From Bacteroidota bacterium (GTDB taxonomy: Bacteria; Bacteroidota; Bacteroidia; UKL13-3), in the NCBI GenBank assembly GCA_947464275.1, contig CANHVU010000018.1:1-64000 (forward strand): a stretch of DNA of 64,000 bases, written 5' to 3'. The notes beneath the pieces were generated by a model. It ran no database searches. It was not told the DNA's origin and saw nothing but the letters and a program-made list of their open reading frames with translations. Position numbers and translations under genes: made by a program. This document shows positions 1-64,000 of the stretch, one piece after another (the stretch's first letter is position 1; each line of letters opens with the position of its first letter).

Positions 1-87
1 CCGGTGGATGTACCAGTAGATGGTGGCATTGCAATATTGGCAATAGCAGGAGCAGCTTATGGTTTTAAAAGACTAAAAAACAAATAG
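1..87 (+). CDS. C-terminal end of a surface-sorted protein (partial)
   Basis: Frame 1 is open from the window edge to a TAG at 85-87. Only the last 28 residues are visible. They begin PVDVPVDGG, continue with a short hydrophobic stretch (IAILAIAGAAYG) and end in a basic tail (KRLKNK). This three-part layout resembles the short C-terminal sorting signals of Bacteroidota proteins, in which a P-[IV]-D-G-G motif precedes one membrane helix and positive charges. The body of the protein is outside the window, so its function is unknown. A strong terminator follows at once. The call rests on the tail alone. Confidence 0.7.
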   Translation, partial: PVDVPVDGGIAILAIAGAAYGFKRLKNK

Positions 88-130
88 TCCATACTTATTT
101 AAAACCATTTAAGTATATTTTATAAAAAAA

Positions 131-161
131 AGCCCAAAAGGAAACTTTTGGGCTTTTTTTT
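131..161 (+). terminator. Rho-independent terminator
   Basis: A perfect 10-bp stem (AGCCCAAAAG with CTTTTGGGCT) is capped by a GAAA tetraloop and followed by seven T. It ends transcription of the partial gene at 1-87 and insulates the next gene. Confidence 0.93.
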
Positions 162-216
162 GTAAAATATAATATTTAATATTGCTAATAAATTGGTACA
201 TAATACAACTCTAAAT

Positions 217-2235
217 ATGAAAAAAAATTTACTTTTAATTATTGCAACAGTATTTACAGCCATGTTTGCAAAGGCACAATTTCCTTCATTTGAATGGAGG
301 TTAGAAAATGGTACACTTACTAGTCCAACAACTTATACGGTAGATGTTTATTTATACAATACCGGTGCATCATCTTTTGAATTAAGAGGTGGAACAATTG
401 CATTTTTAACAAATTCGGCTTGGCGTAATGGTGGAACTATTACCACTTCAAAATTATCGAGTGATTTAGTTGCGCTACAATTTGCAAGTCCGACTACAAC
501 TTATGTAACAACAGCTCCTGAGTATTGGCGTCAAAATATTGCAAGTGTAGCTGTAGGAAGTGGTACACCAGTAGCAGCTGGTAAACGCGTAAAATGTTTT
601 ACAATGCAACTAACAAATACTGTTGCTTTTTCTACTACTTCTACCCCCAATTTTGCATGGAAATACAATGCAGCGCCTTCAGCAGGTTGGAATTATACAA
701 ATGCCTTAGGCAATTCAGAGAGTGTAGTAAGTAATACTGTAAATACGATAAACCAATTAAATTGTCATACTCCAACTTATTGGAATGGTAGTTCATGGGT
801 ATCAAAGTCTGTAAGAAATGGAGCAGATACTACTGTAATTCCAAGTGCAACAAAAGATGCTGTTATATTTACTGGTACCCTACCTACTGGCAATTTAACT
901 TGTAGAAATTATTCTTTAAATACAGGTGCCATTCATAATTTAGGTGCTAATACCCTAAATGTAGGATTTAATTTAGCTAATAATGGTATTTTAAATTCAA
1001 ATACAGGCTCAATTAATTTAACAGGCACAACAACTACTCAAACTGATACTCAAACTATTTCAGGTTCATCAGCTGTTACGGCTAATAATTTATCTTTAGT
1101 GGCTGGAACAAGAGTTTCTTTAGGGACTTCTGTTAATGTAAATAGTAATTTAACACTAACCACAGGAAGAATCTCAATAAATAATAACAATTTAACCTTA
1201 GGTAACAGTGCAACTATTTCTGGAGCTAGCAGTGCTGCATATATTGTAACTGATGGCTCTGGTTCATTGGTAATAAATAATGTTGGTACAGGTGGTAAAA
1301 CAGGTGCTGTTTTATTCCCTATTGGAACTTCTACAAGTTATAATCCTCTTTCAATTACCAATGATAGTATAGCTGACAACTATTGGGTGTCGGTTAAACA
1401 AGGTGTTGATGCCGCAGGAGCTTTATTAACAACAAATGCAGTAGATAAAAAATGGTCAATTAAAGAAGCTATTTCTGGTGGTAGTAAATTAACTGTTAAC
1501 TTACAGTGGAACTCTACTGATGAATTACCTTCATTTGCAAGAGCATTATCATACGTTTCAATGGTAGATAGTACAGGAAGATGGATTCCTAGTAGTGCTG
1601 CCGCAGCAAACGGTTCAGGTCCATACTCTCAAACATTATCTGGTATTACTGCATTATCAACTTTTGGTTCATTTGGTGTAGGTAGCAATAATGCTTTACC
1701 GATAAGTTTATTATCATTTGGGGGTATTAAAAAAGCAAATTCAGTATTATTAAATTGGAGAACTGCTGCTGAAATAAATAGCAAAGAATTTCAAATTGAA
1801 AGACTGGATTTGAATAACAAATTTGTAAAAATTGGAACGGTAAAAGCAAGTGGAAATTCAAATAGAGTATTGGTTTACAATTTCACTGATTTTGATATTT
1901 TGGTTAATCAAAAAGTTAATTTTTACAGACTTAAAATGGTTGATTTAGACGGTTCTTTTAAATATTCTAATATCATCAAAATTAGCGATGAAAATGGTCC
2001 AAAAGTATTTACTGTTTTCCCTAATCCTTCGGTTGGTAAATTAAACATTGAAAGTAATAATATTAATTTAGCTGCATCAACTTACAAAATCACAAATATT
2101 ATTGGTGAAACAGTTAAAACAGGTGATTCTGCAATTGAAGAAATTGATGTTAATAATTTAGCTGCTGGAGTTTATATGATTACTTTAGTTGAGAGCACTA
2201 ATGAATCAGTTTCTGTTAAGTTTGTAAAACAATAA
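217..2235 (+). CDS. Secreted protein with T9SS type A C-terminal sorting domain
   Basis: About 672 residues. The ATG at 217 is preferred over an in-frame TTG at 193 because it opens directly onto a Sec signal peptide (MKKNLLLIIATVFTAMFAKAQ, first 21 residues). The N-terminal third looks like an immunoglobulin- or cohesin-like beta domain. Residues ~200-330 are Asn/Gly/Thr-rich with repeated N-L-x-L steps, as in beta-helical adhesins. A fibronectin-like module (LNWRTAAEINSKEFQIER) precedes the C-terminal ~75 residues that open with VFPNPSVGKLNIES, the hallmark of the T9SS type A signal. It is probably exported through the T9SS and anchored or released at the surface. The substrate or partner is unknown; an adhesive or structural role is inference. 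Confidence 0.88.
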   Translation: MKKNLLLIIATVFTAMFAKAQFPSFEWRLENGTLTSPTTYTVDVYLYNTGASSFELRGGTIAFLTNSAWRNGGTITTSKLSSDLVALQFASPTTTYVTTAPEYWRQNIASVAVGSGTPVAAGKRVKCFTMQLTNTVAFSTTSTPNFAWKYNAAPSAGWNYTNALGNSESVVSNTVNTINQLNCHTPTYWNGSSWVSKSVRNGADTTVIPSATKDAVIFTGTLPTGNLTCRNYSLNTGAIHNLGANTLNVGFNLANNGILNSNTGSINLTGTTTTQTDTQTISGSSAVTANNLSLVAGTRVSLGTSVNVNSNLTLTTGRISINNNNLTLGNSATISGASSAAYIVTDGSGSLVINNVGTGGKTGAVLFPIGTSTSYNPLSITNDSIADNYWVSVKQGVDAAGALLTTNAVDKKWSIKEAISGGSKLTVNLQWNSTDELPSFARALSYVSMVDSTGRWIPSSAAAANGSGPYSQTLSGITALSTFGSFGVGSNNALPISLLSFGGIKKANSVLLNWRTAAEINSKEFQIERLDLNNKFVKIGTVKASGNSNRVLVYNFTDFDILVNQKVNFYRLKMVDLDGSFKYSNIIKISDENGPKVFTVFPNPSVGKLNIESNNINLAASTYKITNIIGETVKTGDSAIEEIDVNNLAAGVYMITLVESTNESVSVKFVKQ

Positions 2236-2254
2236 GGTAAACAAAGACTTTAAT

Positions 2255-2300
2255 AAATGCAATAAAAAAGCCCGCTTTTGCGGGCTTTTTTATTGCATTT
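2255..2300. terminator. Bidirectional terminator between convergent genes
   Basis: A 21-bp perfect inverted repeat (2255-2275 and 2280-2300) encloses a TTTT loop. The core is AAAAAAGCCCGC / GCGGGCTTTTTT, so a U-tract follows the hairpin whichever strand is read. It lies between the stop of the T9SS cargo gene (+) and the stop of clpB (-) and must serve both. Confidence 0.95.
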
Positions 2301-2305
2301 ATTTC

Positions 2306-4909
2306 TTATTTATTTTCGAACACAAACTGTTGGTGCTCGTCTAGGCTAATCAATATGTTTGAGTCTTTTTTTACCTTACCAGATAATATTTCTTTAGAAA
2401 GTTCGTTTAAAATCCTGCGTTGCATAACTCGTTTTAAAGGTCTTGCACCATAATGCGGATCATAACCTAATTGGGCTAACCAATCTAAGGCTTCATCGGT
2501 AATATTTAATTCTATTTGTTGGTGTAATAAAGTTCCTTTTAAGCCTTCAAATTGTAGATTTACTATCTGTCTTACGTTTTCGCGGTTAAGCGGTGTAAAC
2601 ATTATAATATCGTCAATCCTGTTTAAAAACTCAGGTCTAATTTGCCTACGTAAAAGTTCCATTACATTGTTTTTAGCTTTGGCTGCTATGGCTTCTTTAT
2701 CAGCATCTATATCGTCCATTTGCTCAAAACTTTCTTGTATTAAGTGCGAACCAATATTCGAAGTCATGATAACAATGGTATTTTTAAAGTTAGCTGTTCT
2801 ACCTTTATTATCGGTTAATCGGCCATCGTCCAACACTTGTAATAAAATATTAAATACATCAGGATGCGCTTTTTCTATTTCATCTAACAAAACTACTGAA
2901 TAAGGTCTTCTGCGAATGGCTTCGGTTAATTGTCCGCTTTCTTCGTAACCTACATATCCTGGAGGCGCTCCAATTAAACGACTAACCGTATGTTTTTCTT
3001 GGTATTCGCTCATATCAATTCTAACCAAAGCACTTTCTTGGTTAAATAAAAACTCGGCTAAGGCTTTGGCTAATTCAGTTTTACCAACTCCAGTTGTTCC
3101 TAAGAAAATAAATGAACCAATTGGTTTTTTAGGATCACTAAGGCCTGCACGGCTTCTGCGTATGGCATCGCTAATTGCCGAAATGGCCTCTTCTTGTCCA
3201 ACCACACGTTTGTGTAATTCTTCTTCCAAGTGCAATAATTTTTCACGTTCGCTTTGTAGCATTCTAGTTACCGGAATTCCTGTCCAACGGGCTACCACAT
3301 CGGCTATATCGTCAGCAGTAACTTCCTCTTTTACCATTGGCGAATGGTTTTGAGCTTCGTCTAGTTTAGCTTTAAAAGCATCCAAACGTTTTTCAGCCTC
3401 TTTTATTTTTCCATAGCGTATTTCGGCAACCTTTGCAAAATCGCCATTTCGCTCAAATTGGTCAGCTTGGTATTTTAAGTTTTCAATTTCTTTTTTGGTT
3501 GATTGAATGCCTTCAACTACCACTTTTTCGCTTTGCCATTTGGCTTTCAGCTCGTTTCTATCTTCTTGTAAATTGGCTATTTCTTCGGCTAGTTTTTTTA
3601 CTTTTTCGTCATCGCCTTCACGTTTAATAGCTTCTCTTTCAATTTCCAATTGCATAATCCTTCTATCCAATTGGTCTAATTCTTCAGGAACCGAATCTAT
3701 TTCTAAGCGCAATTTTGCAGCAGCTTCGTCCATTAAATCAATGGCTTTATCTGGCAAAAAACGATCGGAAATATAACGTTGTGAAAGTTCCACTGCGGCA
3801 ATTATAGCATCGTCTTTTATACGTACTTTATGATGCACTTCATAACGTTCTTTTAAACCGCGTAAAATAGAAATGGCATCTTCGGTATCAGGTTCTTCAA
3901 CATATACTTTTTGAAAACGTCTTTCTAAAGCTTTGTCTTTTTCAATATAGCGTTGGTATTCGGCTAAAGTAGTTGCGCCAATGCTGCGCAATTCGCCACG
4001 AGCCAAAGCAGGTTTTAAAATATTGGCGGCATCCATAGCACCTTCGCCTCCGCCACCTGCGCCTACCAAAGTATGAATTTCATCTATAAACAAAATGATT
4101 TCACCATCGGCACTAATTACCTCTTTAACTACTGCTTTTAAACGCTCTTCAAACTCACCTTTAAATTTTGCCCCAGCAATTAATGAACCCATATCTAATG
4201 AGTAAATCTTTTTGGTTTTTAAATTTTCGGGGACATCGCCATTTACAATTCTGTGTGCTAAGCCTTCGGCAATGGCGGTTTTACCCACACCTGGTTCGCC
4301 AATAAGCACTGGATTATTTTTGGTTCTGCGGCTTAAAATTTGTAAAACCCTGCGTATTTCTTCATCACGACCAATTACAGGATCAAGCTTACCTTTTTGT
4401 GCTAATTCGTTTAAGTTTTTGGCATATTTATTAAGCGAGTTGTATTGATTTTCGGCTGTTTGTGAGGTTACTTTTTGTCCACCACGCAATTTGTTAATAG
4501 CAGTTTTTAAGTCTTTTTCAGTTACGCCTACATCTTTAAGCAAGGTAGCTACCGTATTTTTTCCATCTAATAAAGCTAAAAAAATATGTTCAACTGACAC
4601 AAATTCATCGCCAAATTCAGTTAAATAACTTTGCGCTTTTAGTAAAGTTTGGTTTGAATCGTTCGATAAATATTGGCTCTGACCCTCTACTTTTGGAAAG
4701 CTTTTTATTACAGCATCTAGGGTAGATTCAATTCTGCTTTGGTTAATGTTTAATTTTTTAAGTAAATAGGAGATAACATTTTCATCGGTTTGAATCAACG
4801 CTTTTAAAATATGAGCTGGCTCAATGGCTTGTTGGCCATTTTTTAAAGCAATTTGAACTGCTTCCTGAACGGCTTCTTGCGATTTGATTGTAAAATTATT
4901 TAAATTCAT
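2306..4909 (-). CDS. clpB: ATP-dependent disaggregase ClpB (Hsp100)
   Basis: The 867-residue product has the full ClpB layout: Clp N-domain (~1-145), first AAA+ module with Walker A GEPGVGKT and Walker [10 protein letters not shown], a long coiled-coil M-domain (~400-525), the linker motif ARWTGIPV, a second AAA+ module with GTTGVGKT and [11 protein letters not shown], and the small C-terminal domain. Length matches the family. With DnaK/DnaJ/GrpE it threads aggregated proteins through a hexameric ring in the cytoplasm. It is monocistronic and stops next to the shared terminator. A TATATTTTG element lies about 25 bases upstream of the ATG on the minus strand and could be a promoter -7 box with one extra base. 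No CIRCE-type heat-shock operator was seen. Confidence 0.97.
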
Positions 4910-5088
4910 AATTTGTTTTTCTATAAGTCGTCAAAATATACTCCAATGGAAAAATAAAGTATTATTGACACATAAAATAAAAAAACAAGCATACTTGACT
5001 TAAATAATGGTTTTTAGAGCAAACTTTAGTAATCAAATTCAGCCAAAAAGGCTTTATTGATAAAGGTTTTGAATGATTTTATTAAATT

Positions 5089-5988
5089 CTAAAACTTTAA
5101 AGTATAGCTCAAAAACGGAATTCCTAAAATAAACTTTGCTATATCAGGATTGGTAATTAACCCAAAATCAAAACAGTTTTTTCGTCCAATTATTCGTCCT
5201 CCTAAGGTGTAAATATTATAATAACTTTCATTGGTAGGAGTAAGCCAGTTTTCGGTCATAATACCAAATTTTGGGCTAATTTGATGAAATCCATTGATAG
5301 TTAAAACAGGTTTTCCCGGATAATCAAGGCTTGTGCCAGCGTTAATGCTTATATTTGATTGGTTATTGCCATAAGTAATATTTCCATAAACAGTAGTTAG
5401 CCCATTTGAATTAAAATTAGAAACTAACACATTTAAATATAAAATTCCCGCACCTACATGCCAATTTTTATTAATTGGAAAAGATACTTTGGGAGTTAGT
5501 GTAATAATAGGATGCCCCAATAAAAGTGAAAACATTTCAAAACCACCACCTAAAGTTACATAATCGCTTACTGCATAGTTAAATGTATGAAACGAAAACC
5601 ATGTATTTTGGTAGTAACCATCGCCTTTTTTCATATTTATTGCAGAAGGCGAAAAGAAATACCTGCTTGCTAAATTGGTGTAAACTTGTTGATTTCCTTT
5701 GTTTTGAGAATTAAAGAATTTAATGGAAAGTATTTGCTTTCTACTTAAAATAATTAAACCCAAAAAGGAAGAATTGATTGTAACCGAATCAATTGATTGA
5801 TTTAAAATATTTCCCCTCAAAATATTTCCATCTTTTAGTATAATTTCAGCTAAAATTTTGGTTGAATCTATTCTATAAACCAACGATGAATCGTTTGCAG
5901 ATTCTGAATGATTGTTTTGAGCGTTAGCCTCCTGAAAAGTAAAGGCTAGGGCAATTAATAAAGAAATTTTAAAAAATGTGGTTTTCAT
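5089..5988 (-). CDS. Outer-membrane beta-barrel-like protein, function unknown
   Basis: 299 residues with a signal peptide ending ..FQEANAQ. Residues ~45-95 carry a small beta domain with the turn LKDGNILRGNIL, a pattern often found in N-terminal SH3-like domains of Bacteroidota envelope proteins. The rest alternates polar and aromatic residues and ends in ..SYTLKF, a terminal aromatic typical of outer-membrane barrels. It is the last gene of a tight minus-strand unit, 15 bases after the CarF-type desaturase. No family was recognised with certainty. A structural or transport role at the outer membrane is inferred from topology only. Confidence 0.75.
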   Translation of the reverse strand: MKTTFFKISLLIALAFTFQEANAQNNHSESANDSSLVYRIDSTKILAEIILKDGNILRGNILNQSIDSVTINSSFLGLIILSRKQILSIKFFNSQNKGNQQVYTNLASRYFFSPSAINMKKGDGYYQNTWFSFHTFNYAVSDYVTLGGGFEMFSLLLGHPIITLTPKVSFPINKNWHVGAGILYLNVLVSNFNSNGLTTVYGNITYGNNQSNISINAGTSLDYPGKPVLTINGFHQISPKFGIMTENWLTPTNESYYNIYTLGGRIIGRKNCFDFGLITNPDIAKFILGIPFLSYTLKF

Positions 5989-6003
5989 ATTTTTTATTAT
6001 TAA

Positions 6004-6552
6004 TTAATAACCTTTTCTTTCAATGCTTCCTCTAGTTGGCTTAATGCCAAAATAACTGATAGTTTTTTCTAAAATTGTCCAAAAATGAATAGTGTTTAAA
6101 ATGGGGTTTAGGTAATTTGTCATAATGCAGTAGTTGATATTATAAGGCGATTTATGATGTTGTCCGTGCATTTTGCGAGATTGTATCAAACCTATTTTTT
6201 GTAAAGCCACTACCACCTTACCATTTTCATTATCCGTTCTGTGTGCCATGGCATGAAACTCATTACCTAATGAGGCTAACATAATTCCAGACCAAACAAT
6301 TAAGTTAATAAAACTAAATGTGTAGAGAATTACACAAATAAATACGCCTGATATCACAGAAATTTTCACTCGACTCCAAAAGCTATTTTTTAAAAATTTT
6401 CTTGGGTATTGATGGTGTTCTAGATTAGGCTGAACAATACTTTTACCTAAATATCTCCAATTGGGATTACCATATGCGTCTTCCCACCAATGAATAATGC
6501 CAGCTATGAAATCGGCTAATAAAATTATTGAAATTATTTTTATAACTATCAT
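6004..6552 (-). CDS. carF: CarF/TMEM189-type plasmanylethanolamine desaturase
   Basis: 182 residues, integral membrane. Eight histidines occupy the positions expected of the CarF/PEDS1 (TMEM189) lipid desaturase family: H21 (HWWED), H46-H47 (EHHQYP), H100 and H104 (HAMAH), H129, H132 and H133 (HGQHH), followed by YCIMTNYLNP. Known members introduce the vinyl-ether double bond of plasmalogens using two metal ions and O2. Hydrophobic segments at ~1-20 and ~64-95 fit a membrane enzyme. It is the middle gene of a three-gene unit (27 and 15 base gaps) between a CsgG-like protein and an outer-membrane protein. Desaturation of ether lipids is inferred from the family; the substrate in this organism is not shown. 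Confidence 0.88.
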   Translation of the reverse strand: MIVIKIISIILLADFIAGIIHWWEDAYGNPNWRYLGKSIVQPNLEHHQYPRKFLKNSFWSRVKISVISGVFICVILYTFSFINLIVWSGIMLASLGNEFHAMAHRTDNENGKVVVALQKIGLIQSRKMHGQHHKSPYNINYCIMTNYLNPILNTIHFWTILEKTISYFGIKPTRGSIERKGY

Positions 6553-6579
6553 AATTATTTAAAAATTAATTGATTGAAA

Positions 6580-7689
6580 TTAAAGTTTTGAATTATAACC
6601 AAACGATACACCAATTCTAAAGCCATCACTATTTGGAATGGTTGCCCAAGCGTTAATTGGAATATTTAATTTGCCACTTTTTATTGTTTTACCAAAAGCC
6701 ACTACAATGGCTCCTGTAAATTCTAAATCGCCTCGACTGTCTAATCTTTTCTCAAGTTTATAGTCGGTTATTTTCATTATATTCAAATCTTTTTTACTGT
6801 AAAATTTACCGTTAAAGTCTGCACCTTCCATTTTACTCACAATTCCTAAAGTTGGACCAAAAGCTATTTCCCATCCATTTTTATTGTTTCTAAATCCATT
6901 TAGGAACGTTAAGCTTGGAATTATTAATTGTTGGTCTACACCAGTAATCATTGGTAAAAACTCAAATAAAGCTTGGTAATTACCTTCATTTAAATATTGT
7001 TTTTCAAACTGATATCCAAATTGAAACATGGCAGGGTTAGCATTATAACCACCATCTTGTTTACTTTTTTTCAATACTTCATTTTCTTTTCCTAACAAAT
7101 ACGTGTAACCAAAACGAGGGCCTTCAAGATTAATTCTGCTTTTGTTTGGGTTATTTAAGGTGTTTTCATAATCAAAACGTTTGGTAAGTTTAGCCACCAC
7201 CTCTTCATTATTAGTAAGTCCAAACATTTTTCTTGCAGTAATTTTTATCATCGATTGAACTTCGTTTGGCAAGTTGTTAAACTCTTCAATGGTTGTTTTC
7301 TCAATGCTTTGTTTTTGAATATTTATAAGCCTTAAGGTTAATAGAATATTTTGATTAATAAGCTCCACACTTCCTGTTATCATATAATCTGTTTGAATAA
7401 CTTTTGCTACTTCAAGCAAACACATTTTTCCATAACAGTTATTTATATTTAGTTTATTTTTTTCAATTAGGTAATTTACATCGTAACGGTCTGTTACATC
7501 AAAAGTGTCAAGTTTTTCAATTTCTGTCCTTAGTATATTTCCTAATTGCTGAGCATCCGTTTCAAGTCCTTTGCTATCCACATTTAAAATGGTAACGGTT
7601 GGCTTTATTTTTTGAGCATTTGTTATCTTAACATTGCCAATTAATAAAAAAAGAAGTACTAATTTGTTTAAGTTAATTAATTGTTTCAT
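6580..7689 (-). CDS. CsgG-like exported protein
   Basis: 369 residues with a signal peptide (cleavage near ..KITNAQ). Residues ~28-155 read like a CsgG/TolB-N type alpha/beta domain: a strand VTILNVDS, a helix ending in a short-lived D-x-R-Y (VTDRYDV), then a Cys pair (C85, C90) before a DYMITGSV strand. The C-terminal half (from ~185) is beta-rich with many aromatic-Gly turns and looks like an outer-membrane barrel. It is the first gene of the unit that also contains the CarF desaturase. Such N-terminal domains help assemble envelope complexes; the role here is unknown. Confidence 0.72.
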   Translation of the reverse strand: MKQLINLNKLVLLFLLIGNVKITNAQKIKPTVTILNVDSKGLETDAQQLGNILRTEIEKLDTFDVTDRYDVNYLIEKNKLNINNCYGKMCLLEVAKVIQTDYMITGSVELINQNILLTLRLINIQKQSIEKTTIEEFNNLPNEVQSMIKITARKMFGLTNNEEVVAKLTKRFDYENTLNNPNKSRINLEGPRFGYTYLLGKENEVLKKSKQDGGYNANPAMFQFGYQFEKQYLNEGNYQALFEFLPMITGVDQQLIIPSLTFLNGFRNNKNGWEIAFGPTLGIVSKMEGADFNGKFYSKKDLNIMKITDYKLEKRLDSRGDLEFTGAIVVAFGKTIKSGKLNIPINAWATIPNSDGFRIGVSFGYNSKL

Positions 7690-7911
7690 AATAGTTTTTG
7701 TGTTAATTTATGACACAAAACACCTACTATTTTTACCTTAAAAATAATTGATAACTAGAGCCTAAAATGGAAATGATAGTATAAAATCCTAAAATTTAGA
7801 TTATAGTTAGTTTTTGAACAGTATTTGGTAAATTTTGCGATGAAAAATTTAAGTATTTGCATATTTTGCAAAAAAATAATGGCAAAAAATGCTGTTTTAA
7901 CAAAAAAAATA

Positions 7912-8910
7912 ATGGGTAAAGAAGGAGCTAATTCAATTCAAGAACAATTTATAAGCAAACTAAAAACGGCTATTCCTGCAAACGAAAACTTGGTTCAAAG
8001 CATTGCTGATACATTAAACTTAAGTTTAGATAGTGCCTACAGGCGCATTAGATGTGAGAAACTTTTTGATATTGACGAAGTAGCTATTTTATGCAAAACC
8101 TATAAAGTTAGGTTTGATGATGGTGTGAATACACTAGCCAATGGGGCAAACTTTAATTTTAACTTATTAGAAAACAGTAAAGAAAAATTTAGACAATGGT
8201 TACAGAGTATTTTAGAAAACCTAAAACAAATTAGCTCACGCCCAGAGAATACAATAATATACTCAGCAGATGATGTTCCTATTTGGCATCATTTTAACGA
8301 TGATTATTTAATAAAATTCAAAATATTTTATTGGCTAAAAACCATTTTGGCTGATCCTGATTTTGTAGATAAAACCTTTGAAGCAGACTTAATTCCAAAC
8401 GATTTAGTGCAAATGGCTAAAGATGTAGCCCATTATTATAACCAAACTACATCAATCGAAATTTGGACTGAAGATACTTTTAATTCTACCCTCAAACAAG
8501 TGGAGTATTTTTGGGGTAGTGGATTTTTTAAAACCAAAGAAGATGCAGTTAATGTATGTAACTCCATTTACCATGAATTAAATATTTTGCAAAAAATGTG
8601 TGTCAATAGTAGTAAATCAGAAAATGGAAAACCTAATTTTACCATGTATCATAGCGAGGTAATGGTGGGTAATAACAGCATTGTGGCTACCATTGGTCAA
8701 ACTAAAATTTCGTATGTTAGCTATAACACATTTAATATGATGACCACCACAAACGATAAGTTTGTACAAGAAGCTGAACAATGGCTTAAAAATTTAATCA
8801 AAAAGTCAATATTAATAAGTGGAGTAGGAGAGAAGCAGCGAAATCAATTTTTTAGGAAATTAACCCAACGCCTCGATAAATTGAAACATGAAATAGAAGC
8901 CGAAATGTAA
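7912..8910 (+). CDS. Helix-turn-helix transcriptional regulator
   Basis: 332 residues from the ATG at 7912. Upstream in-frame starts would add a Cys/Lys-rich stretch with no domain character, so this start is preferred. Residues ~20-65 form a probable HTH (NLVQSIADTLNLSLDSAYRR, then IDEVAILCKTY). The remaining ~260 residues form a mainly helical domain of a type common beside envelope genes in Bacteroidota; I did not recognise a named family. It is transcribed divergently from the CsgG-CarF-outer membrane unit across 222 bases, so it is the obvious candidate regulator of that unit. The ligand is unknown. Confidence 0.75.
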   Translation: MGKEGANSIQEQFISKLKTAIPANENLVQSIADTLNLSLDSAYRRIRCEKLFDIDEVAILCKTYKVRFDDGVNTLANGANFNFNLLENSKEKFRQWLQSILENLKQISSRPENTIIYSADDVPIWHHFNDDYLIKFKIFYWLKTILADPDFVDKTFEADLIPNDLVQMAKDVAHYYNQTTSIEIWTEDTFNSTLKQVEYFWGSGFFKTKEDAVNVCNSIYHELNILQKMCVNSSKSENGKPNFTMYHSEVMVGNNSIVATIGQTKISYVSYNTFNMMTTTNDKFVQEAEQWLKNLIKKSILISGVGEKQRNQFFRKLTQRLDKLKHEIEAEM

Positions 8911-9036
8911 TTTTTAAACTTATCTCATACACTCAATATATATTTAGGTAACAGAATTATACAGTTTTACATAATTGGTATAAAATAAATTTAATAATTA
9001 CTTGACATTGCAAGCATAAAGACTAATTTCGTTAAT

Positions 9037-9936
9037 ATGATTTTGAGTGGTTCGATAGTACAATATTTGCAGTATGTGGAGTTCGAAAAAAAACAGTCCA
9101 AACATACACTTATAAACTATCGTGTTGATTTAACTCAGTTCGAAAATTATATAACTCAAATTTATCAAATCACCCAAATTGAACAAGTAACCCATTACCA
9201 TATAAAAAGTTGGTTGGTACACCAAATAAACGAAGGTTTAAAAAATCGTTCTGTAGCACGTAAAATATCAACTTTAAAATCGTTTTACAATTTTTTATTG
9301 CGCGAGCAATTAGTTACCATCAATCCGCTTAATAAAGTGCAAGCACCAAAAGTTGAAAAACGTTTACCTGAGTTTGTGGAGCAAAATGCCATGGAAAATT
9401 TATTTGATGGAAATTTAGATATTGAGCATTTTGAAAACACTTTTGAAAGTTTAAGAGATAAATTGATGGTTAATTTATTTTATGCTACAGGTATTCGTTT
9501 ATCTGAGTTACAAAACATAGAAAATCAAAGTGTAGATTTTTATAAAAAACAAATAAAAGTATTAGGAAAACGAAATAAAGAACGAATTATACCTTTAACA
9601 AACGAGGTAATTGAATTAATAAAGCAATACAATGTTCAAAAAACAACAAATGGTTTTGCGAGCAGTTATTTGCTATTAACCAATAAAGGCGAGCCTTTGT
9701 ATGCCAAGTTAATTTACAACACAGTAAAAAAATATTTAAGTAAAGTAACTACCTTGTCTAAAAGAAGTCCGCATGTGTTAAGGCACACTTATGCAACTCA
9801 CTTATTAAATCAAGGAGCCGATTTAAATGCAATAAAAGAACTATTAGGTCACTCGAGCCTGGCAGCTACTCAAGTATATACCCATAATAGCATCCAACAA
9901 TTAAAAGAAGTGTATAAAAAACACCCTAGAAAATAG
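9037..9936 (+). CDS. xerC: Tyrosine recombinase XerC/XerD family
   Basis: 299 residues, standard length. SAM-like N-terminal DNA-binding domain (~1-100), then the catalytic domain with all active-site residues: R154 (TGIRLSEL), K178 (GKRNKERIIPL), H246 and R249 (HVLRHTYATH), H272 (LGHSS) and nucleophile Y281 (QVYTH). These enzymes resolve chromosome dimers at dif; no dif site was identified here. It is followed 38 bases later by hpf in the same direction, a common pairing in Bacteroidota. XerC versus XerD cannot be decided from this sequence alone. A weak -7-like TAATTTCG sits only about 7 bases before the ATG. Confidence 0.92.
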   Translation: MILSGSIVQYLQYVEFEKKQSKHTLINYRVDLTQFENYITQIYQITQIEQVTHYHIKSWLVHQINEGLKNRSVARKISTLKSFYNFLLREQLVTINPLNKVQAPKVEKRLPEFVEQNAMENLFDGNLDIEHFENTFESLRDKLMVNLFYATGIRLSELQNIENQSVDFYKKQIKVLGKRNKERIIPLTNEVIELIKQYNVQKTTNGFASSYLLLTNKGEPLYAKLIYNTVKKYLSKVTTLSKRSPHVLRHTYATHLLNQGADLNAIKELLGHSSLAATQVYTHNSIQQLKEVYKKHPRK

Positions 9937-9974
9937 ATAAAATAAATTGTAACAATTAAAAAACAATCTAAATT

Positions 9975-10277
9975 ATGAAAGTTAACATTCAATCAATCCA
10001 TTTTGACGCAGACATTAAGCTACTTGATTTTATTACAAAAAAAGTAGAAAAAGCAAAAACCTTTTACGAGGGTATAGATAACGCGATGGTATATTTAAGA
10101 CTGGAAAAAGATGCACATGGCGAAAATAAAGTAGTGGAGGTAAAATTAAATATGGCCGGTCATGAAGTATTTGCAAAAGAACAAAGCAATACTTTTGAAT
10201 CTGCAGTTGATTTAGTTATTGATAAAATAAAAGCTCAAGTAAAAAAACATAAGGAAAAACTTCAAGATAAAGTATAA
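9975..10277 (+). CDS. hpf: Short ribosome hibernation-promoting factor
   Basis: 100 residues with the beta-alpha-beta-beta-beta-alpha layout of the HPF/YfiA (RaiA) family, from MKVNIQSIHFDAD to a Lys-rich final helix. It lacks the C-terminal dimerisation domain of long HPF, so it is the short form. It would bind the 30S decoding region in slow growth and help form inactive ribosomes. It sits downstream of xerC and ends before a terminator. No stress promoter specific to it was seen. Confidence 0.9.
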   Translation: MKVNIQSIHFDADIKLLDFITKKVEKAKTFYEGIDNAMVYLRLEKDAHGENKVVEVKLNMAGHEVFAKEQSNTFESAVDLVIDKIKAQVKKHKEKLQDKV

Positions 10278-10307
10278 GATAATTAACTAAATAGAAAAAT
10301 AATTAAG

Positions 10308-10335
10308 ACCAGCACCTAAAAATGCTGGTTTTTTT
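10308..10335 (+). terminator. Terminator after xerC-hpf
   Basis: A 7-bp stem, ACCAGCA with TGCTGGT (10308-10314 and 10323-10329), is followed by six further T (10330-10335). It separates hpf from the tRNA-tuf promoter. Confidence 0.85.
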
Positions 10336-10448
10336 GTTTAATAAATATATCTTGCACCCGCAAAAAAAGGGAAATAGTATTATAGAAAAACAAATAACCT
10401 TGTAATTCAATACTTACTGAGAATAAATAAAAATAATTTCAAAAATAA

Positions 10449-10479
10449 TTTGCATTTATCAATAATACCACTACTTTTG
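10449..10479 (+). promoter_or_regulatory. Bacteroidota-type promoter of the tRNA cluster
   Basis: TTTG at 10449-10452 and TACTTTTG at 10472-10479 are separated by 19 bases. This matches the phylum consensus TTTG-N17-23-TAnnTTTG exactly. Transcription would begin about 7 bases downstream (near 10486), some 80 bases before tRNA-Thr(UGU). Confidence 0.85.
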
Positions 10480-10567
10480 CAGTCCGAAAAACAAATCGGT
10501 GTTCTTAAAAAGTTAGTGATATTTGATTGTCAAAATAAAATAAACCAATATTTTATTTAAGATATAA

Positions 10568-10640
10568 GCCACTTTAGCTCAGCTGGTAGAGCAACTGATT
10601 TGTAATCAGTAGGTCGCTGGTTCGATTCCGGCAAGTGGCT
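10568..10640 (+). tRNA. tRNA-Thr (anticodon TGT)
   Basis: 73 bases fold into a full cloverleaf: acceptor GCCACTT/AAGTGGC, D-arm GCTC/GAGC, anticodon stem ACTGA/TCAGT around loop TTTGTAA, and a T-arm containing GGTTCGATTCC. Anticodon UGU reads ACA/ACG. The final T is the discriminator; no CCA is encoded. First gene after the promoter at 10449-10479. Confidence 0.97.
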
Positions 10641-10669
10641 CAATTATTATTGTAGCAATGCAATAATAA

Positions 10670-10750
10670 GGGGAGATACCAGAGCGGCCAAATGGGACGG
10701 ACTGTAAATCCGTTGAGAAATCTACGAAGGTTCGAATCCTTCTCTCCCCA
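10670..10750 (+). tRNA. tRNA-Tyr (anticodon GTA)
   Basis: 81 bases with acceptor GGGGAGA/TCTCCCC and discriminator A. The anticodon stem ACGGA/TCCGT surrounds CTGTAAA, giving anticodon GUA. A long variable arm accounts for the extra length, as expected for bacterial tRNA-Tyr. 29 bases after tRNA-Thr. Confidence 0.97.
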
Positions 10751-10762
10751 CAAATATTATAA

Positions 10763-10835
10763 GCGAGAGTAGCTCAGTTGGTAGAGCGACAGCCTTCCAA
10801 GCTGTAGGTCGCGGGTTCGAGCCTCGTCTCTCGCT
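10763..10835 (+). tRNA. tRNA-Gly (anticodon TCC)
   Basis: 73 bases with acceptor GCGAGAG/CTCTCGC, anticodon stem ACAGC/GCTGT around CTTCCAA (anticodon UCC, reading GGA/GGG) and T-arm GGGTTCGAGCC. The last base before the terminator-like hairpin downstream is the discriminator T. Confidence 0.97.
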
Positions 10836-10842
10836 CAATTAG

Positions 10843-10887
10843 AAAATTGTTTTGCCGAATGATATCGATAAGTAAAACAATTTTTTT
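10843..10887 (+). terminator. Terminator-like hairpin after tRNA-Gly
   Basis: AAAATTGTTTT (10843-10853) pairs with AAAACAATTTT (10874-10884) and runs into a T-tract ending at 10887. The loop is 20 bases and contains ATCGAT. The stem is A+T-rich, so termination may be partial; tRNA-Thr(GGU) and tuf downstream may depend on read-through or on an unrecognised promoter. Confidence 0.6.
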
Positions 10888-10998
10888 CATTTAATGGCAG
10901 TTGTAAATGTCAAGAAATGTAAAGTTTTTTAAAGTAGCTTTTGAAGTTATTTTATATGTTAAAAAGAGAGTTAAAATGAGTTTTACCTTAAGGTGAAA

Positions 10999-11027
10999 CA
11001 AATATAGAACTACAACATAATAACAAA
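10999..11027 (-). promoter_or_regulatory. Promoter-like element facing away from tuf
   Basis: On the minus strand TTTG (11027-11024) is followed after 17 bases by TATATTTG (11006-10999), a full match to the phylum promoter consensus. A transcript would start near 10992 and run towards the tRNA-Gly hairpin. No convincing protein lies there, so it may make a short RNA or be chance in A+T-rich DNA. Confidence 0.4.
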
Positions 11028-11031
11028 ACAA

Positions 11032-11103
<72 letters not shown>

Positions 11104-11174
11104 CAAAAAAAATAATAGCTCCCTAGGGGGCTTTTGGTGTATTTAAAAACAATAAAAATTAATAAATAAATAAA

Positions 11175-12362
11175 ATGGCTAAAGAAAAATTTGACCGCAG
11201 CAAACCCCATGTAAATATTGGAACTATTGGTCACGTAGATCACGGTAAAACAACATTAACTGCAGCAATTACAAAAGTATTATCTGATGCAGGTTTATCA
11301 GAAGCTCGCTCTTTCGATTCAATCGATTCAGCTCCAGAAGAAAAAGAACGTGGTATTACAATTAATACCGCTCACGTTGAATATTCAACAGCCAACCGTC
11401 ACTACGCTCACGTAGATTGTCCAGGTCACGCGGATTATGTTAAGAACATGGTTACGGGTGCTGCACAAATGGATGGTGCTATCCTAGTGGTTGCATCTAC
11501 AGATGGTCCTATGCCTCAAACTCGCGAGCATATTTTATTAGCTCGTCAGGTAGGTGTACCTCGTATCGTTGTATTCATGAACAAAGTGGATATGGTTGAT
11601 GATGCTGAATTATTAGAAATCGTAGAAATGGAAATCCGTGATTTATTAGATAAATACGAATTCCCAGGCCAAGAAATTCCAGTTATCCAAGGTTCTGCTT
11701 TAGGTGGATTAAACGGTGACGCTAAATGGGTTGCTAAAATCATGGAATTAATGGATGCAGTTGATTCATACATTCCAGTTCCTCCACGTTTAACTGAATT
11801 ACCTTTCTTAATGCCAGTTGAAGATGTATTCTCAATTACAGGTCGTGGTACAGTTGCTACAGGTCGTATTGAGCGTGGTATCATTAACTCAAGTGAAGGT
11901 GTTGAAATTATCGGTTTAGGTGCTGAGAAATTAACTTCTACAGTTACTGGTGTTGAAATGTTCCGTAAAATATTAGACAGAGGTGAAGCTGGTGATAACG
12001 TAGGTTTATTGTTACGTGGTGTTGAAAAAGAAGCTATCCGTAGAGGTATGGTTATTTGCAAGCCAGGTTCAGTAACTCCACACACTGAATTCAAAGCTGA
12101 AATTTATGTATTGTCGAAAGACGAAGGTGGACGTCACACTCCATTCTTTAACAAATACCGTCCTCAATTCTACTTCCGTACTACAGACGTAACAGGTGAA
12201 GTAGTATTACCAGAAGGAATGGAAATGATTATGCCAGGTGATAACGTTACTATTACCGTTAAATTAATCAATCCAATTGCTATGGAGAAAAACTTACGTT
12301 TTGCAATCCGTGAAGGTGGTAGAACAGTAGGTGCTGGTCAGGTAACTGAAATTTTAAAATAA
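11175..12362 (+). CDS. tuf: Elongation factor Tu
   Basis: 395 residues with the canonical three domains. The GTPase motifs are present in order: GHVDHGKT (P-loop), the RGITINTAH switch [10 protein letters not shown] (G3), NKVDM (G4) and GSAL (G5), followed by two beta-barrel domains ending ..VTEILK. It carries aminoacyl-tRNA to the ribosomal A site. Codon use is clearly optimised, with C-ending codons such as CGT and ATC more frequent than in neighbours, as expected for a highly expressed gene. There is no Shine-Dalgarno; the start lies in an A-rich stretch (AAATAAATAAA) shared base for base with rplK. It sits between tRNA-Thr and tRNA-Trp. Confidence 0.99.
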
Positions 12363-12376
12363 TTTTAATAAATAAA

Positions 12377-12420
12377 GATACTAAATGTTGGTTAAGGCAA
12401 CTTAGCCAACATTTGGTGTC
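12377..12420 (+). ncRNA. 20-bp GNRA-capped hairpin between tuf and tRNA-Trp
   Basis: Bases 12377-12396 pair with 12401-12420 over 20 consecutive positions (three G-U wobbles, no mismatch) around a GCAA tetraloop. No T-tract follows, so it is not a normal terminator. It starts 14 bases after the tuf stop and ends 6 bases before tRNA-Trp. A role as RNA processing site or mRNA 3'-end stabiliser is inferred. Confidence 0.8.
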
Positions 12421-12426
12421 TAAATT

Positions 12427-12497
12427 AGGAGTGTAGTTCAAGGGTAGAATGTCGGTCTCCAAAACCGCTGATGGGAGTTCGAATCTCTCCACTCCTG
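12427..12497 (+). tRNA. tRNA-Trp (anticodon CCA)
   Basis: 71 bases with acceptor AGGAGTG/CACTCCT and discriminator G, the identity base of bacterial tRNA-Trp. The anticodon stem CGGT/ACCG surrounds CTCCAAA (anticodon CCA). It lies between tuf and secE, a conserved order in Bacteroidota. Confidence 0.97.
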
Positions 12498-12543
12498 CAA
12501 AAATATAAGAGTTAACAAGCTAACTTGTAAAGCTCATCAAACT

Positions 12544-12738
12544 ATGAATAAAATTAAAGAATACGTAAAATTATCATACGATGAATTAATGAATAAGGTA
12601 ACTTGGCCTACTTGGGGTGAGTTGCAAGAAAGTACTATCATAGTTATGATTGCTGCCTTATTAATCGCATTTATAATATTCATTATGGATTTAATTAGCA
12701 ACGGTGGTTTAGGATTTTTTTACCAAATATTTAAGTAA
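12544..12738 (+). CDS. secE: Preprotein translocase subunit SecE
   Basis: 64 residues: an amphipathic N-terminal helix with the conserved KVTWPTWGEL motif, then one membrane helix (~34-52), the minimal bacterial SecE. It clamps the two halves of SecY in the inner membrane. It starts 46 bases after tRNA-Trp and is 13 bases ahead of nusG, the usual order. Confidence 0.96.
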   Translation: MNKIKEYVKLSYDELMNKVTWPTWGELQESTIIVMIAALLIAFIIFIMDLISNGGLGFFYQIFK

Positions 12739-12751
12739 TTAAATCGAGAAA

Positions 12752-13294
12752 ATGATACAAGAACAATTTAAGTGGTATGTGGCTAGAGCAATTACCGGAC
12801 AAGAAAAAAAGGTAAAAGCGCAAATTGAAGTTGAGCTCGAAAGAGCAGGTTTGAGTGTTCATGTACCTCAAATTTTAATACCTACTGAAAAAGTTTATAC
12901 TGTAAAAAATGGTAAAAAAATAGCGAAAGAAAAAGCTTATTTACCTGGTTATATATTAATTCAAGCAGAATTAGTAGGTGAAGTTGGTCATACCATTGAT
13001 TCTGTTAATGGTATTGTAGGTTTTTTAGGTGGTAAATCTACACCAGTTCCTTTGCGTCAATCAGAAGTTGCTCGTATTTTGGGTAATGTAGATGCAATTG
13101 GTGAGCAAGGTGAAGTAATGGATGAACCATTTATAGTTGGTGAAACCGTAAAAGTAATTGATGGTCCTTTTAGTGGATTTGATGGGTTGATTGAAGAAGT
13201 AAGCGAAGAGAAGAAAAAACTAAAGGTGATGGTAAAAATATTTGGTAGAAGAACTCCTTTAGAGTTAAATTTTGTTCAGGTAGAAAAAGAATAA
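12752..13294 (+). CDS. nusG: Transcription termination/antitermination factor NusG
   Basis: 180 residues: NGN domain opening with KWYVARAITGQEKKVKAQIE (~8-110) and a C-terminal KOW domain (VKVIDGPFSGFDG at ~130-142). It binds the RNA polymerase clamp and couples it to Rho or the ribosome. Standard length with no insertion. It follows secE by 13 bases and precedes the ribosomal protein genes by 95 bases. Confidence 0.98.
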   Translation: MIQEQFKWYVARAITGQEKKVKAQIEVELERAGLSVHVPQILIPTEKVYTVKNGKKIAKEKAYLPGYILIQAELVGEVGHTIDSVNGIVGFLGGKSTPVPLRQSEVARILGNVDAIGEQGEVMDEPFIVGETVKVIDGPFSGFDGLIEEVSEEKKKLKVMVKIFGRRTPLELNFVQVEKE

Positions 13295-13389
13295 AAGAAT
13301 AATTATATTTAATTTTTATAGTATTTAATGCTGCTTTCCACTGATTAAATATTTAAGGATTGGATAGGTATTATATATAAATAAATAAA

Positions 13390-13833
13390 ATGGCTAAAGA
13401 ATTAACAGGATTTGTAAAATTGCAGGTAAAAGGCGGTAGCGCTAACCCTGCACCACCAATTGGACCAGCTTTAGGTTCGAAAGGTATAAATATCATGGAG
13501 TTTTGCAAGCAATTTAATGCTCGTACCCAAGATAAAGCTGGTAAAATATTACCAGTAGTAATTTCAGTATACAGTGACAAGTCATTCGACTTCATTATTA
13601 AAACACCACCAGTAGCCTCTCAACTGCTGGAAGCTGCAAAAATCAAGGCTGGTTCGGCTGAATCTAACCGTAAAAAAGTTGGTTCAGTAACTTGGGACCA
13701 AGTTCGCGATATTGCAGCTGATAAAATGCAAGATATGAACTGCTTTAAAGTAGAATCAGCCATGAAAATGGTAGCAGGTTCAGCTCGCTCTATGGGTATT
13801 ACTGTTACGGGTGATAGTCCATTTCAAAATTAA
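13390..13833 (+). CDS. rplK: Ribosomal protein uL11
   Basis: 147 residues. N-terminal domain with the Pro-rich [19 protein letters not shown] stretch and a C-terminal rRNA-binding domain (~75-145) ending ..[11 protein letters not shown]. It shapes the GTPase-associated region of 23S rRNA. The ATG is preceded by the same AAATAAATAAA context as tuf. The 95-base gap from nusG could hold leader signals for L1 autoregulation, but I could not identify an L1 site. Confidence 0.98.
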
Positions 13834-13851
13834 TTTTTAGATTGTAAAACA

Positions 13852-14550
13852 ATGGCAAGGATCAGCAAAAAAAGAAAAGAAGTACTCAAGAAAATTGAGG
13901 CAAACAAAAACTACACTTTGTCTGATGCATCTAAATTGGTGAAAGAAATTTCTTACACTAAGTTTGATTCATCGGTTGATATTGATGTACGCTTGGGAGT
14001 TGACCCTAAAAAAGCCAATCAAATGGTTCGTGGTGTGGTAAGTTTGCCACATGGTACCGGTAAAGATGTTCGTGTTTTAGCATTAGTAACTCCTGATAAG
14101 GAAGCTGAAGCTCGCGAAGCTGGTGCAGACCATGTAGGTTTGGATGAATTTATCCAAAAGATTGAGCAAGGATGGGTTGACATTGATATCATTGTAACAA
14201 TGCCTGCGGTAATGGCTAAATTAGGTAAATTAGGTAAAATTTTAGGACCTCGTAACTTAATGCCAAACCCTAAATCAGGAACAGTTACTATGGAAATTGG
14301 TAAAACTGTAAGAGAAGTAAAAGCTGGTAAAATTGATTTTAAAGTAGATAAAGAAGGAGCAATCCATACATCTATTGGTAAAACTTCGATGGAACCACAA
14401 AAATTATTCGAAAATGCAGTTGAATTAATTCAAACTATTAATAAACTAAAACCATCAGCAGCTAAAGGTACTTACTTAAAAGGCGTAAGCTTAAGTAGTA
14501 CAATGAGCCCTGGTATTTCAGTAGATACAAAATCAATTCCTGGCATTTAA
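13852..14550 (+). CDS. rplA: Ribosomal protein uL1
   Basis: 232 residues, standard bacterial L1: it opens [16 protein letters not shown] and has the internal rRNA-binding motif [20 protein letters not shown]. It forms the mobile L1 stalk and, in many bacteria, represses its own rplK-rplA message. It lies 18 bases after rplK and 20 bases before rplJ. Confidence 0.98.
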
Positions 14551-14570
14551 AATTTAATAAAACAACAGTT

Positions 14571-15095
14571 ATGACAAAACACGAAAAAAATGAAGTGATA
14601 GATAACTTGGCTGGTTTATTTAACGAGTACAAGAATGTTTATGTAACTAATGTAGCCAGTTTAAATGCTAAACAAACTAGCTTACTACGTGGTGAGCTTT
14701 TCAAAGCAGGTATTACCATGCAAATGGCAAAAAATACTTTAATTGAAAAAGCTATGGAACGTAGTGGAAGAGATTTTGGTAATTTAGGTGAAACTTTAGT
14801 AGGAAATACAGCATTAATGTTCTGTCACGATATGAAAGAACCTGCAAAGGTTATCAAATCGTTCCGTAAAAAGACAGAAATACCTTATTTAAAAGGTGCT
14901 GCTATTGACGCTGATATATTTATTGGCGATAACCAATTAGAAACTTTAATGGCTCTTAAAACTAAAAATGAGCTTATTGGAGAAATCATTGGAATGTTAC
15001 AAAGCCCAGCTCAAAATGTTATTAGTGCATTACAAGCTTCAGGTGGAGGTAAAATTGCAGGCTTAGTAAAAACGTTATCTGAGCGTCCTGAATAA
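14571..15095 (+). CDS. rplJ: Ribosomal protein uL10
   Basis: 174 residues: an N-terminal 23S-binding domain (VTNVASLNAKQTSLLRGELF) and a helical C-terminal tail that carries L7/L12 dimers. Only 20 bases separate it from rplA, which leaves no room for the long L10 autoregulatory leader known from E. coli; control here probably lies elsewhere. Confidence 0.97.
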   Translation: MTKHEKNEVIDNLAGLFNEYKNVYVTNVASLNAKQTSLLRGELFKAGITMQMAKNTLIEKAMERSGRDFGNLGETLVGNTALMFCHDMKEPAKVIKSFRKKTEIPYLKGAAIDADIFIGDNQLETLMALKTKNELIGEIIGMLQSPAQNVISALQASGGGKIAGLVKTLSERPE

Positions 15096-15148
15096 TTCAG
15101 ATAAAACAAATTCATTAATTTAAAAAAACAAAAATAAAAAATACAATC

Positions 15149-15520
15149 ATGGCAGATTTAAAAGCGTTCGCAGAACAATTAGTTAACCTTACAGTAAAAG
15201 ACGTTAACGAATTAGCAAAAATTTTAAAAGACGAGTACGGCATTGAGCCTGCTGCTGCAGCTGTTGCTGTTGCTGCTGCTCCTGCTGCTGCTGAAGCAGC
15301 TGCTGAACAAACATCTTTCAACGTTATATTGAAAAGTGCTGGTGCAGCTAAATTAAACGTAGTTAAAGTTGTTAAAGACTTAACTGGTTTAGGTTTAAAA
15401 GAAGCTAAAGAATTAGTTGATGGTGCACCAAAAGCAATTAAAGAAGGTGTAGACAAAACTGAAGCTGAAAGCTTAAAAGCTAAGCTTGAAGAAGCTGGTG
15501 CTGAAGTTGAAGTAAAATAA
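15149..15520 (+). CDS. rplL: Ribosomal protein bL12 (L7/L12)
   Basis: 123 residues: an N-terminal dimerisation helix, an Ala-rich hinge (~33-52) encoded by repeated GCT/GCA codons, and the C-terminal factor-binding domain ([20 protein letters not shown] and [14 protein letters not shown]). Multiple copies recruit translation GTPases. 53 bases after rplJ. It is followed by a two-hairpin element that probably lowers transcription into rpoB. Confidence 0.98.
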
Positions 15521-15538
15521 TTGCTTATAGCAAAATAA

Positions 15539-15609
15539 GCAGGCTTGACCCCGGCAATTTGCCGCGGGTCAATTCTGCATTATAAAAAAGCTACTTTTTT
15601 AGCTTTTTT
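15539..15609 (+). terminator. Two-hairpin attenuator/terminator between rplL and rpoB
   Basis: Hairpin 1 (15539-15578) pairs GCAG/CTGC and TTGACCC/GGGTCAA around CGGC/GCCG with one bulged C; it is unusually G+C-rich for this genome. Hairpin 2 (15584-15609) pairs AAAAAAGCTA with TAGCTTTTTT around CTTTTT and ends in a T-tract like an intrinsic terminator. rpoB lacks a clear promoter of its own in the remaining ~95 bases, so partial read-through is likely. Confidence 0.8.
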
Positions 15610-15706
15610 ATTGTCGTGATGAACGATTTTTTTTTGGTTTTATTCAACCTTAAAATGAATAACACAGTAAATTGATAGCATTTTCAATTTAAAACCAAAT
15701 ATTACA

Positions 15707-18700
15707 TTGACTAACAGAACTATAACACCCGAAGGCAGAATCACTTTCGCCAAGGTAAAACCGGTTATTGATTATCCAGATTTTTTGGATGTTCAATTAG
15801 AATCTTTTAGAGAATTTTTTCAATTAGATACTACTTCTGAAAGTAGAGCTAATGAAGGACTTTTCAAAGTGTTTCAGGAGAACTTTCCTATCAGCGATAC
15901 AAGAAACATTTTTACTTTAGAATTTTTAGATTATTTTGTTGATCCACCACGCTATTCAATTGAAGAGTGTATAGAAAGAGGATTGACTTATAGTGTTCCA
16001 TTAAAAGCCAAATTAAAATTGAGCTGTAATGATCCTGAGCACGAAGATTTCCAAACTATAGTTCAAGATGTGTACTTAGGAACAATTCCTTACATGACTC
16101 CAAGTGGTACTTTCTGTATCAATGGTGCGGAGCGTGTTATTGTTTCTCAATTACACCGTTCTCCAGGAGTGTTCTTTGGACAATCGTACCACACCAATGG
16201 AACTAAATTATACTCAGCCCGTGTTATTCCTTTTAAAGGTAGTTGGATTGAGTTTGCTACTGACGTAAATAACGTTATGTATGCATACATTGATAGAAAA
16301 AAGAAGTTTCCTGTAACTACGTTATTACGTGCTATTGGATTCGAATCTGATAAAGATATATTAAACTTATTTGACTTAGCTGAAGAAATTAAGGTGAGCA
16401 AAGCAGGTTTGAAAAAGGTATTAGGTCGCAAATTAGCAGCTCGTGTTTTAAGAACTTGGGTTGAAGATTTTGTGGATGAAGATACCGGTGAGGTTGTTTC
16501 AATTGAGCGTAACGAAGTTATTATTGAACGCGATACCACAATTGAAGATAGCCATATTGATTTGATTTTAGAAGCTGATGTTAAAAACATTATTCTTCAC
16601 AAAAATGAAAACAACCACAATGAGTTTGCTACTATTTTAAATACTTTACAAAAAGATACTTCAAATAGTGCTAAAGAGGCTCACGAACATATTTACCGTC
16701 AATTACGTAACGCAGATCCACCTGATGAAGAAACAGCACGTGGAGTTATTGAGAAATTATTCTTCTCTGATAAACGTTATGATTTGGGTGAAGTTGGTCG
16801 TTACCGTATCAATAGAAAATTAAACAAAAACGAATCTTTAGATAATCGTGTATTATCGAAAGACGATATTGTTTCAATCATAAAATACTTAATTGAGTTA
16901 TCTAATTCACGTGCAGATGTGGATGATATTGACCATTTAAGTAACAGACGTGTTAGAACTGTAGGTGAGCAATTATATTCACAATTTGGTGTTGGTTTGG
17001 CTCGTATGAGTAGAACTATTCGCGAGAGAATGAATATACGCGATAATGAGGTGTTTACGCCTCAAGATTTGATCAATGCTAAAACATTATCATCTGTTAT
17101 TAACTCATTCTTTGGTACTAACCAATTATCTCAGTTTATGGATCAAACCAATCCATTGGCAGAGATTACTCACAAAAGAAGAATGTCGGCCCTAGGTCCA
17201 GGTGGTCTTTCTCGCGAAAGAGCTGGTTTTGAGGTTCGTGACGTACATTACACCCACTATGGTCGTTTGTGTACTATTGAAACTCCTGAGGGACCAAACA
17301 TTGGATTGATTTCATCATTATGTGTTCATGCTAAAATTAACAGCATGGGCTTTATTGAAACGCCATATTTAAAAGTAGAAAACGGAACTGTTTCGGTTGG
17401 AAAACCTGTTACTTATTTAAGTGCAGAGGATGAAGAAGGAATGGTAATTGCACAATCGGATGCTAAATATAACGAAACTACAGGTGAGTTTAACGACCCT
17501 AAAGTAAAAGCTCGTTACGAAGGCGATTTCCCGATGGTGGAACCTGAAAAACTACAATTTATGGATATTGCTCCTAATCAAATTGTATCGATTGCTGCTA
17601 GTATGATTCCTTTCTTGGAACATAATGATGCGAATCGTGCGTTGATGGGATCTAACATGCAACGTCAAGCAGTTCCTTTATTACGTCCTGAAGCTCCAGT
17701 TGTTGGAACAGGATTAGAAGGTAAAATTGCTAGAGACAGTAGAAATTTATTATTAGCTGAAGGAACTGGTGTTGTTGAGTACGTGGATGGTAATGAAATT
17801 AGAATTCGTTACGAACAAACCGAATCTGATAAATTAGTTAGCTTTGGTACAGATACTAAAACGTATAAATTAACTAAGTTTTTGCGTACTAACCAAAATA
17901 CTTGTATTAACTTAAGACCAATTGTAAAAAAAGGTCAAAAAGTTACTAAAGGTAATGTTTTATGTGAAGGTTATGCAACACAAGGTGGCGAGTTAGCAAT
18001 TGGAAGAAACTTAAAAGTAGCTTTCATGCCTTGGCAAGGAAATAACTTTGAGGATGCGATTGTAATTAGCGAACGTGTTACCAAAGAAGATATTTTTACC
18101 TCAATTCACATTACTGAATACGAATTAGAAGTTCGTGATACAAAACGTGGTGAAGAAGAGTTAACCAATGATATTCCAAATGTAAGCGAAGATGCTACTC
18201 GCAACTTAGATGAAAATGGATTAATTAGAGTTGGTTGTGAAGTATTTGATGGTGATATATTAATTGGTAAAATTACTCCTAAAGGAGAAACTGAACCATC
18301 GCCAGAAGAAAAATTATTACGTGCAATTTTTGGTGATAAAGCTGGTGATGTAAAAGATGCATCATTAAAAGCTTCTCCATCTACTGCAGGTGTAGTTATT
18401 GAGAAAAAATTATTTGCTAGACTTAAAAAAGATAAAGTAGGTAAAGCAGATGATAAAACTAAGATTGCTAAATTAACTGAAGAGCATGATAAAAACATTG
18501 CTTCAATTAAATCAATTTTAGTAGATAAATTATTTACTATTTTAACTGGTAAAACTAGCCAAGGTGTAATGAATGTTTATGGTGAAGAATTGATTTCGAA
18601 AGGAACTAAATTCACTATGAAAAACTTAAGTGAAGTTGATTACACCAACGTGAATGCTAATAATTGGAGCACTGATGCTGAGAAAAACGATATGATTAAA

Positions 18701-19525
18701 CAAATCTTATCGAATTACAAAAACAGAGTTAACCAAGAACTAGCTGATTACAGACGTAAAGAGTACGCAATTAGTGTGGGTGATGAATTACCAACTGGTA
18801 TTTTAAAACTAGCTAAAGTTTATATTGCTCAAAAACGTAAGTTAAAAGTAGGTGATAAAATGGCTGGTCGCCATGGAAATAAAGGTATCGTTGCACGTAT
18901 TGTTCGTGACGAGGATTTACCATTCCAAGAAGATGGAAGACCAGTTGATATTGTGTTAAATCCATTAGGTGTACCTTCTCGTATGAACTTAGGACAGATT
19001 TACGAAACTGTGTTAGGTTGGGCAGGTATTGAATTAGGAGTTAAATTTGCTACTCCAATTTTTGATGGTGCTAACGATGATGATGTATTAGAATTTACAC
19101 GCAAAGCAGGAATTCCTGATTGGGGTAAAACTTATTTATACGATGGATTATCGGGAGAGCGTTTTGATCAACCAACTACTGTAGGTGTAATTTATATGAT
19201 TAAATTAGGTCACATGGTTGATGATAAGATGCATGCTCGTTCTATTGGACCATACTCATTAATTACACAACAACCTTTAGGTGGTAAAGCACAATTTGGA
19301 GGTCAGCGTTTTGGAGAGATGGAGGTTTGGGCTTTAGAAGCTTATGGTGCATCAAATATTTTACAAGAAATTTTAACCATTAAATCGGATGATATTATTG
19401 GTAGAGCTAAGGCTTACGAAGCAATTGTAAAAGGTGATAATTTACCACAACCTGGTATCCCTGAATCGTTCAATGTATTGTTACATGAATTAAGAGGCTT
19501 AGGTTTAGATGTAACGTTAGAATAA
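15707..19525 (+). CDS. rpoB: RNA polymerase beta subunit
   Basis: 1272 residues. The start is a TTG at 15707, giving [16 protein letters not shown], the expected N-terminus for the phylum; no ATG lies nearby in frame. The rifampicin pocket (around residue 468 on: [20 protein letters not shown]) keeps the wild-type residues equivalent to E. coli D516, H526 and S531, so no resistance change is visible. The catalytic-side motif [12 protein letters not shown] is intact, and an insert-like Lys-rich segment lies at ~905-945. Transcribed from the rpl block through the preceding two-hairpin element, followed by rpoC after 96 bases. Confidence 0.99.
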
Positions 19526-19534
19526 AAAATTTAA

Positions 19535-19570
19535 TGGAATTGAGTTGACAATTTTGCTGGCTCAATTCCA
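19535..19570 (+). other. Hairpin between rpoB and rpoC
   Basis: TGGAATTGAG (19535-19544) and CTCAATTCCA (19561-19570) form a perfect 10-bp stem with a 16-base loop, 9 bases after the rpoB stop. No T-tract follows and rpoC must be co-transcribed, so an mRNA processing or stability role is more likely than termination. Confidence 0.65.
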
Positions 19571-19621
19571 TCATTTTATTTAAACTAACAATTTTCAATA
19601 AAAAAATTTCAAACGAAATAT

Positions 19622-22600
19622 ATGTCTTTCAAAAAAGATCAAAAATTAAAAAGCAATTTCACCAAAATCAGAATAGGGTTGGCTTCGCCAGAGTCTATTT
19701 TACAAAGATCACATGGTGAAGTAACCAAGCCAGAAACTATCAATTACAGATCGTTCAAGCCAGAAATGGGTGGATTGTTTTGTGAGCGTATTTTTGGACC
19801 AATAAAAGATTACGAATGTCATTGTGGTAAATATAAACGTATTCGTTACAAGGGTATTGTTTGTGACCGTTGTGGTGTTGAAGTAACAGAAAAGAAAGTA
19901 AGACGCGAACGCATGGGTCACATTAATTTAGTGGTACCTGTTGCGCATATTTGGTATTTCCGTTCATTGCCTAATAAAATTGGTTATGTATTAGGAATGC
20001 CAACAAAAAAATTAGACATGGTGGTTTACTACGAACGTTATGTAGTTTGTCAACCAGGTATCAAGCAAAATGATGGTGTTTTAATGAACGATTTGTTAAC
20101 TGAAGAAGAATATTTAGATATTCTTGATTCGCTACCAAAAGATAACCAACATTTAGATGATGAAGATCCGAATAAATTTATTGCTAAAATGGGTGGAGAT
20201 GCACTTTGGTTTTTATTAAGCCGAGTTGATCTTGATGCATTGAGTTTTGATTTACGTATTAAAGCAAGTACAGAAACTAGCCAACAACGTAAAGCTGAAG
20301 CTTTAAAACGCTTAAAAGTTATTGAAGGATTCCGTTCTGCTCAAGAAAACGGTGAAAACCGTCCTGAGTGGATGGTGGTTAAAATTTTACCAGTTATTCC
20401 ACCAGAATTACGTCCGTTAGTGCCATTAGAAGGTGGACGTTTTGCAACTTCGGATTTAAATGATTTATACAGACGTGTTATTATTCGTAATAACCGTTTG
20501 AAACGTTTAATGGAAATAAAAGCTCCTGAAGTAATTTTACGTAACGAAAAACGTATGTTACAAGAAGCTGTAGATTCATTATTTGATAATACTAGAAGAG
20601 TAAGTGCTGTAAAAACTGAAGGTAACCGTCCATTAAAATCTTTAAGCGATATGCTAAAAGGTAAACAAGGTCGTTTCCGTCAAAATTTATTAGGTAAACG
20701 TGTGGATTACTCTGGTCGTTCGGTAATTGTGGTTGGCCCTCAATTAAAATTACACGAATGTGGTATTCCTAAAAACATGGCTGCTGAGCTTTTCAAACCA
20801 TTTGTTATCCGTAAATTATTAGAGCGTGGTATTGTAAAAACAGTAAAATCGGCTAAGAAGTTAGTAGACAGAAAAGAGCCTGTAATTTGGGATATTTTAG
20901 AAAATATTTTAAAAGGACATCCTATTTTATTAAACCGTGCTCCTACATTACATAGATTAGGTATTCAAGCTTTCCAACCAAAATTAATTGAAGGTAAAGC
21001 TATCCAATTACATCCATTGGTGTGTACTGGTTTTAATGCGGATTTTGACGGGGATCAAATGGCTGTTCACGTTCCACTAGGAAATGCAGCAGTTTTAGAA
21101 GCACAATTATTGATGCTTGCTCCTCACAATATTTTAAATCCTGCTAACGGTGCGCCAATTGCGGTACCATCGCAAGATATGGTGTTGGGATTATACTACA
21201 TTACAAAAGGTAGAAAACATACTCCTGAACATCCCGTAAAAGGCGAAGGATTGAAATTTTACTCTCCAGAAGAAGCAATTATTGCTTACAACGAGCGTAA
21301 GGTTGATTTACACGCTTTTGTTAAATGTAAAGTAAATGTTTTAGAAGAAGATCAATTAGTTAATAAATTGATTGATACAACAGTTGGTAGAATTATTTTC
21401 AATACTGTAGTACCTTCTAATTATGGTTACATCAATGAATTATTAACTAAGAAAAACTTAAGAGATATCATTGGTTCAGTAATTGCTGAATGTGGTATGG
21501 ATAAGTGTGCAAAATTCTTAGATGATATTAAAGAAATTGGTTTCCACCATGCATTTAAAGGTGGATTATCATTTAATTTAAGTTATGTAATGATCCCTGA
21601 AGAAAAAGGGAAATTTGTTAAAGAAGCACAAGCAGAGGTAGAAGAAATTTGGAGCAATTACGAGCAAGGTTTTATTACCAACAATGAGCGTTATAACCAA
21701 GTTATTGATATCTGGACTCGTATTAACTCTCGTTTGGCTGATACCTTATTAACTCAATTGAAAAACGATAACCAAGGATTTAACCCTATCTATATGATGT
21801 TAGATTCTGGAGCGCGTGGATCAAAAGAGCAAATTCGTCAGTTAGGCGGTATGAGGGGTTTGATGGCTAAACCACAAAAGAATTTAAGTGGGGGAACTGG
21901 AGAGATTATTGAAAATCCAATTCTTTCTAATTTTAAAGAAGGTTTATCAGTTATTGAATACTTTATTTCAACTCACGGTGCGCGTAAAGGTTTGGCGGAT
22001 ACAGCTTTAAAAACTGCGGATGCTGGTTACTTAACACGTAGGTTACATGACGTTGCTCAAGATATTGTTATCAATGAAGAAGATTGTGGTACTTTACGTG
22101 GTATTCCAATTAGTGCTTTAAAAGATAACGAAGAAGAAGTAGAAAGTTTATATGAACGTATTTTAGGAAGAACTAGTTTACACGATGTATTTGATCCATT
22201 AACTGGTGAATTATATGTAGCAGCTGGTGAGCAAATTATTGAAAAAATTGCTACTAAAATATCAAATAGCCCAATTGAAATAGTTGAAATTCGTTCGGCA
22301 TTAACTTGCGAAACTCAATTAGGTATTTGTGCAAAATGTTACGGTAGAAATCTTTCTACTGGTAGAATGGCTCAAAGAGGAGATTCAGCGGGTGTAATTG
22401 CTGCTCAATCAATTGGTGAACCAGGAACTCAGTTAACATTACGTACTTTCCACGTGGGTGGTACGGCTTCAAATATTGCTAACGAAAGCCAAATGAATGC
22501 TAAATTTGGTGGTATTTTAGAATTTGAAGAGATAAAAACAGTTGAAATGAAAACTGATGAAGGTATTTTTGATACTGTAATCGGTCGTCAAGGTGAGATT

Positions 22601-23902
22601 AGAATTTTAGATGAGGTAACTCGTAATCCAATTATTACTGTAAATATTCCTTATGGAGCTCATTTACAAGTTAAAAATGGTGCTAAAATTGCTAAAGGCG
22701 ATATCATTTGTTCATGGGATCCATACAATGCGGTAATTCTTTCTGAGTTCCCGGGTGTGCTTCAATTTGAAAGTATTATTGAAAATATTACTTTTAAAGA
22801 AGAAAGCGATGAGCAAACAGGTCACAAAGAGAAAGTAATTATTGAATCGAAAGATAAAACTAAAACACCTTCAATTATTGTAAACGATAAAAAAGGTAAT
22901 CCTTTAAAAGAATACAATATTCCTGTAGGTGCTCACATTGTGGTTGAAGATGGAAAATCAATTGGACCAGGTGAAATTTTAGTTAAGATTCCTCGTGTTG
23001 CAAGTAAAACACGTGATATTACAGGAGGTTTACCGCGTGTTACTGAGTTATTTGAAGCTCGTAACCCAAGTAATCCTGCAGTAGTAACCGAAATTGATGG
23101 TGTAGTAAGCTTTGGTGGTATTAAACGTGGTAACAGAGAAATCATGGTTACCTCACGTGATGGTGATAGCCGCAAATACATGGTTCCATTGTCGAAACAC
23201 ATTTTAGTTCAAGAAAATGATTTCGTGAAAGCTGGTTCACAATTATCTGATGGTTCAATTAGCCCTCAAGATATTTTGAGAATTGAAGGACCACTTACAG
23301 TTCAGCGTTATATTGTTAATGGTATCCAAGAGGTTTACCGTTTACAAGGTGTAAAAATTTCGGATAAACATATCGAAATTATTGTTCGCCAAATGATGCA
23401 AAAACTAGAAGTAGTTGATCCAGGTGATACTTTATTCTTAGAAGGCGAAAACGTTGATCGTTTCAAATTCAAAAAAGTAAATGATTGGATTTACGATAAA
23501 AAAGTAGTGTTAGAAGCAGGTGATTCAACAAACTACAAACCAGGCCAAATTATTAGCGTTAGAAAATTACGTGACGAAAATTCACAATTAAAACGTAAAG
23601 ATTTACGCCTAGTTGAAGTAAGAGATGCTGAATCGGCTACTGCAGTTCAAGTAATTATGGGTATCACTAAATCATCTTTAGGTACTCAAAGTTTCATGAG
23701 TGCTGCATCGTTCCAGGAAACTACTAAAGTATTAAACGAAGCTGCTATTAACGGTAAAGTAGATAGAATGTTAGGATTAAAAGAAAACGTAATTGTTGGA
23801 CATTTAATTCCTGCAGGTACTGGTTTACGCGATTATGAAAAATTAGTAGTAGGTAGTAAAGAAGAATACGAAGCATTATTATCATCGAAAGATGAAGAAT
23901 AG
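19622..23902 (+). CDS. rpoC: RNA polymerase beta' subunit
   Basis: 1426 residues. The N-terminal zinc-binding motif [18 protein letters not shown] is present, the catalytic [12 protein letters not shown] lies near residue 473 with its three Asp ligands for Mg2+, the bridge-helix/trigger-loop region ([26 protein letters not shown]) is intact, and a second zinc site CETQ..CAKCYG is seen. It ends ..LLSSKDEE and is followed by a strong terminator that closes the block opened at the tRNAs. Confidence 0.99.
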
Positions 23903-23923
23903 TTAAATAGTATTTAACTTATA

Positions 23924-23961
23924 AAAAAAGCTACTTAGCCGAAAGGTTAAGTAGCTTTTTT
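23924..23961 (+). terminator. Terminator after rpoC
   Basis: A 17-bp stem (23924-23940 with 23945-23961), core AAAAAAGCTACTTA/TAAGTAGCTTTTTT, has a GAAA tetraloop and ends in a T-tract. Confidence 0.95.
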
Positions 23962-24009
23962 GTTTTAGCAAACAGAAATAAGTAATTGAATTTTATTAAA
24001 TTCGAAAAT

Positions 24010-24480
24010 ATGAAATTAGTAATAAGAGCTTATGAAACCACTTACAAACAAGCCTGCTTAAAGGCTTTTGAAAGCAATGTACCAAAATATTTTACACAAG
24101 CAGAAGTAGCTGATTTTGATGCTTTTTTAGAGATGATTCCTAATAAAGTTGGGGTTAATAAAACCTATTATTATGTAGTAGTTTTTGAAAATGAGGTAAT
24201 TGGTTGTGGAGGTTTTGGCGATAAAGATAATTCTGATATTATTACTTTAGCTTGGGGACTCATTCATCAAAATTTCCATAAAAAAGGATTTGGTAAAGAG
24301 TTATTGGCTTATCGTTTAGAGCAAATTAAAGAAAAGTTTCCCAACCAACCTGTGTATATTGATACTACACAATATTCGTATGGCTTTTTTGAAAAATATG
24401 GTTTTGAAACTACCAAAATTACCAACGATTTTTACGAAAAAGGATTGCATAGATACGATATGAAACTTGTGTTTCAATAA
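24010..24480 (+). CDS. GNAT family N-acetyltransferase
   Basis: 156 residues from the ATG at 24010; an in-frame TTG at 23986 would add eight residues but the ATG starts directly at the first strand (MKLVIRAYE). GNAT features: the central strand YVVVFENEVIGCGGFG, acetyl-CoA loop QNFHKKGFGKELLAYRLEQI (R/Q-x-x-G-x-G/A variant), and the C-terminal F-F-E-K-Y-G-F-E motif. It transfers acetyl from acetyl-CoA to an unknown amine. Single gene between the rpoC terminator and a broken second acetyltransferase. Confidence 0.88.
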   Translation: MKLVIRAYETTYKQACLKAFESNVPKYFTQAEVADFDAFLEMIPNKVGVNKTYYYVVVFENEVIGCGGFGDKDNSDIITLAWGLIHQNFHKKGFGKELLAYRLEQIKEKFPNQPVYIDTTQYSYGFFEKYGFETTKITNDFYEKGLHRYDMKLVFQ

Positions 24481-24642
24481 GCAATTAATGGAATAACTAT
24501 ACCAGTTACTTTATCTGGATAATATAAAAAATAGGTTGTAAAATGATTAGTTAGTATTTGCTGTTGACTAAAATAATTTATTTTATTCATTACTCAGAAA
24601 TAAGTTGAAATTAAAAACTATCATTGGAATTAAAAACGATTT

Positions 24643-25189
24643 ATGCAGTTAAAATCAAAACATGTTTTATTTCGAGAAATATTAGAAGATGATATTCCGC
24701 AAATCCATCAACTTAATATTTTGCCTGAAGTAGATAAATATAATACACTTGGCATTCCAAAAAATATTAAAGAAACACAAGATTTAACAATTTCCTGGAT
24801 AACTGCCCAACAACAAAATCCAAGGGAAAAATATGTTTGGTTACTGCAAAATAAAGAAGGTTGTTTTATTGGGTTATTAGGTTTAAATAAAGGAAAAAAA
24901 ATTACCTCAATGCTGAAATATGGTATAAACTTTTTCCTGAATTTTGGAATAAAGGTTTTGCCACGGAAGTTGTTAAATGTGTTTTAAATTTTTGTTTTTT
25001 GAATTAAAACTACACAGAATCACTGCTGGTTGTGCCACAGAAAATATCGCCTCTATTAAGGTACTCGAAAAGGCAGGATTTAAAAAAGAAGCCCACCATA
25101 GAAAAATACTACCTATTCGTGGTCAATGGATAGATAATTACGAATTTGCAATTTTAGAAGAAGACCACTTTAAAAGTGCTCTTGAATAG
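24643..25189 (+). pseudogene. GNAT acetyltransferase broken by two frameshifts
   Basis: The N-terminal part (24643 to about 24901) and C-terminal part (from about 25000) lie in different frames, and the missing middle is in a third. Reading across the A8 run at 24894-24901 with one extra A restores NAEIWYKLFPEFWNKGFATE, the acetyl-CoA loop of RimJ-type acetyltransferases. Adding one T in the T6 run at 24995-25000 then restores FFELKLHRITAGCATENIAS. With both repairs the product is ~183 residues, normal for the family. Both lesions are single-base losses in homopolymers, so sequencing error is as likely as true decay. Confidence 0.8.
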
Positions 25190-25240
25190 GATGAATTTTT
25201 CAATAAAATAAGTGGTTGTTCAAATAGTTGAACTAAAGGA

Positions 25241-25984
25241 TTATTTATTAAATATTTTTAAATTGATAATTCCCCACTTTTGAAATCTGTACTGAATTGA
25301 TGTGGCTAGAACACCTAAACCGTATTTTACACTTCTTGCAAAATTTATTGATGAAGCCTCATCAAAATATTTAGTTGGACAAGTAACTTCACCTATTTCA
25401 AAACCTGCATAAAATACTTGTGCACACATTTGGTTATCAAACACAAAATCATCACTACAAACATTATAGTCAACAGTGTTTAGCACATCAATACTAAATG
25501 CTCTGTAGCCTGTATGGTATTCCGATAGTTTTTGTCCCATCAAAATATTTTGAAACAAAGTTAAACAACGGTTGAAGAAATACTTATAAAGTGGCATTCC
25601 TCCCTTTAATGCACCTTTTCCTAATATTCGTGAAGCAAATACTGCTGGATATACGTTATATGCAATAATTGAGGCAATGCTATGAATTAATGTAGGTGTG
25701 TATTGGTAGTCAGGGTGAACCATTATTACAATATCAGCACCAATTTCTTTGGCTTTGTTATAACAAGTTTTTTGATTTCCACCATAACCTTTGTTTTTTT
25801 CATGTCTAATAACATGCTGTATACCTATTTTTTTTGCCAAAGCACTTGTTTGATCTTTACTAGTATCATCTACTAAAATCACTTCATCTACTATATCGAA
25901 TGGAATTTCATTATAGGTTTTTTCTAAGGTAAGCTCTGCATTATAGGCAGGCATTACAACAACTATTTTTTTGTTATTTAGCAT
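25241..25984 (-). CDS. Family 2 glycosyltransferase
   Basis: 247 residues with a GT-A fold: VVVMPAYNAELTLEKTYNEI at the start, nucleotide-binding DDTSKDQT, then HEKNKGYGGNQKTCYNKA and a metal-binding HPDYQY in place of the usual DADxQ motif. This pattern fits polyprenyl-phosphate or dolichol-phosphate-mannose synthase-like transferases. A single hydrophobic C-terminal region suggests it is cytoplasmic or membrane-associated. Monocistronic and divergent from the coiled-coil gene at 26114. The sugar and acceptor cannot be told from sequence. Confidence 0.88.
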   Translation of the reverse strand: MLNNKKIVVVMPAYNAELTLEKTYNEIPFDIVDEVILVDDTSKDQTSALAKKIGIQHVIRHEKNKGYGGNQKTCYNKAKEIGADIVIMVHPDYQYTPTLIHSIASIIAYNVYPAVFASRILGKGALKGGMPLYKYFFNRCLTLFQNILMGQKLSEYHTGYRAFSIDVLNTVDYNVCSDDFVFDNQMCAQVFYAGFEIGEVTCPTKYFDEASSINFARSVKYGLGVLATSIQYRFQKWGIINLKIFNK

Positions 25985-26113
25985 AAACTAATTGCAATAA
26001 TATAAACTATCTCGCTGTAATCAAAATTTTGATAGATTAGTAGGTGCTATAAATTTTTACTATTGATAATTCAAAACAAGTATTACCTTGCAATTAAATT
26101 AATAATTAATAAA

Positions 26114-27016
26114 ATGGATAAGCAACAAGAAGAGAAGAGTAATAACCGTAATGGTTTGGTTTTATTACTGTTATTGTTATTAGGGTCTATTGGTTTTAAT
26201 GTATACCAATATAAAAACCATACTACAACTATTATCTCACATGGAAATGAAGTAGATAGTTTAACTAATGTAAGAATAGAGGTAGAAAGAGAATTGGTTT
26301 CTACTTCCATGGAATTAGATAAATACAGGGGAATAGCAGGTAATTTAGATAGTTTGCTTACTGATGCAAATGGCAAAATTTATAACCAAGAGTTAAAAAT
26401 AAGAAACTTACTTAAAAATGAAAAAGATGCCAATAAGTTAAGCAAAAAATTAAAAGAAGAATTGGCTTCTTTAAAAGAATTGAGAGATGAATATTTGGAA
26501 AAAATTGATGCACTTATGATAGAAAATGGTGCATTGAAAGCAAAAAATACAGAATTAACTGAGGCGGTTTCAGGCTTAAGTCAAGAAAAATCAAAACTGG
26601 AGAAAACAGTTGAGGCGGCTAGTGTTTTAAAAGTTGAATACGTTAAGGTATCAGTATTTAAAAAGAAAAGCAATGGAAAGTTAGTTGAAACTACATTAGC
26701 TAAAAGAACCAATAAAATTGAAGCTTGTTTAACTATAATGGATAACAAAGTAGCAAACAAAGGTGATAGATTTGTTTATTTGAGAGTAATTTCACCAAGT
26801 GGTAAACCATTGGCAGGTATTAATAAAGGAAATATTTTAGTTAATGGCGAAACGTTAGAATGTACATCAAATATTAAAATTGATTATCAGAATGAGAAGC
26901 AAAATATTTGTTTAGCATACGAAGGGGAGGAGAGAAATTTAGAAAGTGGTACCTACACCATTGAATTGTATATTGACAATAACATTGTTCATGCAAGTAG
27001 TTATATTTTAAAATAG
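26114..27016 (+). CDS. Membrane-anchored coiled-coil protein, function unknown
   Basis: 300 residues from the ATG at 26114 (an earlier in-frame start at 26063 adds 17 residues without domain character). One membrane helix (~15-33, LVLLLLLLLGSIGF) is followed by ~140 residues of heptad-rich coiled coil and a C-terminal beta-rich domain (~210-300) with an immunoglobulin-like feel, ending ..HASSYILK. Topology suggests a short cytoplasmic tail and a large periplasmic part. Not a named family I can recognise. A bidirectional terminator follows. Confidence 0.75.
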   Translation: MDKQQEEKSNNRNGLVLLLLLLLGSIGFNVYQYKNHTTTIISHGNEVDSLTNVRIEVERELVSTSMELDKYRGIAGNLDSLLTDANGKIYNQELKIRNLLKNEKDANKLSKKLKEELASLKELRDEYLEKIDALMIENGALKAKNTELTEAVSGLSQEKSKLEKTVEAASVLKVEYVKVSVFKKKSNGKLVETTLAKRTNKIEACLTIMDNKVANKGDRFVYLRVISPSGKPLAGINKGNILVNGETLECTSNIKIDYQNEKQNICLAYEGEERNLESGTYTIELYIDNNIVHASSYILK

Positions 27017-27024
27017 ATAACTTT

Positions 27025-27064
27025 AAAAGAAAAAGCTAAACAATAATGTTTGGCTTTTTCTTTT
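27025..27064. terminator. Bidirectional terminator between convergent genes
   Basis: AAAAGAAAAAGCTAAAC (27025-27041) pairs with GTTTGGCTTTTTCTTTT (27048-27064) with one wobble and loop AATAAT. It serves the coiled-coil gene (+) and overlaps the last codon of the PAP2 gene (-). Confidence 0.88.
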
Positions 27065-27776
27065 AAAAACTATAGGTAAAACCAAGTTGGTTTGTGCCAA
27101 TTATTGGAAACAAATTATTTTTGTTCATTTTCCATTTGTTTCTGTGCGTTGCATAAATAAGTTTAGTAGATATGATGCCAATACCAGCCCCAACACAAAC
27201 ATCGCTAAACCAATGTTTGTTATTTAATATTCTCATGGCGCCCACGGTGGTTGCTAAAGTGTAACCAGAAAATATGACGAAAGGTTTGTTTTTATATTCT
27301 TGATGTAAAATTTCGGCAAGTATAAATGCAAATGCTGTATGCCCACTTGGAAAGGAGTATTTATTTGATTCATCTGGCCTAAGTGTTTCAGTGCTATATT
27401 TTAATATATTAACTAATCCTAGTCCTAGTATTATACTTTTAGTTGTGATAGCAAATTGATTTGGAATATTACTTGTGCTTTTTACTTTTAATAAATCAAG
27501 ACCAATCATTATTAGCCCAGGTGAAAATGCCAAATAATCATCGGTAGAAGTTTTGAAACTTTTCCAATTATCATCTCTGTAGTTTTTTATTGATAAACTA
27601 CTTGTTGGTCCATTATTTTTTAAATTTATTAAACCGTAGGTAATTAATAATGATGGGGCGATGTAGCTTTTGTACCCATATTTTTTATTGTAAAATGAAA
27701 TTGAATCATTTTGTGAAAAGCTAGTTAAGGGCTTTACTCCCAAAACAATCAATACTACAAACCAAATATACTTCAT
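27063..27776 (-). CDS. PAP2 superfamily phosphatase
   Basis: 237 residues with a signal sequence and several membrane helices. The three phosphatase motifs are present: a K/R-x6-RP-like YSTETLRP, PSGHTAFAF with the catalytic His, and R-x5-H-x3-D (RILNNKHWFSDV). Members remove phosphate from membrane lipids such as phosphatidate or undecaprenyl pyrophosphate. Its ATG overlaps the rsmE stop (TAATG), so the two are translationally coupled. Substrate unknown. Confidence 0.9.
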   Translation of the reverse strand: MKYIWFVVLIVLGVKPLTSFSQNDSISFYNKKYGYKSYIAPSLLITYGLINLKNNGPTSSLSIKNYRDDNWKSFKTSTDDYLAFSPGLIMIGLDLLKVKSTSNIPNQFAITTKSIILGLGLVNILKYSTETLRPDESNKYSFPSGHTAFAFILAEILHQEYKNKPFVIFSGYTLATTVGAMRILNNKHWFSDVCVGAGIGIISTKLIYATHRNKWKMNKNNLFPIIGTNQLGFTYSF

Positions 27777-28480
27777 TAGGAGTAGAGGTAGTTTAGTACT
27801 GAGCAGGTATAAATGGCTGCTGTTTCAGTTCTTAAAATATTATTACCCAAAGAAATTGGTTTGAAGTTTTTCTGTAAAGCAATTTTAACCTCATTTTCTG
27901 TGAAATCTCCCTCAGGGCCAATCATAATTAGTGTAGGTTTATATTGATTAAAAACACTATTTATGGAAATTTTTTCCTCAATACACCAAGCAAGTAAACA
28001 GTTATAATCTTCAGTTTTTATATTTTTAAAAAATGAATTATATGAAATGATATTATTAATTTTGGGTAACCAATATTGTTTGCTTTGTTTAATGGCCTGA
28101 ATTAATATTTTTTCGCAGCGTTCTATATTTATTTTATTCCTTTCAGAATTTTCAGTTTCAATAAATGTAATTTCTGAAATTCCTATTTCAGTACATTTTT
28201 CAATCATCCAATCCATTCTATCAAAATTTTTTGTAGGTGCTACTACTAAGTGAATATTTTGCTTAAGGTTATTATCAAAATGGACTGTTTCAATAATTTC
28301 TAATTTGCATTTTTTTGCGTTATCGTCAATTATTTTACAAAGTGCTTTATTGCCCTTTCCATCTATAATTGTTATTTGATCGTTCGTTTTTTTTCGAAGC
28401 ACCCTAATACAATGCTTTGATTCATCTTCAGGAAGTTCAAAAAATTTGTCGTTGAGGTTAGCATGAAAAAACAATTGCAT
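27776..28480 (-). CDS. rsmE: 16S rRNA m3U1498 methyltransferase RsmE
   Basis: 234 residues: an N-terminal PUA-like domain (LPEDESKHCIRVLRKK) and a SPOUT methyltransferase domain with the knot motifs LIMIGPEGDFTENEV and PISLGNNILRTETAAIY. It methylates N3 of U1498 in 16S rRNA with S-adenosylmethionine. It lies 54 bases downstream of the bactofilin gene and overlaps the PAP2 gene by one base, suggesting one transcript of three genes. Confidence 0.96.
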   Translation of the reverse strand: MQLFFHANLNDKFFELPEDESKHCIRVLRKKTNDQITIIDGKGNKALCKIIDDNAKKCKLEIIETVHFDNNLKQNIHLVVAPTKNFDRMDWMIEKCTEIGISEITFIETENSERNKINIERCEKILIQAIKQSKQYWLPKINNIISYNSFFKNIKTEDYNCLLAWCIEEKISINSVFNQYKPTLIMIGPEGDFTENEVKIALQKNFKPISLGNNILRTETAAIYTCSVLNYLYS

Positions 28481-28534
28481 AGAATTATGATTAAGGTAAT
28501 TTATTAAAACTTATTCTGTAAGGTATTTAATAAT

Positions 28535-28960
28535 TTACTCAGCAATTACAGCAGGCTTGACATTAATTGGGTTAGATGGTTTTTGATTTCCATTGGGAGT
28601 TTTACTCACACTCATTTGACTTTTTCCGTTAAACTCTGCTCCCGACTCTATAACCAATTTTTGTGATGTAATATCACCTGTGATTTTAGCAGTTGATTTC
28701 ACTGAAAGTAGGTCTTCTATAATTACATTGCCATTGATAATGCCTTGCACATCGCAATTTGCAGCGGTTACATTGCCATCTACTTTACTACTTGCCCCTA
28801 ATACTAATTTGGTTTTTACAGTAATATTTCCTTTTACAGTTCCATCTATCCTTAAGTCACCTACAGAAGTAATATCACCAATTATACTTGTGCCCGCATT
28901 TATAATATTTATTTCCTGTGGGTTAAATGTTTGATTTTTATTGCTATTAAAAATGGCCAT
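28535..28960 (-). CDS. Bactofilin (polymer-forming cytoskeletal protein)
   Basis: 141 residues. The core (~20-115) is a right-handed beta-helix of the bactofilin (DUF583) family, seen as repeated ~17-residue turns with Gly and hydrophobic positions (GDLRIDGTVKGNITV, then VDGNVTAANCDVQGIINGN). Flexible tails flank it. Bactofilins polymerise without nucleotide and localise envelope or cell-shape factors. A very good promoter lies just upstream on the minus strand. Confidence 0.93.
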   Translation of the reverse strand: MAIFNSNKNQTFNPQEINIINAGTSIIGDITSVGDLRIDGTVKGNITVKTKLVLGASSKVDGNVTAANCDVQGIINGNVIIEDLLSVKSTAKITGDITSQKLVIESGAEFNGKSQMSVSKTPNGNQKPSNPINVKPAVIAE

Positions 28961-28998
28961 TTGTTATAAAATTTATGGTTAATAACTTATTTTAGTAA

Positions 28999-29029
28999 CA
29001 AATATAGGTTAATTATTTGGGTAAACAAA
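28999..29029 (-). promoter_or_regulatory. Promoter of the bactofilin-rsmE-PAP2 unit
   Basis: Minus-strand TTTG (29029-29026) and TATATTTG (29006-28999) are 19 bases apart, an exact match to the Bacteroidota consensus. The predicted start near 28992 gives a ~30-base leader before the bactofilin ATG at 28960. Confidence 0.85.
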
Positions 29030-29135
29030 AGCAATCAATCTATTAATAAATTTAAATCACTCCAATCTTTGCCTAACTTAATTAAGTTTGTGTTCTCAAT
29101 TTTTTTTAGAAAAATTGAAGAAAAAATTTTTAGGA

Positions 29136-29169
29136 CTTGAAATAATCCAAAAAATATTTTGTACCCTTG
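29136..29169 (+). promoter_or_regulatory. Probable promoter of the RRM protein gene
   Basis: CTTG near 29136-29139 and TACCCTTG at 29162-29169 fit TTTG-N17-23-TAnnTTTG with one mismatch in each box and 22-base spacing. The leader would be about 45 bases. Confidence 0.55.
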
Positions 29170-29222
29170 TATTAACAAAAGCCAATTGGCTAAAAAAACT
29201 AACAATAAAATTTTATAATTAA

Positions 29223-29531
29223 ATGAACATTTACGTTGCAAATTTAAATTACAGTGTTTCTAACGAACAACTGCAACAATTATTCGAAGGCTTTGGCGAG
29301 GTATCATCAGCTAAAGTTATCTTAGACCGTGAAACTGGTCGTTCTCGCGGTTTTGGTTTTGTTGAAATGCCTAACGATGCTGAGGCTAATCAAGCTATTG
29401 AAAAGCTGCATCAATCAGAACACGTTGGTAAAGTACTTAACGTAACTGAAGCAAGACCAAAAACAGAAGGTGCCGGTGGTAGCAGAGGTTTTGGAGGAAG
29501 AAGTAATGATAGAGGTCCACGTAGATACTAA
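29223..29531 (+). CDS. RNA-binding protein with one RRM domain
   Basis: 102 residues. A single RNA recognition motif covers ~1-77 with RNP2 IYVANL and RNP1 RSRGFGFVEM, both aromatic positions intact. The tail is Gly/Arg/Ser-rich (GGSRGFGGRSNDRGPRRY), as in cyanobacterial Rbp and Bacteroidota RRM proteins, which bind single-stranded RNA and can act post-transcriptionally. Monocistronic between its own promoter and a strong terminator. Codon use is more optimised than its neighbours, suggesting high expression. Confidence 0.94.
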   Translation: MNIYVANLNYSVSNEQLQQLFEGFGEVSSAKVILDRETGRSRGFGFVEMPNDAEANQAIEKLHQSEHVGKVLNVTEARPKTEGAGGSRGFGGRSNDRGPRRY

Positions 29532-29551
29532 CATATACCTTTAAAATATTG

Positions 29552-29586
29552 AAAAAAGCCAACTATTTAATAGTTGGCTTTTTTTT
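29552..29586 (+). terminator. Terminator after the RRM gene
   Basis: AAAAAAGCCAACTA (29552-29565) pairs perfectly with TAGTTGGCTTTTTT (29571-29584) around TTTAA, and the T-tract continues to 29586. Confidence 0.95.
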
Positions 29587-29658
29587 ATTTATATAATTAA
29601 AATTATATCTTACTAACACAGTTTTTTTGGTCAAATATTAATTGCACTTTTGTAGCAA

Positions 29659-30261
29659 ATGGAAATAAAATCTGCTGAATTTAAAATGGCAGCCTCAAAC
29701 CTTGCTGGCTGTCCCAAAGGCAATTTACCTGAATTTGCTTTTATTGGTAGAAGTAATGTTGGGAAATCATCGCTCATTAATATGTTAGTGGAGCGTAAAG
29801 ATTTGGCGCGTACATCATCTACACCTGGAAAAACAGTTAGCATTAATTTCTTTCTTATAAATGGAAAATGGAATTTAGTTGATTTACCTGGTTATGGTTA
29901 TGCTAAACGGAGTAAAACATTACGTGTTCAATGGGAAACTGTATTAATTGACTATTTGAAAAGTAGAGAAAACTTACAGTGTGTTTTTGTGTTAATTGAT
30001 TGCAGGGTTCCACCACAAAACAGCGATATTTCTTTTATAAATATGTTAGGTCAAATGGAGGTTCCGTTTGTAATAGTTTTTACCAAATTAGATAAAATAA
30101 AAGCTATTGAATCAGCTGCTAATATTGAAAAATTCAAAGAAACATTGCTACTAGATTGGTCGCATTTGCCAGAGTGTTTTGAAACCTCATCTGTTAAAGA
30201 AATTGGACGTAAGGAAATTCTTAAATTTATTAGTGGAATTATAAACACACCTAAGGATTAG
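29659..30261 (+). CDS. engB: Ribosome-biogenesis GTPase EngB/YsxC
   Basis: 200 residues with the TrmE-Era-EngA-EngB GTPase motifs: G1 GRSNVGKSS, G3 DLPGYGYAKR, G4 TKLDK and G5 SSVK. It assists late 50S assembly. TTGCACTTTTG about ten bases before the ATG resembles a -7 box, which would give a very short leader. Followed two bases later by aroE, so the two are likely co-transcribed. Confidence 0.95.
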   Translation: MEIKSAEFKMAASNLAGCPKGNLPEFAFIGRSNVGKSSLINMLVERKDLARTSSTPGKTVSINFFLINGKWNLVDLPGYGYAKRSKTLRVQWETVLIDYLKSRENLQCVFVLIDCRVPPQNSDISFINMLGQMEVPFVIVFTKLDKIKAIESAANIEKFKETLLLDWSHLPECFETSSVKEIGRKEILKFISGIINTPKD

Positions 30262-30262
30262 G

Positions 30263-31036
30263 ATGCAAAATTATACTCAAATATTTGGTTTGATTGGGGA
30301 TAATCTCAAAAACACATTTTCGAAAGACTATTTCAATCATAAATTTGAAGCTAATAATTTACCTTATCACTATCAAAATTTTGAGTTAAAAAACATCAAT
30401 GAGTTTTTACCTTTAATAGTTCAAAACGAAAAAATATTTGGTTTAAATGTGACTATTCCATTTAAGCAAAGTATTATTCCATTTTTAGATAAATTGGACA
30501 CAACGGCTTTGGAAGTAGGTGCAGTAAATTGTGTTAAAATAAATAGAGATAATGATAAGATTAGTCTTAAAGGATATAACACAGATGTATTAGGTTTTAA
30601 ACAATCCTTATTAAATTTTATTCCTATAAATTTTGATGGTAAAGCAATTATTTTGGGTACAGGAGGTGTTAGTAAGGCTGTGCAATTTATATTTCGCCAA
30701 TTAGCTATTGAATTCATTTCTGTAACTTCTCAAACATCAAAAATAGATGAAGGTACAATTGGCTATGGTGAACTTCAAGACATGGATATAAATAAATTTA
30801 CATTAGTAATCAATGCAACCCCTTTGGGTATGTACCCTAAAGTGCTTGAATTTCCTTTATTTCCTTATGGAAAATTGACACCAAATCATTTTTGTTATGA
30901 CCTTATTTATTTGCCAACAGAGTCTCAATTTTTGACCAAATCAAAAGCTATGAAAGCAAATATAAAAAACGGTATGGAAATGCTTTACAGTCAAGCCGAT
31001 TACGCATTTAGTATCTTCACAGAGCAATTGGAATAA
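30263..31036 (+). CDS. aroE: Shikimate dehydrogenase
   Basis: 257 residues. Substrate-binding motif LNVTIPFKQ with the catalytic Lys, the GAVNC..GYNTDVLGF segment, an NADP(H)-binding loop LGTGGVSKAVQ, and NATPLGMYP. It reduces 3-dehydroshikimate to shikimate in aromatic amino acid synthesis. It begins two bases after engB. No other aro gene is in the window. Confidence 0.94.
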   Translation: MQNYTQIFGLIGDNLKNTFSKDYFNHKFEANNLPYHYQNFELKNINEFLPLIVQNEKIFGLNVTIPFKQSIIPFLDKLDTTALEVGAVNCVKINRDNDKISLKGYNTDVLGFKQSLLNFIPINFDGKAIILGTGGVSKAVQFIFRQLAIEFISVTSQTSKIDEGTIGYGELQDMDINKFTLVINATPLGMYPKVLEFPLFPYGKLTPNHFCYDLIYLPTESQFLTKSKAMKANIKNGMEMLYSQADYAFSIFTEQLE

Positions 31037-31125
31037 ATTTGTAGTATTTTATTTTATAATTTAAAGTATTTTACTAATTTGCCCTTTAATTCAAAATATT
31101 TGGGTTGAATAAAATACTATTTGAA

Positions 31126-33132
31126 ATGAAAACCATTAATCTAGCAACAATTGTATTAATAATTTTTTCGCTTTCTTGCCAAAAAGTAACTAAAGACGCA
31201 GTAGAGGTTACAGCTCCTGAATCAGTTACAGATATCAATTTATTGAAGGTTCCTTCAAATTTCGATTATCAAACCTCTAATGAAATTAGCTTTAGTATTC
31301 AATTATTAACAAATGATGATAAACCAATAAAAAATGTTAGAATAGATATCATGGATGGTGCTTCTGATTTGGATGGAAGTAAAATAATAGTATCTGGTTC
31401 AACAGATAATTTTGGTGTATTTAGTTCAAAAGTTGAAGTGCCAAGTTATTTAACAAAAGTTGTAGTTAACTCTGATTATATCGGTATTCCCAATGATGTG
31501 TTATTAGATTTGGTAAAACCAGCTACTAGCTTAACCCTTGGTGGAAAGTCGCCAATGAAAATAGTTACAGCACAAGGCAAACTTGCCAGTGGTAACAATG
31601 TTACCTTATCTAAATCAACTGACTTTTCATACAGGTTAGGATCATGGGAACTTGTTCAAGGAAAACCTAATTATTTATTTTTACCTCGCGAGGTTATAAC
31701 ATCAAGTTTTTTAGCAGATGTGAACACTTCATTACCTGAGAAAAAACGAGTTCCTATTTACAATCCTGGGTATTTAAATAATACGGTAGAGCGTAATTTG
31801 AAAATAACTCAACTATCCGATATATGGATTACTTTTGTTCATGAAGGAGCTGGTTTTAGAAACTCATTATTTTATTATGTTTACAACAAAAATAATCCTC
31901 CACAAACTCGAAATGACATTGACTCCTTAATTTGTGTGTTTCCAAATGCTTCCTATTTGGGCAGTGGTGGAGGTTTGGTTTCTGGTGATAGGGTTTTGAT
32001 TGGAAGATTTGGTGCAGATACTGTGGTGGGTTTTGCAATTTCATCTGACGGATATAGAAGTAGTGGTATTCAAAATTCAACCATTTTTTTATCGGATAAA
32101 GATTTAAACGTAAATGAATCAAATCCATTAAAAAAAGAACATTCCGTTTTATTTTATGATAATACAACCGATAGATTTTTAATAGCTTTTGAGGATCAAT
32201 TACGCACAAATGGATCAAGTGATGAAGATTTTAATGATGTGGTGTTTTTTGCGAAAGCAAATCCTGTAACTGGTATAGATACAAAAGATGTATTGCCTAT
32301 AAAAAACTTTTCAGATATTGATAATGATGGCATTGCTGATGATTTAGACGATTACCCAAATGATGCTACAAAAGCGCATAATAATATTTATCCTTCTATA
32401 GACGAAATGGCAACAATAGCCTTTGAAGATCAATGGCCAAGTAAAGGTGATTATGATTTAAATGATTTGGTTGTAGATTACAGATATAATGTTATTACCA
32501 ATGCTGATAATAATGTGGTAAAGGTAATTGGTAGATTTAAGCCCAGAGCAGCTGGAGGAGTATACAAAAATGCTTTTGGTGTTGAATTTCCAACAAGTAG
32601 AGGTAATGTTAAAAATATGATTGGCGCAACATTAGAAACAGGTCAATCAAAGGCAGTGGCAATATTGTTTAATAATTCAAGGACGAAATTTAATAATGCA
32701 TTTAATACTAAAGATGGAGAGGCTTATCAAAACGTAGACACAATGGATATAAGTTTTGAGTTAAATTCACCAATTTCATTAAATAGTTTTTCTTTAGGTT
32801 CATTTAATCCATTTATTTTTGTAGATGAAGCTGGAAAAGGACGAGGATTTGAAATACACTTAGCTGGTAAAACACCAACTGATTTAGCAAATTCAGCTAT
32901 TTTTGGTACATCAAGTGATGGAACGAGCATTGCTAATGGTGTTTATTATAAAACCAAAAATAACCTACCATATGCTATAAATGTCCCTAAATCATTTCCA
33001 TATCTTAAAGAAAAAAATTCTATCATCAGTGGTTATTTACATTTTGCAACTTGGGCTACATCAGGAGGTTCTTTAAAAACTGATTGGTATTTAAATAACA
33101 ACGGTTACCGACAAACAATAAAACTATATTAG
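31126..33132 (+). CDS. LruC-domain lipoprotein with DUF4114-like and calcium-binding segments
   Basis: About 668 residues from the ATG at 31126, which opens on a lipoprotein signal with lipobox LSC (Cys18). The TTG at 31105 is rejected as start. A DUF4114-like stretch near residue 366 (SSDEDFNDVVFF) is followed at ~397 by an Asp-rich thrombospondin type 3-like calcium motif (DIDNDGIADDLDDYPND). The C-terminal third is the LruC domain (EDQWPSKGDYDLNDLVVDY and the later GRFKPRAAGGVYKNAFGVEF). LruC proteins are predicted surface lipoproteins of unknown role. The next genes encode a response regulator and kinase, but a clear promoter separates them. Confidence 0.88.
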   Translation: MKTINLATIVLIIFSLSCQKVTKDAVEVTAPESVTDINLLKVPSNFDYQTSNEISFSIQLLTNDDKPIKNVRIDIMDGASDLDGSKIIVSGSTDNFGVFSSKVEVPSYLTKVVVNSDYIGIPNDVLLDLVKPATSLTLGGKSPMKIVTAQGKLASGNNVTLSKSTDFSYRLGSWELVQGKPNYLFLPREVITSSFLADVNTSLPEKKRVPIYNPGYLNNTVERNLKITQLSDIWITFVHEGAGFRNSLFYYVYNKNNPPQTRNDIDSLICVFPNASYLGSGGGLVSGDRVLIGRFGADTVVGFAISSDGYRSSGIQNSTIFLSDKDLNVNESNPLKKEHSVLFYDNTTDRFLIAFEDQLRTNGSSDEDFNDVVFFAKANPVTGIDTKDVLPIKNFSDIDNDGIADDLDDYPNDATKAHNNIYPSIDEMATIAFEDQWPSKGDYDLNDLVVDYRYNVITNADNNVVKVIGRFKPRAAGGVYKNAFGVEFPTSRGNVKNMIGATLETGQSKAVAILFNNSRTKFNNAFNTKDGEAYQNVDTMDISFELNSPISLNSFSLGSFNPFIFVDEAGKGRGFEIHLAGKTPTDLANSAIFGTSSDGTSIANGVYYKTKNNLPYAINVPKSFPYLKEKNSIISGYLHFATWATSGGSLKTDWYLNNNGYRQTIKLY

Positions 33133-33206
33133 ATAAAATTTTCTATTTGGTTATCTTCTGTTTAAGTGGTTTTTATTTTATTTAAACAAACTAAAAAACT
33201 ATTTAT

Positions 33207-33236
33207 TTTGTTGTTTTGGTATTTTTTATAAATTTG
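33207..33236 (+). promoter_or_regulatory. Promoter of the response regulator-kinase pair
   Basis: TTTG at 33207-33210 and TAAATTTG at 33229-33236 are separated by 18 bases, an exact match to the phylum consensus. The leader would be ~40 bases. Confidence 0.75.
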
Positions 33237-33281
33237 TTTAATAATTATATAAATTGATTTATATATAAGAAAACTAAACCT

Positions 33282-33695
33282 ATGGGAAAATTGGACTGTA
33301 TTTGTATAATTGATGATGATGATATTTACACGTTTTTGTTAAAAAAAACGCTGGTAAAATCAAATATTTGTTCAAATATTAAATCGTTCGATAATGGTCT
33401 TGCTGGCTTAGAAGGAATTAAAACAATGATTGAAAATAAGGAGTTAACTCCAGATTTAATATTGTTAGATATTAATATGCCTTTATTTGATGGGTGGGAG
33501 TTTTTGGAGGAATTTAAAAAACTAAAACATCTTATTTTAAAGCCAATTTCAATATATATTGTCAGTTCTTCAATTTCACAAGCTGATATAAATAAAGCAA
33601 AATTTCATGAAGAGGTTATTGATTTTTTAACCAAACCTATCGAATCTTCAAAAATTAAAAATATTTGTGATTTACATTTATCGTCAACAAACTAG
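33282..33695 (+). CDS. Single-domain response regulator
   Basis: 137 residues forming one receiver domain: acidic pocket IIDDDDIY, phospho-acceptor D63 in LILLDINMPLFDGWEF, the switch Ser in IVSSS, and the conserved Lys in FLTKPI. No output domain. It lies 8 bases before a hybrid histidine kinase and is probably its partner or a phosphate sink in the same relay. Confidence 0.93.
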   Translation: MGKLDCICIIDDDDIYTFLLKKTLVKSNICSNIKSFDNGLAGLEGIKTMIENKELTPDLILLDINMPLFDGWEFLEEFKKLKHLILKPISIYIVSSSISQADINKAKFHEEVIDFLTKPIESSKIKNICDLHLSSTN

Positions 33696-33703
33696 CTTTT
33701 GTA

Positions 33704-36700
33704 ATGAAGAAAATTAAAGAAGAATTTTATCAATTAATTGTTAAAGATAAAGAGATATTTGAATTTATTGAAATAAATGCACTCAACGGTTATTTAAATA
33801 TAAATTTATCAAGTATAAACGATTCAATTATCAGTAATAGTTTACTCAATTTACTTGGTTATTTGGAATGCGAGAGTCAGTTTTTTTTAAATAATTTTGA
33901 TAGACTAAAAACACTAACTAGTTTAACGAAAAACCACACTAAAAAAATAACCTTTATAGCATATACTGGAACTGAAAGGCATTTTACATTTGAGGTGTTA
34001 AAGGTTAATAATGATAATTTACTTTTTTGCTTAAAAGTTGATTTAAATAATGATATTTTTTTTGATAATGAATTAGTTAAAACAAAAGAAATTTTAAGCC
34101 AAATAAGTAAAGTTGCCAAAATTGGAGGTTGGGAGTATGATGTAGAAAAGGAAACCTTACAGTGGTCAGATATAACTAAGCAAATTCACGAAGTTAATGA
34201 GGATTATATTCCTAACTTACGTGAAGGACTATTTTACTACAAGGAAGGATTCAGTAGAGAAACCCTTAATAATTATTTCCACGAATGTATTGAAAATGGC
34301 ACCTCTTATGATTTAGAGTTAGAGTTAATTACAGCAAAAGGTAATCAGGTTTGGGTGAGGACAATAGGGAATGCAGAATTTATTAATAATAAATGTAGAC
34401 GGATTTACGGAACATTCCAAGATATAAGTAATAAAAAGAAAATTGAAGCGCAGAATGAAGTTAATCTGAAAATTATTACAGATTTAACCAATGAGTTACC
34501 CGGTGCGTTGTATCAATTTGAAATGTTAAATAATGGGAAAGTGAGATTTCCATATGTATCATCTGGCTTCATAACTTTATTCGGATTATCAAAAACAGAA
34601 ATTGAAGAAAGTCCTGAAAAACTATTTGGATTAGTACACCCTGATGATTTGGTAAAAGTAAATAATTCTATAGCTGAATCTGCATTAAATTTCACTAAAT
34701 GGCATCTTGAATTTAGGGTAATAATTAACAACGAAATATTATGGATTAAGGGGGATTCAAGCCCTGAAAAACACCCAAATGGTTTAATATGGCATGGTTA
34801 CATGCAAAATATTACTGAAAAGAAAAAAGCTGAACTTGAAATAATTACCATTAACAAAAGATTTGAATTGGCTACTCAATCAGCCCAAATTGGTGTTTGG
34901 GAGATTAGTATAAATAAACAAGCAGTTGTTTGGAATGATGTAATGTATGCCATATACGAAGCAGATTTTTTAGTAACTAAAAATCCATATAAAATTTTTA
35001 AATCAAGAGTACACCCTGAGGATCTGCCTAGTCTTGAAAAGAGTATATCGAATTCAATTAATAATTTAAAAGACTTCAACGAAGTTTTTAGAATATTGAA
35101 CAATGATAATACTGTAAAATACTTAAAGGCTAGTGCAAGAATTCAATTTAATGAAAATAATGAACCAACCCAACTAGTTGGAATTACTTTTGACATTACT
35201 GCAGAAAAAAAATCTGAAAACGCCATTCAACATGCAAAAGAAATAGCCGAAGCTGCGAGCGTATCTAAATCTGAGTTTTTGGCCAATATGAGTCATGAAA
35301 TCAGAACACCGCTTAATGGCGTAATTGGTTTTATTGATTTGTTAATGAAAACAAAATTGGATCAAATTCAATTACAGTACATGGAAACTGTTTATAAGTC
35401 AGCAAATTCATTATTAGACATTATCAATGATATTCTTGATTTTTCTAAGATAGAAGCTGGAAAACTTGAACTGGCCATGGAGGAAATTGATTTGTTTGAT
35501 TTTGGTAGTCAAGTTACTGATATTATTAAATTTCAAGCACATTCTAAAGGTTTGGAGGTTTTGCTAAAAATACCACCCATAATACCAGAATTAGTTCTTG
35601 CAGACTCTGTTCGTTTAAGGCAAATATTGGTAAACTTATTAGGCAATGCAATCAAATTTACCGAAAACGGTGAAATTGAATTGAGAGTTGATGTTTTAGG
35701 AAATAATAATGGTAAAACTAATTTCAGGTTTTCTGTAAGAGATACAGGAGTTGGAATAGATAAAAAAAATCAAAGTAAAATATTTGAAGCTTTTTCTCAA
35801 GAAGATGCCACCATTTCAAGGAAATTTGGCGGAACAGGTTTAGGTTTAACAATTTCTAATAAGCTACTTGATTTAATGGGTAGTAAATTGCAAATTAATT
35901 CTGAAATAGGGGTGGGGAGTGTATTTTTCTTTGATTTAGAGTTAAACGCAAAGCATGAAAAAAAGGAAGATTGGAAGCAATTAACCGAAATAAACAAAAT
36001 ACTAATTGTAGATGATAATGCAAGCAACAGACTAATTTTAAAACAGTTGTTTTCATTGCGTTATGTGCAAATAGATTTGGCAAAAAATGGAATAGAAGCC
36101 TTAGATAAAATTAGTGAAAAAAACAGGTATGATCTGATTTTGATGGATTATAATATGCCTTATTTGGATGGTATTGAAACTGTAAAAAATATAAGAAACA
36201 AACTAAAAAAGAGTGGTTATCAATTGCCAATAATATTATTAAATAACTCAACTGATGAAGATGATTTGGATAATATGATGGAAGAGCTGTTTATACAATA
36301 TAGACTTGTAAAGCCTGTTAAAATGAAACAGTTGTTTGATTGTTTGGTTAAAATTCAAAACAAGGATATTGCAGTAAAAAAAATAAAGGAAAATCATTTA
36401 ACATCAGAAATTAATTTAGGAGAGATTAGTATTCTTATTGCTGATGATAATCCAATAAATATGATGCTAACTAGAAGTATTTTTAGTAGCATTATTCCTA
36501 ATGCAATAATTCAAGAAGCACAGAATGGAATTGAGGCAGTTTCAAAATTTGTAAAACACAAACCAGATATTGTTTTTATGGATATTCAAATGCCTGAAAT
36601 GAATGGTTACAATGCAGCAAAAGAAATTAGGAAATTTGAACACGATAATAGCCACGTTCCAATAATTGCACTTACCGCGGGAACTGTAAAAGGCGAAAAG

Positions 36701-37174
36701 GAAAAATGTTTGCGTTCAGGTATGGACGATTATATTAGCAAGCCTGTAATAACAGATACTATTGTTAAATCGATAGAAAAATGGTTAGATTTTAATAATG
36801 GTATTTATAAAAAGAAAGAAAATATGGAAAGTAACAGTTTAAATAAACACTTTGATTTAGAAAAATTGAAAGATCGTCTTGATAATGATACTGAACTTAT
36901 AAATCAATTGATGATTATGACTAGGGAATATTTAGTTGAATTTATGCCAAGTTTAGAATTATATATAAATGAGAACAATAAAACTGCCCTTAAGTCGTTA
37001 GCCCATAAAATGAAAGGAACAGCGCTGTCGGTTTGTTTTACTGAGTTAGCGCTACTATCTTTAGAATTAGAAAAACGAGATAATTTTGACGACTATAATT
37101 TTGTTGCATTTAAATCAAACATGGCTGCTGAAATAGATTTTTTAGTTAAAATGATTGATGAAAATTATAAGTAA
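33704..37174 (+). CDS. Hybrid sensor histidine kinase with PAS, two receivers and HPt
   Basis: 1156 residues. A degenerate PAS-like region (~20-110) precedes three PAS/PAC repeats (~130-245, ~255-375, ~385-505). The dimerisation/phospho-acceptor domain has H531 (NMSHEIRTPLNG); the ATPase domain has the N box NLLGNAIKFT, G1 DTGVGID and GGTGLGLTI. Two receivers follow with D815 (LILMDYNMP) and D960 (IVFMDIQMP), then an HPt domain with H1101 (AHKMKGTAL). No membrane helix is evident, so it should sense a cytoplasmic signal. The whole His-Asp-Asp-His relay lies in one chain, and the adjacent single receiver is the likely final acceptor. Output unknown. Confidence 0.95.
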   Translation: MKKIKEEFYQLIVKDKEIFEFIEINALNGYLNINLSSINDSIISNSLLNLLGYLECESQFFLNNFDRLKTLTSLTKNHTKKITFIAYTGTERHFTFEVLKVNNDNLLFCLKVDLNNDIFFDNELVKTKEILSQISKVAKIGGWEYDVEKETLQWSDITKQIHEVNEDYIPNLREGLFYYKEGFSRETLNNYFHECIENGTSYDLELELITAKGNQVWVRTIGNAEFINNKCRRIYGTFQDISNKKKIEAQNEVNLKIITDLTNELPGALYQFEMLNNGKVRFPYVSSGFITLFGLSKTEIEESPEKLFGLVHPDDLVKVNNSIAESALNFTKWHLEFRVIINNEILWIKGDSSPEKHPNGLIWHGYMQNITEKKKAELEIITINKRFELATQSAQIGVWEISINKQAVVWNDVMYAIYEADFLVTKNPYKIFKSRVHPEDLPSLEKSISNSINNLKDFNEVFRILNNDNTVKYLKASARIQFNENNEPTQLVGITFDITAEKKSENAIQHAKEIAEAASVSKSEFLANMSHEIRTPLNGVIGFIDLLMKTKLDQIQLQYMETVYKSANSLLDIINDILDFSKIEAGKLELAMEEIDLFDFGSQVTDIIKFQAHSKGLEVLLKIPPIIPELVLADSVRLRQILVNLLGNAIKFTENGEIELRVDVLGNNNGKTNFRFSVRDTGVGIDKKNQSKIFEAFSQEDATISRKFGGTGLGLTISNKLLDLMGSKLQINSEIGVGSVFFFDLELNAKHEKKEDWKQLTEINKILIVDDNASNRLILKQLFSLRYVQIDLAKNGIEALDKISEKNRYDLILMDYNMPYLDGIETVKNIRNKLKKSGYQLPIILLNNSTDEDDLDNMMEELFIQYRLVKPVKMKQLFDCLVKIQNKDIAVKKIKENHLTSEINLGEISILIADDNPINMMLTRSIFSSIIPNAIIQEAQNGIEAVSKFVKHKPDIVFMDIQMPEMNGYNAAKEIRKFEHDNSHVPIIALTAGTVKGEKEKCLRSGMDDYISKPVITDTIVKSIEKWLDFNNGIYKKKENMESNSLNKHFDLEKLKDRLDNDTELINQLMIMTREYLVEFMPSLELYINENNKTALKSLAHKMKGTALSVCFTELALLSLELEKRDNFDDYNFVAFKSNMAAEIDFLVKMIDENYK

Positions 37175-37211
37175 TCAAAAACTATAATTACAAAATTTGG
37201 TTTAAAACAGT

Positions 37212-38024
37212 ATGACGAATTCGTATTTAAACAACTTAAAAGCCGATATAGAACCTTTAAGACAAGAACTTATAAACCATAGTTTGTACAAAAAAATTAC
37301 AACTATGGAGCATTTGAAGGTGTTTATGGAGCATCATATCTTTGCTGTTTGGGATTTTATGTCGTTGTTAAAATCGTTGCAGCAGCATTTAACTTGTGTT
37401 CAAACTCCATGGTTTCCAATTGGAACGGCAGATACTAGGTATTTAATAAACGAAATTGTTCTTGGAGAGGAAAGCGATGTTGATGAAAAAGGAAACAGAA
37501 TAAGCCATTTTGAACTGTATTTGCAAGCCATGGTACAAGCGGATTGCAACACCAATTCAATCAAGCATTTTATAAACCATATTTCTAGTAAAGCACATGT
37601 GAATGATGCATTGGTATTAGCTAATGTAAATAACGGAGCAAGTTATTTTGTGCAAAATACTTTCAAAACTATTGCCACTCAAAATCCAGCTATCCTATCG
37701 GCTGTATTTACCTTTGGAAGAGAAGATTTAATACCCGATATGTTTTTAAGTTTGATAAATGAACTAAAAAAACAGTTTCCCAATAAGTTAGATATTTTAC
37801 AATATTATATTGAACGCCACATTGAGGTAGACGGAGGTCATCACTCGCATTTGGCATATCAAATGACAGAAAATTTATGCGGAACAAATAGTGCAAAATG
37901 GGCTGAAGCAACCATGTATGTTAAGGAATCATTGCAAGCACGTATTAACCTTTGGAATGCCATTGAAGAATCTATTGAAAGATTATCTGTAACTCATGTT
38001 AATCAAAATTTAGCTAGTAATTAG
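37212..38024 (+). CDS. DUF3050 family protein
   Basis: 270 residues, all helical, with the family's His/Glu-rich N-terminus ([20 protein letters not shown]) and a C-terminal [12 protein letters not shown]. The helix pattern and His/Glu pairs suggest a haem-oxygenase-like diiron or haem fold, but the reaction is unknown. 37 bases after the histidine kinase, so possibly co-transcribed. Its last 11 bases overlap the 3' end of the convergent transporter gene. Confidence 0.85.
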
Positions 38025-38916
38025 CCTTCACTGTTTCAGCTTTTTTAAAACTAGCTAAATAAACTCCTGCAAATACGATTAACATAAAAATTAGTTTTTC
38101 TAAACTTAATTCATCGGTAGCAAATACAATGGCTATAATGGTAGCGCAAACTGGTTGTAAATAAATATATGTTCCAACCAAACTGCTGCTGGCATGGCGC
38201 AAAGCGTACGCATTTAATACATAGGTTAAAAAAGTAGAACCAACTGTAATAAAGCCTACAAAAAGCCAAATTTTACTAGAAAAAGTACTCCATTCAATTT
38301 GTGTAAATTCGTTAAAACCAAAAGGAAGTACCAGTAATGTACCAAATAAAAAGCTATATAAAGTAACTGTAAGTGGATGGTATTTATGAATTAACTGTTT
38401 GGCATACACCAAATAAAAAGCATAAATAATGGCATTGGCAGCTACCATTATATCTCCTAAAACCCTATCAGAATCGAACTGGAACTTGCGGCCCCCTACT
38501 AGCATAATGGCTCCTAAACTGGCCAATAAAACACCAATTAATTTGCGAACAGTAATTTTTTCTTTGTTCCACCAAACCGAAATTACTATTACAAAAATAG
38601 GTGTATTCATCATTAACACCGAACCATTTATGGGCGTGGTTATTGATAAACCTTTAAAAAACAAAAGCATATTAGCAGCCACACCAAAAATGGCACAAAC
38701 CACTAATTTTAGTAAATCGGTTTTGTCTTTAACTTTTTCTTTTATAAACGATTTATGGAACAAAAAAATTAACACACTTGCCACCGAAACCCTTAATAAA
38801 ATAAAGGCAAAAGGTTTAATGTACAATGGCATTACTTGTTTAGCAATACTAAAAGTGGCACCATAAATAATGGTAACTATCCAAAGTGCTACATGTACTT
38901 TTACTTTTGTACTCAT
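38014..38916 (-). CDS. EamA-type DMT family transporter
   Basis: 300 residues with ten predicted membrane helices in two EamA repeats. The first repeat has the typical [20 protein letters not shown], the second the conserved P-L-x-x-T-L-Y and [14 protein letters not shown]. Such proteins export metabolites or amino acids by antiport. It starts 2 bases after the MATE gene stop in the same direction, so the two exporters form an operon. Confidence 0.9.
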
Positions 38917-38918
38917 GT

Positions 38919-40262
38919 TTAGTTTAAATTCATGGTTTTAGCTTCTTTAACAAAACGAATGCTTAATAAAACAGCCGAAAAAGTTAAACCGATACTCAGG
39001 CCGTACCAAATGCCATACAAACCTAAATCTAACGAAAATGCCATGTAATATCCAATTGGAATACCTATAACCCAATAAGCTATAATAGTTATTACTGTTG
39101 GTATTTTAGTATCGGATAAACCACGCAAAGCACCTAAACTTACTGCTTGCACTCCATCGCTTAATTGGAACATAGCAGCTATAAAAAGTAATCCAGCCGT
39201 AATTTGTTGTACTTCCACATCATTCACACTGGTTTCTACAATAAATTGGTTAAAGACAGTAAATAAGATGGCGCAAAAACCCATAAATATGCCACCTAGC
39301 ATAATACCCGATTTACCTGCAAAAACCATATCAGTTCTGTTTTTTCGTCCAAAAGCATCACCAACAGCTATGCCTGTTCCTGCAGAAATACCAGTAGCTA
39401 CCATGTAAGTTAACGATGCTAAATTAATGGCTAAAGTATGCGCTGCTTGTTCGCTTTTACCAATCCAACCAATAATTATAGCTGCTGTAGCAAATGCTCC
39501 TACCTCAAAAAAGTATTGAAAACCGCTAGGCAAACCCACTTTTAAAATGGCCATGTATTGCGCTTTTATTTTAGCTTGGGTTTTAATTAAATAAGGTTTG
39601 TATTGCTTATGAGTAAGCACATAAATAAGCATGGTAACAAACATAAAAACTCGCGCAATGATAGTTGCCCAACCAGCACCTACTAAACCTAAAGCAGGCA
39701 TTCCCCAGTTTCCATAAATAAATGCGTAATTAATTAAAATATTTATTGCCAAAGCTATAACAGTAATCACGGCTGCTGGTCTGGTAATTGAAAGGCCATC
39801 GCTAAACTGCTTAACAGCTAAAAACAATAACAAAGGTAAAGTGCTGAAGTTGAGCAATGTTAAAAACTCTTTAGCCAATGGTTTTACATTATCATCTTGC
39901 TTAAACCAATCTAGGTTATTACTCAAAACATCGTTTACACCATAAATAAATACAAACAAAGTTAAAGCTACCAAAACTGCTGCTTTAAAATAGTTAATAC
40001 ATTCTTCTAAATTATTTTCGGCCTTTGCCTTGGCTATTAAAGGCGATACAGCCATTAAAGTACCTAAACCCAAAATGGTAATTAAGTAATAAATAGCATT
40101 AGCCAAACCAGCCGCAGCCAAGTTAGTAGCATCTATTTTACCAATCATCAAAGTATCGGCTACGCCCATTAAAACTATGCCTAACTGACCAATGATAATT
40201 GGCCAACTTAGTTCTAAAATACTCAGAAAATAGGGTTTATGCTTTTGAAAAAATACCTGCAC
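38919..40262 (-). CDS. MATE family efflux transporter
   Basis: 447 residues with 12 predicted helices. The start is a GTG at 40262; no ATG occurs before the first helix. The N-lobe ELSWPIIIGQLG..MGVADTLMIGKI and the C-lobe repeat MFQLSDGVQAVSLGALRG are typical of NorM-like MATE proteins, which expel cationic compounds using Na+ or H+. First gene of a two-gene exporter operon. The substrate is unknown. Confidence 0.93.
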   Translation of the reverse strand: MQVFFQKHKPYFLSILELSWPIIIGQLGIVLMGVADTLMIGKIDATNLAAAGLANAIYYLITILGLGTLMAVSPLIAKAKAENNLEECINYFKAAVLVALTLFVFIYGVNDVLSNNLDWFKQDDNVKPLAKEFLTLLNFSTLPLLLFLAVKQFSDGLSITRPAAVITVIALAINILINYAFIYGNWGMPALGLVGAGWATIIARVFMFVTMLIYVLTHKQYKPYLIKTQAKIKAQYMAILKVGLPSGFQYFFEVGAFATAAIIIGWIGKSEQAAHTLAINLASLTYMVATGISAGTGIAVGDAFGRKNRTDMVFAGKSGIMLGGIFMGFCAILFTVFNQFIVETSVNDVEVQQITAGLLFIAAMFQLSDGVQAVSLGALRGLSDTKIPTVITIIAYWVIGIPIGYYMAFSLDLGLYGIWYGLSIGLTFSAVLLSIRFVKEAKTMNLN

Positions 40263-40516
40263 TGCTCAAAAAATTAGGGTGCGAAAGTATGTAAAATTTA
40301 TGAAGAATGGTTACTGAGTTTAATACAAACAAAGTCAATTGAATTAACATTTGCCTAACACAAAAACCACTTTATTCTAAAATAACTTAACATTCAAAAT
40401 GTGTGAAAGTAGAAACTCTTAGCGTGGATTGTGTAAGTTTTTCAGCAAGTATAGCTGTCATCTTCGTGCCGTTGTGATAATTCTCTCACAATATTAAAAA
40501 CCAGAGTTAAAAAATA

Positions 40517-41098
40517 ATGTCGAACTACAACCTGATGTTCAAAAAGCTATTAAAATATAAGGTAATAGTAAATTTTCAAACATGCCATAAACCGGTTCTT
40601 GTAAGTATATTTTCTTTTTTGATAACAACCATTACCATAGCACAAACTTTACAAACTGTTCCGTATGTTGATTTAAAAAAGTATGCAGGCAAATGGTATG
40701 AAATTGCTTCGTTTCCACAAAGGTTTCAAAAAGATTGTAATTGCACAACAGCCAAATATACATTAACCGATGAAGGGTATGTAATAGTTGAAAATAGGTG
40801 CAACAAGGATAGTGTTAACGGCAAACAATCATCTATTAAAGGAAAAGCATTTGTAGATAAAAACAGTGGCAATGCCAAACTAAAAGTGCAGTTCTTTTGG
40901 CCTTTTAAAGGCAAATATTGGATTATTGATTTGGCTGAAGATTATAGTTACGCAGTAGTTGGCCATCCAAATAGAAAATACTTGTGGATACTTTCAAGAA
41001 CAGCCACAATGAACGAAAACACGTATCAACAAATCATTTCCCGAATCAAAGAAAAAGGATTTGACATTTCAAAAATAAAACTCACTAAACAAAAATAA
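40517..41098 (+). CDS. Bacterial lipocalin (Blc-like)
   Basis: 193 residues, or 187 if the ATG at 40535 is used. A hydrophobic export segment ends at ..TITIAQ. The lipocalin signature GKWYEIASFPQRFQ, the following CNCTTAKYTL, and a C-terminal LWILSRTATMNENTY identify the Blc/ApoD type. These bind fatty acids or lysolipids at the envelope, often under stress. First of five tightly spaced genes (gaps 4, 7, 13 and 30 bases) that look like one stress-related operon. Confidence 0.92.
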   Translation: MSNYNLMFKKLLKYKVIVNFQTCHKPVLVSIFSFLITTITIAQTLQTVPYVDLKKYAGKWYEIASFPQRFQKDCNCTTAKYTLTDEGYVIVENRCNKDSVNGKQSSIKGKAFVDKNSGNAKLKVQFFWPFKGKYWIIDLAEDYSYAVVGHPNRKYLWILSRTATMNENTYQQIISRIKEKGFDISKIKLTKQK

Positions 41099-41102
41099 AA
41101 AC

Positions 41103-41804
41103 ATGAAAATTTTAATTGTATTAACGTCTCATAGCGACCTAGGAAACACAGGAGAAAAAACTGGATTTTGGATAGAAGAATTTGCCTCGCCTTATTTTGT
41201 TTTAGCAGATGCTGGAGCAGAAATAACCATTGCATCTCCAAAAGGTGGACAACCACCCGTTGACCCTAAAAGCGAATTAGAAGATGCACAAACACCAGCC
41301 ACGGAAAGATTTTACAAGGATGAAACAGCTATAGAAAAAGTAGCAAATTCTATTAAACTAAGTGAAATAAATTATGAAGATTATGATGCTGTTTTTTATC
41401 CTGGTGGGCATGGTCCTTTATGGGATTTAGCCACAGATAAAGTATCTATTAAATTGATTGAAGACTTTTTCAATAATCAAAAACCAATTGCTTTTGTTTG
41501 TCACTCGCCTGCTGCCTTGGTGAATGTAAAATCAGAAAACGGACAACCACTAGTAAAAGGAAAACACCTTACTGGCTTTTCAAACGATGAAGAAGATGCT
41601 GTAAATCTAACTAAAATAGTTCCATTTTTATTGGAAGATAAATTGAAAGAATTGGGTGCGCATTACACCAATAAAACCCATTGGGAATCGTATGTGCAAC
41701 AAGATGGATTGCTGATTACTGGGCAAAATCCAGCTTCGTCAGAAGGTGTGGCCAAACTTCTTTTAAAAACACTTAAAGGCGAAAAACAACATCATTCAAA
41801 ATAA
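41103..41804 (+). CDS. DJ-1/PfpI family protein (class I glutamine amidotransferase-like)
   Basis: 233 residues. The nucleophile elbow is C133 in AFVCHSPAAL, with an upstream acidic residue (YPGGHGPLWDL) and the family's AGAEITIASPKGG strand. The extended form resembles Hsp31/HchA-like proteins reported to act on methylglyoxal or as holding chaperones. Encoded between a lipocalin and an aldehyde dehydrogenase, which fits detoxification of reactive carbonyls. The exact reaction is inference. Confidence 0.9.
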   Translation: MKILIVLTSHSDLGNTGEKTGFWIEEFASPYFVLADAGAEITIASPKGGQPPVDPKSELEDAQTPATERFYKDETAIEKVANSIKLSEINYEDYDAVFYPGGHGPLWDLATDKVSIKLIEDFFNNQKPIAFVCHSPAALVNVKSENGQPLVKGKHLTGFSNDEEDAVNLTKIVPFLLEDKLKELGAHYTNKTHWESYVQQDGLLITGQNPASSEGVAKLLLKTLKGEKQHHSK

Positions 41805-41811
41805 TAATATC

Positions 41812-43194
41812 ATGATATTTCAAACCATCAATCCAACCAACAATAAAGTAGTAAAATCATTTGATGAAATGACGGATGCTACTATAGAAACCGCTATTTC
41901 ACAAGCATCTATTGCATTTAATGAGTGGAAACTAACCGATTATCAAACAAGGTCGCAGTTATTATACACAGTTGCGGGTTTATTGCGAGCAAAAAGAAAA
42001 GAACTTGCCAAAATGATAACATTAGAAATGGGGAAACTCCTTTCTCATGCTGAAGGCGAAATAAAACTAAGTGCCGAAATATTTGATTACTACGCTAAAA
42101 ATGCGGAGCAGTTTTTAGCCGATAAAATCTTAAATCCTGTTCATGGAAAAGCATTGATACGTTACAGTCCTGTTGGGGTATTGCTAGGTATACAACCTTG
42201 GAATTTTCCATTTTATCAGGTGGCTCGTTTTGCAGCACCTAATATTATGATAGGAAATACTGTTCTGGTAAAACATGCCATGAATGTACCTCAGTGCGCC
42301 ATGGCTATTGAAGAAATTTTTGCAGAAGCAGGAGCACCTCTTGGGCTATATACCAATTTACTCATATCGCACAAGCAAACAGAAAAATTAATTGGCGATA
42401 AAAGAATTAGGGGTTTATCGCTTACAGGCAGCGAAGTAGCAGGAGCAATTGTAGCGGCAGAAGCAGGAAAACATGTTAAAAAATCGGTTTTAGAATTGGG
42501 CGGTAGCGATGCCTTTATTATTTTGGAAGATGCCGATATTGATAAAGCAGTAGAATGGGCGGTAGTTGGCAGAATTAATAATAATGGACAATGCTGTGTA
42601 GCATCCAAACGTTTTATAGCAGTAGATAGCATTGCAGATACTTTTCTTGAAAAATTTAAAACCAAAATGGAAGCCGTTGTGGTGGGCGACCCAATGGATG
42701 ATGCTACGCATTTAGGCCCTCTTTGCACGGAAGCAGCCGCCTTAAAAATTGCCGATCAAGTGAAAAGAGCTGTTGATGGTGGTGCAAAAATTTTAATGGG
42801 CGGTAAAAGAGTAAACCGAGAAGGTGCTTTTATGGAAGCAACCATATTGACCGATATAAAACCCGAAAACCCTGTTTTTTATGAAGAATTTTTTGGACCT
42901 GTAGCGTTGTTTTTTAAAGTAAAAGATGAAGCAGCGGCCATTGCCTTAGCCAATGATTCTCCATATGGTTTGGGCGGTTCAGTATTTACACAAGATATTG
43001 AAAGAGGCAAGCGAGTTGCCAACCAAATAGATACAGGCATGGTTTTTATCAATCACCCTACTTGGACACAAGCCGACTTACCTTTTGGAGGTACCAAAGG
43101 TTCGGGCTACGGAAGAGAAATGGCACAGTTAGGATTGGACGAGTTTGTCAATAAAAAACTCATCAGAGTGAGTGAATTAAGCGATCCTTTTTAA
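41812..43194 (+). CDS. NAD(P)-dependent succinate-semialdehyde-type aldehyde dehydrogenase
   Basis: 460 residues. Aldehyde dehydrogenase features: LLGIQPWNFPFYQ, the catalytic Glu in LELGGSD, catalytic Cys262 in NGQCC, and FFGPVALFF. The length and N-terminus (MIFQTINPTNNKVVKSF) match the GabD/YneI-like short succinate-semialdehyde dehydrogenases. Third gene of the probable stress operon, where broad oxidation of reactive aldehydes is plausible. Confidence 0.92.
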   Translation: MIFQTINPTNNKVVKSFDEMTDATIETAISQASIAFNEWKLTDYQTRSQLLYTVAGLLRAKRKELAKMITLEMGKLLSHAEGEIKLSAEIFDYYAKNAEQFLADKILNPVHGKALIRYSPVGVLLGIQPWNFPFYQVARFAAPNIMIGNTVLVKHAMNVPQCAMAIEEIFAEAGAPLGLYTNLLISHKQTEKLIGDKRIRGLSLTGSEVAGAIVAAEAGKHVKKSVLELGGSDAFIILEDADIDKAVEWAVVGRINNNGQCCVASKRFIAVDSIADTFLEKFKTKMEAVVVGDPMDDATHLGPLCTEAAALKIADQVKRAVDGGAKILMGGKRVNREGAFMEATILTDIKPENPVFYEEFFGPVALFFKVKDEAAAIALANDSPYGLGGSVFTQDIERGKRVANQIDTGMVFINHPTWTQADLPFGGTKGSGYGREMAQLGLDEFVNKKLIRVSELSDPF

Positions 43195-43207
43195 ATAAAA
43201 ATGAATA

Positions 43208-43804
43208 ATGAAAATAGTACTAATAGTATTAGGAATAATTGCTTTGTTAATTTTTGCATTTCAAATTTATATAGCCATGGCAGCAAGTAAAGTAGAAACA
43301 CAGTTATACACTGTTATCAAAGTAGAAAAGGACTTTGAAATCAGGTTTTATCCAGCTAATAATATGGCTGTTATAACCAATTCGGCTAAAACTTATAAGC
43401 AACTTGGCAGTATGGGTTTTTCGAAATTAGCAGGTTATATATTTGGCGGAAATAAACAAAAAGAACAAATAGCCATGACCTCGCCAGTGCACATGGAAAT
43501 AGGCGATACCAGTGCCAGTATGAGCTTTGTAATGCCTGCTAGTTTCAATAAAGATAATTTACCTATACCAAACAATGCAGAAGTAACCATTCAAACTACT
43601 CCAAATGAATATGTGGCTGCCATTAGTTTTGGTGGATTTGCATCGCAAGAGGATATAGACTTGCATACAGATTTACTAGAAATGGCTTTAAAGAAAAATC
43701 AAGTTTCATACTATGGGCGTTTTCGTTATTTGGTACATAATCCACCTTACCAACTATTTGGTAGAAGAAATGAAATTATTGTATCTGTTGATTGGAATAA
43801 ATAA
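43208..43804 (+). CDS. SOUL family haem-binding protein
   Basis: 198 residues: one N-terminal membrane helix (~3-24) and a SOUL/HEBP domain with the conserved ASKVETQLYTVIKVEKDFEI and a beta strand MTSPVHMEI. Related proteins bind haem or tetrapyrroles. It is anchored to the inner membrane with the domain probably outside. It sits between an aldehyde dehydrogenase and an old yellow enzyme in the same operon. Confidence 0.9.
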   Translation: MKIVLIVLGIIALLIFAFQIYIAMAASKVETQLYTVIKVEKDFEIRFYPANNMAVITNSAKTYKQLGSMGFSKLAGYIFGGNKQKEQIAMTSPVHMEIGDTSASMSFVMPASFNKDNLPIPNNAEVTIQTTPNEYVAAISFGGFASQEDIDLHTDLLEMALKKNQVSYYGRFRYLVHNPPYQLFGRRNEIIVSVDWNK

Positions 43805-43834
43805 GGAAAGTAAAAACTATTAATAAAAACAAAA

Positions 43835-44947
43835 ATGAAAAATTATACATTATTTACTGCAACAAAAGTTGGTTCAGTGGCCTTGAAAAACCATATTGTG
43901 ATGGCACCTATGACAAGATGCCGAGCCATTGATAATATTCCTAATGATTTAATGGCAACCTATTATCAGCAAAGGGCTTCGGCTGGTTTAATTATTACCG
44001 AAGGTACATCACCATCGCCCAATGGGTTAGGTTATGCGCGTATTCCTGGTATTTTTAGTAAAGAACAAATTGCTGGTTGGAAAAAAACTACTGAAGCCGT
44101 TCATAAAAGTGGAGGTAAAATTATTATTCAGATAATGCATACTGGAAGGATAAGCCATATTTTAAATATGCAAAAGGGGTCTGAAATTATAGCTCCATCT
44201 GCTGTAAAAGCTGCTGGTCAAATGTGGACAGATGCTAAACAAATGCAAGATTATCCTACTCCAAAAGCCATGACCGTTGAAGATATTGTTTCTACCCAAA
44301 TAGAATATGTAACTGGTGCTAAAAATGCCATGGAAGCCGGATTCGATGGTGTGGAATTACATGGTGCAAATGGTTATTTATTAGAAGAGTTTTTATCGCC
44401 AATTAGCAATGTGCGAACTGACAAATATTGCGGAAGTATTGAAAATCGTTGCCGCTTTGTTATTGAAGTAACCAAAGTAGTGGCAGCAGCTATTGGTAAG
44501 GATAAAACAGGAATTCGTTTATCGCCATATGGAGTAGGAGGGGACATGCCTAATTATGCTGACATTGATGCTACCTACAATTATCTTTCTAAGGAGTTAA
44601 ACAAATTAGATATTGCGTATATTCATTTGGTTGATCATTCATCAATGGGCGCGCCAACTGTTCCAATGGAAATCAAAAAATTAATTCGTAACAATTTTAA
44701 AAATACCATTATTGGTTGTGGAGGTTACGATAAAGAAAGCGCTGAAGCAGATTTAAAAAGTGGGTTATTCGACATGATAGGATTTGGCAGACAGTTTATT
44801 AATAATCCAGATTTGGTAGAGCGATTAGAATTTAACCATGAGTTGTCTCAAAGTTTAAATGCTGATTTGTTTTATTCAGCTGACGAAAAAGGTTACACCG
44901 ATTATCCAACCTTTAAAGCACCTAAAGTCCTTCGAATTCAAGAGTAG
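43835..44947 (+). CDS. Alkene reductase (old yellow enzyme family)
   Basis: 370 residues forming an FMN-dependent TIM barrel: MAPMTRCRAID near the start, substrate-binding HGANGYLLEEFLSPISN with the H-x-x-N pair and Tyr, and a late phosphate-binding GFGRQFINNPDL. The usual D-x-Y-G-G-S-x-E-N-R motif reads DKYCGSIENR, with Cys replacing the first Gly. These enzymes reduce activated C=C bonds of electrophiles such as N-ethylmaleimide. Last gene of the operon. No terminator follows directly; the REP/RAYT region begins 33 bases later. Confidence 0.93.
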   Translation: MKNYTLFTATKVGSVALKNHIVMAPMTRCRAIDNIPNDLMATYYQQRASAGLIITEGTSPSPNGLGYARIPGIFSKEQIAGWKKTTEAVHKSGGKIIIQIMHTGRISHILNMQKGSEIIAPSAVKAAGQMWTDAKQMQDYPTPKAMTVEDIVSTQIEYVTGAKNAMEAGFDGVELHGANGYLLEEFLSPISNVRTDKYCGSIENRCRFVIEVTKVVAAAIGKDKTGIRLSPYGVGGDMPNYADIDATYNYLSKELNKLDIAYIHLVDHSSMGAPTVPMEIKKLIRNNFKNTIIGCGGYDKESAEADLKSGLFDMIGFGRQFINNPDLVERLEFNHELSQSLNADLFYSADEKGYTDYPTFKAPKVLRIQE

Positions 44948-44980
44948 ACAAATAATTATTTAAACCGATTACCTTACTAT

Positions 44981-45045
44981 CCTTAGAGTTAGCGAAGCGC
45001 TCTAAGGATTTATAATGGAATTTAGTGTCTCCGACACGGGCTAAT
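44981..45045. repeat. REP-like palindromic unit, copy 1
   Basis: Contains CCTTAGAG...CTCTAAGG (44981-44988 and 45000-45007) and GTGTC-TCC-GACAC (45025-45037), ending GGGCTAAT. A related unit lies at 45076-45148. Together they flank the 3' side of the RAYT pseudogene, as expected of REP sequences mobilised by these enzymes. Confidence 0.8.
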
Positions 45046-45075
45046 GAAGAAAATCTCACCATTCACTATTTGTAT

Positions 45076-45148
45076 AGTTAGCAAAGCGCTCTAAGGATTT
45101 ATAATGGAATGTAGTTTCCGATAGCTATCGGAATCTGACACGGGCTAA
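45076..45148. repeat. REP-like palindromic unit, copy 2
   Basis: Shares AGCGCTCTAAGGATTTATAA and GACACGGGCTAAT with copy 1 but its centre is a perfect 18-bp palindrome TTCCGATAGCTATCGGAA (45116-45133). It overlaps the stop codon of the RAYT gene at 45145. Confidence 0.8.
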
Positions 45149-45702
45149 TTAAGGAAATCAATTTTAATTAGACCTTTTTCTCTTGAATAATAATCTATAC
45201 CGCTTGAATAAACATAATCACTTTCATTTCTTACTAAGCCTGCCCTTACTGGATTTTCATGCAAATACTTCATTTTTGACTCTAATATTTCAATTGTTGA
45301 GCATTCAATTGGATGATTTTCTTGTTGCCAAAATTGATAAATAAAATTTCTCTTATTTTTTTCTCCTGCTTTTTTAAAAATCCAAAGCATCCAATTTCTT
45401 CTACTTTCTCTTCTATTGTTTTCAATAGCCTTAACAATATTAGTGGATGTAAATTTTTTAAAATCTCTCAACACATCGGAAAGAGTATTTGGTTCTTTTG
45501 TTGATACTATTAAATGAATATGATTGCTCATTAAACACCAAGCATGTATTTGTAAACCTTTGTTCACTTGGCAAAATTTCAAACTTTATACAACTATATC
45601 TGCATATATTTTTCTTGTAAAAACATCTATCCACTCCACTACCGAAAAAGTAATAAAGTGAACTGCAAATTGATTTCTTATTTGATATCCTCCTTCTGGC
45701 AT
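45145..45702 (-). pseudogene. REP-associated tyrosine transposase (RAYT) with in-frame stop
   Basis: Read from the ATG at 45702 the frame gives MPEGGYQIRNQ.. and runs to 45145 (185 codons), interrupted only by TAA at codon 39 (45588-45586). The sequence on either side is continuous in frame (..YADIVV stop SLKFCQVNK..), so one G-to-T change of a GAA codon explains it. The HUH motif SNHIHLIV and a downstream Tyr in KYLHENPVRAGLV mark the Y1/IS200-like fold. The part after the stop keeps the HUH and Tyr and could still start from TTG at 45582. Flanked by REP-like units on its 3' side. Confidence 0.85.
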
Positions 45703-45755
45703 ATTTCAAAAATATAAAGTTAAGCAAGAGTTACAAACTCTTTTTTCATTTATTA

Positions 45756-45800
45756 ATTCGTAGTCACCAACGCTATAATCCAACTCACAAGACTACGAAT
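45756..45800. repeat. Inverted repeat upstream of the RAYT gene
   Basis: ATTCGTAGTC (45756-45765) and GACTACGAAT (45791-45800) form a perfect 10-bp inverted repeat separated by 25 bases. It may mark the other boundary of the RAYT/REP insertion. Confidence 0.6.
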
Positions 45801-45809
45801 AGTGGACCT

Positions 45810-45843
45810 AACCGCTTTAGCTAATAACTAAAGCGGTTTTTTT
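45810..45843 (+). terminator. Intrinsic terminator
   Basis: AACCGCTTTAG (45810-45820) pairs with CTAAAGCGGTT (45828-45838) around CTAATAA, followed by a T-tract to 45843. There is no plus-strand gene just upstream; the nearest is the old yellow enzyme gene ending 860 bases earlier, so this may be its original terminator displaced by the RAYT/REP insertion. Confidence 0.85.
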
Positions 45844-45856
45844 ATTAAAAATAATA

Positions 45857-45900
45857 TTGCGAAACCGAAAAGTTGCATATATTCGCAACCGATTGGTTTC
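45857..45900 (+). promoter_or_regulatory. ArsR promoter with nested palindromic operator
   Basis: A -33-like TTGC (45857-45860) and a -7-like TATATTCG (45878-45885) are 17 bases apart. Two inverted repeats nest over them: GAAACC (45861-45866) with GGTTTC (45895-45900), and GTTGC (45872-45876) with GCAAC (45885-45889). Binding of the adjacent ArsR-type repressor here would block the promoter; this is inference from position and symmetry. Confidence 0.7.
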
Positions 45901-45920
45901 ACAATAAAATAAATTAACAC

Positions 45921-46241
45921 ATGAGAAGGGATATTTTTCAGGCCATTGCAGACCCAACACGCAGGGCAATTATTGCTTTAATAGCTTTGCAAGCCATGAC
46001 ACCAAACTCCATAGCCGATAATTTCAACACCACCAGGCAAGCAGTATCAAAACACTTGCGTATTTTAACAGAATGCGAATTGGTAAAACAAGAGCAAAAA
46101 GGCAGGAAAATTTACTACTCCCTACAAATTGAAAAAATGAAAGAAATAGATAAATGGCTTGAACAGTTCCGAAAAATATGGGAAACGCGTTTTAACCAAT
46201 TGGACGATTTATTAGCAACAATTAAAAAAACAACAAAATGA
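45921..46241 (+). CDS. ArsR-family winged-helix repressor
   Basis: 106 residues with the ArsR opening [20 protein letters not shown] and recognition helix [14 protein letters not shown]. It lacks the metal-binding Cys pair (ELCVCD), placing it in the group linked to SRPBCC/AHSA1 genes rather than metal sensors. It overlaps the next gene by four bases (ATGA). A nested palindrome over its promoter suggests autorepression. Confidence 0.93.
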
Positions 46242-46738
46242 ACAGTAATTTATTATTTGATTTTACAATCAACAAAGAAACGCAAACCGTGCATGTAAAA
46301 CGTGAGTTTAATGCCGATTTACCTTTAGTATGGGATGCATGGACAAAACCCGAATTATTAGACCAATGGTGGGCTCCCAAACCGTATCAAAACAAAACAA
46401 AATCGATGGATTTTAGAGAAGGTGGAACTTGGTTATACTGCATGGTTAGCCCACAAAATGAAGTCCATTGGTGCAAAAACGATTATTTAAAAATTGAGCC
46501 CCACGTAAGTTATACCGGTTTGGATGCCTTTTGCGATGAAAATGGTATTGATAATTTGGAAATGCCAAGAACAGAATGGACCAATACTTTCAATGAGGAA
46601 AATGGAATAACTTTAGTTAGTATTGCAGCTAAGTATAAAACCTTAGCCGATTTAGAAAAAGTAATTGAAATGGGCTTTAAAGAAGGATTTACGATGGGCT
46701 TAAATCAATTAGAAACATTATTATCCACCCTTAAATAA
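46238..46738 (+). CDS. SRPBCC/AHSA1-domain protein
   Basis: 166 residues of the START-like Bet v1 fold: [26 protein letters not shown] is split by the domain's first helix (motif [18 protein letters not shown]), with a C-terminal long helix [19 protein letters not shown]. The AHSA1-like group binds small hydrophobic ligands; the function is unknown. Co-translated with the ArsR regulator (ATGA overlap), the usual pairing in many bacteria. Confidence 0.92.
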
Positions 46739-46741
46739 AAA

Positions 46742-47161
46742 ATGGCAAAACAAATATTTATTAATTTAGCAGTTAAAGATGTTCAAAAATCGATGGATTT
46801 TTATACTTCTTTAGGATTTACAAACAATCCTCAATTTTCTGACGAATCAGGCAAATGCATGGTTTGGTGTGAAAATATTTTTTTGATGATTATGAACCAT
46901 GAGAAATTTGCAGGCTTCGCTACCAAGCCCATTGCTGATACCAAAACTACCCTTGCAGGTCTTTTTTCTTTATCTTTAGAGAGTGTAGATGAAGTAAACC
47001 AAATGATGGCTAATGGATTAAATGCAGGTGGCATTGAACCAAGCGAAATGAAAGATTATGGCTTTATGCAACAACGCACCATCGAAGATTTTGATGGACA
47101 TACTTGGGAAATTTTTTATATGGACATCACCAAATTTCCAACTGAACAACCAAACGCATAA
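46742..47161 (+). CDS. VOC-family glyoxalase-like protein
   Basis: 139 residues with the paired beta-alpha-beta-beta-beta modules of the vicinal oxygen chelate fold: FINLAVKDVQKSMDFYTSLG at the start and an E-D-F-D-G-H-T-W-E-I-F-Y-M-D strand near the end. The usual first metal-ligand His (H in the first strand) is replaced by N, so metal use is uncertain. Third gene of the ArsR operon, three bases after the SRPBCC gene. Confidence 0.9.
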   Translation: MAKQIFINLAVKDVQKSMDFYTSLGFTNNPQFSDESGKCMVWCENIFLMIMNHEKFAGFATKPIADTKTTLAGLFSLSLESVDEVNQMMANGLNAGGIEPSEMKDYGFMQQRTIEDFDGHTWEIFYMDITKFPTEQPNA

Positions 47162-47183
47162 AACAAATAGTTATATAATTTAA

Positions 47184-47219
47184 AAAAAGCGGCCTTTGTA
47201 TTTACAAAAACCGCTTTTT
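47184..47219. terminator. Bidirectional terminator
   Basis: AAAAAGCGG (47184-47192) pairs with CCGCTTTTT (47211-47219); an inner stem TTTGT/ACAAA (47195-47199, 47204-47208) extends it. It separates the ArsR operon (+) from the convergent membrane-protein gene (-). Confidence 0.88.
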
Positions 47220-47251
47220 AAATTATCATTTGTTTTAAAAAAGTTACATAA

Positions 47252-47974
47252 TTAAAATAAGAAACCTAAACTAAATCCTGCTCTAATACCATAGCCTTTT
47301 ACAATTAAATCTTGCAAAGATCCTCTGTTGCTACTTTCTGAAATTTCTGAAGGTCTGCTTGTTGAAGGGTTAATTTGAATAGCATAAACAGGTCCAGCAT
47401 ATAAATCGAATAGTAGTTTATTCTTCACTGTATTTTGCACTCCTAATAAAAATCCTACTCCTGCCGAAAGACAACTTTCGTTGTAATTTATTTTTTTACT
47501 AATCCATTGATTTGAGTTATTATCATAATATCCTTTTTGAAAACTCACTGATGCATTGGCATTAATAAGCCTAGTAAAAGGTTGAATATAAGTACCATTA
47601 GCATGGTTACCCACTAATAAATAACGGTATTCTGCCGTAATGGCTTGACAATTTAGTACACGTTCATCACTGTTATTAACTTTAAAATCACTCATTAACG
47701 AAAAACCAAATTGCAAAGCAGTTTCATCAGTGAGGTATCTATTATAAAATAATGTTAGGATATTAAAAAAAGGACTGATCAAATTAGCTTTTAAAGAGTG
47801 TTTTTTATCGAATTTAGCTAAGCTATAACTGCTTTTTGTGTTAGTATTGGTTTGTACATCTTTATTTTCGGGGCTTAAATCTCTTTTATTCTTATAAATA
47901 CTTTGTGCATTTGATAAAGTTGATATACAAACAACAAAAATAAATAATGCGATTAAAGTTAAATTATTTTTCAT
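47252..47974 (-). CDS. Secreted or outer-membrane protein, function unknown
   Basis: 240 residues with a signal peptide ending ..TLSNAQS. From residue ~60 the sequence alternates aromatic and polar residues with frequent Gly turns and ends ..GIRAGFSLGFLF, consistent with a small outer-membrane barrel. No named family recognised. It is divergent from another exported protein across a 74-base region that must contain both promoters. Confidence 0.7.
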   Translation of the reverse strand: MKNNLTLIALFIFVVCISTLSNAQSIYKNKRDLSPENKDVQTNTNTKSSYSLAKFDKKHSLKANLISPFFNILTLFYNRYLTDETALQFGFSLMSDFKVNNSDERVLNCQAITAEYRYLLVGNHANGTYIQPFTRLINANASVSFQKGYYDNNSNQWISKKINYNESCLSAGVGFLLGVQNTVKNKLLFDLYAGPVYAIQINPSTSRPSEISESSNRGSLQDLIVKGYGIRAGFSLGFLF

Positions 47975-48048
47975 GTGTAATTAATTGATTAATTTTTATG
48001 CAATTAAATACTATAATTGAAAAAAAATCAAAAAAATTTAAGTTTGAT

Positions 48049-48603
48049 ATGATAAGAACAGCCATTTTAAGCACATTATTTATATTCATTTCGCTATTTA
48101 CACAAGCCCAGAATAACAATAAATTATATTTAAGAACAGAGGCCGGAGGTATGTTCAATAATAAACTAAAAACCATTGAACTACCTAAGCAAATGATGGT
48201 TAATTGGTACGATACTTCAGGACATGAACATAACGAAGACAAGGTACTGTTATTTGTAAAAGATGATACTTTATACTTTGATGTTCCTCAAAATGATACT
48301 TTAGTAGAGGCCATTGCTTACAATCAAATAGAGTATATAAGAATTTTTAGCGTTGGTAAAATATTATTAATTCCTGTTGCAATTTATAGTTCTGCTATTT
48401 TTGCTTATGGGGCCGTTGGTGCAGTTGCCTTAATTGGGTATGGATTAACTAGTTCTAATAGTTACTTTGGAGGGCCCAGTGTAGCAATATTAGGTTTGAT
48501 TGTTGCTGCTATTGACATCCCAATATTTATTATAACGAAGGCACTTTGGAATGGCACTAGAATGACCTATAAAACCAATAAATGGAAGCTTTTGAAACGC
48601 TAA
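48049..48603 (+). CDS. Exported membrane protein, function unknown
   Basis: 184 residues from the ATG at 48049, which opens on a signal peptide (MIRTAILSTLFIFISLFTQAQ); the ATG at 47998 would place 17 charged residues ahead of it. A beta-rich region (~30-100) is followed by two hydrophobic segments (~105-160) and a basic end (KTNKWKLLKR). The layout, signal peptide plus beta domain plus two helices plus a short basic tail, is shared with the gene at 48926, suggesting distant paralogues. Confidence 0.7.
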   Translation: MIRTAILSTLFIFISLFTQAQNNNKLYLRTEAGGMFNNKLKTIELPKQMMVNWYDTSGHEHNEDKVLLFVKDDTLYFDVPQNDTLVEAIAYNQIEYIRIFSVGKILLIPVAIYSSAIFAYGAVGAVALIGYGLTSSNSYFGGPSVAILGLIVAAIDIPIFIITKALWNGTRMTYKTNKWKLLKR

Positions 48604-48925
48604 AATACCTTCTATTTTTAATTTTGAATTCGAAAGTAGTAACCAAACCAACCAAGTTACACAGCTTGTGCAATTTTGTTAACCGCACGTCATTACCATA
48701 AGCATTTACAATTCGAAAAACATCAATACCTTTTAATACATTTACCTTAATGTTATGCATTGTAAAAAGCGGATTATAAATCCATTTAGTGTTTGATTTG
48801 GATTGCAAATCCAAATCAGCGGCTTAACAATGTCTTTAGTTTTTAGTGTGTGCTCACAAACATTTTACAATATCAACTATTTTATATTTATTTACTTTTT
48901 GAAACTATTTATTAGCTAAACCTAA
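48604..48925. other. Gene-free stretch holding a dispersed repeat
   Basis: Apart from the repeat copy at 48674-48822, no gene, tRNA or terminator with a clear T-tract was found. A promoter for the gene at 48926 must lie in the last ~80 bases, which are A+T-rich without a convincing consensus match. Confidence 0.6.
48674..48822. repeat. Dispersed intergenic repeat A, copy 1
   Basis: Matches 50131-50276 over most of its length: shared blocks include AGCATTTACAAT, CGAAAAAC, AATACCTTT and GTAAAAAGCGGATTA. It ends in a palindrome (GATTTGGATT and AAATCCAAATC). Read on the minus strand both copies give similar peptides containing NPLFT and VFRIVNA. Confidence 0.75.
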
Positions 48926-49441
48926 ATGACCTATAAACTTATCTTATTTTTAGTAATCTATTTTGTAATAACACCTTGTTTATGGGCTCAAAATGCTTCT
49001 AAACTTACCATCAAAAAAATAAAAGGAAGTTATAACAATGCCATTAAACTACCAGCTGATTTAAGAATTGTGAAATACGATGAAAATAGAATTTTGCTAA
49101 AATTAGACAGCATTACCAATGGTTTTTTTTATGGAAACAAAGGCCAAGACAGTATTTTAATTAGTGAAATTAAAGCCATAAATACAAGAGGATTGAAAGA
49201 ATATATTAAGTATCCTATAGCAGCAACTTTTACTGCCATTAGTTTTGGTGCAGCTGTTTTTACCATCTATGCATTTAATTACCCACTTGATAAATGTGAT
49301 GGAAATGGTGGTTGCAATAATGAAATCTATCCATTTATTGGAATGGGTTACATGGGTACATTTGGCTTATTAGCTACAACCTTTTACCTATTGCCAAAAA
49401 CAAAATTTAACAGCCGTAAATACCACTTTAGCACCCACTAA
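48926..49441 (+). CDS. Exported membrane protein, function unknown
   Basis: 171 residues. A signal peptide ends near ..CLWAQNAS; residues ~25-90 are beta-rich with LPADLRIVKYDENRILLKLD; two hydrophobic segments follow (~95-150), then a basic tail (KTKFNSRKYHFSTH). It shares its overall plan with the product at 48049. A pair of Cys (CDGNGGC) lies in the loop between the helices. No family recognised. Confidence 0.7.
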   Translation: MTYKLILFLVIYFVITPCLWAQNASKLTIKKIKGSYNNAIKLPADLRIVKYDENRILLKLDSITNGFFYGNKGQDSILISEIKAINTRGLKEYIKYPIAATFTAISFGAAVFTIYAFNYPLDKCDGNGGCNNEIYPFIGMGYMGTFGLLATTFYLLPKTKFNSRKYHFSTH

Positions 49442-49498
49442 AACATTACAGTTATTTACTTTTTTCTTATTAAACTAATACTACCAATTATATAACCA

Positions 49499-49966
49499 AT
49501 GGCTACCGAAATAGAACACAAATACTTAGTAAACTTTGAACTTTGGTTACAAGTGGTACCCGATAAATGTGTTGAAATAAAGCAAGGATATTTACTTACC
49601 GACCCCAATAAAACAATACGTGTAAGAACAAAAGGACAAATAGGTTTTATTACCATAAAAGGTAAAACCACAGGTGCCAGCAGGCCAGAGTTTGAATACG
49701 AAATTCCGCTTGCTGATGCCAATCAGCTGATAGCTAATTTTTGTAGTAATGTGATAGAAAAAACAAGGCATTATGTTTTTTATAAAAATAATACTTGGGA
49801 GGTAGATGTTTTTGATGGTTTAAACCAAGGCCTAATAGTGGCCGAAATAGAATTAAACAGTGAAGACGAACTATACCAAAAGCCTGATTGGGTTACTAAA
49901 AATGTAACCGATGATACCAAATATGCTAACTCCAATTTAAGTATCAAACCATTTAGCACTTGGTAA
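49499..49966 (+). CDS. CYTH-domain protein (triphosphate tunnel metalloenzyme)
   Basis: 155 residues. The signature E-x-E-x-K is present at the start (EIEHKYL), followed by tunnel strands TIRVRTKGQIGFITIKGK and a late VAEIELNSED. Members hydrolyse inorganic triphosphate or related compounds with metal ions inside a beta tunnel. Size fits a stand-alone CYTH enzyme such as those called inorganic triphosphatases. The substrate here is unknown. Confidence 0.9.
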   Translation: MATEIEHKYLVNFELWLQVVPDKCVEIKQGYLLTDPNKTIRVRTKGQIGFITIKGKTTGASRPEFEYEIPLADANQLIANFCSNVIEKTRHYVFYKNNTWEVDVFDGLNQGLIVAEIELNSEDELYQKPDWVTKNVTDDTKYANSNLSIKPFSTW

Positions 49967-50070
49967 TATAAATGACTAAAATTAAAAATACCAACTGTTC
50001 TTAGTCTTGAGAGCAAGATAGCGGGGTTGATGTCCGATAGATATCGAACGTAGCATTAATTTTTAATAGA

Positions 50071-50102
50071 AAGTCCTGAGGCGAAGGCTTCGGGATTTTT
50101 TT
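50071..50102 (+). terminator. Terminator-like hairpin downstream of the CYTH gene
   Basis: A 12-bp stem (50071-50082 with 50087-50098, three wobbles) has a GAAG loop and a T7 tract. It lies ~105 bases after the CYTH stop, preceded by an imperfect palindrome TCCGATAGATATCGAA. Confidence 0.75.
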
Positions 50103-50130
50103 ATAGTTAGGATGATGTTAAAGCTAGTGC

Positions 50131-50276
50131 GGTTTTATAAACCGCAAATCACTATTATTAGCATTTACAATGCGAAAAACAGGAATACCTTTTAATGGAA
50201 TTAACATATTTGGACACAGTAAAAAGCGGATTACAAATTTTTTTAATATGTGATTTGATTACAAATCCAAAACGGC
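50131..50276. repeat. Dispersed intergenic repeat A, copy 2
   Basis: Second copy of the element at 48674-48822, in the same orientation. It begins with its own palindrome (GCGGTTTTATAAACCGC) and ends GATTTGATTACAAATCC. The minus-strand reading again gives NPLFT..VFRIVNA. Confidence 0.75.
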
Positions 50277-50288
50277 AGGATCAAACAA

Positions 50289-50456
50289 AAATCCCGTAGG
50301 GATTTACTTATGGTAGCAAATAATTATTATGCTAAACCAAAGCCCTGTAAGGGCGATCTTACAATTGTAATTTTTAATATATGTTCGTCCCTCCGGGACT
50401 TATTTTTATTTGGCAAATTATTGCTACCATAAGTTCGCCTCTATGAGGCTTTTTTG
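50289..50456. repeat. Palindromic MITE-like element
   Basis: Near-perfect ~19-bp inverted repeats (CTTATGGTAGCAAATAATT at 50307-50325 and its partner at 50415-50433) enclose and are flanked by four short G+C-rich hairpins: AAATCCC/GGGATTT, GCCCT/AGGGC, GTCCC/GGGAC and GCCTC/GAGGC, each with a 3-base loop. No coding capacity. It looks like a small non-autonomous or structural repeat. Confidence 0.75.
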
Positions 50457-50560
50457 CCAACTTTCTTTACTCTTGGGGGTTGGGCAATTTGCCTGAAGTT
50501 GGTGTTTTTCACCAACCTGTATGAAACTGGTTTAGGAAATTTTTTACCAAATGTTATTGT

Positions 50561-50609
50561 TAATGGAAAACAATTAGTTAAAGCCAAGGAGAAGCTTTCA
50601 GCATGACTT
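50561..50609 (+). repeat. Dispersed repeat D, copy 1
   Basis: TAATGGAAAACAATTAGTTA and a following ..CAAGGA..GCATGACT match 62089-62136 with a few substitutions and small gaps. Function unknown. Confidence 0.65.
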
Positions 50610-50907
50610 AGTTTTTTAGTTTTAAATTATTGCTTTCTGTTAGATTACTTAAATAGTCTGTGAAAACACCAAACATTGGCAAAATACCATCTTGATTTCT
50701 AAATGTTTACTTTACCACCCATTCGCGTTAGGGATAGCAGTGTAAATCCTTTTTTGTGTTGGGCTTTGGGTTGGGTAAAAAAGATTGGAACGAATAGCCC
50801 GCTCGAACGCCCAAGTTATTTGGTGACTTGTTGATTTATTGATTGTTTGATTTGTTGATTTGTTGAATAGGCAATTAGCAATGGACAATTGGCAACTTGT
50901 AAGAATT

Positions 50908-50952
50908 AACATCGAACATCGAACATCGAACAACGAATAACGAAAATCGAAC
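50908..50952 (+). repeat. Heptanucleotide tandem repeat
   Basis: Six to seven units of AACATCG (three exact, then AACAACG, AATAACG, AAAATCG). A similar array occurs at 62164-62206. A 7-base unit keeps no constant frame until three units are read. Confidence 0.8.
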
Positions 50953-51100
50953 TCGTAACTAGCAATAATTAACTTTTACAACGAACATTGAATTATAAAT
51001 CCCTAATTCAAAAAATCGATAAATCTCCAAATTGAAAATTCTCCAAATCTGAAAATCAAAAAATCTCCAAATCAATCTGCCTTTAAATCAAAAATCAGCC

Positions 51101-51108
51101 TATATTTG
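51101..51108 (+). promoter_or_regulatory. Promoter -7 box of the ABC-F gene
   Basis: TATATTTG is an exact -7 element; a weaker TTTA lies about 15 bases upstream. The predicted leader is roughly 20 bases. Confidence 0.6.
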
Positions 51109-51133
51109 CGCCTCAAAATTTTGATTAAAATAC

Positions 51134-53080
51134 ATGATTGCTTTAACTAATATAGCCTTTGAGTTTGGTGGAAGATACCTTTACCGCAATGCAAATTGGC
51201 ACATAAAACCTAATGAACGTATAGCTTTGGTGGGCCGTAACGGAACCGGAAAATCTACTTTATTGCGTGTAATTAATGGTGAATATGGTTTAAGCGAAGG
51301 TACCATTAGCAAACCTAAAGACTTGACAATTGGGTTTTTGAATCAGGATAATTTAAGTTTTGAAACCGAAGATACCATTTTAAATGTAACCATGCAGGCT
51401 TTTAGTCGTGCTTTGTTTTTGGAAAAAGAAATTGAAGAAATTTTGGCCAAAATGGAAACCGACCATAGCATGGAAATTATTACCAAACTAAGCGATGCCC
51501 AAGAGGAATTTGACAGGCTAGATGGTTATAACATGAAGCATAAATGCGAAAAGGTATTGGAAGGACTTGGTTTTACTACTGCTCAGTTACAGCAACCTTA
51601 CAAAAAGTTTTCGGGAGGATGGCGTATGCGTGTAATGCTTGCCAAACTTTTATTGCAAAATCCTGATTTATTGATGCTGGATGAACCAACAAATCACTTG
51701 GATTTACCTACCATTAAATGGTTAGAGGAATATTTAATTGGTTACCCAGGAACGGTAATAGTGGTAAGTCACGATATGGAATTTTTGGATAAAATGACCA
51801 ATAAAACCGTGGAAGTGGCTAACTCAAACATTTACGAATACAGCGGAAACTACAGTTTTTACTTAGAAGCTAAAGATGAGCGCATGGATTTACAACAGCG
51901 CCAATTCGATAACCAACAACAATTTATACGCGAGCAAGAACGTTTCATAGCACGTTTTAAAGCTAAAGCAAGTAAGGCTACTGCTGCTCAAAGTAGGGTT
52001 AAAATGTTGGATAAATTAGATAAAATTGAAGCACCAGAGGATGATAATTCTGCTATCAATATTCAGTTTAGAATTGGTCAGCAAAGTAGCCGTTTGGTAG
52101 CCGAAATTAATAATGTTACCAAATCGTTCCCCGATATTGATATTGTAAAAAATGCCAATGCGCGTATTGAGCGTGGCGATAAAATAGCATTGATTGGTGC
52201 TAACGGAAAAGGTAAATCTACCTTATTGCGTATCATAGCCGGAGTTGAAAAATACGATGGTGAATCTAAAATTGGTTTTAACGTAAAAGAAGCTTTTTAT
52301 GCGCAGCATCAATTAGAAAGTTTAGGCCAACAAAATGAAATTTTAGAAGAACTTGCTCACCACGCTACCGATAGACCAGAAACTGAATTAAGAACAGTTT
52401 TGGGTTGTTTTTTATTTGCGGGTGATGATGTGTTTAAAAAGATAAAAGTATTGAGTGGAGGTGAAAAAGCACGTGTGGCATTGGCTAAAACGTTACTAAC
52501 CGAAGCTAATTTTTTATTGCTAGATGAGCCTACCAATCACTTGGATATGCGAAGCATTAATATTTTAAGCCAAGCATTACAGGCTTACGAAGGAACTTTT
52601 ATTACCGTTAGTCATGATAGGCATTTTATAAGCCAAATAGCTAATAAAATTTGGTATATTGAAAACTTAGAACTGAAAGAATACCCAGGAACTTACGCTG
52701 AATACGAAGAATGGCGCTTAAAAAACGAAGCATTGAATTTGGCAGCCAATAAAGATGCCGCAAAAGCACCTAAAAAAGCTGAACCTATTGTAGTAGCTAA
52801 GCCAGTGGAAGTAAAACCTGTGGTTAACGAAAACAAACCTAAGTTAAGCAATAACCAAATTCAGAAAATTAAAACCGATTTTGAACAAGCCGAAAAGCAG
52901 TTAGAAAAACTAAAACAACAGTTAACTGCTGTGGAGGAAAGTTTTGCAAAACCTGAAGTAGCTAGTAATGCTGCTGAGTTAAATAAAAAGCAATTGGAGT
53001 TAAGTGTTTTGAAAAAACAAATTGCAGAGCAAGAAAATATTTACGAAAGGGCTTTTGAAGCCATGATGGAATTGGAATAA
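51134..53080 (+). CDS. ABC-F family ATP-binding protein
   Basis: 648 residues with two ABC domains and no membrane segment. Domain 1: Walker A GRNGTGKST, signature FSGGWRMRV, Walker B LLMLDEPTNHLD. Domain 2: GANGKGKST (near residue 355), LSGGEKARVALA, LLLDEPTNHLD. The linker between them is charged and helical (~240-320). A Pro/Lys-rich stretch leads to a C-terminal coiled coil (~560-648), as in Uup/YdiF-type members. ABC-F proteins act on the ribosomal E site to relieve stalling; whether this one gives antibiotic resistance cannot be said. Confidence 0.94.
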   Translation: MIALTNIAFEFGGRYLYRNANWHIKPNERIALVGRNGTGKSTLLRVINGEYGLSEGTISKPKDLTIGFLNQDNLSFETEDTILNVTMQAFSRALFLEKEIEEILAKMETDHSMEIITKLSDAQEEFDRLDGYNMKHKCEKVLEGLGFTTAQLQQPYKKFSGGWRMRVMLAKLLLQNPDLLMLDEPTNHLDLPTIKWLEEYLIGYPGTVIVVSHDMEFLDKMTNKTVEVANSNIYEYSGNYSFYLEAKDERMDLQQRQFDNQQQFIREQERFIARFKAKASKATAAQSRVKMLDKLDKIEAPEDDNSAINIQFRIGQQSSRLVAEINNVTKSFPDIDIVKNANARIERGDKIALIGANGKGKSTLLRIIAGVEKYDGESKIGFNVKEAFYAQHQLESLGQQNEILEELAHHATDRPETELRTVLGCFLFAGDDVFKKIKVLSGGEKARVALAKTLLTEANFLLLDEPTNHLDMRSINILSQALQAYEGTFITVSHDRHFISQIANKIWYIENLELKEYPGTYAEYEEWRLKNEALNLAANKDAAKAPKKAEPIVVAKPVEVKPVVNENKPKLSNNQIQKIKTDFEQAEKQLEKLKQQLTAVEESFAKPEVASNAAELNKKQLELSVLKKQIAEQENIYERAFEAMMELE

Positions 53081-53453
53081 TGTTTTTGCATTTTCCCATT
53101 TATTGGTAACAGATTTTCGCAGAAAAGTTAGTCGACCCTTGAAAGTCTTTTTGGTTTCTTTTTCATGTAAGGTAAAAGAAACCAAATAGCAAGGCAAAAA
53201 CTGCATTGAAAAAAGGTAACAAAAAATCTGAAGCAGAACAGTTATTGGAAAGTAAGAAGTTGTTATATCGCAGTGCAAAGTTTTAAGTATGAATTATAAA
53301 GTAATTTCGTTTAACGTAGGGATATACATTTCGTCCGAAAGCTTTCTAACTTCACGCAGTGTACATGGTCGTTGAACGAAGTCTAAACGAATATGAATTA
53401 AAATACTTCAGTAAACTATATGGAATTGTAAAGTAAGCTTAATAACACTCATT
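53081..53453. other. Gene-free stretch with a 13-bp inverted repeat
   Basis: No gene recognised. TTTGGTTTCTTTT (53150-53162) and AAAAGAAACCAAA (53174-53186) form a perfect hairpin with an 11-base loop, 70 bases after the ABC-F stop. It lacks a T-tract directly after the stem on the plus strand. The remainder (~53190-53453) looks like decayed sequence with no reading frame of note. Confidence 0.65.
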
Positions 53454-54260
53454 ATGAAAAAAATAATTGCTATTATTCTTGTGATTTTTCTCTTTGCATG
53501 TAAAAATGATGTTGAGAAAACGGATGCATTGGATTTTTGCTTGGAAAATTCAATAGATTTAATTCGTTTAGAAAATATAAATATTATTAAAGGTTTTGAG
53601 CATAGATTGCTAAATCAAATTAATTATTCAGATACAATTTTAAAATTTGAAATCAGTCAAGCAAATAAAGCTTTTAAATTGTATGATGAATTCAACAAAA
53701 AACTACTAATTACAGTAGATGAAAATAAGATTTCAAATCAAGTATTAAGTTTAGCTTTTAAAGAATATTTGGATACTTTATTAACTTATTCTGGCCCATT
53801 TAAAGGTAATATGCTGTTCGAAATCGAAAAGTGTCGAAAATTGAAAGTAAATGATTCAAAGGTATATTCGTTGCTTTCAACTATTATGTTAAATAAATTT
53901 TTACATGCTTTAAAGCAAATGACTTCATATGATAATTTCATTTTTTTGCAAAGTCAAATAATAATAGTACCAACAAAAGATAATTATAAAATTGGCGATG
54001 ACTTACAAGTTTTTTTTAGTGAAGTTTATTATAGAAAAAGACCTGAATTTAACTTTACTCAATTTACCAGAAATGGAATACCATTAAACTTAAAGGATTT
54101 AAACTACGATAAAGAAAGAAGAATGATTGATTTCAAAATCAAAGAAAAAGGACTTTATAAAATTAAAGGTTTTGAGGTAACTACAATGTCAATGAATGAT
54201 GATGATGACGAAAAGAAAACAGTAAGATTTCCATTTGAAGCCGAATATGAAGTGAAATAA
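53454..54260 (+). CDS. Lipoprotein of unknown function
   Basis: 268 residues. The signal MKKIIAIILVIFLFACKND has lipobox FAC (Cys16). Residues ~20-160 are helical; the C-terminal ~100 residues are beta-rich (IIVPTKDNYKIGDDLQVFFS) and resemble the immunoglobulin-like C-terminal module of GldM-type proteins, though similarity is weak. An acidic run (NDDDDEKK) lies near the end. Monocistronic, convergent with the MiaE-like gene. Confidence 0.7.
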   Translation: MKKIIAIILVIFLFACKNDVEKTDALDFCLENSIDLIRLENINIIKGFEHRLLNQINYSDTILKFEISQANKAFKLYDEFNKKLLITVDENKISNQVLSLAFKEYLDTLLTYSGPFKGNMLFEIEKCRKLKVNDSKVYSLLSTIMLNKFLHALKQMTSYDNFIFLQSQIIIVPTKDNYKIGDDLQVFFSEVYYRKRPEFNFTQFTRNGIPLNLKDLNYDKERRMIDFKIKEKGLYKIKGFEVTTMSMNDDDDEKKTVRFPFEAEYEVK

Positions 54261-54332
54261 AACTTAAATTTATTAACTTATAATTTTATATTTACCACTA
54301 ACTTTATTAACTAGTTACTTCATTAAATTAAC

Positions 54333-54914
54333 TTACCCATGCACCGTTTCTTGTTTGCCATAATTGGCAATAACTTTGGCTTCGTATTCAAGCCATTCTT
54401 TCCAACGTTTATCTACATCTACTTCTTTTCCGTATTTGCGTGCATAGCCAATAAATGTAGTATAATGACTTGCTTCGCTTGCCATTAAATCATAATAAAA
54501 TTTAGATAGTTCAGCATCTTTAATGTTTTCAGAAAGCACTTTAAAACGCTCGCAACTTCTTGCTTCAATCATGGCCGAAAAAAGCATTCTATCTACAAAA
54601 CTTGCGTTACGGCTTCCGCCTTTTTGCATAAATTGATACAATTCGTTTACATAACTGTCTTTACGTTCACGGCCTAAAGTGTAGCCACGTTCTTTTATAA
54701 TATTAAACACCATTTCAAAATGGCTAATTTCTTCCTTTACCAAATCTAATAAATCTGCCACTAAATCTGTTAACTCCGGATTGTAAGTAATAATGGTAAT
54801 GGCGTTACTGGCTGCTTTTTGTTCGCACCAAGCATGATCGGTTAATATTTCTTCTAAATTACTTTCTACTATATTTACCCAACGAGGGTCGGTTGGAAGT
54901 TTAAGTCCTAACAT
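54333..54914 (-). CDS. miaE: tRNA-(ms2io6A)-hydroxylase-like diiron protein
   Basis: 193 residues, ferritin-like four-helix bundle. The diiron ligands appear as paired Glu and E-x-x-H motifs: an early Glu in NLEEILTDHAWCEQ, then EEISHFE, EARSCERF and EASHYTTF. Length and N-terminus (LPTDPRWVNIVE) match the MiaE family, which hydroxylates the isopentenyl group of 2-methylthio-isopentenyl-A37 in tRNA. It starts 13 bases after the helical protein gene at 55404. No miaA or miaB is in the window to confirm. Confidence 0.88.
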   Translation of the reverse strand: MLGLKLPTDPRWVNIVESNLEEILTDHAWCEQKAASNAITIITYNPELTDLVADLLDLVKEEISHFEMVFNIIKERGYTLGRERKDSYVNELYQFMQKGGSRNASFVDRMLFSAMIEARSCERFKVLSENIKDAELSKFYYDLMASEASHYTTFIGYARKYGKEVDVDKRWKEWLEYEAKVIANYGKQETVHG

Positions 54915-54927
54915 GTTTAATTCTAAA

Positions 54928-55404
54928 TTATTTGTTTAATAAATTAATTTCTTTTTGGTAATCGTATTGCAAATCTTCATGCAAGGTGCTGAGTGATTCG
55001 TTTATTTTTTTGAGTTGCGCTTTGTATAAATTATACAAAACAGTACTTTTTCTAAAATCAATGCCTGTATTATCTAATTCTCGGCAAAAATGGACTAAAA
55101 GTTCAATATTGGTAGTTGCTTTGGCTGAGTATTTTGCATTTTTATTGGCCAATCGCAAAATTTTTCTAATAGTTTTTTTAGCAAAGTATAAATTGCTTCT
55201 ATTCATTTCTGCAAAAAGTTCAGTCATCTCTTGTTTCACACCATCAATAAATTGAGCTTCATTGTGGGTTTGAAATAATAGGTAATTTAAAAACTCCTTA
55301 TTGTCTTTTTTATACTTGGCTATTTTGGTGCAAAGTTCTACCAATTGCGCAGCTTGAAGCGTTTGTAATTCTTTTTTTATTTCAGAAATGGAAGCAGTTT
55401 GCAT
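54928..55404 (-). CDS. Conserved helical protein of unknown function
   Basis: 158 residues if the ATG at 55404 (MQTASISEIKKEL) is used; an in-frame ATG five codons upstream is also possible. Entirely helical and Lys/Asn-rich, with no signal peptide or membrane helix. It lies upstream of and close to the MiaE-like gene and is probably co-transcribed with it. I do not recognise a named family. Confidence 0.7.
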   Translation of the reverse strand: MQTASISEIKKELQTLQAAQLVELCTKIAKYKKDNKEFLNYLLFQTHNEAQFIDGVKQEMTELFAEMNRSNLYFAKKTIRKILRLANKNAKYSAKATTNIELLVHFCRELDNTGIDFRKSTVLYNLYKAQLKKINESLSTLHEDLQYDYQKEINLLNK

Positions 55405-55536
55405 AAAATTGGGTTGCAATGTTATTGATAAAACTTTGTATTCAAAAAATATACTTTTTCGAAAGAGTACTTTTGTTTTAAAAATTTTGATAATAAAAAT
55501 TACATTTTGATTACGTTTTTACATGTTGACTTTCAA

Positions 55537-55557
55537 TACAAAGTAGTTTTCTTTGTA
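55537..55557 (+). promoter_or_regulatory. Inverted repeat just before the desaturase start codon
   Basis: TACAAAG (55537-55543) and CTTTGTA (55551-55557) flank a 7-base spacer, ending 2 bases before the ATG at 55560. It could be an operator or an RNA hairpin that hides the start region. Confidence 0.5.
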
Positions 55558-55559
55558 AT

Positions 55560-56675
55560 ATGTCACATTTAAAGGAGCAAGTTAAGTTTATAGACAAAAA
55601 TAAAACAAGTTTTTATTCCATTTTAAAAAAGCGTGTAGATCAATATTTTATTGATAACAATATTTCAAAACATGCCAATACCGGCATGGTTTTAAAAACC
55701 ATCATTCTTTTAAGCGCTTATATTTTACCATTTGTAATTTTATTGGCTTTTCAGCCAAGTTTTGGTTTTAGTTTATTGCTTTGGAGTATAATGGGAATTA
55801 GCCTTGCGGGAATTGGCATGAGTGTAATGCACGATGCCAACCATGGCGCTTACTCAGCTAACAAAAATGTAAATTATTGGGTTGGACATTCGTTGAATTT
55901 ATTAGGTGGTTCGGTATTTAATTGGAAATTACAACACAATATTTTGCACCATACTTATACCAATATAACTCACTTAGATGACGATATTTCTGATAGATTG
56001 GTTTTGAAATTTTCGCCACATACCAAGCAAAAAAGTTTCCATCAGTTTCAATGGATTTATGCTTTCTTTTTTTATGGTTTGCTTACTTTTTATTGGGCTG
56101 TTGCTAAAGATTTTATTCAGTTTTACCAGTTTTCTAAAAACGGTGTAAACAGTGCATCTAAAAAAGAAAATGTAGTTATTTTAGGTAAAATTATTGGTAT
56201 CAAAATATTCTATTTTGTATTGATGTTTTTAGTGCCAACTTATGTGTTTCAAATTCCGTTTTGGCAAGTATTTACGGGCTTTATGCTCATGCATTTCTTT
56301 TCAGGATTAATTTTAACCACTGTTTTTCAATTAGCACATACTGTAGAACATACCGATCACCCAATGCCTAATGCAGATGGAATAATTGAAAACGATTGGG
56401 CTATTCATCAATTAAATACAACCGTAAATTTTTCGCCCAATAATAAATTGCTTTCATGGTATGTAGGTGGTTTGAATTACCAAGTGGAGCATCATTTATT
56501 TCAAAAAGTATCGCATGTGCATTATCCAGCTATTGCTAAAATAGTAAAACAAACAGCCAAAGAATTTGGAGTGCCTTATTTAGAAAACAAAACTCTTTTT
56601 GGTGCTATAGGTTCTCATATTGCTTACTTAAAACAATTGGGTAAATTACCTAATTTACACGAAGCAATTGGTTAG
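55560..56675 (+). CDS. Membrane fatty-acid desaturase
   Basis: 371 residues, four or more membrane helices. The three His boxes of front-end/acyl-CoA desaturases are intact: HDANH, HNILHHTY and YQVEHHLF (Q/E-x-x-HH). A cytochrome b5 domain is absent. The protein would insert a double bond in membrane fatty acids using O2 and an electron donor. Monocistronic, with an inverted repeat touching the start codon and a terminator after the stop. Confidence 0.92.
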   Translation: MSHLKEQVKFIDKNKTSFYSILKKRVDQYFIDNNISKHANTGMVLKTIILLSAYILPFVILLAFQPSFGFSLLLWSIMGISLAGIGMSVMHDANHGAYSANKNVNYWVGHSLNLLGGSVFNWKLQHNILHHTYTNITHLDDDISDRLVLKFSPHTKQKSFHQFQWIYAFFFYGLLTFYWAVAKDFIQFYQFSKNGVNSASKKENVVILGKIIGIKIFYFVLMFLVPTYVFQIPFWQVFTGFMLMHFFSGLILTTVFQLAHTVEHTDHPMPNADGIIENDWAIHQLNTTVNFSPNNKLLSWYVGGLNYQVEHHLFQKVSHVHYPAIAKIVKQTAKEFGVPYLENKTLFGAIGSHIAYLKQLGKLPNLHEAIG

Positions 56676-56682
56676 TTTAAAG

Positions 56683-56713
56683 CCAAAGGATAAAGCCTTT
56701 TGGGATTTTTTTT
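56683..56713 (+). terminator. Terminator after the desaturase
   Basis: CCAAAGG (56683-56689) pairs with CCTTTTGG (56696-56703) with one bulged T, followed shortly by a T8 tract (56706-56713). Confidence 0.8.
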
Positions 56714-56768
56714 CAAAAAAATTAACACAATCGTCACATACAAATAGTATATTAGCACGATTTTTTAA

Positions 56769-57188
56769 TTGAAAAAGTTCGCGTTAGATATTACAGATGA
56801 GGAAGAAACACTTTTTTACGGATTGCTTAGCAATGAAAAAGTGTCGCGCCTAGCATGGTTATTAAACCATTCACTCGAAATAAATTTGGCTAGAGTTGAT
56901 TACATTGAATGGTATAACGAATCGGAAAGAGAATATTTTTATTTCAATAAATTTATTTATAACGATGAGTTAAACCACTTAACCTACACACTATTTGCCA
57001 ATTCCGATGAAAGTAAAATTCTTTTTACAGAATTAAGAGCCATGCAATATTTTATTTTAATTGAAGGTGCGCTTTCCTTTTTTGATGAAAAATTATTTTT
57101 AAAACAAGTAAAAACTATTTCTGAAATTCAGCTTGTTAGTTTAATAGACCAAACAAGGCTAAAACAGAAAGTAAATTTAATATTATAA
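56769..57188 (+). CDS. IPExxxVDY-family protein
   Basis: 139 residues from a TTG start at 56769 (MKKFALDITDEEETLFYGLL). The fold is alpha/beta with acidic N-terminus and a long final helix. The family's C-terminal motif I-P-E-x-x-x-V-D-Y appears as IQLVSLIDQ, which keeps only the I, the V/I and the D. It lies 18 bases before pyk, the position typical for this Bacteroidota family. Function unknown. Confidence 0.8.
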   Translation: MKKFALDITDEEETLFYGLLSNEKVSRLAWLLNHSLEINLARVDYIEWYNESEREYFYFNKFIYNDELNHLTYTLFANSDESKILFTELRAMQYFILIEGALSFFDEKLFLKQVKTISEIQLVSLIDQTRLKQKVNLIL

Positions 57189-57206
57189 AAAAATTATAGA
57201 AGAGAG

Positions 57207-58643
57207 ATGAGTAAAGCACTTTTTAACCGTACCAAAATTGTGGCTACTATTGGGCCAGCTACTAGCAGTTTAGAAAATTTAAAAGCCATTATTAACGAAG
57301 GAGTTGATGTATGTCGTTTAAATTTTTCACATGGTTCATATGCCGATCATCAGCAGGTTATTGATAATATTAGGCAAGCCAACGAAGATTTAGGAACTAA
57401 TGTTTGTATGCTTTTAGATTTACAAGGTCCTAAGTTACGTGTAGGTGAAATGGAAAATGGTAAGGTAGAGTTAATTCAAGGTGAAATAATAGAAGTTACT
57501 ACCGAAAAATGCATTGGAACCAGTAACCGCATTTATATCAATTTTGAAAATTTACCTAAGGATGTAAATCCAGGCGAACGCATTTTATTAGATGATGGAA
57601 AACTAGAATTAAAAGTAATTGAAACCAATAAGAAAAACTTGGTGAAAGCCGAAGTTATTTTTGGTGGATGGTTATCAAATAAAAAAGGTTTTAACTTACC
57701 CAATACCAAAATGAGCATTCCAAGTATGACTCAAAAAGATTTGGATGATTTGAAGTTTGGTTTGGATAATAAAGTAGAGTGGGTAGCACTTTCATTTGTA
57801 AGAAACGAACATGATGTTGTTTTTATAAAAAATATTATTGAATTAAACGATTGGAAACCTCGCGTAATTTCAAAAATAGAAAAGCCGGAAGCTGTTGCCA
57901 ATATTGATAAAATCATTGCTGCTTCTGATGGAATTATGGTAGCGCGTGGCGATTTAGGTGTAGAAATGCCAATGGAGCAAGTGCCCGTTATTCAAAAACG
58001 CATTGTAAAAAAATGTATTGAAGCAAGCAAGCCTGTTATCATTGCTACGCAAATGATGGAAAGCATGATAGTAAGCCCAGTGCCAACTCGTGCTGAGTTA
58101 AACGATATTGCCAATGCAGTTATGGATGGTGCCGATGCAGTAATGTTAAGTGCTGAAACTTCGGTAGGTGCCTATCCAGTTAATGCCATTAGCTATATGC
58201 GCAGAACCATTATGGAAGTAGAAACAGGAACCAATGCTCCTTATTTTAAAGGAACTCGACCTACAGAAGATAGCGAAACCTTTTTATCAGATGAAATATG
58301 TTTTACTGCTGTAAGGGTTAGCGACCATTTAAAAGCAAGTGCCATTGTGGGTATGACTTTTTCGGGTTATTCGGCTTATAAAATTTCATCTTTCCGCCCT
58401 AAAGCAAGTATTTTTATTTTTACTACCAACCCGCGTTTGGTTAATACTTTAAGTTTGGTTTGGGGTGTGCGTGGCTTTTTATACCGCGAGTTCGAAAGTA
58501 CCGATGATTCAATGCAAGATGTAAATAATAACCTGTTAAAAGGTGGTTATATTCAAAAAGGACAATTGGTAATTAATACTGCAAGTATGCCAATTATTGA
58601 ACGTAATAGGGTAAATACCATTAAAATTTCTGAAATAAAATAA
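57207..58643 (+). CDS. pyk: Pyruvate kinase
   Basis: 478 residues. A-domain motifs CRLNFSHGSY, the catalytic Lys in VISKIEKPEAV, the metal/phosphate site MVARGDLGVEMP and TQMMESMI, with the B-domain inserted at ~70-170 and a shorter C-domain. It converts phosphoenolpyruvate and ADP to pyruvate and ATP. Second of five genes in a compact operon (gaps of 18, 6, 9 and 9 bases). Confidence 0.97.
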   Translation: MSKALFNRTKIVATIGPATSSLENLKAIINEGVDVCRLNFSHGSYADHQQVIDNIRQANEDLGTNVCMLLDLQGPKLRVGEMENGKVELIQGEIIEVTTEKCIGTSNRIYINFENLPKDVNPGERILLDDGKLELKVIETNKKNLVKAEVIFGGWLSNKKGFNLPNTKMSIPSMTQKDLDDLKFGLDNKVEWVALSFVRNEHDVVFIKNIIELNDWKPRVISKIEKPEAVANIDKIIAASDGIMVARGDLGVEMPMEQVPVIQKRIVKKCIEASKPVIIATQMMESMIVSPVPTRAELNDIANAVMDGADAVMLSAETSVGAYPVNAISYMRRTIMEVETGTNAPYFKGTRPTEDSETFLSDEICFTAVRVSDHLKASAIVGMTFSGYSAYKISSFRPKASIFIFTTNPRLVNTLSLVWGVRGFLYREFESTDDSMQDVNNNLLKGGYIQKGQLVINTASMPIIERNRVNTIKISEIK

Positions 58644-58649
58644 TACATT

Positions 58650-59033
58650 ATGAATAAGTTATTTGCTATTTTACTAATGGCTATAATGGTTACGTCATGT
58701 ACTAAAACCGAAACCATAGCTACTCCTGCGCAAACTATTATAACCAGTGATAGTTCACAGTTTAGCGGACGTTTAAAAGTGGTGGTTTTAGATGGAACCA
58801 ATAACAATGCTCAAATTAATGGAGCGCAAGTATTTTTATATCCATCTTACGAAGATTTAAAGCGTAATTTTTATTTAAATACCATTTCTACCGTAAGTGG
58901 AACAGCCGATTTTGGTTTTATACTGCAAGGCAATTATTACCTGAGGGCTCAAAGTGGCACCAAAAGCGATACCAATGTGGTGCAAGTATTGGGGCAAAAA
59001 ACCATTACCAGAACCATGATTGTTCGTCAATAA
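58650..59033 (+). CDS. Small lipoprotein with a carboxypeptidase-regulatory-like fold
   Basis: 127 residues. Lipoprotein signal with lipobox TSC (MNKLFAILLMAIMVTSC). The remaining ~100 residues look like one beta-sandwich (GRLKVVVLDG..VSGTADFGFILQGNYYLRAQ), similar to carboxypeptidase regulatory-like or CARDB-type modules. Six bases after pyk, nine before the DUF2480 gene. Function unknown. Confidence 0.75.
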   Translation: MNKLFAILLMAIMVTSCTKTETIATPAQTIITSDSSQFSGRLKVVVLDGTNNNAQINGAQVFLYPSYEDLKRNFYLNTISTVSGTADFGFILQGNYYLRAQSGTKSDTNVVQVLGQKTITRTMIVRQ

Positions 59034-59042
59034 TGTAATAAA

Positions 59043-59561
59043 ATGGATTTAGCAGAATTAGATTTAATTGAAAATAAAGTAGCTAACAGTGGCCTTATTA
59101 CCATTGATTTAGAAACCTTGCGCCATGCAGGCATAAGGGTTTTGTTCGATATTAAAGATTGGCTTTTTAGGGAAATGATTTTAAAGGAAAAAGACTTTAG
59201 AGATTTTGTTAAAAACCACGATTGGAGCCAATACCAAAACCAAAATATAGCTTTTTATTGCAGTACAGATGCCATAGTGCCTACTTGGGCTTATATGCTT
59301 TTGGCCAGTGCGGTGCAGCCTTATGCCAATAAATATGTGTTTGGCAATTTAGAACAACTCGAAATAGCATTGTATAACGATGCCATTGCACAACTGAATC
59401 CTGCCGATTATGCTGATAAACGCATTATTTTAAAAGGGTGTAGCCAAAATGAGTTGCCCATTGCTGCTTATGTAACCATGAGCAATAAGTTACTACCAGT
59501 GGTAAAAAGTTTAATGTATGGCGAAGCTTGCAGCAATGTTCCTATTTATAAAAAACGATAA
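59043..59561 (+). CDS. DUF2480 family protein
   Basis: 172 residues, cytoplasmic, with the family's opening IENKVANSGLITIDLE and a conserved YCSTDAIVPTWAYMLLASA. A C-terminal KGCSQNELPIAAYV and Cys-containing end (GEACSNVPIYKKR) are seen. The family is confined largely to Bacteroidota and has no assigned function. Fourth gene of the pyk operon. Confidence 0.88.
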   Translation: MDLAELDLIENKVANSGLITIDLETLRHAGIRVLFDIKDWLFREMILKEKDFRDFVKNHDWSQYQNQNIAFYCSTDAIVPTWAYMLLASAVQPYANKYVFGNLEQLEIALYNDAIAQLNPADYADKRIILKGCSQNELPIAAYVTMSNKLLPVVKSLMYGEACSNVPIYKKR

Positions 59562-59570
59562 AAGAATTAA

Positions 59571-60188
59571 ATGAATCAAAACGTAAAAATTAAGTTGGGC
59601 AATATTACCAACTTAAGCGATGCCCGCTTTGCAGCCGCAGCAGGCATTGATTATATGGGTTTTTGTTTTGACCCTCAAAGTGTAAGTTATATTCCGCCAG
59701 TTAAAGCCAAAGAAATTATTGATTGGACTACAGGATGTTTTGTAGTGGCGGAGTTTGGAAACCAAACCATGAAAGAAGTGGCCGATATAGTTGACATGTT
59801 AAACATTGATATTGTAGAACTAAATAACGATTTATTGCCAACCGATTTAGCCGAAATTGATAAGCCTATTATTAAAAAAATTGATACCAGTTTATTTGAT
59901 TTAACTGCGCTCCATAAAATTTTTGAAGCCTATACTGATAAAATAGATGCTTTTCATTTATATGCAAGCAATGGACATACTTTAACTGCTGACGATTTAA
60001 AACAAATTTGTGCTAATAACAAAATAGTTTGGGGTTATAATACTGCTCCTGAAAACATAAAAGAAACATTGGCTAATTATGAGCCTTATGCCTTAAATAT
60101 AATAGGAGGCGATGAAGAAAAAACTGGCCTTAAAGACTTTGAAGAATTGAACAATGTATTAGATGCATTGGGATTATACGAAGGATAA
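59571..60188 (+). CDS. TrpF-like TIM-barrel protein lacking both catalytic residues
   Basis: 205 residues. The overall plan is that of phosphoribosylanthranilate isomerase: a first strand followed by NLSDARFAAAAGIDYMGF, and a phosphate-binding end GGDEEKTGLKDFEEL. However the catalytic Cys of K-[IV]-C-G is a Gly (IKLGNIT) and the region matching the general acid Asp reads DAFHLYAS, with Tyr where D is expected. It is therefore unlikely to be a true TrpF; a different or non-catalytic sugar-phosphate binding role is possible. Last gene of the pyk operon, followed by a terminator. Confidence 0.8.
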   Translation: MNQNVKIKLGNITNLSDARFAAAAGIDYMGFCFDPQSVSYIPPVKAKEIIDWTTGCFVVAEFGNQTMKEVADIVDMLNIDIVELNNDLLPTDLAEIDKPIIKKIDTSLFDLTALHKIFEAYTDKIDAFHLYASNGHTLTADDLKQICANNKIVWGYNTAPENIKETLANYEPYALNIIGGDEEKTGLKDFEELNNVLDALGLYEG

Positions 60189-60210
60189 TTTTGCATGATT
60201 CAATGTTATA

Positions 60211-60250
60211 AAAAAAAGCTATCAAGTGTAAAAACTTGATAGCTTTTTTT
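60211..60250 (+). terminator. Terminator of the pyk operon
   Basis: A 17-bp stem (60211-60227 with 60234-60250) has loop GTAAAA; the core is AGCTATCAAGT/ACTTGATAGCT between an A7 and a T7 run. Confidence 0.95.
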
Positions 60251-60329
60251 GTGGGGTTTAAACTGTATTTATTTTAAGTTTTTGAAGTGCTTTGCAGAAA
60301 CATATTAAAACTTCAATGTGAATATTATT

Positions 60330-61004
60330 TTAGAACTCTTTCGCAGAAAGTTCTTTTATCAAATTTCCGTTTAAATCAAATAAACAATTTTGAGTATATC
60401 TTCCTTTACTCTCAATTTGTCCTTGATTGTTTTTTGTCTCAATACCTGTGATTTGAACTTCAATACCTTTCGCAGTTACTTTTTGTAACCACCCTGCTTT
60501 GAAGAAAACTAATTTGTTTGTCTTGAAATTATAGTAGTGAATTGCTGAACAAACTGTCCAACCGTTTGTCTGAAAATATAATCTCTCCCCGTTATTTGTT
60601 AAACTAGGAGACTCGAAATTGCATAAATTATTGTTTGGGTAAATACTTGAATTTGCATAGTCTGGTTTAGTCCCACCCAAACCGTCTAAACAAGTTGTAA
60701 AAATTGCTATATCCTTTTTTGTTGTTAAGTTGAAGACGCGAATAGAAAGCTGGTCGTATGATTCTTCGCCTTCATTTCCTTCCGTTTTTGATTTTTTAAT
60801 AACTCTTTGATAGACAACAAAATTTTTAGTTTTTGAGTATGCAATAACTGAGTTGTCTCCTTTCGAAACAATTTCTTTTGAGCTACCATTTTCGTATTGC
60901 ACGAATATTTTTCCATCCTTAGTAAAGGCGTTAATTAACATTTGTGCATTGCATAAATTTACTAATAAAATTGTCGTAACGATGCTTGTAATAAATCTTT
61001 TCAT
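60330..61004 (-). CDS. Exported protein of unknown function
   Basis: 224 residues with a signal peptide (MKRFITSIVTTILLVNLCNAQ). The mature part is beta-rich with repeated short strands such as FVQYENGSSKEIV and YFQTNGWTV, which could be a WD40/PQQ-like propeller fragment, but no family is certain. Single gene with no operon partner. Confidence 0.7.
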   Translation of the reverse strand: MKRFITSIVTTILLVNLCNAQMLINAFTKDGKIFVQYENGSSKEIVSKGDNSVIAYSKTKNFVVYQRVIKKSKTEGNEGEESYDQLSIRVFNLTTKKDIAIFTTCLDGLGGTKPDYANSSIYPNNNLCNFESPSLTNNGERLYFQTNGWTVCSAIHYYNFKTNKLVFFKAGWLQKVTAKGIEVQITGIETKNNQGQIESKGRYTQNCLFDLNGNLIKELSAKEF

Positions 61005-61434
61005 TTTATATTGTTTTTTAGTTAGCCCTTTTTCGCTTGTTTTTTGCCACTTTTGGTTTTTAGCGAAGCGTCACCAATAGCAATTACTTTTTGTTTTTAC
61101 TTTTAAAATAATTACCTCTTCTCCACAGGCTTCTAAGCTTTGTGCCTGCTAGCAATTGGTCTATTTGCTCTTTAATAATTTAGCTTTCTTACAAAACAAA
61201 AATATTAATTACCTATATTAAAGCAAGTTTAATTTTATAAGGAAATGGAGCCAGCTAAAATTTAGCATTTCCGAATTAGGTATTGATGAATGATGCCCTG
61301 CAATAAGCTCAACATTAAAGATGAATTGTCACATGTCCCAAAAGCTTTCGGGATTAGCCTGTGGAATAAAAAATTGCCATTTTATCTATTTCCCCTTCCC
61401 AAAAGATTTTATGATTAGCCTATGGAAAGTGGGT
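61005..61434. other. Gene-free stretch with repeats
   Basis: Holds dispersed repeat C copy 1 (61041-61083) and an imperfect direct repeat of about 30 bases starting TCCCAAAAG at 61336 and 61397 (..GATTAGCCT(G/A)TGGA). A promoter for the minus-strand gene ending at 61004 must lie at the left edge. No gene recognised. Confidence 0.6.
61041..61083 (+). repeat. Dispersed repeat C, copy 1
   Basis: TTTTTGCC followed by ..TTGGT..TTAGC/T..AAGC..TCACCAA.AGCAA aligns with 62229-62271 with about seven substitutions in 43 bases and no gap. The TTGGT/ACCAA arms can pair. Confidence 0.65.
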
Positions 61435-62010
61435 TTATTTTCTTATCCAATTAATATTTCTATTATCTGTATATTTAATAATTCCTTTTTCAGTATCAAA
61501 AGTGAAGTTGCGAATCCCCTTCTCCACATTTATTTCAGGATAAGTAGCTTTATTGCTGTCAAAAAAATAGGTAGAACTGTCAAGTTGTTTAATGTTTTCC
61601 ATTTCCTTACCATTAAAAAATATTCCAATAAATGTGATTTCTTTTTCAGTAAATTCACTTGAAGACGAATTTGAAATGCTCAATATATTTTGTTCATATC
61701 TTTTATTTTCTCCATTTGTTTTTGCAAATTGATGGTAGCTGCCCTTTGTAAATTCATAAGCAACTGATAAAGTAGTTTTATTATAAAAACCTTGCTCTAT
61801 ATCTTTAATGGAGTATTTTGTAGTGTCGGTTTTATGAAAAATAATAGTGTCTGTTTCACCATTCACAGATTCAAATATTATCGTTTCAGTTTTACCGTAT
61901 GGTTTAAACCATTTAATATCATCGGAAGTAAAGGTTTTAACTTGACCAAAATCGCAAGCATTTAGCAAGGTTAATGCCAATAATCCAATGCATATTTTTA
62001 GTGTTTTCAT
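61435..62010 (-). CDS. Lipoprotein of unknown function
   Basis: 191 residues. Lipobox NAC in MKTLKICIGLLALTLLNACDFG. The mature part is beta-rich with a Thr/Asp-rich region (ETDTIIFHKTDTTKYS). No recognised domain. Monocistronic. Confidence 0.7.
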   Translation of the reverse strand: MKTLKICIGLLALTLLNACDFGQVKTFTSDDIKWFKPYGKTETIIFESVNGETDTIIFHKTDTTKYSIKDIEQGFYNKTTLSVAYEFTKGSYHQFAKTNGENKRYEQNILSISNSSSSEFTEKEITFIGIFFNGKEMENIKQLDSSTYFFDSNKATYPEINVEKGIRNFTFDTEKGIIKYTDNRNINWIRK

Positions 62011-62088
62011 TTCTGTTATTAGTTTATTATTTATTTATGCAGTTGTTTTTGATGCTTTGCTCAAAGCACCAACCAATGGTTGTCAAGA

Positions 62089-62136
62089 TAATGGAAAGTA
62101 ATTAGTTAAACAAGGAAGATGCCTCCGGCATGACTA
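62089..62136 (+). repeat. Dispersed repeat D, copy 2
   Basis: Second copy of 50561-50609, in the same orientation; includes the palindromic ATGCCTCCGGCAT. Confidence 0.65.
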
Positions 62137-62163
62137 TTTAAGGAATTGTAAATTGCTAAAATT

Positions 62164-62206
62164 AACCGAACATCAAATAACGAACATCGAACATCGAATG
62201 ACGAAC
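62164..62206 (+). repeat. Heptanucleotide tandem repeat
   Basis: AACATCG-type units (AACATCA, AATAACG, AACATCG twice, AATGACG) matching the array at 50908-50952. Confidence 0.75.
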
Positions 62207-62228
62207 ACTTGGACAAGCTAAGTGACAG

Positions 62229-62271
62229 TTTTTGCCGCTGTTGGTATTTAGTTAAGCATCACCAACAGCAA
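62229..62271 (+). repeat. Dispersed repeat C, copy 2
   Basis: Pairs with 61041-61083; the arms GTTGGT and ACCAAC are perfect here. Confidence 0.65.
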
Positions 62272-62387
62272 CCTGACTTATAATTCCATTTATCCAACAT
62301 ATAGTTTTTATATTTATTTCAAGGGCTAAAAACAATTAGCTATTTACTTAAAAATTAAATTAATTGCATTCATAATTAATTGATAAT

Positions 62388-63071
62388 ATGAAATTTTTAA
62401 ACACATTATTTTGTTGCTTATTATTGAGCATTTCGGTTTATGGTCAAACTGAAAAACAAAAGCCTAATTACTCCGAAATTGAAAAGAATATTAAGGATAA
62501 AAAATCGGGTTTGTTTTACGAAAAGTTGTTTGAAAAATTCTTAACTAGCGATACCAGTTTTACCTTAAATGAAAAGCAACATTTGTATTATGGCTATCAG
62601 TTTCAAAAAAACTACTCGCCTTATGGTAGCAGCGAGTTTAGCGATAGTTTGAAAAAAGTACTCAATAAAGAAGAACTTGATAGCAATGATGTAATTTTAG
62701 GTATAAAATATGGTAATTATATATTAGAAAAATTTCCTTTCGACTTAAGGACGTTAAATATTTTATCAAGGCTATATTCAAAAAATGGCGATGAGTTAAA
62801 AAGTGCTAAAATAAAAAATAGAAGAGAAAATATTATTGCAGCCATTTTAAGCAGTGGTGATGGACTTACCGATACAACAGCTTTGTACATATTAAGTATT
62901 TCTGATGAATATGATATGTTACGAATTTTAGGTTTAAAATTTGGAGGCAGTCAGTCGTTAAGAGGTGGCAACGATTATTTAAAAGTAACCAAAAACGATT
63001 ACGGAATAGAAGGTATGTATTTTGATGTATCTGCACCATTTGGCAGCATGAGCCGAATGTTTAAAAAGTAA
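62388..63071 (+). CDS. DUF4919 family exported protein
   Basis: 227 residues with a signal peptide (..LLLSISVYGQ). Helical, with the family's conserved YYGYQFQKNYSPYG, a TPR-like middle (~100-150) and a C-terminal YLKVTKNDYGIEGMYFDVSA. The family is found in Bacteroidota and has no known function. It ends at a bidirectional terminator. Confidence 0.85.
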   Translation: MKFLNTLFCCLLLSISVYGQTEKQKPNYSEIEKNIKDKKSGLFYEKLFEKFLTSDTSFTLNEKQHLYYGYQFQKNYSPYGSSEFSDSLKKVLNKEELDSNDVILGIKYGNYILEKFPFDLRTLNILSRLYSKNGDELKSAKIKNRRENIIAAILSSGDGLTDTTALYILSISDEYDMLRILGLKFGGSQSLRGGNDYLKVTKNDYGIEGMYFDVSAPFGSMSRMFKK

Positions 63072-63104
63072 AAAGCATTGCTTGGCTATCAAGCAATGCT
63101 TTTT
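63071..63104. terminator. Bidirectional terminator
   Basis: AAAAGCATTGCTTG (63071-63084) pairs with CAAGCAATGCTTTT (63090-63103) around GCTAT. Serves the DUF4919 gene (+) and the prohibitin-family gene (-). Confidence 0.93.
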
Positions 63105-63127
63105 AAACACTATAATTATTTTATAAA

Positions 63128-64000
63128 CTAATTTTCAGGAATACCAATTAATGGCGTTTTACCATCGGTAATAATAACTTTGGCATTATTTGAACCCGAA
63201 AGCGATTTAAAGGCTTCTATTTGTTTTGCTTTTAACACTTGCGGAGTTAAGCTGCTATTTAACATTTGGTTGGCCTTCATTTGAGCTTCGGCTTCTGTTT
63301 TTAATGCGTTGGCTTTACCTTCTGCCTCTATTTCAGTAATTCTTTTTTGAGCTTCCGCTGCTATAATTCTGCTTTGTTTTTCACCTTCGGCTTGTAATAT
63401 TTTTCTTTCAGCTTCACGTTTTTCTCGATCTTTTAAAAATTCCATTCTTTGCGCTTCTTGTTCTGATTGCATTTTTTCTTCAATGGTTTTTGCTAATCCA
63501 GGAGGTAAACTAATACTTTTCATAAGCACCGATTCAATAATAAATCCTTTAGATTCGGCTACTTCCATCATACGTTCTTTAATTTCTTTTTCAATTACAC
63601 TACGTTTATTGCTGTGCATATCCTTAGCTTCGTATTTGGCGCAAATATCGGCTGCTGCCGATCTAAATACTGGGAGTATTACCACATCTTGAAAGTTTAG
63701 CCCAGTATTTTTTAAAATATTTGGCAATTCGGCTGTTTTTATTTTATAAAGAATAGAAATTTCAGATTGAATAGTCAAGCCTTCTTTGCTAGGTAGTGAG
63801 GCATTTATTGCCAAATTGATGGTTCTAATTGGAACTTTTATTACAGTTGAAAGAAATGGATTGAATACTACCGCCCCAGGGTAATGAATTTTTTCGTTAA
63901 CTCTTCCAAGGGTTCTTTTTACACCTATTTCATCTTGAAGAACCACTGCACACGAACTAAAAAGCAAACTAACCATGGTTAGTAAAAGAAATTGTTTTTT
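63128..64000 (-). CDS. Prohibitin/SPFH-family lipoprotein (5' end outside window)
   Basis: At least 290 residues. An ATG at 63976 would begin inside the signal peptide; the frame stays open to the edge (KKQFLLLTMVSLLFSSC), so the real start lies beyond 64000. Lipobox SSC gives a lipid anchor. The SPFH/band 7 domain follows (VKRTLGRVNEKIHYPG to ~175), then a long charged coiled coil (~180-260) and ..PLIGIPEN. Prohibitin-like proteins form membrane rings that organise proteases or lipids. Partial; neighbours on the left are unrelated. Confidence 0.88.
   Translation of the reverse strand, partial: KKQFLLLTMVSLLFSSCAVVLQDEIGVKRTLGRVNEKIHYPGAVVFNPFLSTVIKVPIRTINLAINASLPSKEGLTIQSEISILYKIKTAELPNILKNTGLNFQDVVILPVFRSAAADICAKYEAKDMHSNKRSVIEKEIKERMMEVAESKGFIIESVLMKSISLPPGLAKTIEEKMQSEQEAQRMEFLKDREKREAERKILQAEGEKQSRIIAAEAQKRITEIEAEGKANALKTEAEAQMKANQMLNSSLTPQVLKAKQIEAFKSLSGSNNAKVIITDGKTPLIGIPEN

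Follow-up and report, generated by a model that had tools for sequence, protein, structure and literature searches.

The pyk operon and its last gene

The window, by which we mean the whole 64,000-nucleotide stretch of Bacteroidota DNA analysed here, holds a run of five genes that all lie on the plus strand. The first encodes an IPExxxVDY family protein (56769-57188) and stands directly upstream of the pyruvate kinase gene, pyk (57207-58643), after which come a small putative lipoprotein gene (58650-59033), a gene for a DUF2480 protein (59043-59561) and, following a gap of 9 nt, an open reading frame (ORF) of 205 amino acids (59571-60188), whose product is predicted to be a TrpF-like (beta-alpha)8 barrel without the TrpF active site. 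Among the 80 loci of relatives that we compared, the IPExxxVDY gene was kept upstream of pyk in 20 and the small lipoprotein gene was kept between pyk and DUF2480 in 16. Beyond the ORF, reading by eye revealed a 16-bp perfect inverted repeat with a 6-base loop that ends in a T-run (60212-60249). It sits between the operon and a convergent gene (60330-61004) and is a probable terminator closing the operon; a consensus scan missed it. A promoter scan returned sites no more numerous than in shuffled sequence. We regard the pyk-DUF2480-TrpF-like operon as genuine, and the original prediction was right that the ORF is encoded with pyk and DUF2480 and not with trp genes.

Homology to TrpF, predicted fold and the active site

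The ORF matched the phosphoribosylanthranilate isomerase (PRAI, TrpF) family PF00697 over nearly its full length, with 41.6 bits against a cut-off of 22.7, and 29 of 31 family members matched the same model at E <= 0.001. TrpF of Thermotoga maritima (1lbm/1nsj) matched the ORF at E 1.6e-11, far above chance. Sequence and profile searches both gave the TrpF enzymes of T. maritima and Thermus thermophilus as the nearest solved structures, and the best PDB matches were all TrpF. The NCBIfam TrpF equivalog models all scored far too low for assignment, the best reaching 73.7 bits where 215 were required. An AlphaFold2 model built from a 21-row alignment (pLDDT 87.8, pTM 0.84) contained eight strands and eight helices, its least certain part being the loop after strand 8 (residues 183-187, pLDDT < 50). 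When this model was compared with known structures by Foldseek and VIA-align, only TrpF structures ranked at the top: Z scores were 20.7-23.2 for single-domain TrpFs (22.8-23.2 for that of T. maritima), 19.4-21.2 for TrpC-TrpF fusions and 17.0 for the best barrel that is not a TrpF. By sequence and by predicted structure, the ORF is a TrpF homologue with a TrpF-type (beta-alpha)8 fold, which bears out the TrpF-like character originally assigned to it.

In T. maritima TrpF, Cys7 and Asp126 are catalytic and Arg36 forms a salt bridge with the anthranilate carboxylate (PMC2667513). Alignment with the TrpF structures placed Gly10 of the ORF (codon 59598-59600) at the site of Cys7, Tyr131 (59961-59963) at that of Asp126 and Ser39 (59685-59687) at that of Arg36, so that the predicted replacements of Cys by Gly and of Asp by Tyr were confirmed. 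The loss proved wider than had been recognised, as the QLHGxE motif, the GG of the phosphate site in loop 7 and the D.SS of loop 8 were all replaced as well. In a column of 81 relatives, the Cys7 position was occupied by Ser (57), Asn (12), Gly (11) or Tyr (1) and never by Cys, whereas Cys was present in all 54 of the true TrpFs compared (24 of them sister-lineage and reference enzymes, the other 30 belonging to the ORF's own class). Asp126 was kept in 6 of the 81 and Arg36 in 3; position 126 otherwise varied among Tyr, Glu, Asn, Thr and Lys. As a whole, the family lacks ten residues that are invariant or nearly so in the 54 true TrpFs: Cys7, Gly8, Arg36, His83, Gly84, Glu86, Asp126, Gly158, Asp178 and Ser181. 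Conversely, the family has a near-invariant Glu (43 of 46 members) as residue 61, at the end of strand 3 (codon 59751-59753), where every one of the 54 true TrpFs has Val. In some Cytophagales-type members a G-x-G persists in loop 7 and the Asp126 position is occupied by Glu.

A catalytic Cys or Asp might have been recovered at shifted positions, but no conserved one was found among the 81 relatives; cysteines at positions 21 and 32 were considered and rejected, being clade-specific and off the Cys7 site. We also searched the genome for a second trpF, as had been proposed, and found none, the ORF being its only PRAI match. Neither indole-glycerol-phosphate synthase (IGPS, trpC) nor TrpA (trpA) was found when looked for in the same genome. 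Genome incompleteness was discarded as the cause, since not one of the order's 64 genomes had IGPS, a single-contig genome (G062) among them, while all 14 control genomes were positive. The absence of IGPS across the order suggests order-wide tryptophan auxotrophy or another route. Judged from its residues, the protein has almost certainly lost TrpF activity. That the ORF is instead a divergent yet active TrpF could be argued from its PF00697 score and its predicted fold, but the missing catalytic Cys and Asp, the shortfall against the equivalog models and the lack, in genome and order alike, of an IGPS to use the product make this extremely improbable.

Relatives, origin and gene neighbourhoods

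Relatives of the ORF were present in 59 of the 64 genomes of its order, almost always in single copy, and in 44 of the 45 with completeness >= 90% and contamination <= 5%. That an order lacking IGPS keeps the gene in nearly all of its genomes suggests a core function. A scan of the collection returned at least 567 relatives, of which the best 80 were used for alignments and loci; these include Spirosoma, Larkinella, Pontibacter, Adhaeribacter, Emticicia, Fibrella and Sporocytophaga. A strict motif pattern scan of the phylum found the family in 13 of 392 genomes, a lower bound. Some Cytophagales-type genomes that encode a TrpF-like protein also hold the tryptophan pathway including IGPS, and four of them (G112, G139, G174 and G135) each carry a complete true TrpF beside it. 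Literature searches on TrpF-type pseudoenzymes in Bacteroidetes returned nothing on such a family, and none of the papers searched names DUF2480.

We placed the family in a maximum likelihood tree of 100 sequences (LG+G4, 1000 ultrafast bootstraps; rows L066 and L069 are partial sequences). The 46 family members formed one clade (support 96), which grouped with the TrpFs from the phylum's other classes (67 tips, support 98), whereas the TrpFs of the ORF's own class formed a separate clade (30 tips, support 100). The family thus stands beside the TrpF of other Bacteroidota classes and not beside the trp-operon TrpF of its own class. The phylum was seen to hold two TrpF lineages, one of the KICGIT/DAR type in other classes (L117-L141) and the own-class lineage, mostly of the KVCGM or KVCGL type (L156-L185). 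On a simple reading, an old TrpF lineage was released from its part in making tryptophan and acquired another role, the pathway being served by a second TrpF; horizontal transfer is a possible alternative.

We then compared gene neighbourhoods, assigning 39 of the 80 loci to the order by similarity rather than by taxonomy and treating the remaining 41 as outside it, some loci being short. DUF2480 lay directly upstream in 20 of the 39 own-order loci, and DUF2480 or pyk lay near the TrpF-like gene in 22 of the 39 and in none of the 41. Among the outside loci, mnmA was upstream in 18, and downstream stood pspC in 19 or trmB in 10. Other neighbours away from the pyk locus were pspC/liaI, mgtC/anmK and an enoyl-CoA hydratase-like gene. 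In Pontibacter and Adhaeribacter (L079, L081, L086, L097-L100 and others) the gene was observed between a divergent mnmA and a trmB-folC-tonB block, and is thus flanked by tRNA-modification genes. No operon partner was conserved family-wide among the 80 loci, and neighbours varied by clade.

These comparisons bear on the role first proposed for the protein, namely a sugar-phosphate sensor without catalysis that would be linked to pyruvate kinase and lower glycolysis. The gene is indeed co-directional with pyk and DUF2480, lying 9 nt from DUF2480 in the window and overlapping it by 4 nt in several relatives, and loop 8 is partly kept as GGxEE. However, with the short loci borne in mind, the gene was not at a pyk locus in 17 of the 39 own-order loci nor in any of the 41 outside, and the phosphate-site residues of TrpF in loops 7 and 8 are mostly lost, the uncertain modelling of loop 8 further weakening the case for sugar-phosphate binding. 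The tie to glycolysis was not supported; it is a weak link that looks like local context and not a family trait, and a glycolytic sensor appears to us unlikely. The operon is real, yet what the family does cannot be read from it.

Selection, a natural deletion and the proposed role

The window gene is under purifying selection, with dN/dS of 0.063-0.075 against its nearest relatives and of 0.16-0.21 against more distant ones, for which dS is near 1. On the values for nearest relatives we rejected the idea that the gene is a remnant of a vanished trp operon, decaying as a pseudogene. Although the apparent loss of the tryptophan pathway in the order would accord with such decay, the gene is intact in almost all genomes, its invariant motifs extend across the family, and the family forms its own clade and elsewhere coexists with a complete TrpF; we give this explanation virtually no credence.

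Conservation is unevenly distributed along the barrel. Across the whole family, 15 of 66 positions in strands 1-3 were at least 90% identical, as were 2 of 27 in strand 8 and none of 47 in strands 6-7. The most conserved stretch is the N14-L-S-D-A-R19 motif after strand 1 (59610-59627), in which Leu15, Asp17, Ala18 and Arg19 were invariant in alignment A2. In loop 8, the motif GGDEEKTGLKDF (residues 179-190; 60105-60140) includes the near-invariant Glu182 and Gly186. The DAR of the first motif, Trp52, Gly55, Glu182, Gly186 and Lys188 are common to the family and to sister true TrpFs and may have a structural role. Strands 8, 1, 2 and 3 are adjacent in the closed barrel, so that selection keeps one sector of it.

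A natural deletion was found in genus g3, where all five genomes (L186-L190) encode a version of 154-163 amino acids that is shorter by about 50 residues in the strand 5-7 region and keeps strands 1-3 and the strand-8 loop (for example, ORF L187:1437-1904). Its first 62 residues showed dN/dS of 0.03-0.07 in the pairs with computable dS, and the remainder evolved faster. In a second group, g9, two genomes lack shorter parts of the same region. The g3 version was modelled from a shallow alignment with low confidence (pLDDT 70, four of five models < 45), and the model indicates no more than that strands 1-5 are plausible. Where looked at (L187, L189), the short gene adjoins an enoyl-CoA hydratase-like gene. 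TrpF-like chemistry is hard to reconcile with the loss of the strand 5-7 region in g3, which speaks rather for a binding face.

The ORF product fits a pseudoenzyme, being a clear enzyme homologue without the catalytic residues that is conserved and under purifying selection. We consider it a pseudoenzyme of TrpF descent that most likely serves another protein as a non-catalytic binding partner, in the manner of a regulatory or scaffolding subunit, and put the probability of this reading at roughly 0.55. The conserved sector, we infer, is the binding face and the partner a protein. The contact face would be a sector of the barrel rim formed by the loops after strands 8, 1, 2 and 3, and would comprise NLSDAR, GFCFD, Glu61-Phe62 and the EExxGxKDF loop. 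We do not favour pyruvate kinase as the partner. Against a binding partner, a ligand or a new reaction could instead be what Glu61 and loop 8 are kept for, and strands 1-3 could be conserved for folding only.

The main rival is that the barrel keeps or has evolved another enzymatic reaction, whose chemical groups would be Glu61 and the Glu of loop 8. The newly gained Glu61, the retention of Glu182 and Gly186 and the Cytophagales-type members described above speak for this. However, besides Glu61 no new near-invariant acidic or basic residue appears at the strand ends, position 7 is variously Ser, Asn or Gly, position 126 is Tyr, Glu, Asn, Thr or Lys, and a whole genus has dispensed with the strand 5-7 region. 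We hold a new reaction to be possible but doubtful, at somewhat better odds than the glycolytic sensor.

For the family as a whole, we judge the chances about even that several hundred proteins of Bacteroidota constitute a previously unnamed family of TrpF-derived pseudoenzymes, probably sprung from an ancient, second lineage of TrpF in the phylum, which turned into a conserved binding protein of some core process and outlasts the trp pathway even as an incomplete barrel. Because PF00697 tags the family as TrpF, pathway predictors may score a tryptophan step where the pathway is missing. The family also offers a natural series that begins with full TrpF, passes to the inactive barrel and ends with the internally deleted one, and in which the change of an enzyme fold into a binding protein can be studied, and a core function is testable in cultured relatives of Spirosoma, Larkinella, Pontibacter or Emticicia.

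Among known proteins, T. maritima TrpF shares with the family its length, the (beta-alpha)8 fold, the NL.DA start of helix 1, the GF after strand 2 and the E..xGxK of loop 8. It differs in Cys7, Asp126, Arg36, His83 and the GG, D and SS residues, all replaced in the family, which forms a separate clade and whose host order has no IGPS. The TrpFs of other classes of the phylum (for example, L117-L124) are the closest true enzymes in the tree and share ITNLxDAR and Trp52/Gly55; unlike the family, they keep all catalytic residues (KICGIT, SPRYI, LFD[TS]K, SGGL, DvSSG) and many adjoin trpC. Further afield, PDX1.2 works with its active paralogue. In the synthesis of vitamin B6 by plants, this non-catalytic paralogue has a regulatory and not a catalytic part (PMC6829848). 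PDX1.2 belongs to a different enzyme family, and no active paralogue was found in the window's genome. In eudicots, the tryptophan synthase beta pseudoenzyme TSB-like acts within its own pathway by activating the alpha subunit (PMC12727527). TSB-like is unrelated to the ORF product in fold and lineage, and its alpha subunit partner was not found in the window's genome; as a functional precedent only, it is nonetheless alike in being a tryptophan-pathway enzyme without its original chemistry that acts as a binding partner, as the ORF product would.
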